NCBI GenBank assembly: GCA_937884175.1
Contig: CALGDB010000007.1
Coordinates: 1 to 39,288, forward strand
Direction: 5' to 3'
Length of the DNA: 39,288 bases
Source: an uncultured Flavobacteriales bacterium
GTDB lineage: Bacteria > Bacteroidota > Bacteroidia > Flavobacteriales_D > Sanyastnellaceae
The notes beneath the pieces were generated by a model, which was not told where the DNA came from, did not search any database, and saw nothing but the letters and a program-made list of their open reading frames with translations. A program made the translations under genes and the position numbers. Below are positions 1-39,288 of this stretch, piece by piece (position 1 is the first letter of the stretch; every line of letters begins with the position of its first letter).

Positions 1-2014
1 ATTTATCTCCAATGCCCTCGCCGTATTGATCTTCCAGGAAGCCGAAGTAATCGTCGCTAACGTAACTCCCTGTTGGACTGACGGAATTTTCGCTTTGGTA
101 CGTGATCACATAGGGAGAGGCTTCGAGGTTGACGCGGTTGGCGTACGTGCCGTCACCGAACAGCTGCAAATACCTCGGGGGCGTCCAACCTCCATCAAGA
201 GCACGGTCCCGCAACATCATCATCAACATCTTAATGGCCGTGGGGTCAATGCTGCCACTCGAAAATTCATCGAAAACCGTTCGTTGTGTCGTCACCAATA
301 CTTCCAAGCCATCATCGGCGTGCAAGGCAGCCAGCCGGTTCGCAGCCTCCAGGAAAAGTGGCCGGGTCACGATGACAAGATCAGCGCGTTCGACGGCATG
401 CAAATTGGAAGGCGCGACGAGTCCAGCGAAAGCCGGTTTGGGGAAGGCCGTCTGTGCAAAAGCGACAAAGGCCCGCGTCGTATCTGATTCGAACAACCAC
501 GTGACCCCGCCGTCCATCGCCCCGAGCTCGATTTCCCGGGGCTGCGCGCCATCGGTGATGTCCCAAACCCGCATCCCTTCCACGGCGCTGAACAGCTGGG
601 ATTCGGCGACTGCACCCATCGAAGCCGGGAAAGAGAAAGCGAGGGGGGCACCGTCAAATTTCAAATGGCAGGGTTGCTCAACGCGCAGGTAATCCAACCA
701 ACCCACTGCGGTGCTAACGCCTTTGTCGAACGCAACTTGAACCGACACCAACGCATCATCGGCTTCCAATCCGGTTTGCGATGTGGCTGTTCCGACCCCC
801 GATGCGCCGGCCAGGTTGGCAACGTTGCTGGTGGATGTGGAATTGGTGTAGGAAGGCGAGGCGGTGAACGCCACATCACCAGCGGACACCGAAAAGGAGC
901 TTTGAACTCCCATCGATTGGGCAGCAACCCGCGCTGAAATCCGCGCCGGATCGTCCGTGGGGTACGGCATGGCGAATGCAAATGTACGCTGGTTGACCGA
1001 ACCAAATGTCTCGCCAAACCACTCCCGTCCTGACCGGTTCGGGCTTTCCAATTCCTGTTCGTGAAACTGCACGTTCGTGTAGCGCGTATGAACTGTATCC
1101 TGCGCCCCGGTCACGGCAACTGCAGGAGTGATGCGACCCTCGTCTTGTTCCTGACCAATGGCCAAGAAATACCATGCTTTGTCCTCGTAGGGGTGGCGAA
1201 GGTGCTCCCATCTGGTGGCAGCGGAATTCCAGCCAATCCAGTCCGGACCCTGCCCCCAAAAAATCAATTCGTCGCCGTCGTCCCAGCTTCCGTCTTCACC
1301 CCCGGCAAAATCCGCAGCAACCGTACGCAGGCCGAGGGGTCGATTCTCAGAATTATCCATGGGCAGCAGTGTTCCGCCGTTGCCGAAAATATGCACATTG
1401 CTTGGATCAATGGTATCTGGATCAAAGCCGGCGTCAATCATCCAGGCTCGATCGATGCGGTACATTCCGGAATTGGGAATGGACAGCCGGAGAACGGTCC
1501 CCTCCGACAATGGGTGCGCTGCAGGCCAATCCCGCGTGCGGGCCCCGCTGGTAGTTGCATCCATTGCCCACCCGCGCCCGAAGGCACCGGACAGGTCCAG
1601 CAACCGCTCGTACACGCCTTTGCTCGCATTCCACCGCAGGAGCGGGCCTTTCCACTGGGCCGCATCGGCAATGGCATCCGCTGTCCACTGGCCCGCCGGC
1701 AGTTCCTCGTTGAGCAGTTGCCGCTGACGGCTGGTGAGCGATGATTCGGGGATTTCGGCCCACGATTCCGATCCGGCTAAAATTTGCCCGGTTTCCCATG
1801 CACTGGGCCACGGTGCCTCGTACACCCCCCATGGGATTTCATCCAACCAATGCCCTTCTTTAACGTTCCACTGTCCTACCGGTGCTTGTCCTTCCCTCCA
1901 CTGCACTTCAAACGCCGCCTGAATGACCTCTGGACCCTGATTTTCTTGGGAAAACAGCGGCATCAGACCTCCCGTCAATGCAATCAAAACAACGGAAAAG
2001 AAGTGGCGAATCAT
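1..2014 (-). CDS. porU: PorU-type T9SS C-terminal signal peptidase (gingipain-like), partial; 3' end lies beyond window position 1
   Basis: Manual minus-strand translation from ATG at 2014-2012 is open to position 2: MIRHFFSVVLIALTGGLMPLFSQ (signal peptide) ... LSIPNSGMYRIDRAWMIDAGFDPDTIDPSNVHIFGNGGTLLPMDN ... PPRYLQLFGDGTYANR ... VSDDYFGFLEDQYGEGIGDK. These motifs are typical of PorU N-terminal and peptidase C25 regions. Not in the ORF track because it is open at the window edge. Confidence 0.88.
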   Translation of the reverse strand, partial: MIRHFFSVVLIALTGGLMPLFSQENQGPEVIQAAFEVQWREGQAPVGQWNVKEGHWLDEIPWGVYEAPWPSAWETGQILAGSESWAEIPESSLTSRQRQLLNEELPAGQWTADAIADAAQWKGPLLRWNASKGVYERLLDLSGAFGRGWAMDATTSGARTRDWPAAHPLSEGTVLRLSIPNSGMYRIDRAWMIDAGFDPDTIDPSNVHIFGNGGTLLPMDNSENRPLGLRTVAADFAGGEDGSWDDGDELIFWGQGPDWIGWNSAATRWEHLRHPYEDKAWYFLAIGQEQDEGRITPAVAVTGAQDTVHTRYTNVQFHEQELESPNRSGREWFGETFGSVNQRTFAFAMPYPTDDPARISARVAAQSMGVQSSFSVSAGDVAFTASPSYTNSTSTSNVANLAGASGVGTATSQTGLEADDALVSVQVAFDKGVSTAVGWLDYLRVEQPCHLKFDGAPLAFSFPASMGAVAESQLFSAVEGMRVWDITDGAQPREIELGAMDGGVTWLFESDTTRAFVAFAQTAFPKPAFAGLVAPSNLHAVERADLVIVTRPLFLEAANRLAALHADDGLEVLVTTQRTVFDEFSSGSIDPTAIKMLMMMLRDRALDGGWTPPRYLQLFGDGTYANRVNLEASPYVITYQSENSVSPTGSYVSDDYFGFLEDQYGEGIGDK

Positions 2015-2183
2015 GGATGTTAATCTCAGGTTACGAAGGTGGTGAAAAAACAGAATGCAACGCAAAGGGCAAAACGCTCGTTAACTACAATTAGTATGAC
2101 ATTCGAAAAGTTGCACTCCGGTGGAATTGGAGAGTGGCATTCGATTTTTTCTTATTCTTGTAAATTCATTGGGAATCATCTTT

Positions 2184-3182
2184 ATGAAGCACCTCCTAGC
2201 AATCCCCGCTGCAGCCCTAATTTTGACCGCTGCATTTGTGAGTTGGACCGGAACCTCAGCTAAGGCTCAAGACCCTGAGTTTACGCAGTATTTCGCCAAT
2301 CCACTGTACTTGAACCCGGCCTTCGCTGGGTCTGCACGCTGCCCGCGCATGACCATGTCATATCGCAACCAATGGCCCGCAATGAGCGGTTCGTTTGTAA
2401 CCACCGCAGCGGCCTATGACCAACACGTTGAGACATTGTCCGGCGGATTGGGCTTGATCGTGATGAACGACCAAGCAGGCCGCGGGACGCTTTCCACGAC
2501 CACAGCAAGCGGTATCTACAGTTACCAACAAGCAGTGACCCGCAAGCTTTCGCTCAAAGCGGCTATGCAGGTCACCTATATGCAAAAATCATTGGACTGG
2601 GGGCGATTGACGTTTGGCGATATGATCGATCCGCGTCGGGGCTTTATTTACGAGACCCAAGACATTCCACGGGGCGGCATGGTGCAGGCCGTTGACTTCA
2701 GCACGGGCATCCTCGGTTTCACCGATAAGTACTACTTCGGTGCAGCCGTTCACCACCTAAACGAACCTAACGAATCCCTGGTGGTTGGCACCAGCCGCCT
2801 TCCAATGAAGTACACTATTCACGCTGGCGCCGTGCTTCCATTGCAGCGTTCCGTAACAGGTGTTGAGTCCACCATTTCACCAAACGTATTCTACCGCCGA
2901 CAAGGTGAGTTCCAGCAACTCAACTTGGGATTGTATGTAAACAAAGGCCCACTCGTCGGTGGCATTTGGTATCGTGGCATCATGTTTACGGATTACCGAG
3001 ACGCCTTCATCGTCACTTTGGGAATCAAATCTGATGTAGTCCAATTCGGCTACAGCTACGACTTGACCGTATCCGAATTGACTCCAGCTACGGGCGGGGC
3101 CCACGAAATTAGCATGACCATTCAATTCGATTGCCGCGGCAAACGTTCGAAGTTCCGAACAATAAACTGCCCGTCCTTCTAG
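2184..3182 (+). CDS. PorP/SprF family type IX secretion outer membrane protein
   Basis: ORF 2121..3182; likely start ATG 2184 (MKHLLAIPAAALILTAAFVSWTGTSAKAQDPEFTQYFANPLYLNPAFAGSARCPRM). The 'QDPxFTQYFxNPLYLNPAFAG' signature is characteristic of PorP/SprF. Confidence 0.92.
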   Translation: MKHLLAIPAAALILTAAFVSWTGTSAKAQDPEFTQYFANPLYLNPAFAGSARCPRMTMSYRNQWPAMSGSFVTTAAAYDQHVETLSGGLGLIVMNDQAGRGTLSTTTASGIYSYQQAVTRKLSLKAAMQVTYMQKSLDWGRLTFGDMIDPRRGFIYETQDIPRGGMVQAVDFSTGILGFTDKYYFGAAVHHLNEPNESLVVGTSRLPMKYTIHAGAVLPLQRSVTGVESTISPNVFYRRQGEFQQLNLGLYVNKGPLVGGIWYRGIMFTDYRDAFIVTLGIKSDVVQFGYSYDLTVSELTPATGGAHEISMTIQFDCRGKRSKFRTINCPSF

Positions 3183-3251
3183 TTGAATTAAAGCGATTTA
3201 ACCGATCGCACCCCTATAATCTGCATGAAACCCACACGAACCTACAATACC

Positions 3252-4997
3252 ATGAATTGGAAGTACTTCGCTCTCGGACTTGCTGCTTCTGCAATGGTCC
3301 TGTCCAGCTGTACCCCCGAGCGCTCTGGTGCCACAGGATGGGCGTACAACGACACCTCGAACGGCGGCTTTGAAAAGCGCATGTATGCGGGTCAAGAAAC
3401 CGCTCCAGGCCTCGTCTTCATCGAAGGCGGAACTTTCACAATGGGCCAAGTCGAAGACGACTTGACCATGGACTGGGACAACATTCCCCGCCGCGTCACC
3501 GTGCCCTCATTCTACATGGATGAAACCGAAGTAACGAATTCGTTCTGGTTAGAATACCTCTACTGGCTGAACCGTGTGTACGGTGATTCGTACCGAGAGA
3601 TGGTGCAGCGCGCGCTGCCCGACACCTTGGTGTGGCGTGAGAAGCTAGCTTACAATGAACCGCACGTCGATTACTACTTACGTCACCCGGCCTACCAAGA
3701 CTATCCAGTGGTTGGTGTTTCTTGGAACCAAGCAAATGATTTCTGCAAGTGGCGAACTGACCGTGTCAACGAGCAGTTGCTTGTTCGGGAGGGCCTTATC
3801 GCCCACAGCCCCGAAGCGCAATTGGACGAGGAGTTCTTCACGACAGAAGCATACCTCGCGGGACAATACACCCCTGAGGCTGTTACAGAAGGTTTGACCG
3901 ATTTCCGACCTGGTTCTTCAGGCGCGAGAAATGTTCGCCTCGCCGACGGCTTGTTCCAGCCCCCTTACCGCCTGCCAACAGAGGCAGAATGGGAGTTCGC
4001 TGCTTTGGGATTGATTGGGAACAGCTATGCTGAATTGATTTCGGATCGCCGAACCTACCCTTGGGACGGTCACTACACCCGGAATGACAACTCCCGATCT
4101 CGTCAATACGGCGAAATGAATGCCAATTTCGCGCGTGGACGCGGCGACTACATGGGGGTAGCAGGCTCGTTGAACGACGGTGCAGCCGCCACAGCCTCCG
4201 TCTATGAATACGCCCCCAATGACTATGGCTTGTACAACATGGCGGGCAACGTTAATGAATGGGTTTTGGATGTGTACCGACCCTACAACGCTGTGGACAT
4301 GGAAGAGTTCCGACCCTTCCGAGGAAACGTCTACCAGACCAAGCAGCGCAATGCGGAGGGACTCATCGCTGACAAGTATGACATAGTCGTCTACAATGTC
4401 CAAGGTTTGGAAGCAGACCTGAAAGCCTACGAGAAGGCAGCCATGAGGAACTTCACTGATGAGGAACAAAACCTCGTCGCTAATATCTTCAATGCAATTG
4501 ATGCCGCGAAAGAAGAAATCAAAGCCAAACGCATGGAAGAAGGGCAGGAACAGATTGCTGAAGCAAAAGAACTAGTCATCGAAAGCGAGGAAATGATTGC
4601 TCCTGATGTGTTGGACTTATTTGTCCGCAACGTTGATGCCGCACCCGGTGATCTGCGCTACCGCGATGTGACCGTCGAGGAGAGCCTAGGCCGTGACAAC
4701 TACCGCCAAGCAGATAACATCGATTACCTCGATGGCGACTTCCAATCAAGCATCAAGTACAGCGACGAAGAATTCAATTCTCCAGACAAGAAGAATGAAA
4801 CGATGTACGGGTACGCCACAACAAGCCTCATCAATAACCGATCACGCGTCTACAAAGGCGGCGGATGGAATGACCGAAGCTACTGGCTCAGCCCCGGCAC
4901 GCGCCGTTTTATGGATGAAGATAAATCGTCTGCAGCCATTGGTTTCCGCTGTGCGATGGACCGCATGGGATCCCAAACACTCAATAGCCCACGCTAA
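3252..4997 (+). CDS. gldJ: GldJ gliding motility/T9SS lipoprotein with FGE-sulfatase (formylglycine-generating-like) fold
   Basis: MNWKYFALGLAASAMVLSSC lipobox; FIEGGTFTMGQVEDD...MDETEVTN...PYRLPTEAEWEFAA...NMAGNVNEWVLDVYRP...SRVYKGGGWNDRSYWLSPGTRRFMDEDKSSAAIGFRCAMDRMG. Adjacent to porU and porP/sprF. Confidence 0.92.
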   Translation: MNWKYFALGLAASAMVLSSCTPERSGATGWAYNDTSNGGFEKRMYAGQETAPGLVFIEGGTFTMGQVEDDLTMDWDNIPRRVTVPSFYMDETEVTNSFWLEYLYWLNRVYGDSYREMVQRALPDTLVWREKLAYNEPHVDYYLRHPAYQDYPVVGVSWNQANDFCKWRTDRVNEQLLVREGLIAHSPEAQLDEEFFTTEAYLAGQYTPEAVTEGLTDFRPGSSGARNVRLADGLFQPPYRLPTEAEWEFAALGLIGNSYAELISDRRTYPWDGHYTRNDNSRSRQYGEMNANFARGRGDYMGVAGSLNDGAAATASVYEYAPNDYGLYNMAGNVNEWVLDVYRPYNAVDMEEFRPFRGNVYQTKQRNAEGLIADKYDIVVYNVQGLEADLKAYEKAAMRNFTDEEQNLVANIFNAIDAAKEEIKAKRMEEGQEQIAEAKELVIESEEMIAPDVLDLFVRNVDAAPGDLRYRDVTVEESLGRDNYRQADNIDYLDGDFQSSIKYSDEEFNSPDKKNETMYGYATTSLINNRSRVYKGGGWNDRSYWLSPGTRRFMDEDKSSAAIGFRCAMDRMGSQTLNSPR

Positions 4998-5030
4998 CGG
5001 GTCATGAACATCCCGCATTGAATTACAAAG

Positions 5031-5056
5031 AGCCCCGCACGCTGCGGGGCTTTTTT
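5031..5056 (+). terminator. Rho-independent terminator downstream of gldJ
   Basis: Perfect 9-bp stem AGCCCCGCA (5031-5039) / TGCGGGGCT (5043-5051), 3-nt loop, followed by a T-run (5051-5056). Confidence 0.9.
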
Positions 5057-5087
5057 GTTTTCTGAACTTGACCCCGAAGCCCGCGCC

Positions 5088-6425
5088 ATGTTCCTATCCG
5101 ATTCCGATCCCCAATTCGAAGTCATCCAGTCGCATTTCGATGCGTCAACCGGTGCCACCACGGATACACGCACGGCGGGAGCTGGCCATTTGTTTTTCGC
5201 CTTGAAAGGCCAGAATTTCAACGGCAACGCCTATGCTCAACAGGCCATCGAAGCCGGATGCATCGCCGCTGTCGTTGATGAAAAAGAGTACGCCCCGCCG
5301 GGTGATCCGCGTTTCATTTTGGTGCCCGATGCACTGGCAGCTTTGCAGTCTCTGGCTCGCTGGCACCGACGGAAGTGGTCCTGTCCGGTAATTGGCCTGA
5401 CGGGAAGCAATGGCAAGACAACGACCAAGGAACTGATGAAATGCGTATTGGAGGCCGCTCACTCACACGTTCACGCCACCGTTGGTAACTTCAACAACCA
5501 CATCGGCGTGCCACTGACCCTCCTCGCTGCGCGCACAGAACCCGATATCGCCATCATTGAAATGGGGGCCAATGCGCAAAAAGAAATTGCCCTGCTCGCC
5601 GAAATCGCCGAGCCCAACGCAGCGGTCATCACCAACATCGGGCGGGCGCATTTGGAAGGATTTGGAGGAGGAGAAGGGGTCATGAAGGGAAAGGGGGAGC
5701 TATTCGACTACATCCGGAATGCTCGACCCGAGTCCCCCGTATTCACGCACGGCGACCACCTCAAATTGTTGCACCTCTCGGAAGGACTCAACCGATTCGT
5801 TTATGGAGTGCCATCATCGGCTCCATTTATTGGAGAAGTGCATGCTGAGGATGCCTTTGCATGGGTCGGTCCGTCGGGAGCGTCGCACGGACCGCTGAAA
5901 GTGCACGTTCAAGGCGAGCACAACCGCGAGAACATCATGACGGCCATCGCAATTGGACTGCACTATGGCGTCACCGAAACGTCGTGTACCGAGGCCGTAG
6001 CCGCGTACTTACCGGACAACAACCGGTCGCAGTGGACCTCGACCCCGCACAACCGCATTTTACTCGACGCATACAACGCCAATCCTTCGAGCATGCGCGC
6101 CGCACTCACCTCGTTCAAGCGCATGACCGAGGAAAGCACAACCGAAGGAACGCCGCTTTGCATTTTGGGCGACATGGCCGAGCTGGGAGCACACACCACT
6201 GCTGCGCATGAGGAAATCCTAGCATTTGCCCATGAGTTGGGCTTGCCAACGTGGACAGTGGGACCCTGTTTCAACGAGGCAGCGCAAGCATTCGAGAACG
6301 TCCTTGCTTTTGGAAACACGAAGGAAGCCGCTGCTCATTGCAAAGCGACGGCGCTCACCAACCACCGTATCCTTTTGAAAGGATCCCGTTCCATCGCACT
6401 CGAGGCGTTGGTCGAAGTGCTGTAA
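5088..6425 (+). CDS. murF: UDP-N-acetylmuramoyl-tripeptide--D-alanyl-D-alanine ligase
   Basis: Mur ligase motifs: VIGLTGSNGKTTTKELM, NNHIGVPLTLL, AIIEMGANAQKEIALLAEIAEPNAAVITNIGRAHLEGFGG, LDAYNANPSSM, LGDMAELG. The ORF-track start (TTG 5055) lies in the terminator T-run; ATG 5088 is in frame and more plausible. Confidence 0.93.
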   Translation: MFLSDSDPQFEVIQSHFDASTGATTDTRTAGAGHLFFALKGQNFNGNAYAQQAIEAGCIAAVVDEKEYAPPGDPRFILVPDALAALQSLARWHRRKWSCPVIGLTGSNGKTTTKELMKCVLEAAHSHVHATVGNFNNHIGVPLTLLAARTEPDIAIIEMGANAQKEIALLAEIAEPNAAVITNIGRAHLEGFGGGEGVMKGKGELFDYIRNARPESPVFTHGDHLKLLHLSEGLNRFVYGVPSSAPFIGEVHAEDAFAWVGPSGASHGPLKVHVQGEHNRENIMTAIAIGLHYGVTETSCTEAVAAYLPDNNRSQWTSTPHNRILLDAYNANPSSMRAALTSFKRMTEESTTEGTPLCILGDMAELGAHTTAAHEEILAFAHELGLPTWTVGPCFNEAAQAFENVLAFGNTKEAAAHCKATALTNHRILLKGSRSIALEALVEVL

Positions 6426-6438
6426 CACCTCCACAAGT

Positions 6439-6446
6439 TATCTTTG
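6439..6446 (+). promoter_or_regulatory. Candidate Bacteroidota -7 element (TAnnTTTG) just upstream of tyrS
   Basis: TATCTTTG, exact match to TAnnTTTG, ending 6 nt before the tyrS ATG. Confidence 0.45.
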
Positions 6447-6452
6447 CCTCCG

Positions 6453-7724
6453 ATGGATTTTATCAGTGAATTGAAGTGGCGCGGCATGTTGCACGACACG
6501 ACGCCCGGGTTGAAAGAGCTCCTTGCCAAGGGCAATGCGACAGGGTACGTTGGATTTGACCCCACGGCAGATTCCCTGCACATCGGCAACCTCGTCCCCG
6601 TGATGATGTTGGTGCATTGGCAACGGTGCGGCCACAACCCCATTGCACTGGTTGGAGGAGCGACGGGCATGGTGGGCGACCCCAGCGGCAAGACCGCCGA
6701 GCGCCAGTTGCTCGATGTGGAGCGCATTCAACACAACCTCGCCTGTCAGAAAGCCCAGCTCGAGCAATTCTTGGACTTCGACGGAGCCCACGCCGCACGT
6801 GTGGTCAACAACGCCGATTGGTTCAAAGACTTCCGCTTCCTCGATTTCATCCGCGACGTTGGCAAACACATCACCGTCAACTACATGACCTCTAAAGACA
6901 GCGTCAAAAAGCGTTTGGAAACGGGCATGTCGTTCACGGAGTTCAGTTACCAGCTGGTCCAAGGGTATGATTTTTACCACCTCTGGAAGAACGAGAACTG
7001 CATGGTTCAATTCGGCGGTTCCGACCAATGGGGCAACATCACCACTGGCACGGAATTGATTCGCCGCATGGGGAGCGGACAGGCCTTTGCTGTGACTGCG
7101 CCGCTCATCACCAAGGCGGACGGAAGCAAATTTGGCAAATCCGAGGGTGGCAACGTGTGGATTGATAAGTCAAAGACGTCGGCGTACAAATTTTACCAGT
7201 ACTGGATCAACGCGGCAGATGAGGATGTGTCCAAGTACATCCGCATTTTCACCCTGAAGAGCCAAGAAGAAATCGAGTCTCTCGAAGCGGAGCATGCCCA
7301 AGACCCGGGTCGCCGCATTTTGCAGAAGGCGTTGGCGGGAGACATCACCAAGCGCATCCACAGCGAAGCCGATCTGGAAACCGCCATTGCGGCCTCTGCC
7401 CTGCTGTTTGGAAAGGCGAGTAAGGAAGCCATCGAGGCCCTGCCTGAAGCAGAGTTTTTGAGCGTCTTTGAAGGTGTCCCACAGGCCACCTTGGGCGTGG
7501 ATCAGGTCCAATCCGGCCTGCCCATCATTGATTTCCTCTCGGAACACACGGGATTCTTGGCTTCGAAAGGCGAAGCCCGCCGGGCCTTGAAGGAAAACTC
7601 AATCTCCATCAACAAGGTCAAGGTGAACGAAAGCACCACCGTCACCGGCGAAGACCTCATTAGCGGCAAGCACATCTTGGTGCAGCGCGGCAAGAAGAAC
7701 TACTTCCTCGTCAGCTGCGGCTGA
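6453..7724 (+). CDS. tyrS: Tyrosyl-tRNA synthetase
   Basis: YVGFDPTADSLHIGNLVPVMML (HIGH-type), GGATGMVGDPSGK, QFGGSDQWGNI, SKFGKSEGGNVW (KMSKS-type KFGKS), C-terminal S4-like domain. ATG 6453 preferred over upstream TTG 6444. Confidence 0.96.
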   Translation: MDFISELKWRGMLHDTTPGLKELLAKGNATGYVGFDPTADSLHIGNLVPVMMLVHWQRCGHNPIALVGGATGMVGDPSGKTAERQLLDVERIQHNLACQKAQLEQFLDFDGAHAARVVNNADWFKDFRFLDFIRDVGKHITVNYMTSKDSVKKRLETGMSFTEFSYQLVQGYDFYHLWKNENCMVQFGGSDQWGNITTGTELIRRMGSGQAFAVTAPLITKADGSKFGKSEGGNVWIDKSKTSAYKFYQYWINAADEDVSKYIRIFTLKSQEEIESLEAEHAQDPGRRILQKALAGDITKRIHSEADLETAIAASALLFGKASKEAIEALPEAEFLSVFEGVPQATLGVDQVQSGLPIIDFLSEHTGFLASKGEARRALKENSISINKVKVNESTTVTGEDLISGKHILVQRGKKNYFLVSCG

Positions 7725-8762
7725 TCAGCCCTCTACCGTCAGCAGGTTGCACCCGCGCACTTCTGCGTGGTCGAATCGCCCCAGGACCTCAAACGTCCCA
7801 TCGGCATGCATGCGGCCGATGTCGCTGGTCTCAATGAAGGCACAGCTCGCCAGGTTGGCAAGGTCCATCACACAAATACGACCCTGTTTGCCATGGGGCG
7901 CCAACGCTCCCGGGTCGTTCATGGAAGCCAAGCGCACGCGCATCCAAGGCGGCGCGGTGAATCGTCCGTGGCCCGACGACCAGGCTTGTGACAGCAATTC
8001 CGTCATGCCGTATTCACTTCCGATCTCAGAAGCGGCGATCAGCGGACGCAACGCCAAATGCACCTCCTCGCGAATGCGCTCTGGGCCGTACCCCTTCATT
8101 CCACCCGTTTCGAGCAATTGCACCTGCGGATAAGGCTGGTCCAGCTTCGTTTCCGCAGCCCACTTGAGCAATGCGTGCGTCACTCCAATGACCAGCACCG
8201 CATACCCCTCCTCCACCGAAGTACAGAGTTGCCGCTCCAAGGCGGACCAATCATCCATGAAAAACCATTCGGACTGATCTTGCTGACCGCATCGTTGCAT
8301 GAAGGTCCGCACCATATGAATGAGGGACGACTCCGGTCGGTAACCGGGCAGCAAAGCGACGATTTTTTGGCCTGCAAAGGCACCCACGCACCGCTCAAAC
8401 CCGGTCATGGCCACTTCGTCATACCACCCCAAATCATCCACCGGATGGCGCGAACAGCGCTGGCCCGTGGTGCCCGAACTCTCAAAAATGCGGTCCATTA
8501 TAGCCCCCTCATCGAACACCGATACCCAGTGCGATTGAAAGAAAGGCACCGGCAAGAAGGGTGCCTCACTCGTCGAAGTCACCGCTTCCGGGTCCACCCC
8601 CCGCAGTCGAACATAGGCACCGTAGATGGCGTTGTGCGCACACTGAAACCGAAAGACCTTCAAAGCAAATGCCTCCCAATCGCCCCCTTGGTACATCAAC
8701 TGCCGCATCTCCGCGCGCAAAGCGGCGAGCAAGGCGGCGGTATCGTTGGGTTGGTTTTGCAT
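7725..8762 (-). CDS. LuxE-like acyl-protein synthetase / AMP-binding acyl-activating enzyme
   Basis: 345 aa; FLPVPFFQSHWV, adenylation P-loop IFESSGTTGQ, QLLETGGMKGYG, SEYGMTELLSQAW, ETSDIGRMHADGTFEVLGRFDHAEVRGCNLL: LuxE/PaaK-like ANL superfamily motifs. Confidence 0.82.
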   Translation of the reverse strand: MQNQPNDTAALLAALRAEMRQLMYQGGDWEAFALKVFRFQCAHNAIYGAYVRLRGVDPEAVTSTSEAPFLPVPFFQSHWVSVFDEGAIMDRIFESSGTTGQRCSRHPVDDLGWYDEVAMTGFERCVGAFAGQKIVALLPGYRPESSLIHMVRTFMQRCGQQDQSEWFFMDDWSALERQLCTSVEEGYAVLVIGVTHALLKWAAETKLDQPYPQVQLLETGGMKGYGPERIREEVHLALRPLIAASEIGSEYGMTELLSQAWSSGHGRFTAPPWMRVRLASMNDPGALAPHGKQGRICVMDLANLASCAFIETSDIGRMHADGTFEVLGRFDHAEVRGCNLLTVEG

Positions 8763-8805
8763 CTTTTCGCTGGGCGTACTTCCGTATGCGAAGTTGCAGA
8801 TTCCT

Positions 8806-8813
8806 TAGCTTTG
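8806..8813 (+). promoter_or_regulatory. Candidate -7 element (TAnnTTTG) upstream of lipoprotein gene
   Basis: TAGCTTTG exact match, immediately before ATG 8814 and 15 nt before ATG 8829. Confidence 0.4.
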
Positions 8814-8828
8814 ATGCCAATCGAAACG

Positions 8829-9347
8829 ATGAAAATCGCACCGCACCTTCCAAAGTCCTCCTTCCGTATTGCTCTGATTGGAGCCCTTCTGCCGCTGGGC
8901 GGCTGTTTGCCGGAACCCAGCTTCCCGGATCAGCCGGCGATTGAATTCCAATCGTTTGACCTCAGCGCGAGTGGCGGCCGGGAGCTGGTAATTAGATTCA
9001 CCGACGGCGATGGCAACGTGGGGCTCGGGCAAGCGGACACCCTCGCGCCTTTTTGCCCAACGTGCGAACACCACCAGAACCTGAAATGCGAATACCAGGA
9101 ATGGCGGGATACCGCATGGGTGGAAATTGGACTCAATCCCGACGCTGGGCAGATTCCGTTTTACTACCGCGTGCCTCCCGTGGCGCCCACCGGTCAAAAC
9201 CCCACGCAGAACGGCACCATCAGCATCGACATGAATTCGTGGTTTTTGAACAGCCCATACGATTCCATGCGGTTCCGGATTACCCTTTATGACCGGGACC
9301 TCAACCCTTCGAACGAAGCGTATACCCCGGCGACACCGAAGCCCTAA
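8829..9347 (+). CDS. Hypothetical secreted lipoprotein with DGDGNVGLGQADT motif and Cys cluster
   Basis: C-terminal part of ORF 8058..9347, whose upstream part is antisense to the LuxE-like gene. Starts ATG 8829 (or 8814): MKIAPHLPKSSFRIALIGALLPLGGC lipobox, then FRITLYDRDLNPSNEAYTP. Resembles common Bacteroidota hypothetical lipoproteins. Confidence 0.75.
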   Translation: MKIAPHLPKSSFRIALIGALLPLGGCLPEPSFPDQPAIEFQSFDLSASGGRELVIRFTDGDGNVGLGQADTLAPFCPTCEHHQNLKCEYQEWRDTAWVEIGLNPDAGQIPFYYRVPPVAPTGQNPTQNGTISIDMNSWFLNSPYDSMRFRITLYDRDLNPSNEAYTPATPKP

Positions 9348-9367
9348 TGGCCACATCCTGAAATGAA

Positions 9368-9393
9368 AAAGGCGCTCCAAGTGGAGCGCCTTT
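9368..9393. terminator. Bidirectional intrinsic terminator between two convergent genes
   Basis: AAAGGCGCTCCA (9368-9379) / TGGAGCGCCTTT (9382-9393), 12-bp complementarity with A-rich 5' flank and T-rich 3' flank. Confidence 0.85.
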
Positions 9394-9415
9394 CTCGTTG
9401 AATCCAATCGAGGGA

Positions 9416-12400
9416 TTACTCAGGGCAATCCGAACCGAACTGGGACAGGAAGAAGAGCAAGTCGGGCGTACCGACTTGACCGTCTTCGTTGACATCCGCA
9501 GGACAAGGATCGGTGAAGTCGAATTCACACGTTCCGTTTTCCATGGTCGCCGCTGCGTCGTAGTTGGTCGCATCCGCGTACGTACAGCCGTAGCAGTCGT
9601 ACGTGCAAGAACCGTCGTCGAAGAACGCACCTGAAGCGAAGTTGCATGCTGCAGCATCCACACAGCCGAAGGCCGAAGAGTTTGGCGCACCTGGGGTACC
9701 GTTATCCACCCAGCTAGCTTGCCAGTTGTCTGGATCTTCGTTATTCAGATCCGTCTGGATCAATTCCAAGGTTGAGCATCCACCATCGGGGCTCTGCACC
9801 AAGACATTACCCAATACGGCAACTGTCTGTGCTGGCCATGGATCCGCATCGTCGTATGTCACCGCATCAACCACGTTGCCGAAGCCGTCCTCGATACTAA
9901 CCCCTTCACCAGAGTTGGAGAAGTTGCCCAGATCCAATTGGAAAATCTGAACACCCAAACCACTGTAGTTGGCCGTACCCTCGTCAGATACCGTCATCAA
10001 AACGAATTCGCCTGCTGCGATTGATGTGCCATCAGGGAAGACATACCCGAGCTGTGGTGCTCCACTTGCCGTGTTGTAGAACTCGAAACCACCAATCTCG
10101 GCTGGCATGTCGCCGCCGTTGTAGATCTCGACGAACTCGTAGTCGAAATCATCGCCTTGGGCACTGCAGGGATTGTAGTGAATCTCGTTGATGACCAAGT
10201 TGGGCAACGTGTAGTAGCAATCCTCGTTGGTTGGGTTGTTGACGCCTTCCTGGTAGTTGAATGCCGCCGGATCATCGCAACCGCTGATGATGCACGAACC
10301 ATCATCCAAGGTAGCAGCAGGATCGTAGTTGTCTGCTGCCGGGTCAGTGCAACCAGGTGCATCCACACATGACCCGTCGTCTTCTTGCGCGTACGGATCG
10401 TAGTTACTGAACGAGGCCGTGGTGCAACCCAAGCGAACAACATCCGCTGCGTCACGTGGCAACAACTTCCAGGCGCCGTATGCGTAGAAGTTGGGTCCGA
10501 CCACGCGGTACGAACGTCCTTCTTCCAAAAGTGGTGCATACGTATTGCCGCCGTCAGCGGTCAGTGAATCCCCGATGGCATCGTATCCGATGTCATCGAT
10601 GGTACCAATGCCTGAACCGTCGTTCAGGTGCCACTCGCCGTAACCGGCGTCGGCATTGGTGCACTCACCGGTCATGCTAATCAATACGCACTCCCATTGC
10701 TCATCGTTGATGGCTGCGGTCGCGAGCATTTCAGCTGCCGGCAGGGCATTGCCCGAAGACAGGACTTCAGGTGTGGCCGCTTGAATCTGGCGCAAGCCGT
10801 ACACTTCAGTCACGTTACCCAAGATGGATACTTCGTCACCAAGGGCCACGCCGTCACCGATAACCCAGATGGCCGAGTTAGGCCCTGTACCGTCTTGGAT
10901 GACGTAAGATGCTTGGCCGGCCAATCCACCCGTTGGAGGGTAAGTCGCCGTCACGATTCCTTGCGTTTGCATTTGACCGCTCAAACCGCCTGACTGAATC
11001 TCCTGAATGGTGTAGTTGTCGATGTAGATGCACGAACCATCATCAGATGTTGCATTCTCATCGTAATTGACTGCGAATGGATCGGTGCAACCACCGGTCG
11101 AGGCCGCGCAAGAACCTGAGAAAGTGTGCATGCCCAAGTCACTCCAGTCGTTCTGATCGAGTACAATCCACTCGGAATCCAGGGCGTTGGTACCTGCAGA
11201 CATCGCCCAATCACCTCCGTTACCTGTGAAAACGAACTCGTTTCGCACGAGCGTGTGGTCCTTAGTCGCGTTGGCTACACCGGCCACTTCCCATCCTGAA
11301 CCGGGGTCGGGACCAATGGCTCCAATGATGTCAACCAATACCGTGTCATTGCCCGCAAGCTCGAACAAACCATACGCATCGTCTCCATTGGACAAGTATT
11401 GATGGGTAACGTCCGCCAACGCTAAAATGACGGAATCTGCACTAGGGTGAGCAACGATGTATGTGCCACCGGGTGCTATCTCAGCATCAAAAGGAAAGTT
11501 GAAGCTCAGGTAGTCAAATTGATCGCTGACAAAGGGGGCGTCCGGATCGTCGCATCCATTGCTGCAATTGCCTAGCATGAATTGGCTCAAGAAAACCGCA
11601 GTAGCCGTTGGGTTGTACAACTCGAGGTACTTGTTGTTTCCGCTGCCTTCAGCGTACTCTGAGAAGAAGATGCCGCACGACTCACCGGAGAATTCACAAG
11701 AACCGTCGTCGATGCCAGCACCCGCGTTGTAGTTCGAAGCATCTGCACTGGTGCAACCGTACAACAATGCATCCGCTTCTGAACGCGGTTGGATTTTGTA
11801 GTTACCGAACGAGTAATCGAGCGGACCCGTTACCTGCCACGTGCTCCCCGCTGTGACGTTGCCCGTGTCAATGGCATCGTAGCCGCGGTCGTCGATGCGG
11901 CATTCACCTGACGTATCGTCCACGCCCCACTCGCCGTAGCCGAGGCTTTCTGAGCTAACATCACCAGTTACTTGCACCAAGACGCCTTCCCACTGTTCGT
12001 CAGACGCAGCGGTGGCTGTGCTCAACACCTCTGGAGTTGGCAAAGCGGCTCCCTGCGCATTGATCACGACAGAGACACCCGTCAATTGGGTCAATCCGTA
12101 ATATTCGGCCACTGTTCCCGTGATTTCAATGTCGTCACCGACAACCACTGGTACGTTTGGACCGAACATCCAAATACCGCTGTATGGACCTTGGCCATCC
12201 TGGACACTCACCAACGAGCCAAAGACACCCGTGACAACACCGTTGGTCACCACCGTCGTACCTGTGTAAGCATCTGTCAATTGCCCTTCCTGGATGGCAG
12301 CGATCGCTGTCGTCGTTACTTCCAAGCAAGAACCATCATCGAAATCAGCTGCTTCGTTGTAGTTCGGTGCTGCCGCGTTCGTGCAACCACCAGTACCCAC

Positions 12401-13411
12401 CGTCACCGTCCCGACCATGCCCAATGCAGCGTGTGTACCAACTGAGCAGTCGTAAGAGTACACTCCGGGAATGGTAAAGGTGAAGCTGCCTATGCATACG
12501 GCTTCGCCGCTGGAACTAACAGGTGAGAAAAAGAAGTCTTCTGGGTTACCAAAGGACTCACCGGTCAACGTGTTGGTGGTACCGTTTGCGTTGTGTGAAC
12601 CGCCTACGTTTTCCCATACCACTGTGGTGCCAGGTTCGATGGCAAGGTCTTGCGGGCTGAAGTAGAATCCGCCAGTCGTGACGACGATACCGTCAACGTT
12701 GCATGAATTGTCAAATGTGCACGAGCCATCATCTTCTGTAGCGTCGGCATTGTAGTTGGACGCGTTTTCATTGGTGCAACCGGGGACTGCGGCTCCACAA
12801 TTTCCGGTGAAATCGTGTGAACCGAGGTAGTCCCATGTGTTTTGGTCGTAGACAATCCACTGGCTGTCTTCGGCATTGGTTCCTGCCGCGGTTGCCCAAT
12901 CGTATCCAACGCCTTGGGTAACCGTGCTCTTGCGCACCAACGTGTGGTCTTTTGTTGCAGCAGACTCTCCTGCCACGTCCCAACCCGAGCCGGGGTCTGC
13001 GTCCCAGTTTCCAATGACGTCCAGAATGGTGAATGCGTCTTGGGTTCCTTGTACCAGTGCATAGCCATCATCGCCGTTGGAGAGGTACTGGTGCGTTTCA
13101 TTCGCAAAAGCCAAAATTGCAGCATTTGCAGAGGGATGAGCAATCACATAAATCCCACCTGCAGCTATGGTCGCTCCTTCATCGAAGGCATTCCAGAATT
13201 CGTATTCACCGGGTACGGTCGGAGCATTGCTTGTGCTCGGGTAAGCGTAGCCGCTGAGGTCGATGGCCTCGTTGGTAGGGTTGTAAATTTCAAGGTACTT
13301 GTTATTGCTGCTCCCTTCGGCATATTCCGAGAAAAACAGCCCGCACTGCGCGGATCCAGCCAAGCTCGCTCCGAAGAACAAAGCCGCTAGCAACAGGTTG
13401 AGTGAACGCAT
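9416..13411 (-). CDS. Large secreted multidomain protein: three lamin-tail-like domains, cupredoxin domain, OB/DUF5689-like domains, nine Cys linkers, single dockerin-like C-terminal motif
   Basis: 1331 aa with signal peptide MRSLNLLLAALFFGASLAGSAQ. LTD-like segments CGLFFSEYAEGSSNNKYLEIYNPT, CGIFFSEYAEGSGNNKYLELYNPT and LVINEIHYNPC...YEFVEIYN. Linkers of type GCTDPAADNYDPAATLDDGSC. Cupredoxin-like VVWENVGGSHNANGTTNT...YSYDCSVGTHAALGMVGTVTVG. C-terminus CPADVNEDGQVGTPDLLFFLSQFGSDCPE. Confidence 0.88.
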   Translation of the reverse strand: MRSLNLLLAALFFGASLAGSAQCGLFFSEYAEGSSNNKYLEIYNPTNEAIDLSGYAYPSTSNAPTVPGEYEFWNAFDEGATIAAGGIYVIAHPSANAAILAFANETHQYLSNGDDGYALVQGTQDAFTILDVIGNWDADPGSGWDVAGESAATKDHTLVRKSTVTQGVGYDWATAAGTNAEDSQWIVYDQNTWDYLGSHDFTGNCGAAVPGCTNENASNYNADATEDDGSCTFDNSCNVDGIVVTTGGFYFSPQDLAIEPGTTVVWENVGGSHNANGTTNTLTGESFGNPEDFFFSPVSSSGEAVCIGSFTFTIPGVYSYDCSVGTHAALGMVGTVTVGTGGCTNAAAPNYNEAADFDDGSCLEVTTTAIAAIQEGQLTDAYTGTTVVTNGVVTGVFGSLVSVQDGQGPYSGIWMFGPNVPVVVGDDIEITGTVAEYYGLTQLTGVSVVINAQGAALPTPEVLSTATAASDEQWEGVLVQVTGDVSSESLGYGEWGVDDTSGECRIDDRGYDAIDTGNVTAGSTWQVTGPLDYSFGNYKIQPRSEADALLYGCTSADASNYNAGAGIDDGSCEFSGESCGIFFSEYAEGSGNNKYLELYNPTATAVFLSQFMLGNCSNGCDDPDAPFVSDQFDYLSFNFPFDAEIAPGGTYIVAHPSADSVILALADVTHQYLSNGDDAYGLFELAGNDTVLVDIIGAIGPDPGSGWEVAGVANATKDHTLVRNEFVFTGNGGDWAMSAGTNALDSEWIVLDQNDWSDLGMHTFSGSCAASTGGCTDPFAVNYDENATSDDGSCIYIDNYTIQEIQSGGLSGQMQTQGIVTATYPPTGGLAGQASYVIQDGTGPNSAIWVIGDGVALGDEVSILGNVTEVYGLRQIQAATPEVLSSGNALPAAEMLATAAINDEQWECVLISMTGECTNADAGYGEWHLNDGSGIGTIDDIGYDAIGDSLTADGGNTYAPLLEEGRSYRVVGPNFYAYGAWKLLPRDAADVVRLGCTTASFSNYDPYAQEDDGSCVDAPGCTDPAADNYDPAATLDDGSCIISGCDDPAAFNYQEGVNNPTNEDCYYTLPNLVINEIHYNPCSAQGDDFDYEFVEIYNGGDMPAEIGGFEFYNTASGAPQLGYVFPDGTSIAAGEFVLMTVSDEGTANYSGLGVQIFQLDLGNFSNSGEGVSIEDGFGNVVDAVTYDDADPWPAQTVAVLGNVLVQSPDGGCSTLELIQTDLNNEDPDNWQASWVDNGTPGAPNSSAFGCVDAAACNFASGAFFDDGSCTYDCYGCTYADATNYDAAATMENGTCEFDFTDPCPADVNEDGQVGTPDLLFFLSQFGSDCPE
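9530..12782 (-). repeat. Nine dispersed intragenic repeats encoding GC(T/D/V)xxxAxNYxxxAxxxDDGSCxx linkers
   Basis: Approximate positions: 12717-12782, 12325-12392, 11696-11760, 11029-11092, 10369-10431, 10292-10352, 10213-10282 (degenerate), 9606-9669, 9530-9595. The recurring DNA signature is '...gaaccatcatc...gttgtagtt...gtgcaacc'. Confidence 0.85.
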
Positions 13412-13440
13412 GTCGTGAGTTTTGATTAAAAATGGTTAGG

Positions 13441-13467
13441 CAAACTACTGAAAACTCGACAAATCAA
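13441..13467 (-). promoter_or_regulatory. Possible promoter of the 1331-aa protein gene
   Basis: On the minus strand: TTG (13467-13465) - 17 nt - TAGTTTG (13447-13441), a near match (one T short) to TTG-N(17-23)-TAnnTTTG. Confidence 0.25.
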
Positions 13468-13552
13468 CGCATTATGTGGATAAAAACAACATTTCCTTAA
13501 CTCAACGGTTCTCAGGCAGTTGCATTTGTTACCGCCACTATGCCTATGTTGT

Positions 13553-14170
13553 TCAGGCAAACAGCGTCATCTGCTCGGGCAACTGACGGAACGACGAACG
13601 GTGATGGGGCGTTGTCCCGTGTTCCCGAATGGCCGAGCGATGTTGCTTCGTCGGATAGCCCGCATTGGCATCCCACCCATACGACGGGAAGGATGCGTGC
13701 AGCTTCAGCATGTAGGCATCCCGGTGGGTTTTGGCCAAAACGCTCGCCGCAGCGATGGACGCAAACCGCGCATCCCCCTTGACGTAGCATCCGTATTCCG
13801 GAAGGCCCTCCGCCGTTCGAAACCGGTTGCCATCGATGAGCATAAAATCCGGCTGGACCGACAGTGCCCGCACCGACCGCCGCATGGCCGCAAACGATGC
13901 ATTCAAAATGTTGATGCGGTCAATCTCTTCCGGTAAAACGTGGGTCACAGCCCACGCCAGCGCAAGGGCCTCAATCTCAATCCGTAGCGCCTCGCGCTTG
14001 GCTTTGGTCATTTTCTTGGAATCATTCAAATGGCCCTCCTGCACCAGTTCCTCAGCGAATTCAGGCTGCAGCACCACTGCGGCCGCAGTGACAGGACCCG
14101 CCAAACAACCGCGACCGGCTTCGTCACAACCCGCTTCCATACGGTCTCGTTCAATCCACGCTTCAAGCAT
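13553..14170 (-). CDS. rnhB: Ribonuclease HII
   Basis: EAGCDEAGRGCLAGPVTAAAVVL, LNDSKKMTKAKREAL, FMLIDGNRF, VKGDARFASIAAASVLAKTHRD, YGWDANAGYPTKQH. ATG 14170 preferred; overlaps the glycosyltransferase stop by 8 nt (ATGCTTGA). Confidence 0.95.
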   Translation of the reverse strand: MLEAWIERDRMEAGCDEAGRGCLAGPVTAAAVVLQPEFAEELVQEGHLNDSKKMTKAKREALRIEIEALALAWAVTHVLPEEIDRINILNASFAAMRRSVRALSVQPDFMLIDGNRFRTAEGLPEYGCYVKGDARFASIAAASVLAKTHRDAYMLKLHASFPSYGWDANAGYPTKQHRSAIREHGTTPHHRSSFRQLPEQMTLFA

Positions 14171-15272
14171 GTGACGCAAGTACCTTTTGAATGGATGCCA
14201 TCAGTTGGTTGGCTGAGGTGTCCCAAGAAAAGTCACTCGCTCGCGCCAAACCCGCCTCTACAGCCCTATTGCGCAAAGCCTCATCGGCTTCCAATCGTTG
14301 CATTGCCGCGGCAATTTCAGTTGCATTCGCAGGGTCCACCAAGGCCGCAGCCGCGCCACCACAGACTTCTGGCATCGCTGTCGTATTGCTCGCAATCACC
14401 GGAACCCCTGACGCAAACGCTTCGACAATCGGAACGCCGAATCCTTCAAACCACGGAACAAAAACCAACCCCTCGGCACCGCGCATGACCTGCGCCAACT
14501 GGCCGCGGCCCAAACGACCGGCGTAGTGCACCCCGTCCTGCGGCGTTTCACTTGCACTCCACATCTCAGCCCCGACAATCAACAGTTCGCGTGTACCTCC
14601 TTCCGCTCGGTACATTCCAAATGCCTCGAGCAAGCCGTTCAGATTTTTGCGAGGATGCAAGCTGCCGACAAAGAGAAAGTAGGGGCGGCCATCCGTGAAA
14701 CGCCCGTCGGCAGCTCGCTCAGCGGTTGTTCCTTGCGCATACACGGAAGCTGGCGCATTGTAAACCACATCGATGGAATCGGACGACACGCCAAACTGGG
14801 CAACGATATCGTTCTTGGAGAATTCGCTGACCGTTACTAGCCGATTAGCGATCCGCGCAAATTCTGGAAAGCGGCTTCGGTAATACCGCGCCTCCCTTGC
14901 GGGCATCCACTCGGGATGGTGCATGAAATTCAAATCGTGGAATACGGCCAACTGTGGCACCGCCGTTCGGCGGCTGAGCATGCCATCGCTGGACACGAAG
15001 ACGTCTGCTTTCCAGCGGCGAAGCGCCCGTGTCACGCTGTAATCGAACCACGCATCGTACAGATAAGGACGGCGCGCAGGTGGGAGCAGGCGCATGGATG
15101 TGGCGTTGGGACCGTATTCAAACGCGGCATCCGGCGTTCGGTCAAAGAGCAGCAAAAACTCATGTTCCGGGTGATCCGCAATGATTCTGCGGTAGCACGC
15201 ATCCGTGAACCACCCGATGCCTTCGAGGCGACCAGGAATAAGGAGCCGTGCGTTGAGCGCGATGCGAGCCAT
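14163..15272 (-). CDS. Family 4-type glycosyltransferase
   Basis: MARIALNARLLIPGRLEGIGWFTDACYRRI; FLFVGSLHPRKNLNGLLEAF; RGAEGLVFVPWFEGFGVPIVEAFASGVPVIASNTTAMPEVCGGAAALVDP. ATG 15272 is in frame in the longer 14163..15617 ORF; the upstream extension is antisense to the flippase gene. Confidence 0.9.
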   Translation of the reverse strand: MARIALNARLLIPGRLEGIGWFTDACYRRIIADHPEHEFLLLFDRTPDAAFEYGPNATSMRLLPPARRPYLYDAWFDYSVTRALRRWKADVFVSSDGMLSRRTAVPQLAVFHDLNFMHHPEWMPAREARYYRSRFPEFARIANRLVTVSEFSKNDIVAQFGVSSDSIDVVYNAPASVYAQGTTAERAADGRFTDGRPYFLFVGSLHPRKNLNGLLEAFGMYRAEGGTRELLIVGAEMWSASETPQDGVHYAGRLGRGQLAQVMRGAEGLVFVPWFEGFGVPIVEAFASGVPVIASNTTAMPEVCGGAAAALVDPANATEIAAAMQRLEADEALRNRAVEAGLARASDFSWDTSANQLMASIQKVLASHA

Positions 15273-15306
15273 TCCTGCGAAGATAGCAGACAATTCTGCG
15301 GTGCAT

Positions 15307-16806
15307 ATGCCGTTATTTGCACTACCAAGCGATTTCGGCATTTTGAAGAAATTCCTCACCCACCTCTCCTCGCTCATGGTCTTGAACCTGACCATCAAGC
15401 CGGCGTATTTGTTGGTGGTTGAAGCCAAAATCCAAGATGCCTTGGGGCCGGAGGCTTGGGGAAATTTCTTCCCGCTGCTGAGCCTGAGTTTCCTGTTGAA
15501 TATTTTGCTGGATGCCGGCTTGGCCAACCACACCACCCGGGCAATCGCGCAGAATCCCGAAGGTTTGAACGGCCATTTCCAATCGGGATGGCAGGCCAAG
15601 GGAATGTTATTCCCCATCTACCTCCTTGCGCTGCTCGCGACCGGCTACCTGCTCGGCTACCGGGGCATCTCCCTGCAATGGCTGGGATGGGTGGGCATCA
15701 ACCAGGCCTTACTCAGTGCCGTACTCTACGTTCGCGCAGGGCTCCAAGGTGCAGGCGAACACCGAGCCGACGCATGGGTATCCATTGCCGACCGAGCCTT
15801 GCTGCTGGTAGGGCTGGGCGCGTTGCTTTTTGCGTGTGATGCGTTTCAATTGGAATGGCTACTTGGTGGGACAACTGCGGCCCTCACCTGCAGCCTGCTG
15901 CTGGGTTCTCTGAGGATTCAAAAACTGCGTAAGGCGTTACCCGTTCCGTTGACGGCTTCTCCTAAAGTCTGGGCCCATTTCAAAAGCAGCTGGCCCTATG
16001 CGTTGCTCTTCTTGCTCATGATGACGTACCACCGGGTCGATGCCATCATGCTCGAGCGAATGGCGCCGAACGGCGCAGTCCAAGCCGGATGGTATGCCAT
16101 GGGGTACCGGCTCTTCGAAGCAGCCAACATGATTGGCTTTCTGTTCGCTACCCTCCTGCTTCCTTACTTCACCCGCATGTTGAGCGCTGGAGAAGACATT
16201 CGTCCGCTGGCCGCTGGAATCAGTCGTTTCCTTCTCGTCGGGGGAGGCAGCGTTGCTTGGGTTGCGGCCTTTTTCGCGCCGACGTTTCTCGGCCTATTCT
16301 ATGCTTCGTTTCTGAATGAAGCTGCCCCGATTCTGCCGTGGCTGATGGCATCATTTGCCGTGTTTGCTCAGGGCTACGTGTACAGCACGTTGCTCACGGC
16401 TCGGGGAGACCTGAAACTGCTGAATCGCTTAGCGGCCTTGGGCGCCGTCGCCAACGTGGCCGGCAACGCATGGTGGCTCAGCCAAGCTGACGGCTCTAAC
16501 GCAGCCTTGGGATGTGCCGTCGTCAGCGCTGGCACACAAGTCCTCGTCGTCGGCCTGCAAACGGCCAGTGCCATGCGGTTTCATCCCGGTCGAATCTGGT
16601 GGAAAGTCGGGCAGACCGCGCTCTTACATTCCTTGGCGTGCGCCGCAATATGTGGGGCATTTCTGCGTTGGGCAAACACCTCCGGATGGTCCGTGGTGTT
16701 GTGCCTTCTTTGTTGCATCGCCGCCGGCGCCGTTCCCGGAATCGCTCAAACCCAAACCCTCCGGCAACTGCTATCGGATAAGATGAATATCTTTGCCGAC
16801 TCCTAA
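15307..16806 (+). CDS. Wzx-like polysaccharide flippase (oligosaccharide/MATE-like transporter)
   Basis: Multi-pass hydrophobic protein MPLFALPSDFGILKKFLTHLSSLMVLNLTIKPAYLL...; YHRVDAIMLERMAPNGAVQAGWYAMGYRLFEAANMIGFLFATLLLPYFTRML is typical of the flippase superfamily. Start ATG 15307. Confidence 0.83.
   Translation: MPLFALPSDFGILKKFLTHLSSLMVLNLTIKPAYLLVVEAKIQDALGPEAWGNFFPLLSLSFLLNILLDAGLANHTTRAIAQNPEGLNGHFQSGWQAKGMLFPIYLLALLATGYLLGYRGISLQWLGWVGINQALLSAVLYVRAGLQGAGEHRADAWVSIADRALLLVGLGALLFACDAFQLEWLLGGTTAALTCSLLLGSLRIQKLRKALPVPLTASPKVWAHFKSSWPYALLFLLMMTYHRVDAIMLERMAPNGAVQAGWYAMGYRLFEAANMIGFLFATLLLPYFTRMLSAGEDIRPLAAGISRFLLVGGGSVAWVAAFFAPTFLGLFYASFLNEAAPILPWLMASFAVFAQGYVYSTLLTARGDLKLLNRLAALGAVANVAGNAWWLSQADGSNAALGCAVVSAGTQVLVVGLQTASAMRFHPGRIWWKVGQTALLHSLACAAICGAFLRWANTSGWSVVLCLLCCIAAGAVPGIAQTQTLRQLLSDKMNIFADS
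16788..16795 (+). promoter_or_regulatory. Candidate -7 element (TAnnTTTG) upstream of wzz-like gene
   Basis: TATCTTTG exact match, 26 nt before ATG 16822; lies inside the 3' end of the flippase gene. Confidence 0.35.
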
Positions 16807-16821
16807 GTCGATTCCTACTTC

Positions 16822-17823
16822 ATGAGCACTTCTGACTCCCAACTCAATTCCACACACCTCCTCCGGTTCATTTTTGATCGCCTGAAGACATTCATCGCAA
16901 TCGGAGTCGGTGCGGCGGTGTTGTCTTCCGCCGTCGCCTTGATGATGGAAGAACAGTTCAAATCCACCGTGATTATGTTCGCCACGCCGCAGCATTCAAT
17001 CGGGGAACAATTTTATGAGGAAATCAAGCGCAACGACCTCCTCGAATACGGAGAGACAGAGGACGCCGAACGGCTGTTGCAAATCCTTAATTCAGACCGC
17101 ATCCGCACGCGCATCATTCAGAAGTACGACCTGTGGCTGCACTATGACATCGACCAAAGCCAGCCGGGAGCGCAGACCTTGCTCGGAAAGGAATACAACT
17201 CCAATGTCGATGCCCGCTTGACGCGTTATGGATCCATCGAGGTCAGCGTGTTGGACCGCGATCCCAAGCGTGCCGCTGACATGGCCAACGACATTGCGTT
17301 TTTGGCAGACTCGGTGGCCAACCGACTGCGCAACGATCGTGCAGGTGAAGCCTTGGGATATGCAAAGAGTTCCTTGGAACAGGTGCAACAGGAAATCACC
17401 ACGATGGAAGACGAGCTGGGGCAACTGTACGGCTTGGGGGTGTACGATTTCGCCACCCAAATCGAGGGCCTGAACGAACAATACGCCACGGCGATTGCTA
17501 AGGGGTTACCTGGCAATGCCGAGAAGATCCGCAAGCAGATGGCGGAAATCTCCAACTACGCCAACCAATTCAACAAGCTCTCCAACCTCATCGAAGCCGC
17601 TTACGAACGGGAGGCCATCCTCAAGAAGCGCTTCGAATTGATGAAACTCGACGCGGAAACGCAAATGCCCTCCGCCTTTGTAGTGGACTACGCAGCGCCT
17701 GCCGACAAAAAGTCCAAGCCAATCCGCTGGCTAATCGTCGTCATGAGCGTCGCGAGCACCTTGGTGTTCGCCCTCCTCGCGCTGCTGGCGGCAGAGAACC
17801 TCAAAGACTCTTCCGCGGCCTAA
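16822..17823 (+). CDS. Wzz-like polysaccharide chain-length determinant / capsule export inner-membrane protein
   Basis: N-terminal TM (LKTFIAIGVGAAVLSSAVALMM), periplasmic coiled-coil region, C-terminal TM (IRWLIVVMSVASTLVFALLALLAA) preceded by VVDYAAPADKKSKPIR, the typical Wzz layout. No tyrosine kinase domain. Confidence 0.82.
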   Translation: MSTSDSQLNSTHLLRFIFDRLKTFIAIGVGAAVLSSAVALMMEEQFKSTVIMFATPQHSIGEQFYEEIKRNDLLEYGETEDAERLLQILNSDRIRTRIIQKYDLWLHYDIDQSQPGAQTLLGKEYNSNVDARLTRYGSIEVSVLDRDPKRAADMANDIAFLADSVANRLRNDRAGEALGYAKSSLEQVQQEITTMEDELGQLYGLGVYDFATQIEGLNEQYATAIAKGLPGNAEKIRKQMAEISNYANQFNKLSNLIEAAYEREAILKKRFELMKLDAETQMPSAFVVDYAAPADKKSKPIRWLIVVMSVASTLVFALLALLAAENLKDSSAA

Positions 17824-17826
17824 CCC

Positions 17827-19272
17827 GTGTCAGCCATCCGCACACATTGGCCCTTGCTATTGACCGCGGCTTTCACCGGCGCGGTCATGCTGGGCGTTTA
17901 TAATGACTTTCCCTGGCTGGCGCTGTTGCCCCTGGCTGGCGCCGGCATTTGGCTGGCCTTCACGCGGTTGGACATTCTGCTCCTTTGTCTCGTAGCTGCC
18001 GTGCCGTTGAGCCTCAACCTCGAGGAAATGGAAATTGGCGGCCTCGGCGTGTACTTGCCCACCGAACCACTGCTGGCTGGGCTGCTGCTGTTATTCATCT
18101 TGCGGGCGATGCGTGGCTTTCCAGTGGACCAACGCCTGCTCCGCCATCCGCTGACCTACTGGGTAAGCGGGTCCTTGGTGTGGGTTCTCCTCACGGCCAT
18201 TGTGAGCGAATACCCCGTGATTTCGCTGAAATTCTTCACCGCCCGGCTGTGGTTTGTCGTTGGATTTTTCTTCTTCCTCGGCCACCTTTTCCTACACGCA
18301 CCAGAGCGCCGGCACCAGTTCATTCTGGCCTACGCCTTTCCCCTGTGCATCGTCATCATTTACACGTTGATTCGCCATGCAGGTTTTGGCTTTGAAAAGG
18401 ACGCCGGACACTGGGTGATGAAGCCGTTCTTTAAGGATCACACATCGTACGGCGCGGCATTGGCCATGGTCATTCCACCGATGCTCGCCTTGCTGACATG
18501 GCGGCGGTTCTCGGCGTTTGTGCGCGTGGTCCTGCTCGGGGTAGTGGCCATCTTGGTCACGGGCATGGTCTTTTCGTACACACGAGCTGCGTGGGTCTCG
18601 CTCGCGGCGGTTGGTGCGTTGTTCAGCGTAATGAAACTTGGTGTTCGATTGCGCACGTTGGTGAGTGTGGGGATCTTGGTTTTGGGGTTCCTGTGGGTGG
18701 CCCAAGATGCGCTGTTGATTCAGCTTCAACGCAACGAACAAGACTCGTCTGATGACCTCGCCGAACACGTGGAATCGATTTCCAATGTCTCGAGTGACGC
18801 GTCAAATTTGGAGCGCCTCAATCGGTGGAACGCTGCCTTCGCGCTCTTCCAAGAGCGCCCTGTTAGTGGCTGGGGGCCGGGTACCTATCAATTTGTGTAC
18901 GCGCCGTTCCAGCGTTCTGAAGACCGCACCATCATCAGTACCAACAACGCCGATGGCGGAAATGCGCACAGCGAATACCTCGGACCGCTTGCAGAACAGG
19001 GCATCCTCGGGATGGTTTTTGCCTTGGGATTGTTAGGCTTCTGCTTACACCTGGGATTCCGGGTACAAAACCAACTGCGCAACCGGGATCAACGTAACCT
19101 TGCCATGGGGGTCTTCCTCGGCCTGATGACGTATTTCGTACACGGGGTGCTGAACAACTACTTGGACACCGACAAAGCCAGTGCGCTGTTCTGGGGGTTT
19201 TTCGCCTTGCTCATGGTATGGAACCTCACCGGGGATGCAGATGCCGAAGAGCAGCCTGAAGCCATCACTTGA
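17827..19272 (+). CDS. O-antigen ligase/polymerase (Wzy_C/WaaL-like) membrane protein
   Basis: GTG start at 17827, 3 nt after the wzz-like stop; many TMs; FSYTRAAWVSLAAVGALFSV and RPVSGWGPGTYQFVYAPFQ...GNAHSEYLGPLAEQGILGMVFAL are characteristic O-antigen ligase motifs. Confidence 0.88.
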   Translation: MSAIRTHWPLLLTAAFTGAVMLGVYNDFPWLALLPLAGAGIWLAFTRLDILLLCLVAAVPLSLNLEEMEIGGLGVYLPTEPLLAGLLLLFILRAMRGFPVDQRLLRHPLTYWVSGSLVWVLLTAIVSEYPVISLKFFTARLWFVVGFFFFLGHLFLHAPERRHQFILAYAFPLCIVIIYTLIRHAGFGFEKDAGHWVMKPFFKDHTSYGAALAMVIPPMLALLTWRRFSAFVRVVLLGVVAILVTGMVFSYTRAAWVSLAAVGALFSVMKLGVRLRTLVSVGILVLGFLWVAQDALLIQLQRNEQDSSDDLAEHVESISNVSSDASNLERLNRWNAAFALFQERPVSGWGPGTYQFVYAPFQRSEDRTIISTNNADGGNAHSEYLGPLAEQGILGMVFALGLLGFCLHLGFRVQNQLRNRDQRNLAMGVFLGLMTYFVHGVLNNYLDTDKASALFWGFFALLMVWNLTGDADAEEQPEAIT

Positions 19273-20485
19273 AGCGAACCACCATCAGGGCGGTGTCATC
19301 AAAGCTGGGCTCCGAACCTTTGAAGGTGCGAACCGCCTCAATCAACGCTTCTTGCACCGCATCAACCGGCATGCCGCGCCGTTCTCGAACCACCTCCTCC
19401 ATCCGCTGCATACCAAAGGGCACATCGTCCGAATTTTCCTGCTCCACGAGCCCATCGGTGTAGCACAAAAGGGTGGCTCCCGGCCGGATGTTCTCATTTC
19501 CTGCTTCAATCGACGGGATTTCCCGGAACATCCCCAGCCCGCAGCATCCCAACTCGAGTTGCTGAGTCGAGCCGTCTGCCGACATCAACACCGGTGGGTT
19601 GTGTCCGCAATTGATGTATTGCAAACTCTGGTCCCTGCGGTTGTATACCGCGGCAAAGAGCGTGATGTACTTTTCGCCTTTGGCGTTGTCCATCACCCGT
19701 TTGTTCAACTGGGTCACCACTTCGACTAAATCGCTGGACTCGTATTGAAAGATGGCGCGGAGGTTCGCCTGAAAATTCGACATGAGAAACGCCGCCGCGA
19801 TGCCTTTGCCACTCACATCTGCCATGCAAAACACCAACCGGTCCTCGTCCACGGAAAACACATCGTAATAGTCGCCGCCCACTTCCAAGTGAGGCTTGTA
19901 AAATGCGGCAACGTCAACGTCCCGGTCGCGGGGCCAATCCCCTGGCACGAGCATGGATTGGAGGTCCGCAGCAAGCTCCAACTCACGGCGCGTTGCTTCT
20001 TGGCGCACCCGTTCCAACTCCAATCGCTTATTCTGAAGCGCGACGATCAACACGTTGGTCAACAACTCGATGAAGCGCAGGTGCTTCACAACGGGGCTCA
20101 CTCCCGTGCCTTCCTCGGTATCTCCGGCCAGCAGGTATGCGATAGGCTCTCCGTTGTGCAGCACGGGGATTACCACATCAAAATCCTCATTTCCCTGCGA
20201 AGAATGCAAACGAACTTGCCCACCTTTGTCGAAGAAGGACGCTTCCAAAACGACCGGAATCTCTCCGGCCACACCATTGGTTAACAGACACTTCCAACCG
20301 CCGTCGTTGGCATACAACACCAACCGGTGAATGCCCAAATTCTCAGCCAGTGTGACCCGGTATTGTTCAAGCAATTCAGCCTCGGTGGCGCGCGCGTTGA
20401 TGCCCTGCGTCACATCGAGCAACGCATTCAGCTTGTAATCTTGGACCTCGAGCCGCTGCTCAAGCCGTTCGACGCTGTGGGCCAT
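19265..20485 (-). CDS. PP2C/SpoIIE (RsbU-like) serine phosphatase with N-terminal GAF-like sensor region
   Basis: MAHSVERLEQRLEVQDYKLNALLDVTQGINA; LAADLQSMLVPGDWPRDRDVDVAAFYKPHLEVGGDYYDVFSVDEDRLVFCMADVSGKGIAAAFLMSNFQANLRA; YINCGHNPPVLM; LLCYTDGLVEQEN; DDTALMVVRFK. Start ATG 20485; overlaps the O-antigen ligase stop by 8 nt. Confidence 0.9.
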   Translation of the reverse strand: MAHSVERLEQRLEVQDYKLNALLDVTQGINARATEAELLEQYRVTLAENLGIHRLVLYANDGGWKCLLTNGVAGEIPVVLEASFFDKGGQVRLHSSQGNEDFDVVIPVLHNGEPIAYLLAGDTEEGTGVSPVVKHLRFIELLTNVLIVALQNKRLELERVRQEATRRELELAADLQSMLVPGDWPRDRDVDVAAFYKPHLEVGGDYYDVFSVDEDRLVFCMADVSGKGIAAAFLMSNFQANLRAIFQYESSDLVEVVTQLNKRVMDNAKGEKYITLFAAVYNRRDQSLQYINCGHNPPVLMSADGSTQQLELGCCGLGMFREIPSIEAGNENIRPGATLLCYTDGLVEQENSDDVPFGMQRMEEVVRERRGMPVDAVQEALIEAVRTFKGSEPSFDDTALMVVRFK

Positions 20486-20489
20486 GGGG

Positions 20490-21056
20490 TTACTTTTTGA
20501 CGCGCTCGACGTATTCTTTGTTGCGGGTGTCCACCTTGACGAAGTCACCGATGTCAATGAACAACGGTACGCGAATTTCAACCCCCGTATCGGTGGTGGC
20601 CGGCTTCAGAGTGTTAGTTGCCGTATCGCCTTTGATGCCCGGTTCGGTGTACGTGATTTCGGCTTCGACGTGGGTCGGCAAGTCGCAACTCAACACGCGC
20701 TCCTCGTCCGCATGAAATTGCAATTGGCAAATCAGCCCGTCCTTCAAAAATTCCGGCGCATTGATGACATGGCGCTCAATCGGAATCTGCTCAAACGACT
20801 CGAGATTCATAAAGAAAAAACTCTGGTCGTCGTTGTACAAATATTGGTATTCGCGGGTCTCGATCCGGACGGGGTCAATTTTCACCCCCGCGTTAAAGGT
20901 GTGATCAACCACCTTTCCCGTTTGAAGGTTTTTGAGCTTTGTTCGCACAAAAGCTGCTCCTTTTCCGGGCTTGACATGCAGAAACTCAATGATCTGCCAC
21001 AGGCCGTTGTTGTGGTTCAACACGAGGCCGTTTTTGATGTCCGAAGTCGTTGCCAT
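20490..21056 (-). CDS. efp: Elongation factor P
   Basis: MATTSDIKNGLVLNHNNGLWQIIEFLHVKPGKGAAFVRTKLKNLQTGKVVDHTFNAG...YTEPGIKGDTATNTLKPATTDTGVEIRVPLFIDIGDFVKVDTRNKEYVERVKK. ATG 21056 preferred. Confidence 0.97.
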   Translation of the reverse strand: MATTSDIKNGLVLNHNNGLWQIIEFLHVKPGKGAAFVRTKLKNLQTGKVVDHTFNAGVKIDPVRIETREYQYLYNDDQSFFFMNLESFEQIPIERHVINAPEFLKDGLICQLQFHADEERVLSCDLPTHVEAEITYTEPGIKGDTATNTLKPATTDTGVEIRVPLFIDIGDFVKVDTRNKEYVERVKK

Positions 21057-21185
21057 TAATCGATAGTCTTTTGGCGAAGATAGCGTCACAAGTTCATGCG
21101 GATGGATAGGTTAAATTCAGTTTGTGCAGAGGTCAATGTCAACATATTCTCGCCGACTTCCCCTGCGTCCGGCCGATTGGAACAT

Positions 21186-22718
21186 TTACTCGCGCCTCAC
21201 TTCCGGCGGATGTACCCAAGTCAATCCCTCCAATACGGGCGCATCCGCATCACCCGATTTCCACTGCCCTTCCGGGCGATCCAACAAGACAATGCGTTGG
21301 ACCGCACCGTCATCAAAGTCCATGCGCATCTTACTGCACAACGACTGGTTGAATTCAGCGCATGGCGCATCGGCCTCACTATCGAAATAAATGCTTTGCG
21401 CATTGCCATTGACCCAAACGGCCTCCAAGGCGTTCGAAACGAAGCGACCTGTAATTTCCCGACCGGCGATTTGCTGATAACACGCCCCGCTGTCAACCAG
21501 CATCATCAAACTCGCATGGCCAGCCGCACGGAGCGATTCGGGCCGGTTTTCCACCACGGCCCATTCCAACGAATCGGACTGGAGCAACCAGCCTTCCATC
21601 CACATTTTAGGGCTGCGCAAGAGTTGAACGCGGTCTGCATCGGTGTTCCAAATGAGCGTATCACAGATCGCTGAGGCATCGCCCTGGTTCAATTCTACCG
21701 CCGGCCATACGGTGGTCAACCCGCCCACGACGGAGATTGTATCGGCCACCAGTTTCAACGTGTCCTCCTCCCCTGCGTCAACCCAACACGCCCGCTGCTC
21801 CGGTTTTCCGACCATCAAGACGTCAAATTCCTCTCCCCGCTCCAACCGTTCCGCGTAATGCCCTGACAACGTCCACAATTCCAGGGTATCCGTGATGTCC
21901 ACCTCACCTACTGCAGTAGCGGGAAGCAAGGTGTCCGGCGGAAGGTGAACGCTATCGGCCTCGAGCCACACCTCGTCGTTGCGTAACTCAACCCCGGGAG
22001 CGCCAGCGCCCCCAAACCACCCCGATTCTGTCTCTACATCAAATTCACCGCTGCTGCACCGCAGTTCAAAGCGCTCATCCGTCGTGTGCAGGTGACTCGG
22101 ACCATGAAACGAAAATTCATCCACTTCTTCCCGCCAATGCAAGCTGTCGGAGTCCAAGGTGTAGTCCGCGTTATCCATGTGCACCGAACCTCCGAGCATG
22201 AGCAACGCAGTCTTGGCTTGGTATTGACCGTGGTGAAACTCAACCGACCGGCCATCGTCTTGCAATCGCCCGCCAAAAGGCAATAGGGCCACTTCCTGCT
22301 TCAAATGGTAACGCAATACCGTACACGTCAACCGACCGGCCTCTGCCTCCAACTGCACGAGACGGTCCGGATGGGATTTGGCCCGCACCCAATGAGTCTC
22401 CGGGTTCAGCTCCATTTCATCGGCCCTCAGGGTTTGAGGACCGTCCGTTAACTTCACATTACCCATGGTCCGGAAGATTCCATCGTCATAACGCCAAGCG
22501 CTATCGCACCGCAAACGGCTATCCTCCATGCCCAAAAGCACCCCGCCAATCAACCGCTGCACATCAGGTTGTGAACGGTCCCGTAGAATGGCGTCCGCTT
22601 GCAGGATTTGGATGCGAATCGGTTCGTTTTCCTGGGCCGATGCGACCAGGGCAACAGCTCCGGCAAGGCCTAAAAAGAGTGTGCGCAACCGATTTTGAAG
22701 AGGGCATCCGAAATTCAT
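21186..22718 (-). CDS. OstA/LptA-like LPS transport periplasmic protein
   Basis: MNFGCPLQNRLRTLFLGLAGAVALVASAQENEPIRIQILQADAILRD; repeated OstA-type patterns (LIGGVLLGMEDSRLRCDSAWRYDDGIFRTMGNVKLTDGPQTLRADEMELN). ATG 22718; the longer ORF start (22907) reads antisense through a tRNA. Confidence 0.83.
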   Translation of the reverse strand: MNFGCPLQNRLRTLFLGLAGAVALVASAQENEPIRIQILQADAILRDRSQPDVQRLIGGVLLGMEDSRLRCDSAWRYDDGIFRTMGNVKLTDGPQTLRADEMELNPETHWVRAKSHPDRLVQLEAEAGRLTCTVLRYHLKQEVALLPFGGRLQDDGRSVEFHHGQYQAKTALLMLGGSVHMDNADYTLDSDSLHWREEVDEFSFHGPSHLHTTDERFELRCSSGEFDVETESGWFGGAGAPGVELRNDEVWLEADSVHLPPDTLLPATAVGEVDITDTLELWTLSGHYAERLERGEEFDVLMVGKPEQRACWVDAGEEDTLKLVADTISVVGGLTTVWPAVELNQGDASAICDTLIWNTDADRVQLLRSPKMWMEGWLLQSDSLEWAVVENRPESLRAAGHASLMMLVDSGACYQQIAGREITGRFVSNALEAVWVNGNAQSIYFDSEADAPCAEFNQSLCSKMRMDFDDGAVQRIVLLDRPEGQWKSGDADAPVLEGLTWVHPPEVRRE

Positions 22719-22751
22719 CGCTTGCAAGTTCCATCGAAATATCCGTATTCC

Positions 22752-22759
22752 TACCTTTG
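22752..22759 (+). promoter_or_regulatory. Candidate -7 element (TAnnTTTG) for tRNA-Leu
   Basis: TACCTTTG exact match, 17 nt upstream of the tRNA 5' end. Confidence 0.45.
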
Positions 22760-22776
22760 CTCCCCTTTCTGATTGG

Positions 22777-22861
22777 GCGGGTGTGGTGAAATTGGTAGAC
22801 ACGCTGGATTTAGGATCCAGTGCCGCGAGGCGTGTGGGTTCGAGTCCCTCCACCCGCACCA
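22777..22861 (+). tRNA. tRNA-Leu (anticodon TAG), CCA encoded
   Basis: Acceptor GCGGGTG/CACCCGC, anticodon stem CTGGA-TTTAGGA-TCCAG with anticodon TAG at 22811-22813, class II variable arm, T-loop GTTCGAGTC, 3' CCA at 22859-22861. Confidence 0.95.
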
Positions 22862-22944
22862 TTCGGAAAGCATGAACCAAAAACGCTTGAACACAGGCCA
22901 TCAGCAAACGCTAACGTCATTTCCCAAGCTTTCTTACATCGCCT

Positions 22945-24300
22945 ATGCAAATCGATCGCAACCCCGTCGACGAGCTCACTGCTCGACTGACCGTAACCGT
23001 TGAACCTGCGGACTACGAATCCCGCGTTGAGAAAATCCTCAACGACTACCGCAAAAACTCCACGTACCCTGGATTCCGCAAAGGAAAGGCGCCCATGGCC
23101 CTCATCCGGAAGCAATACGCCGCGCCGGTACTCGCCGATGAAATGAACAAGATCATTTCAGAAGAATTGAGCGCCTACATCACCAAGGAAAAGATTGACA
23201 TACTCGGCAACCCCATTCCCGAGACCAGCACAGAGGCTTCCGGCAATTGGGAAAAGCCTGAAAACTTCACCTTCACCTACGAAATTGGTCTCGCTCCAGA
23301 AATCAACCTGAGCTTCGGACGCAGCGCCAAGTTCACCCGCCACGTCATCAAGGTGGACAAAAAGTCCATCGAAGCTGCCGTGAGCGACCATACCCGTCGC
23401 CACGGAAGCATCAGCGAACAAGAACTCGCCTCTGATACGGACCTGCTCATCGGCCATTTCACTCAATTGAATGATGCCGGCGAACCCCTCGAAGGCGGCA
23501 TCGAAAGCGATTCCAACATCGCGCTCGAGCACCTCGACGAAAGAAAAACCCGCAAAGCCCTGACCGGAGCGAAGGTCGGAGACACCTTCGATGTCGACCC
23601 GCATAAGGTTTCGAACGGACACGAGGACCTCGGAAAGATGCTCGGCATCACCTACGAACAAGTCCACGACTTGAAGGGTCAGTTCCGTTTTGAAGTCAAA
23701 GAAATCAAGCGCCTCACCCCCGCTGAGAACGACCAAAGCCTGTGGGACAAGGTCCTCGGCAAGGACGTGGTTAGCACTGAAAAGGACTTCCGCGAAAAGG
23801 TGGCCGAGGAGTTGACGAGTCAGTTCGACCGCGACGCGGAGCATATTTTCCGCCGCCGTTTCGTTGTGGACCTCATCGAGTACATGAAGATTCAGATGCC
23901 CGATGCCTTCTTGAAGCGTTGGATCCAGATGAACAACGAGAATCCGCTCACGGAGGAACAGCTGGAGAAAGAATACCCCAGCTACGCCGATTCCATGCGC
24001 TGGCAATTACTTCAACAGGCCGTCATGAAAGATACAGATATGCGCGTGACTGGCGAAGAGTTGGAAGAAGAAGCCAAAAAAGTCATCGGCGCACAGTATG
24101 CGCAATACGGCATGCCACTTGAGGGCGAGATGCTAGATAATTTTGCCAAAAACGCCCTCGCCAATGACGACGAGCGCCGCCGCATTGCGGACATCATCAT
24201 CGAGCGCAAAGTGGTGGATAACTTGAAGCCACGGGTCACCATCAAGAACAAGACCGTTTCGTTCGAGGACTTTGCCAAGGTGGCCGCAGAGGTCCGATAA
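22945..24300 (+). CDS. tig: Trigger factor
   Basis: MQIDRNPVDELTARLTVTVEPADYESRVEKILNDYRKNSTYPGFRKGKAPMALIRKQY (ribosome-binding GFRKGKAP signature); immediately upstream of clpP-clpX as in many bacteria. Confidence 0.92.
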   Translation: MQIDRNPVDELTARLTVTVEPADYESRVEKILNDYRKNSTYPGFRKGKAPMALIRKQYAAPVLADEMNKIISEELSAYITKEKIDILGNPIPETSTEASGNWEKPENFTFTYEIGLAPEINLSFGRSAKFTRHVIKVDKKSIEAAVSDHTRRHGSISEQELASDTDLLIGHFTQLNDAGEPLEGGIESDSNIALEHLDERKTRKALTGAKVGDTFDVDPHKVSNGHEDLGKMLGITYEQVHDLKGQFRFEVKEIKRLTPAENDQSLWDKVLGKDVVSTEKDFREKVAEELTSQFDRDAEHIFRRRFVVDLIEYMKIQMPDAFLKRWIQMNNENPLTEEQLEKEYPSYADSMRWQLLQQAVMKDTDMRVTGEELEEEAKKVIGAQYAQYGMPLEGEMLDNFAKNALANDDERRRIADIIIERKVVDNLKPRVTIKNKTVSFEDFAKVAAEVR

Positions 24301-24310
24301 GAGCGCGGCG

Positions 24311-24351
24311 TTTGTAACGGGTCGAGTTTATCAAGAACACCCGTTCACAAA
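24311..24351. repeat. Imperfect inverted repeat in the tig-clpP intergenic region
   Basis: TTTGTAACGGGT (24311-24322) / ACCCGTTCACAAA (24339-24351): 12 complementary positions with one bulged C; 16-nt spacer; no T-tract follows. Confidence 0.6.
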
Positions 24352-24412
24352 AGATTGCTAATCGGCCGCAAATGCGCGCACCGAGTACGGGAAACGTCTT
24401 TACTTTTATATC

Positions 24413-25090
24413 ATGACCGATCGCAACGAATTCCTCAAGTATGCCGTCAAAGACCGCGGCATGAGCAGCCAAACCGTACGGGACTACATCTCCCACGCAT
24501 ACGGCCCTGAAAACCTGACCCGCACTGTAATTGAAGAGCGCCAGATGCCCTTCCGAGAAGTGGATGTCTTTTCGCGTTTGATGGCCGACCGCATCATTTT
24601 CCTAGGCACAGGCATTGACGATTACATCGCCAACATAATCCAGGCCCAATTGCTGTTCTTGGAGTCCACCGACGCAAGCAAGGACATCCAGATTTACATC
24701 AACAGCCCCGGCGGTTCGGTGTACGCGGGCTTAGGCATCTACGACACCATGCAGTACATCCGCCCGGATGTCGCCACCATTTGCACCGGCATGGCTGCGT
24801 CGATGGGAGCCGTGCTCCTTTGCGCAGGTGCTGGTGGAAAGCGAACGGGCTTGAAGCACAGCCGGGTCATGATCCACCAGCCCCTCGGCGGAGCAAGCGG
24901 TCAGGCTTCTGACATTGAAATCACCGCCCGTGAAATCCAAAAACTGAAGAAGGAACTCTACGCCATCATTTCTCACCACAGCGGCCAAACCGAAAAAAAG
25001 GTGTGGAACGACTCCGACCGCGATTACTGGATGATTGCATCCGAAGCCAAGGAGTACGGTATGATTGACGAAGTCCTCGAACGCAAATAA
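24413..25090 (+). CDS. clpP: ATP-dependent Clp protease proteolytic subunit
   Basis: [64 protein letters not shown] (catalytic Ser), [11 protein letters not shown] (catalytic His). Confidence 0.97.
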
Positions 25091-25101
25091 GCATCACCGC
25101 G

Positions 25102-26316
25102 ATGAGTGATACCCCCATCCACTGTTCATTCTGCGGGCGCAGCAAGGAAGACGTTGAAGTCTTAATTGCGGGCGTCACTGGCCACATTTGTGACCATTGC
25201 ATCGAGCAGGCTGATGGCATTTTGCGCGAAGAGAAAAAAGCCGCACCTGCCGGTGCAGCTTTCTCCCTCAAGCTTCCGAAAGAAATCAAGGAGCACCTCG
25301 ATACTTACGTCATTGGCCAAGAGGAGGCCAAAAAGACTATCAGTGTCGCGGTGTACAACCACTACAAGCGCATCCTCAATCCAAAGCACGACAGCGAAGT
25401 CGAAATCGACAAATCCAACGTGATCTTACTCGGTGAAACAGGCACCGGCAAGACCTTGCTAGCGCGCACCATCGCCCGCATGCTCGACGTCCCATTCTGC
25501 ATCGCTGATGCCACAGTATTGACGGAGGCGGGGTACGTCGGTGAGGATGTCGAAAGCGTGCTATCACGTCTGCTCCAAGCGGCGGATTACAACGTTGAGC
25601 AAACCGAACGCGGCATCGTTTTCATCGATGAGGTGGACAAAATCGCGCGCAAAAGCGATAACCCTTCCATCACGCGCGATGTAAGCGGCGAAGGAGTTCA
25701 GCAAGCGCTTCTAAAGCTGCTCGAAGGGGCCGAAGTGAGCGTACCCCCACAAGGCGGCCGCAAGCACCCTGAGCAGAAGCTCATTTCCATTAACACCAAG
25801 AATATCCTGTTCATCTGCGGCGGAGCGTTCGCGGGCATTGAAAAAATCATCGAACGTCGCGTCAACCGCGCTTCCATCGGGTACCAGAACGACGAGGACC
25901 AAATCGACGACGAAAACCTGCTCCAATACGCCGCTCCCGCTGACCTCAAAAGTTTTGGGTTGATTCCGGAACTCATCGGTCGATTCCCGGTGTTTACACA
26001 TCTGAATCCCTTGGACGCGTCGGCACTCCGGCAGATCCTAACCGAGCCGAAGAACGCGTTGTGCAAGCAGTACATCGAGCTGTTCAAAATGGACGGCATT
26101 GACCTCAAATTTGACGCCTCAGGGTTGGATTACATGGTGGAGAAAGCCGTTGAATTCAAACTCGGCGCACGCGGCCTCCGCAGCATCATGGAAGCCGTGT
26201 TGAACGATGCCATGTTTGAGCTACCGGGAACCGAGGAGAAAGAGCTCACGGTCACCCGCACATTCGCCGAAAAACACTTCACCGATAACCAGCAGTCCGG
26301 GTTGCGCGTGGCCTAA
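25102..26316 (+). CDS. clpX: ATP-dependent Clp protease ATP-binding subunit ClpX
   Basis: Zinc finger [26 protein letters not shown], Walker [63 protein letters not shown]. Confidence 0.98.
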
Positions 26317-26321
26317 GCCCC

Positions 26322-28952
26322 ATGGCCAAGAAAGCGACACCCCTTATGCAGCAGTACAATCGGGTCAAAGCCGATTATCCTGAAGCGCTGCTCCTTTTTC
26401 GGGTGGGCGATTTCTACGAGACCTTTGGAGACGACGCCGTTAAAGCAGCCAATGTCCTTGACATCGTATTGACAAAACGAGGCAACGGAAGTGCGAGCGA
26501 AGTAGAACTCGCTGGCTTTCCCCATCACTCGCTGGACACATACCTTCCACGGTTGGTCCGAGCGGGCCACCGCGTAGCCGTTTGTGATCAACTTGAAGAC
26601 CCGAAAAAAGCCGTTGGCATCGTCAAACGCGGTGTCACGGAGCTGGTCACCCCGGGGGTCGCTTTTCACGACCAAGTGCTCAATACTCGAACCGATAACT
26701 ACCTTGCAGCCGTGCACGGCGACAAGACCGGTTTTGGCCTCGCACTCCTCGACATTTCGACCGGCGACTTTGCTACGGCAGAAGGCGATGAAGCGCTCAT
26801 CGACAGGTTGCTTAGGGCACACCAGCCTGCGGAAGTGTTGGTTCTAAAAAACCAAGCCTCAGCATTTGCCCAACGATTCGGCAGCGACTGGCACCTCAGC
26901 CGATTGGACGATTGGGTATTCAAACCGGATTATGCCCATGAACGCATCGAAAAGCAATTCGAAAACAAATCCCTCAAGGGGTTTCAACTCGATGCACGGC
27001 CCTTGGCTTTGCTCACGGCAGGGGCTGTCCTGCACTACCTCGACCACGCCAAACACGACCGGCCAAAACACGTCCGCACGATCCGCACGCTTCGTGAAGA
27101 TGGCACGTTGTGGATGGACCGGTTCACCATCCGAAACCTCGAACTCGTCCAGCCCAACCACAACGACGGCACTTCGTTGGCCCAAACTATCGATCGAACC
27201 GGATCGCCCATGGGGGCGCGGATGCTCCGGCGGTGGCTGATCATGCCATTGACAGATGTCGATGGTATCAACCAACGCTTGGACGCGGTGGAGTGCTTCA
27301 ATGGCGACGAAGAATTGCGTACTGGATTCCAGGTACTTTTCAAATCCACAGGTGACCTCGAACGACTCGCCTCTAAAGCCAGCACCGGGCGCATCAACCC
27401 GCGTGAGTTGGGGCAACTCCGGCAGGGCTTAGAAGCCGTGCAGTCCGTTGCGGCGCTATCGGCCGGGGAAGCACCTCTCCTGCCCTACCTCGAGCGACTG
27501 ACCCCGTGCGACCAACTACTTGAGCGCTTACGTTCAGAATTGGTCGAAGAGCCACCGGTCAATCCCGCAAAGGGCCAAGTCATCGAACAAGGCGTGAGCG
27601 CTGAACTGGATGAGCTGCGAACGCTGAAAAGCAACGCACAAGCTGCGCTCGACGCCATCTGCGCGCGGGAGACGGAGCGTACGGGCATTTCCTCCCTGAA
27701 GATCGCGTACAACCAGGTGTTTGGTTACTACCTCGAAGTGCGCAACACGCACAAAGACAAGGTGCCAGCGGAGTGGATTCGCAAGCAGACCCTGACCCAG
27801 GCCGAACGGTACATCACTGAAGAGCTCAAGGAACTCGAAGCCAAAATTCTCGATGCGCAGGAGCGCACCGCTTCGTTGGAACTGGCTTGCTTCCACAATC
27901 TCGTTCAAGCAGCGGCTGAGCACATCGGGGACCTGCAACAAAATGCACACGTCATCGGCGCGTTGGACGCCCTCACTGGCCTCGCTCAAGTGGCGATTGA
28001 CAACGACTACGTGCGTCCGCGGCTGAACGATGTACAGGGCATTCAAATCAAAAACGGGCGCCACCCGGTCATTGAACGCACGCTCAAACCCGGCGAACCG
28101 TACATCGCCAACGATGTTGCACTCCACCCTGACAGCAACCAAATCCTTATGATCACCGGGCCGAACATGGCCGGTAAATCGGCGTTGCTGAGGCAGACAG
28201 CGTTGATCTGCCTGATGGCCCAAATGGGCGGATACGTGCCGGCCGCCTCTGCGGACCTTGGGATTTTGGACCGCATCTTCACCCGGGTGGGGGCATCGGA
28301 CAACATCTCTTCTGGAGAATCGACCTTCATGGTGGAAATGAACGAGACCGCCGCCATCCTGAACAACTTGACCCCTCAGAGTTTGGTGCTGCTGGATGAG
28401 ATTGGCCGGGGAACGAGCACATACGATGGTGTCAGCATTGCCTGGTCCATTGCCGAGTACCTGCATGAACACCCGCACAAGGCGCTGACCCTTTTTGCCA
28501 CTCACTACCACGAACTCAACGCCATGCAGGAGCGATTCCACCGCGTGGTGAACTTGAATGTGACCGTGCGCGAAGTGGATGGTAAAATCATCTTTCTGCG
28601 CAAGCTCGCCCAAGGCGGCAGCAACCATTCGTTCGGTATTAACGTAGCGCAGTTAGCTGGGATGCCCACCCCCATTTTGCGGCGGGCCAAGGAGGTATTG
28701 AAGCAATTGGAATCAAGCCGGAAGCAATTGGACAACGAGTCTACACCCGCGTCCCATGTCCCAAACGTGCCGATGGCTTCCGATGTGCAGCTGAGTTTTT
28801 TCCAACTCGATGACCCCGTTTTGGAGCAGGTACGGGAGCAAATCCTCGACTTGGACATCGACAACTTGACCCCGGTCGAGGCGCTCATGAAGCTCAATGA
28901 AATCAAAAAGGTGGTTTCCGGCAGCGCGGCCGCAAAATCAGAACGTCCCTAA
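26322..28952 (+). CDS. mutS: DNA mismatch repair protein MutS
   Basis: TPLMQQYNRVKADYPEALLLFRVGDFYETFGDDA, Walker A TGPNMAGKSALLRQTALI, SGESTFMVEMNETAAILNN, LVLLDEIGRGTSTYDGVSIAWSIAEYLH, FATHYHEL. Starts 5 nt after the clpX stop. Confidence 0.98.
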   Translation: MAKKATPLMQQYNRVKADYPEALLLFRVGDFYETFGDDAVKAANVLDIVLTKRGNGSASEVELAGFPHHSLDTYLPRLVRAGHRVAVCDQLEDPKKAVGIVKRGVTELVTPGVAFHDQVLNTRTDNYLAAVHGDKTGFGLALLDISTGDFATAEGDEALIDRLLRAHQPAEVLVLKNQASAFAQRFGSDWHLSRLDDWVFKPDYAHERIEKQFENKSLKGFQLDARPLALLTAGAVLHYLDHAKHDRPKHVRTIRTLREDGTLWMDRFTIRNLELVQPNHNDGTSLAQTIDRTGSPMGARMLRRWLIMPLTDVDGINQRLDAVECFNGDEELRTGFQVLFKSTGDLERLASKASTGRINPRELGQLRQGLEAVQSVAALSAGEAPLLPYLERLTPCDQLLERLRSELVEEPPVNPAKGQVIEQGVSAELDELRTLKSNAQAALDAICARETERTGISSLKIAYNQVFGYYLEVRNTHKDKVPAEWIRKQTLTQAERYITEELKELEAKILDAQERTASLELACFHNLVQAAAEHIGDLQQNAHVIGALDALTGLAQVAIDNDYVRPRLNDVQGIQIKNGRHPVIERTLKPGEPYIANDVALHPDSNQILMITGPNMAGKSALLRQTALICLMAQMGGYVPAASADLGILDRIFTRVGASDNISSGESTFMVEMNETAAILNNLTPQSLVLLDEIGRGTSTYDGVSIAWSIAEYLHEHPHKALTLFATHYHELNAMQERFHRVVNLNVTVREVDGKIIFLRKLAQGGSNHSFGINVAQLAGMPTPILRRAKEVLKQLESSRKQLDNESTPASHVPNVPMASDVQLSFFQLDDPVLEQVREQILDLDIDNLTPVEALMKLNEIKKVVSGSAAAKSERP

Positions 28953-30155
28953 CAACAGGTCAAGGTCCTTGTGGGCCAATCCCGACTCTTCTGCCAGGCC
29001 TGCATGGGTCACTTTGCCGTGGAACATGTAGATGCCCGAACGCGCGAAGGGATTCTTGCGAATGGCATCATCCACACCGCCATCGGCCGCAAATTCCAGC
29101 AGCGACGAGGCCATAATGTTGCTCAGTGCTTTCGAAGCGGTTCGGCTCACCCGGGAAGGGATGTTGGGTACGCAGTAGTGAATCACGTCCAGTTCTGTGA
29201 AGGTGGGGCGTTCGTGCGAGGTCACCCGGCTGGTTTCGAAGCAGCCACCGCGATCAATGGTGACGTCGACAATCACGGTTCCGCGGCGCATCCCCGCAAC
29301 CATCGGTTCGGACACGATCAACGGCGCCCGTTGACCGGTGCCGCGAATGGCGCCAATCGCCACATCGGCTGTTTTGAGGGCCTCCTGCAACACGCTAGGC
29401 TGGACTGTGCTCGTCCACAACCGCTGTCCCAACGCATTCTGCAACCGAATGAGACGGTGGGGGCTGTTGTCAAACACCTTGACCGTCGCACCGAGGCCAA
29501 TGGCTGCACGCGCCGCGAACTCTCCCACGGTGCCAGCACCGATGATGACCACTTCGGTCGGTCGCACGCCGGAAACTCCACCGAACAACGTTCCCCTGCC
29601 TTCGGGTCCCGCGAGCAGCTCGCCGGCAATGAGCACGGAGGTGTTGCCGGCAATCTCGCCCATGGCTCGCACCAACGGGAAAATCCCATTTGCGTTTTGG
29701 AGGAAATCCCAGGCAATCGCCGTGGTTTTCTTTTTGGCCAGCGCTTCCAGCACGCCTTCAGACTGGACCGTCCATTGCAACGCGCTGATGAGGGTTTGGC
29801 GCATGCCCATCAAGCCCACCTCTTCCAAGGTTGGAGGCTCCACTTTGATAACCATTGCGGTTTGAAACACCTGTCGGCGATCGTAGACGATGCGGGCGCC
29901 CGACTCGCTGTAATCTGAATCTTGGTAATGGGCTTGTTCTCCGGCACCCGATTCGACGAGCACCTGGTGGCCACGCGCCACGAGCAGGGCAACGGCTTCG
30001 GGAACCAAGGCCACGCGCTTTTCCTGAAAGCTCTCCTCCTTAGGTATGCCGATGACCAGTTCACTCGTGCGCTCGGAGATTTGAAGAACATCCTCCTGGG
30101 GTAGCAATGCCGCCTCGCGTGCCAGTGACTGAATCCGTTTCTTGTTATCGCTCAT
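28938..30155 (-). CDS. ald: Alanine dehydrogenase
   Basis: VIGIPKEESFQEKRVALVPEAVALLVARGHQVLVESGAGEQAHYQDSDYSESGARIV; VVIIGAGTVGEFAARAAIGLGATVKVFDNS; DVTIDRGGCFETSRVTSHERPTF. N-terminal extension of about 30 aa relative to the canonical start. Confidence 0.88.
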   Translation of the reverse strand: MSDNKKRIQSLAREAALLPQEDVLQISERTSELVIGIPKEESFQEKRVALVPEAVALLVARGHQVLVESGAGEQAHYQDSDYSESGARIVYDRRQVFQTAMVIKVEPPTLEEVGLMGMRQTLISALQWTVQSEGVLEALAKKKTTAIAWDFLQNANGIFPLVRAMGEIAGNTSVLIAGELLAGPEGRGTLFGGVSGVRPTEVVIIGAGTVGEFAARAAIGLGATVKVFDNSPHRLIRLQNALGQRLWTSTVQPSVLQEALKTADVAIGAIRGTGQRAPLIVSEPMVAGMRRGTVIVDVTIDRGGCFETSRVTSHERPTFTELDVIHYCVPNIPSRVSRTASKALSNIMASSLLEFAADGGVDDAIRKNPFARSGIYMFHGKVTHAGLAEESGLAHKDLDLLLGTF

Positions 30156-30169
30156 CGCTGCACAAATTA

Positions 30170-30673
30170 CTACATCCCAAGTTGATGCGGGACAGACAGG
30201 AAAATCTCACGCGATCCATCGTGTTGCAGGCCGTTCACCCGCACTTCGAGCAGCACGGCATCCGCGGGCAAAACACCCGGCGCTTGCTCTGGCCACTCGA
30301 CAAAATTCAGCCCATCTCCGTCAAAGTACTCGGTGAGGCCCAAGTCCCAGGCCTCTTCTTCGTCCTTAAGCCGATACAAGTCGAGGTGATAAATCGCACG
30401 GCCTTGGCCTTTGTAGCATTGAACGAGTCCGAACGTCGGACTGACGGCGTCTTCATCGACATTCCAGGCTGCACACAAGGCCTTCACCAAGGTGGTTTTC
30501 CCCGCGCCCATCTTGCCTTGAAGTGCTACCACGCCAGCGGGAATCGCCCCGACCTCCGCCGGCCGAAGCACCTTCGTCAAAACCGGTATCAACCGCTCCG
30601 CAACTTGGGATAAGCCATACAAATCAAACGGCCCAGAGGTCCAAATGCGGTGCAGCGAATGCTTCTCTGCCAT
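30170..30673 (-). CDS. tsaE: tRNA threonylcarbamoyladenosine biosynthesis ATPase TsaE
   Basis: VVALQGKMGAGKTTLVKALCAAWNVDEDAVSPTFGLVQCYKGQGRAIYHLDLYRLKDEEEAWDLGLTEYFDGDGLNFVEWPE. Confidence 0.95.
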   Translation of the reverse strand: MAEKHSLHRIWTSGPFDLYGLSQVAERLIPVLTKVLRPAEVGAIPAGVVALQGKMGAGKTTLVKALCAAWNVDEDAVSPTFGLVQCYKGQGRAIYHLDLYRLKDEEEAWDLGLTEYFDGDGLNFVEWPEQAPGVLPADAVLLEVRVNGLQHDGSREIFLSVPHQLGM

Positions 30674-30682
30674 GGAAAATCG

Positions 30683-32251
30683 TTATGAAATGGGGTCCAA
30701 TTCCACCCAAGGTATGATCACCTCTTCTAAGGAGATGCCGCCGTGCTGGAACGTATCCCGGAAGTACTGGGCAAAGTGGTTGTAGTTGTTGGGGTAAACA
30801 AGGAAGTCGTCCTCCCGAGCAAAGATGTAGGCACTGCTCACATTGGGGCGCGGCAACCCCGCCTCTTCCGGTTGGCGAATGGCAAACACATCGCCGCCAC
30901 CATAGCCCAGATTTCGTCCCACCTTGTATCGTAAGTTGGTATTGGTGCTGCGTTCCCCCTTCACTTGCAACGGATTGGCGACACGCACCGTGCCATGATC
31001 GGTGGTGATGATTACGCGCGCGCCGCGTTCGGCCATCAGGTTCAATAGGTCCTTCAACGCGCTGTGCTCAAACCACGATAAGGTCAGTGAACGGTAGGCA
31101 GCCTCATCCTCGGCCAACTCCTTCAGTACCTCCATCTCCGTGCGGGCATGAGACAGCATGTCGACGAAGTTGTAGACGACGGCTGTCAATTGGTTGCCGT
31201 ACGTTTGGTGAAACTGGTCCACCATCTTCTTGCCTGCCGCCAAGTTCGTGATCTTGTGGTACGAGGATTTGCCATTGAAATTCATGCGCTTCAGCAGCGC
31301 TTGGAACAACTCGCCTTCGAATTTATTCTTGCTCCCCTCCTCGTCTTCTCCAATCCAGTATTGCGGGTACACCCGCGCGATTTCTGCTGGGGAAAGCCCC
31401 GCAAAAAGCGCATTGCGCGCGTACTGCGTGGCGGTTGGAAGCATCGAGAAATACGTCTCATTTTGGGCCACGCGGAACCGGTTCAGAAGCAGTGGCTCAA
31501 TCATTTTCCACTGGTCGAGGCGCAAGTTGTCGATCACGACGAGGTAGACGGGTCGGTCGTCGCCCGCCTCGGACCACACCCGTGGCAACTTGGTGGGCAG
31601 CAACCGGTGCGAAAGAACGGGCGTCTCTTCCCCGGGGCCAGCCATCCACTCCGCGTAGTTGGACTCGTAGAACTTGGCAAACTGGCGGTTGGCGTCCTTG
31701 AACTGCATCTCCAAGATGTCCGACATGCCCGCATCTTCCGACTGCTCCAACTCGAGCTTCCAATGCACCAAGCGCTGAAAAATGGACGTCCAATCCGATG
31801 CATCCAGTCGGTCCATGAGCTGCATGGAAATCTCGCGGAATTCGCGCTGGTAGTCCGACATGGCTTTTTCGCTGACCAGTCGACGCTCGTCGAGGTTCTT
31901 CTTGATCGCGAGTAAGATCTGATTGGGGTTGACCGGCTTGATCAAGTAATCGCTGATTTTGGAGCCGATGGCTTCCTCCATAATGTGTTCCTCCTCACTC
32001 TTGGTTATCATGATGACCGGCAAATGAGGCCGCTGGTCCTTGATACGAGCGAGCGTCTCCAGCCCGTTCAAGCCGGGCATTTGCTCGTCCAAAAAAACCA
32101 AGTCAAATACCTCAGCCCCGAGCTTTTCGAGCGCTTCAACACCGCTGTTTACAGCCGTCACGTGAAACCCTTTGCCCTCCAAGAACAAGAGGTGCGGCTT
32201 AAGCAAATCAATTTCGTCGTCGGCCCAAAGGATGCGTGGAGTTCTCTGCAT
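30683..32251 (-). CDS. porX: PorX: T9SS-regulating response regulator with PglZ domain
   Basis: MQRTPRILWADDEIDLLKPHLLFLEGKGFHV...DLVFLDEQMPGLNGLETLARIK...VIMITKSEEE...ISDYLIKPVNPNQIL (receiver); PglZ-like VYLVVIDNLRLDQWKMIEPLL...TYFSMLPTATQYARNALFAGLSP...VIITTDHGTVRV. ATG 32251 preferred. Confidence 0.93.
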   Translation of the reverse strand: MQRTPRILWADDEIDLLKPHLLFLEGKGFHVTAVNSGVEALEKLGAEVFDLVFLDEQMPGLNGLETLARIKDQRPHLPVIMITKSEEEHIMEEAIGSKISDYLIKPVNPNQILLAIKKNLDERRLVSEKAMSDYQREFREISMQLMDRLDASDWTSIFQRLVHWKLELEQSEDAGMSDILEMQFKDANRQFAKFYESNYAEWMAGPGEETPVLSHRLLPTKLPRVWSEAGDDRPVYLVVIDNLRLDQWKMIEPLLLNRFRVAQNETYFSMLPTATQYARNALFAGLSPAEIARVYPQYWIGEDEEGSKNKFEGELFQALLKRMNFNGKSSYHKITNLAAGKKMVDQFHQTYGNQLTAVVYNFVDMLSHARTEMEVLKELAEDEAAYRSLTLSWFEHSALKDLLNLMAERGARVIITTDHGTVRVANPLQVKGERSTNTNLRYKVGRNLGYGGGDVFAIRQPEEAGLPRPNVSSAYIFAREDDFLVYPNNYNHFAQYFRDTFQHGGISLEEVIIPWVELDPIS

Positions 32252-32268
32252 AAATGAAATCGTCTCTT

Positions 32269-32276
32269 CAAAAATA
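32269..32276 (-). promoter_or_regulatory. Candidate -7 element (TAnnTTTG) upstream of porX
   Basis: Minus-strand TATTTTTG exact match, 17 nt upstream of the porX ATG. Confidence 0.45.
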
Positions 32277-32352
32277 CGCGCTACCGCTTTCGACAGGTTA
32301 ACTTGCGCGGGGAATAAATGCACCAACACGGCAATTCATATGCCCGGAGTTC

Positions 32353-33588
32353 ATGGCGAATCACAACAAACATAAAATCCTGAACGATCCGGTTTACGGG
32401 TTCATCACCATTCAGCACACGCTAAGTTTTGATCTCATGGACCACCCCTACGTTCAGCGTTTGCGGCGGATCAGCCAACTCGGGCTTTCCCACTTGGTCT
32501 ACCCCGGTGCCGTGCACAACCGCTTTCACCACGCCATCGGAGCCCTCCACCTCATGCAAGAGGCCATAGCGGTGCTGCGGGCCAAAGGAACCGAGATCAG
32601 CAATTCTGAAGCGGAAGGAGCGTGTGCCGCCATCCTGCTCCATGACATTGGGCACGGACCGTTCAGCCACGCCCTCGAACACAGCATCGTCAAAGGCGTC
32701 CATCACGAAGACATCAGCACCCTCATCATGTCCCGCCTGAATGAAGAATTCAATGGGGCGCTGGACACGGCCATTGCGATTTTCAACGACCACCACTCCA
32801 AGAAATTTCTGCACCAACTGGTCTCGTCGCAACTCGACATGGACCGCATGGACTACCTCGCTCGAGACAGTTTTTACAGCGGCGTTGCGGAAGGCAAAAT
32901 CGGCAGCGAACGCATCATCAAAATGCTCGCAGTCGAAGATAACGAATTGGTGGTGGAGGAGAAGGGCATCTACTCGATTGAAAAATTCCTGATGGCCCGG
33001 CGACTGATGTACTGGCAGGTCTATCTGCACCGCACGGTGCTCTGCGCAGAGTTCATGCTCATGACCGCCCTAAAACGGGCCAAGGACCTCGCCCAACAAG
33101 GGGTGGAAATCCACGCCTCCCCCGCCTTGCGAACCTTCATTTACGAATCGTTGGACCGCACCCGATTTTTCGCCGACGAGGCCATCCTCGATCAATTCTG
33201 CCTCCTCGATGACAGCGATATCCTCGCCGCTCTGAAGGTCTGGCAGTTCCACGACGACTTTGTGCTCCGCCAGATGAGCCGCCGCATCGTCCACCGCGAC
33301 CTCTTGCGCATTGACCTTCGGCCTGAGGCCTTTGCTGCAGAGGAGTTGCAATCCCTTGTTGCACGCACCGCATCGCACTATGGCGTCTCCGAAGCAGAGG
33401 CAGCATACCTAGTCATCAACGACCGCATCGATAACAAGCTATACGAAGCTGGGGGTATCACCATCCGGTTTAAAAATGGGGCCAAAGCCGACGTTGCGGA
33501 CGCCTCCGACCAGCTGAGCCGAGAAATCCTGATGCGCACGGTGGCGAAGTCGTTCGTCTGTTACCCGAAAGAATTAGGCAGCGCCTGA
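32353..33588 (+). CDS. HD-domain phosphohydrolase (dGTPase-like)
   Basis: KILNDPVYGFITI...HPYVQRLRRISQLGLSHLVYPGAVHNRFHHAIGALHLM...ACAAILLHDIGHGPFSHALEHSI...SSQLDMDRMDYLARDSFYSGVAEG. Confidence 0.92.
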   Translation: MANHNKHKILNDPVYGFITIQHTLSFDLMDHPYVQRLRRISQLGLSHLVYPGAVHNRFHHAIGALHLMQEAIAVLRAKGTEISNSEAEGACAAILLHDIGHGPFSHALEHSIVKGVHHEDISTLIMSRLNEEFNGALDTAIAIFNDHHSKKFLHQLVSSQLDMDRMDYLARDSFYSGVAEGKIGSERIIKMLAVEDNELVVEEKGIYSIEKFLMARRLMYWQVYLHRTVLCAEFMLMTALKRAKDLAQQGVEIHASPALRTFIYESLDRTRFFADEAILDQFCLLDDSDILAALKVWQFHDDFVLRQMSRRIVHRDLLRIDLRPEAFAAEELQSLVARTASHYGVSEAEAAYLVINDRIDNKLYEAGGITIRFKNGAKADVADASDQLSREILMRTVAKSFVCYPKELGSA

Positions 33589-33591
33589 GGC

Positions 33592-35139
33592 TCACTCCAA
33601 CTCAACGCCCTCGGCGTTGTAGAGGTGGAATTCCAAAATCTCCATGGATGAGTTTGACTCGACGTGGATTTTAATGCCGTGAGTGCGTTGCCACTGGCGC
33701 AGGATGCTATTGAACCAACCCTGCTTGATGTACGCTTCGATGATGGGGTGCATCATCACGGTCAAACCCTTGTGCGCCTCCTTTTCGATGGCCTGGTGAA
33801 TGGCAGATTCGATGGTGTCGGTGATGAGAATCGAGGCTTGAACAGCACCCGTTCCCTGACATGTTGGGCAAGCCTCAGAGGTCTTCATGTCGGCCACAGG
33901 GCGCACGCGCTGCCGCGTCATTTCCACAACTCCAAAGCGGCTGGGCGCAAGGATGTTGTGCTTCGCTTTGTCGCCCTTCATCGCCTCTTTCATCGCCGTC
34001 GTGAGTTCCTTGTTGTGCTCACGCTTGGCCATATCGATGAAGTCAATACAAATGATGCCGCCCATGTCCCGCAATCGTAAGATGCGAGCAATTTCTTTGC
34101 AGCATTCGAGGTTGGTTTGGAGGGCATTCTCCTCTTGGTCCTTAGCCCCGGCCTTCCTTCCACCACTGTTGACGTCGATGACGTGCATGGCTTCGGTTTG
34201 TTCAACAATCAAGTACGCACCGCTGCGCAGGTTGACTTGCTTGCCAAACGTAGCTTTGATCTGGCGATGAATGGACAGGGTGTTGAACAGGTCTTTGTCC
34301 CGGGTGACTTTGACCATGTCGATTTTCTTGGAGCCGATGCTCTGCAAATAGGTTTTGACCTCATCGCCCAAGCGGTCGTCGTTGACCCGGATGCCCGTAA
34401 AATCCGGCGTCAGGACATCTCGCAAGACCGCATTGGTTTTATTCAACTCACCCAAGACGCGCTTGCCCGGCTTCGCGTTGCGGAGCTTCTTGTGCATGAT
34501 ACCCCACCGCGTCACCAAATCCTCCAGGTCAGCGTGCAAATCCGCCGCGCCTTTGTTCTCGGCCACGGTTCGGATGATTATACCAAAACCCGGAGGGCGA
34601 ATGCTCTGCATCAGGCGCTTCAAACGTATCCGCTCTTCCTCGCTCTTGATGCGTCCCGATAGCGAGACCTTATCGCTGAAGGGTACCAGAACGATGTACC
34701 GTCCCGGCAGCGTTACTTCGGCCGTCAATCGAGGTCCCTTCGAACTGATAGGCTCTTTAGCCACTTGAACCAACACCAATTGAGAAGCCGAAACTTCGTC
34801 CTTGATCTTGCCCTTCTTGTCGATTTCGGCCTCTTTCTTGAAGTTTCCCAAGTCCGGCAAAGGCTGCTTGCCTTGCATGGCCCGCTTGAGGTACTTCTGC
34901 TGGGTTCGGTAATGCGGACCCAAATCCAAATAATGCAAAAAGGCATCGCGCTCGTGCCCCACATCGACAAACGCCGCATTGAGGCTGGGCAATACCTTTC
35001 TGACTCGGCCCAAGAATATATCTCCAACCAAGTACGCTTTGTCTCCGGAATCACGGTGCAACTCAACGAGCTGCCCGTCCTCTAACAAAGCTATCTCCAC
35101 CTTTCCTGAGGTGGAGTTAATGACCAATTCTTTGCTCAC
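33592..35139 (-). CDS. rng: Ribonuclease E/G family protein
   Basis: GTG start; DIFLGRVRKVLPSLNAAFVDVGHERDAFLHYLDLG (S1 domain); RLKRLMQSIRPPGFGIIIRTVAENKG; GAYLIVEQTEAMHVIDVNSGGR; GGIICIDFIDMAKREHNKEL; CPTCQGTGAV. Confidence 0.95.
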   Translation of the reverse strand: MSKELVINSTSGKVEIALLEDGQLVELHRDSGDKAYLVGDIFLGRVRKVLPSLNAAFVDVGHERDAFLHYLDLGPHYRTQQKYLKRAMQGKQPLPDLGNFKKEAEIDKKGKIKDEVSASQLVLVQVAKEPISSKGPRLTAEVTLPGRYIVLVPFSDKVSLSGRIKSEEERIRLKRLMQSIRPPGFGIIIRTVAENKGAADLHADLEDLVTRWGIMHKKLRNAKPGKRVLGELNKTNAVLRDVLTPDFTGIRVNDDRLGDEVKTYLQSIGSKKIDMVKVTRDKDLFNTLSIHRQIKATFGKQVNLRSGAYLIVEQTEAMHVIDVNSGGRKAGAKDQEENALQTNLECCKEIARILRLRDMGGIICIDFIDMAKREHNKELTTAMKEAMKGDKAKHNILAPSRFGVVEMTRQRVRPVADMKTSEACPTCQGTGAVQASILITDTIESAIHQAIEKEAHKGLTVMMHPIIEAYIKQGWFNSILRQWQRTHGIKIHVESNSSMEILEFHLYNAEGVELE

Positions 35140-35176
35140 GCAGGAATCGGATTAGCGCAAAGAAGCAGTGCATTCA

Positions 35177-35193
35177 CCGGGGAAAATCCCCGG
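35177..35193. repeat. Small hairpin in the intergenic region upstream of rng
   Basis: CCGGGGA (35177-35183) - AAA - TCCCCGG (35187-35193), perfect 7-bp stem, no T-tract on the minus strand. Confidence 0.55.
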
Positions 35194-35200
35194 CGAACCC

Positions 35201-35290
35201 TTACTTCTTCTTGTGACGATTTTTGCGCAATCGCTTCTTCCGCTTGTGGGTCGCCATCTTATGTCGCTTGCGTTTTTTACCGCTTGGCAT
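35201..35290 (-). CDS. 29-aa highly basic AURKAIP1/COX24 (mS38/bS22-like) small protein, missing from the ORF track
   Basis: Minus-strand ATG at 35290: MPSGKKRKRHKMATHKRKKRLRKNRHKKK*, stop at 35201-35203. Matches remembered small Bacteroidota proteins of the COX24/DUF1713 family. Confidence 0.85.
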   Translation of the reverse strand: MPSGKKRKRHKMATHKRKKRLRKNRHKKK

Positions 35291-35301
35291 GATAAAGGGG
35301 T

Positions 35302-35910
35302 TTATTCGTTTGTTCCGGCAGGTGTGCCAAATTCTAATCGTGTGATGAAATCCTGTACGCGATTGGCCACCAATGTGTCCGGGGCGTAAGGTAGGTATTC
35401 ATTGTAGCGGATGAGCGCCGCTTCTGTTTTGCCCATTGCTTCATAGCAGCGGGCTGTAAAGAACAGACCGTTCGCATAGGTCGAATCTTCGCCCATGACG
35501 GTTTCAAAGCCGACAACTGCGCGGTCATAGGCGCCTTCCTCCATATCCAACATCGCCAATTGCCATGTGGCCTCAAGGTGACCGGGTTCCAAAGTGAGTG
35601 CCTCGGAGAAGCGCTCGCGGGCCTTGTCGAGTTGGCCGCTTTGGATACCAAAAATGCCCAGCCAAACCACCGCGTCCACGTTGGGCGGATCGGATTCAGC
35701 GAGGGCGCGCAGTGCGAGGATTCCCTCCATAGGGTTCTCGCCTGATACTTTTTGCACGGCAACTTCCACGGGATCGTCCGCTGCAACCGCTTCTGTGGGC
35801 AGCGCTGTGAGCTGCTCCGCATCTGCGGACTTGCGCGGCAACCACAGTATAACGGCCACAAAGGCCAAGCCCACTGCAATGGTCAAACCGATACCCGTCT
35901 GGCGATTCAT
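35302..35910 (-). CDS. Membrane-anchored tetratricopeptide repeat protein
   Basis: N-terminal TM MNRQTGIGLTIAVGLAFVAVILWLP; TPR-like units AVVWLGIFGIQSGQLDKARERFSEALTLEPGHLEATWQLAMLDMEEGAYDRAVVGFETVMGEDSTYANGLFFTARCYEAMGKTEAALIRYNEYL. Confidence 0.85.
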   Translation of the reverse strand: MNRQTGIGLTIAVGLAFVAVILWLPRKSADAEQLTALPTEAVAADDPVEVAVQKVSGENPMEGILALRALAESDPPNVDAVVWLGIFGIQSGQLDKARERFSEALTLEPGHLEATWQLAMLDMEEGAYDRAVVGFETVMGEDSTYANGLFFTARCYEAMGKTEAALIRYNEYLPYAPDTLVANRVQDFITRLEFGTPAGTNE

Positions 35911-35914
35911 TTAC

Positions 35915-36205
35915 TTAATCGACTTTGACTTGCGTCTTTACGTTCTCGACGAAATCCTTCGCTGGCTTGAACGATGGGATATTGTGCGCGGGAATCTGGA
36001 TGGACTTTTTGGCCAAAATGTTTCGGCCCGTCTTCGCCGCACGCGTCTTTATGACAAAGCTTCCGAAGCCGCGCAAGTAAACATTTTCACCTCCTTCCAA
36101 ACTGTCACGTACTGAGCGCATAAATGCCTCTACCGTTGATTGAACGTCGTGTTTTTCCATACCGGTCTCCTCTGCAATCCGGTTTACGATATCCGCTTTG
36201 GTCAT
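35915..36205 (-). CDS. HU/IHF-family DNA-binding protein
   Basis: MTKADIVNRIAEETGMEKHDVQSTVEAFMRSVRDSLEGGENVYLRGFGSFVIKTRAAKTGRNILAKKSIQIPAHNIPSFKPAKDFVENVK. ATG 36205 preferred over the longer ORF start. Confidence 0.94.
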   Translation of the reverse strand: MTKADIVNRIAEETGMEKHDVQSTVEAFMRSVRDSLEGGENVYLRGFGSFVIKTRAAKTGRNILAKKSIQIPAHNIPSFKPAKDFVENVKTQVKVD

Positions 36206-36262
36206 CTTACTTGCTAGGTTTGTCTCTCTGTTACTACTGATATTATCCCTAAAAAAGGGGTG

Positions 36263-36270
36263 CAAAAATA
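36263..36270 (-). promoter_or_regulatory. Candidate -7 element (TAnnTTTG) for the HU-TPR-COX24-rng operon
   Basis: Minus-strand TATTTTTG exact match, 57 nt upstream of the HU ATG, with TTTTC about 19 nt further upstream. Confidence 0.45.
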
Positions 36271-36299
36271 GGGCTATTCCGTTGAAAACGAAAAAGGTG

Positions 36300-37409
36300 A
36301 TGCAAGAGAAATTGGAAGGCACGAACGCAGCCAGCTGGGCAGAAGGGCGGCATGCGCTGATCCGATGGTACCAAGCCCACCAACGCGCACTGCCTTGGCG
36401 GGAATCGCCACACCCTTACGCCGTCTGGCTCTGCGAAATCATCATGCAGCAAACCCGCATCGACCAGGGGTTGAAATACTGGAACACATTCATGAACACC
36501 TGGACCGATGTCCACGCCCTCGCATCAGCACCGTTGGACGACGTCCTCAAAGCATGGCAGGGACTGGGCTACTACAGCCGGGCGCGTAACCTTCACCGCG
36601 CGGCTCAGGCCATCGCATTTGAGCGCAGAGGCGTATTTCCAGAGACCGCCGAAGCGTGGAAAGCAATCCCCGGTGTGGGACCCTACACGGCTGCCGCCAT
36701 TGCATCCATTTCCTTCAACGAGCCCGTAGCAGCTATCGACGGAAACGTGCTCCGGGTCATCAGCCGGTACAGAGACATCCAAGACCCCATCGACCGGCCT
36801 ATCGGACGGAAACAGGTGGAGGCGTTCGCAACGGAGTGGATCCATCCGACCGAAGCCGGAACCCACAACCAAGCCGTGATGGAACTGGGGGCCCTGATTT
36901 GCAAGCCCACATCCCCAATGTGTTCGGCGTGTCCGCTCGAATCCACTTGCCTCAGCGCCCAACCCGATTCAAATGGAACGCCAATCCCACCCGTGAAGCA
37001 AGGCAAAACCAAAGTCAAATCAGTTCAGTTGGTCTTCAATGTGGTCACCAACGGCTCCCACGTATGGATGCGCCAACGCCCTGCGGATGGCATTTGGGGT
37101 GGGCTGTGGGAATTTCCAAGCCAAGAGCAATCGCTGGAATCGGAACTGCCCGCCGCTCCTCCGGCCGAAGCCAACCTCACGCCAACCGCCGTCCGAAGCC
37201 GCAGCGTGTGGGGTGAACCCTTCGAACACATCCTTTCGCACCGCCGGCTTCGATGCCGCTTCGTCATCTGGCACATCGACGGGGCGCCCGTCCTCAAAGA
37301 CGGCATATGGATGCCTTGGTCAGAAGCCGAGTCGAAGGCCCTTCCCCGGGCAATCGACCGGTGTTGGGAGCGTCTTGAAAAATCCTGCTCGGCGTTGGGT
37401 AATCTATAG
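36300..37409 (+). CDS. mutY: A/G-specific adenine glycosylase
   Basis: LPWRESPHPYAVWLCEIIMQQTRIDQGLKYW, LQGLGYYSRARNLHRAA, IPGVGPYTAAAIASISFNEPVAAIDGNVLRV, Fe-S motif CKPTSPMCSACPLESTC (C-x6-C-x2-C-x5-C), C-terminal NUDIX-like domain. Confidence 0.96.
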   Translation: MQEKLEGTNAASWAEGRHALIRWYQAHQRALPWRESPHPYAVWLCEIIMQQTRIDQGLKYWNTFMNTWTDVHALASAPLDDVLKAWQGLGYYSRARNLHRAAQAIAFERRGVFPETAEAWKAIPGVGPYTAAAIASISFNEPVAAIDGNVLRVISRYRDIQDPIDRPIGRKQVEAFATEWIHPTEAGTHNQAVMELGALICKPTSPMCSACPLESTCLSAQPDSNGTPIPPVKQGKTKVKSVQLVFNVVTNGSHVWMRQRPADGIWGGLWEFPSQEQSLESELPAAPPAEANLTPTAVRSRSVWGEPFEHILSHRRLRCRFVIWHIDGAPVLKDGIWMPWSEAESKALPRAIDRCWERLEKSCSALGNL

Positions 37410-37421
37410 CACAGCGTTCCA

Positions 37422-37429
37422 TACTTTTG
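37422..37429 (+). promoter_or_regulatory. Candidate -7 element (TAnnTTTG) immediately before ssb
   Basis: TACTTTTG exact match ending 4 nt before the ssb ATG; TTG 24 nt upstream (37395-37397). Confidence 0.45.
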
Positions 37430-37433
37430 ACGG

Positions 37434-37901
37434 ATGGCAGGAATTAATAAAGCAATCCTTGTAGGTAACTTGGGTAAGGATCCCGAAATGCGCTACACCC
37501 CCAACGGTGTAGCTGTTTGCTCATTCCCGATGGCAACGTCGGAGACGTACAAAGACCGCAACACCGGCGAACGCGTTACCCAGACTGAATGGCACAACAT
37601 CGTCATTTGGCGCGGCATGGCGGAAACCGCTGAAAAGTACCTGCGTAAAGGCTCGCAGGTCTACATCGAAGGTAAAATCAAAACCCGCTCTTGGGAGGAC
37701 CAGCAGGGCCTTAAACGCTACACCACCGAAGTCGTGGCCGACGTAATGCAATTGCTCGATCGCCCAAATTCATCCGGAGGAGCGGCCCCGCCAACGCAGG
37801 CCACTGCGCTACCGGCACAGCAGGCGCAACCAAAAGATCAGGCGCAGCCCGCTGTTCCCGCTGAGCGAGGGCCCCATAGCGCGGACGACCTGCCCTTCTA
37901 A
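37434..37901 (+). CDS. ssb: Single-stranded DNA-binding protein
   Basis: [108 protein letters not shown]...DDLPF. Confidence 0.97.
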
Positions 37902-37916
37902 CCGGAAAGCGACTTC

Positions 37917-39269
37917 GTGGAGCCCGACTTATATTCCATTCTTCTTGCAGCTGAAGCCGGCAGTGCCATGACTTGGGTGCCCTTCCTGATTATTGCGGGG
38001 CTGCTGTTGCTTAGTGCACTGGTCTCAGGCTCTGAAGTGGCGTTTTTCAGCCTGACGCCAGCCGACATTCAAGAGCTCGAAACGGCACGAGAAGCCGAAC
38101 AATCAGCCGCGGCCGAACGTGTCATTGATCTACTCAAAAAACCCGATCCCGACCGAGCACCACGCCATTTATTGGCGACCATTTTGGTCCTCAATAACCT
38201 GACCAATATCGTCATCATTTTGATTTCGACGGTGGCGATGGAACGCTTATTACCTGTTAATTCGCTTGAGCCATGGGTCTACTGGACCTTGCACGTCGGG
38301 GCTGTTACCTTCCTCATCGTACTCTTCGGCGAGGTGGTTCCCAAAGTTTACGCCACCAACAACCGGTTGCAGTTTGCCCAGTTCATGTCTGGGCCACTTG
38401 TTGTCGGACGTCAAATACTGACACCGGTGTGGAAACCGCTGGTACGGCTAGGCAATTGGGTCAGCAAGGGCGTGGATGTGCCCAATGCCGACCTTTCCGC
38501 CTCAGACCTCGAGCAAGTGCTGCAATTAACCGCCGACGACGAGCGCACGGATGAAGAGCAACGCATCCTCGAGGGCATCGCCGCCCTCGGCACCAAGGAT
38601 GCCAAACAGGTCATGACCGCGCGCACCGATATGGAGTCGGTCAGTTTAGAGGAGCAGTGGGAACAACTGCGCGCCCAGATTGTCGAATCAGGCTACTCCC
38701 GCATCCCCGTCCATAGCGGTTCGCAGGACGAAATTGTCGGCATCCTGCACATTAAGGACCTGCTTCCCTTCCTGACCGAATCCGAGGTGGTATGGATGGA
38801 GCTCATCCGTCCGGTATATTTCGTTCCTGAAAACAAAAAAATCGACGACCTGATGCGCGAATTCCAAGAGCGGAAAACGCACATCGCCATCGTCGTGGAC
38901 GAATACGGTGGGACAAGTGGCATCATTACCCTTGAGGACATCATGGAGGAAATCGTTGGGGAAATCGCCGATGAGTTCGACGCGGAAGAAATCGCTTACT
39001 CACGGTTAGACGAACGCACGTTCATCATTGAAGCCAAAACCGCCCTGATCGACGTATACCGCATTTTGAGCATTCCCGATGAGCCTTGGGAAGCCGCGAA
39101 AGGGGAAAGCGACACCCTGGGCGGGTTCATCACCGAACAAGCGGGCCGGATTTTGCGTAATGGTGAAGGCTTGACGTTTGAAGGGGTCGAAATGAAAATT
39201 GACGCGGCCACCCCCCGTAAACTGCTGCGCGTCAAGCTTGTGCTCCCCGAAACCGCCGTTGATGAGTAA
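37917..39269 (+). CDS. gldE: GldE gliding motility-associated protein (CNNM/DUF21-CBS-CorC/HlyC architecture)
   Basis: GTG start; [43 protein letters not shown] region [60 protein letters not shown]. The mutY-ssb-gldE order is typical of Bacteroidota. Confidence 0.9.
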
Positions 39270-39288
39270 GGCGTACGGCATCGGATTC
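39262..39288 (+). CDS. Start of next ORF (probable gldD), truncated by window end
   Basis: ATG at 39262 overlapping the gldE stop (ATGAGTAA), reading MSKAYGIGF to the window edge. gldD identity is inferred only from the usual gldE-gldD order. Confidence 0.4.

Follow-up and report, generated by a model that had tools for sequence, protein, structure and literature searches.

The tail gene and its surroundings

The window is the whole stretch of DNA that was analysed, 39,288 nucleotides in length, and it begins within porU. This partial PorU gene (Peptidase_C25; 26..376, minus strand) is cut by the contig end. PorU is split over two contigs in the assembly, between positions 1-376 of the window and contig C184, which holds the remainder. 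A PorP/SprF-family protein, belonging to a T9SS shuttle family, is encoded at 2121..3182 on the plus strand (PF11751, E 1e-62). A PorX-like regulator with receiver and PglZ domains is encoded at 30683..32329 on the minus strand. A sequence-only reading of this DNA had named PorU, PorX and PorP/SprF as encoded by the genome, and the window itself holds counterparts of all three, PorU only in part.

The gene of interest lies at 9416..13411 on the minus strand. Pfam and NCBIfam domains, together with the sequence, describe a secreted protein of 1331 amino acids. Its parts are a Sec signal peptide (..GSAQ before C), LTD (lamin-tail) domains, a plastocyanin-like domain, GCTxxxAxNYxxxATxDDGSC repeats and, at the extreme C-terminus, a short tail, CPADVNEDGQVGTPDLLFFLSQFGSDCPE. 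The tail is read from codons 9505..9419 (9419..9505, minus strand), and the stop codon occupies 9418..9416 on the same strand.

This tail resembles one half of a dockerin, with a cysteine on either side of a single unit. Sequence and an AlphaFold2 model place a complete 12-residue F-hand-type loop, DVNEDGQVGTPD, and the helix after it (DLLFFLSQF) at 9437..9496 on the minus strand. The loop has the form D1 x N3 x D5 G ... D12. Calcium-coordinating residues are present at positions 1, 3, 5 and 12, and metal binding is predicted from them. Type I and type II dockerins are defined by two repeats, so the window tail, with one F-hand repeat, falls outside that definition. Its score against the NCBI model NF041540 is 22.4 bits, under the curated cut-off of 29 bits, and a Pfam search of the 1331-residue protein did not report PF00404 (dockerin). 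Pfam and NCBIfam searches of the same protein also found neither the type A T9SS domain (PF18962/TIGR04183) nor the type B domain (TIGR04131). The sequence-only reading had described just such a Cys-bracketed dockerin-like unit at the C-terminus and no canonical type A or B domain; its sequence and coordinates are exact, and the absence of both domains is borne out.

The PorP/SprF gene is about 6 kb from the tail gene, with other genes in between. The window protein lacks the marks of a type B T9SS domain: it has no TIGR04131 match and no PorP/SprF gene directly downstream. In several genomes one contig holds both porU and a tail open reading frame (ORF), roughly 10 kb apart (for instance G056 C36, G172 C17 and G068 C16), which suggests that the neighbourhood of the window's tail protein and porU is conserved among related genomes.

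A tail shared by exported proteins

The tail recurs in its own genome far above chance. With the 33-residue window tail as query, 42 places were found, the best other C-terminus at E 1e-10, and the tail is present on 31 ORFs, at or close to their end. The proposal that other C-termini of the genome share it is therefore upheld. The type A domain coexists with it, at about 57 places over the cut-off.

The position of the tail is strict. Among the loci compared, there were 102 distinct tail ORFs with a stop codon, and in 99 of them the last tail unit lies at most 3 residues from the C-terminus. One of the three exceptions (L062) ends in a more divergent unit that scores below the threshold. None of the 102 carries a type A domain as well. 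In L064, a plastocyanin-like protein of 188 residues on own contig C181, the tail is degenerate (..LLSAFGQSL) and has lost the final cysteine.

A test for enrichment among signal-peptide proteins had also been proposed. All 20 own tail ORFs with a visible start begin with a hydrophobic signal for export, and in most of them the cleavage site is of the AQ type, as judged by inspection and not by a proper predictor. A crude automatic rule is passed by 19 of the 20, and by 5 of 17 control genes as well; the twentieth tail ORF fails it yet has the strongest hydrophobic segment.

On five own contigs (C275, C165, C109, C205 and C170; L047, L042, L051, L060 and L053), tail genes directly adjoin frames on the same strand that have a terminal type A domain, an arrangement like that of mixed operons.

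Single and double tails

Tails come with one unit or with two. In the 50 single tails, C8, D11, D22, L24 and C34 are invariant; in the numbering of the loop, D1 and D12 are invariant, and D5 and G6 are conserved in at least 90%. In the 60 double tails, four cysteines and loop aspartates are invariant. Both sets were selected by profile, and such a selection by itself leads one to expect some conservation.

In an alignment, the single tail falls on the second half of the double one. Its AlphaFold2 model (pLDDT 86) consists of a loop and a single helix (residues 20-28 of the 36-residue tail) and finds no significant structural match in the PDB. The double tail is predicted as two loop-helix units (pLDDT 85). 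The top PDB match of this model in Foldseek is the dockerin 2y3n_B (E 5e-4, TM 0.80/0.87, rmsd 1.4 A), and nearly all remaining matches are dockerins. The models thus predict that the double tail folds as a true dockerin, of which the single tail would be one half. The description as a one-copy half-repeat holds for the window tail; it does not extend to the family, in which many members have two units and a predicted complete dockerin.

A Cys-bracketed dockerin of two units is already known to NCBI as NF041540, the "GC-type dockerin", a term that our literature search did not find in any paper. Double tails share its two Cys-bracketed loop-helix units and align over the whole model, with scores of 16.9-37.0 bits and two of five over the cut-off of 29 bits. 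Single tails, including that of the window, differ in covering half of the model, and they fail its cut-off at 21-22 bits.

Could the tail simply be a dockerin of the cellulosome kind, held by a scaffold with classical cohesins? The predicted fold, the 12-residue calcium-type loops, the sequence matches to dockerins and the two double tails that pass NF041540 are what type I/II cellulosome dockerins (PF00404; PDB 2y3n_B) would offer. However, the tails here have invariant cysteine clamps, one-unit forms and a strict terminal position, and no classical cohesin (PF00963) is found in the genome or the genus. The window tail itself, half a dockerin in extent, is passed over by both NF041540 and PF00404. 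An ordinary cellulosomal dockerin is therefore very improbable.

Distribution

The tail has expanded in one Flavobacteriales family and is nearly absent elsewhere. In a profile search of 249 genomes of the order, genomes of the window's family often have at least 33 tail places, although some of its genera have only 1-2; outside the family there are 0-3 per genome. Across the phylum, sampled with 346 genomes, the tail was confined to two genomes of the window's family, one further genome of the order and a single marginal case. The named relatives that bear it are Flavobacteriales metagenome-assembled genomes (MAGs). A contig titled Euryarchaeota archaeon (PBNL01000050.1; L205) encodes a double-tailed protease that is 73% identical to its Flavobacteriales counterpart, and is probably from a mis-binned or mislabelled MAG.

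Exchange with the T9SS type A domain

The same protein bodies can end either in the tail or in a type A domain. An example is a trypsin-like protease. In the window's genus, and in some of the sister genera, its body ends in the double tail, whereas a type A domain takes that place in paralogues, in other genera of the same family and outside the family. In a tree of the bodies alone, with the tails removed, the 25 tail-bearing proteases group in a single clade (99/96), next to 54 that have the T9SS domain. A second example is a body that we take to be of the choice-of-anchor B type, by recognition of the family and not from a tool result. Its tree, also built without tails, has at least two changes of ending. 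Within the window's own genome, tail proteins have paralogues with a T9SS domain, for example with 49% identity over 417 residues. The tail and the type A domain (TIGR04183/PF18962) are thus alike in occupying the same place on the same bodies and in coexisting in one genome. They differ in having no similarity of sequence or fold, and they never end the same ORF together.

The sequence-only reading had suggested a non-canonical C-terminal tag common to a family of surface proteins. For a family of exported proteins this is supported: the tag stands where the T9SS domain is found on the same bodies. Three choice-of-anchor-B-like proteins of the same family (L281, L282 and L288) have a third ending, DALGREV..NQ..LYSDGSVEK.., which matches neither the tail profile nor the local type A profile.

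The main alternative is that the tail itself is a further T9SS sorting signal. The translocon, or a shuttle like PorV or PorP, would read the dockerin-like unit and carry the cargo across the outer membrane. The known T9SS signals, types A, B and C, are served by PorV or PorP/SprF as shuttles (PMC10202324, PMC12618676), and they show that the system accepts unlike signals with dedicated shuttles. The tail takes the place of one of them, at the extreme C-terminus, and its genomes encode the system: among 96 genomes of the window's family, Peptidase_C25/PorU was found in 92 and PorP/SprF in all 96. A recognisable cohesin is also mostly missing from tail-rich genomes. Against such a signal, a loop-helix unit of 28 residues bears little likeness to the type A domain, which is rich in beta structure. 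Copy numbers of PorU and PorP/SprF show no rise with tail number, and a PorP/SprF relative shares a contig with a tail gene on only two of the fetched own contigs. A direct sorting signal is, on this evidence, unlikely, but it stays a serious rival because of the strict terminal position of the tail and the missing cohesin.

Two expansions of T9SS genes were considered and rejected. For a dedicated second PorU sortase, Peptidase_C25 counts are 1-3 and do not track tail richness. PorP/SprF has 3-8 copies in the window's genus and genera g11-g13 and up to 18 in others, and across family genomes its copy number does not track tail richness either.

A conserved gene pair

In tail-poor genera and in other families, a lone tail is mostly found on one beta-helix-type protein. 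From a reading of the sequences, its body appears to be of the same kind as a tail protein on own contig C156. The gene directly after it, on the same strand, encodes a shared N-terminal domain in 17 of 17 outgroup loci, with a gap of -35 to +65 nt between the two frames. All 14 complete partner products end in a type A T9SS domain; the other three are cut by the edge of the fetched sequence.

A divergent cohesin-like domain is found in 10 of the 17 partner genes, and in four lineages the partner has none that was detected. Often a third gene encodes another cohesin-like domain together with a type A domain, and several partners also have a weak internal dockerin match. In one case a related domain is encoded by the gene that immediately precedes a lone-tail gene. 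This domain scores 31.3 bits against the Pfam cohesin cut-off of 24.1, another scores 17.8 bits, and two further ones give nothing against Pfam cohesin. Two sets of these domains match each other at 97.9%. Since PDB profile searches returned noise only, the assignment rests on the Pfam scores and this mutual match, and the domains are candidate cohesins, with weak to moderate confidence from sequence.

The sequence-only reading had asked for a cohesin-like partner. One exists beside the lone-tail gene in related genomes, but none was found in the window's own genome. There, PF00963 (cohesin) has no match at E<=10, and local cohesin-like profiles match none of 62 own type-A-domain ORFs nor the rest of the fetched own stretches. 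The window's genus has no PF00963 match either, and other tail-rich genera have few and weak ones. The partner's N-terminal domain does have divergent relatives in the own genome, and the proteins that carry them end in either the tail or the type A domain.

This lack of a partner in the own genome, by PF00963 and by local profiles, would suit another role. The tail could be a mere end cap, stabilised by calcium and disulfides, that shields proteins of the periplasm or secreted ones against proteolysis, and the swapped proteins would then have moved compartment. The conserved loop aspartates and cysteines fit a stabilising cap. However, a cap accounts neither for the fact that proteases and other large exported proteins have repeatedly exchanged the tail and the T9SS domain nor for the conserved operon with a T9SS-domain partner, and we consider it improbable.

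A possible mechanism

The exchanges and the operon speak for a surface tag used in place of the T9SS domain. For docking, the reasons are the predicted dockerin fold and the cohesin-like domains encoded nearby. The favoured reading, to which we would give an even chance, is that the tail works as a docking tag: it takes over from the T9SS domain and, in a calcium-dependent way, fastens cargo to surface partners that the T9SS exports. The tail would then be a minimal module of the dockerin family, with one or two loop-helix units that bind calcium and are each held by a pair of cysteines. Cargo proteins would be made with a Sec signal peptide and would have the tail in place of a type A domain as an alternative C-terminal surface tag. 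They would be held at the cell surface by calcium-dependent docking of the tail to partners that carry a type A domain and are exported by the T9SS. Perhaps cargo and partner cross the outer membrane together.

Docking has difficulties of its own. No cohesin was detected in the own genome, and matches in tail-rich genera are few and weak. Docking alone leaves passage through the outer membrane unexplained, and a position strictly at the very end exceeds what docking needs. The idea of a sorting, anchoring or docking tag is sustained in that the tag is family-wide and at the place of the T9SS domain; of its variants, docking is an even bet and direct sorting is less likely.

A more specific version is possible, with the balance somewhat against it. 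This is a T9SS-coupled cohesin-dockerin display, in which dozens of cargos have traded the T9SS domain for a 28-residue half-dockerin and ride on, or dock to, T9SS-exported partners with cohesin-like or related receptor domains. If so, the tag would be unusually small for a module of the dockerin type and would add a class to the surface signals of Bacteroidota. A search for T9SS cargo that relies on type A, B and C domains would overlook the tail proteins, here about 30 beside about 57 of type A. Should the tag work as proposed, a whole family of marine Flavobacteriales would use docking to display much of its surface proteome, and a tag of 28 residues could be tested and put to use for display. 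As the gene pair is conserved in other families of Flavobacteriales, the question can be tested directly in strains that grow in culture.

Dockerin-cohesin docking at the surface has been proposed outside cellulose degradation before. One case is the Planctosome model for freshwater Planctomycetes (PMC6461901), and another is a cellulosome-like complex of Cloacimonadota, in which the scaffoldin has a C-terminal domain for surface attachment (PMC8542988). In these proposals, peptidases or other enzymes with dockerins would dock to surface proteins that bear cohesins. The present case differs from both in that each genome has dozens of proteins on which a tail of one or two units takes the place of the T9SS domain.
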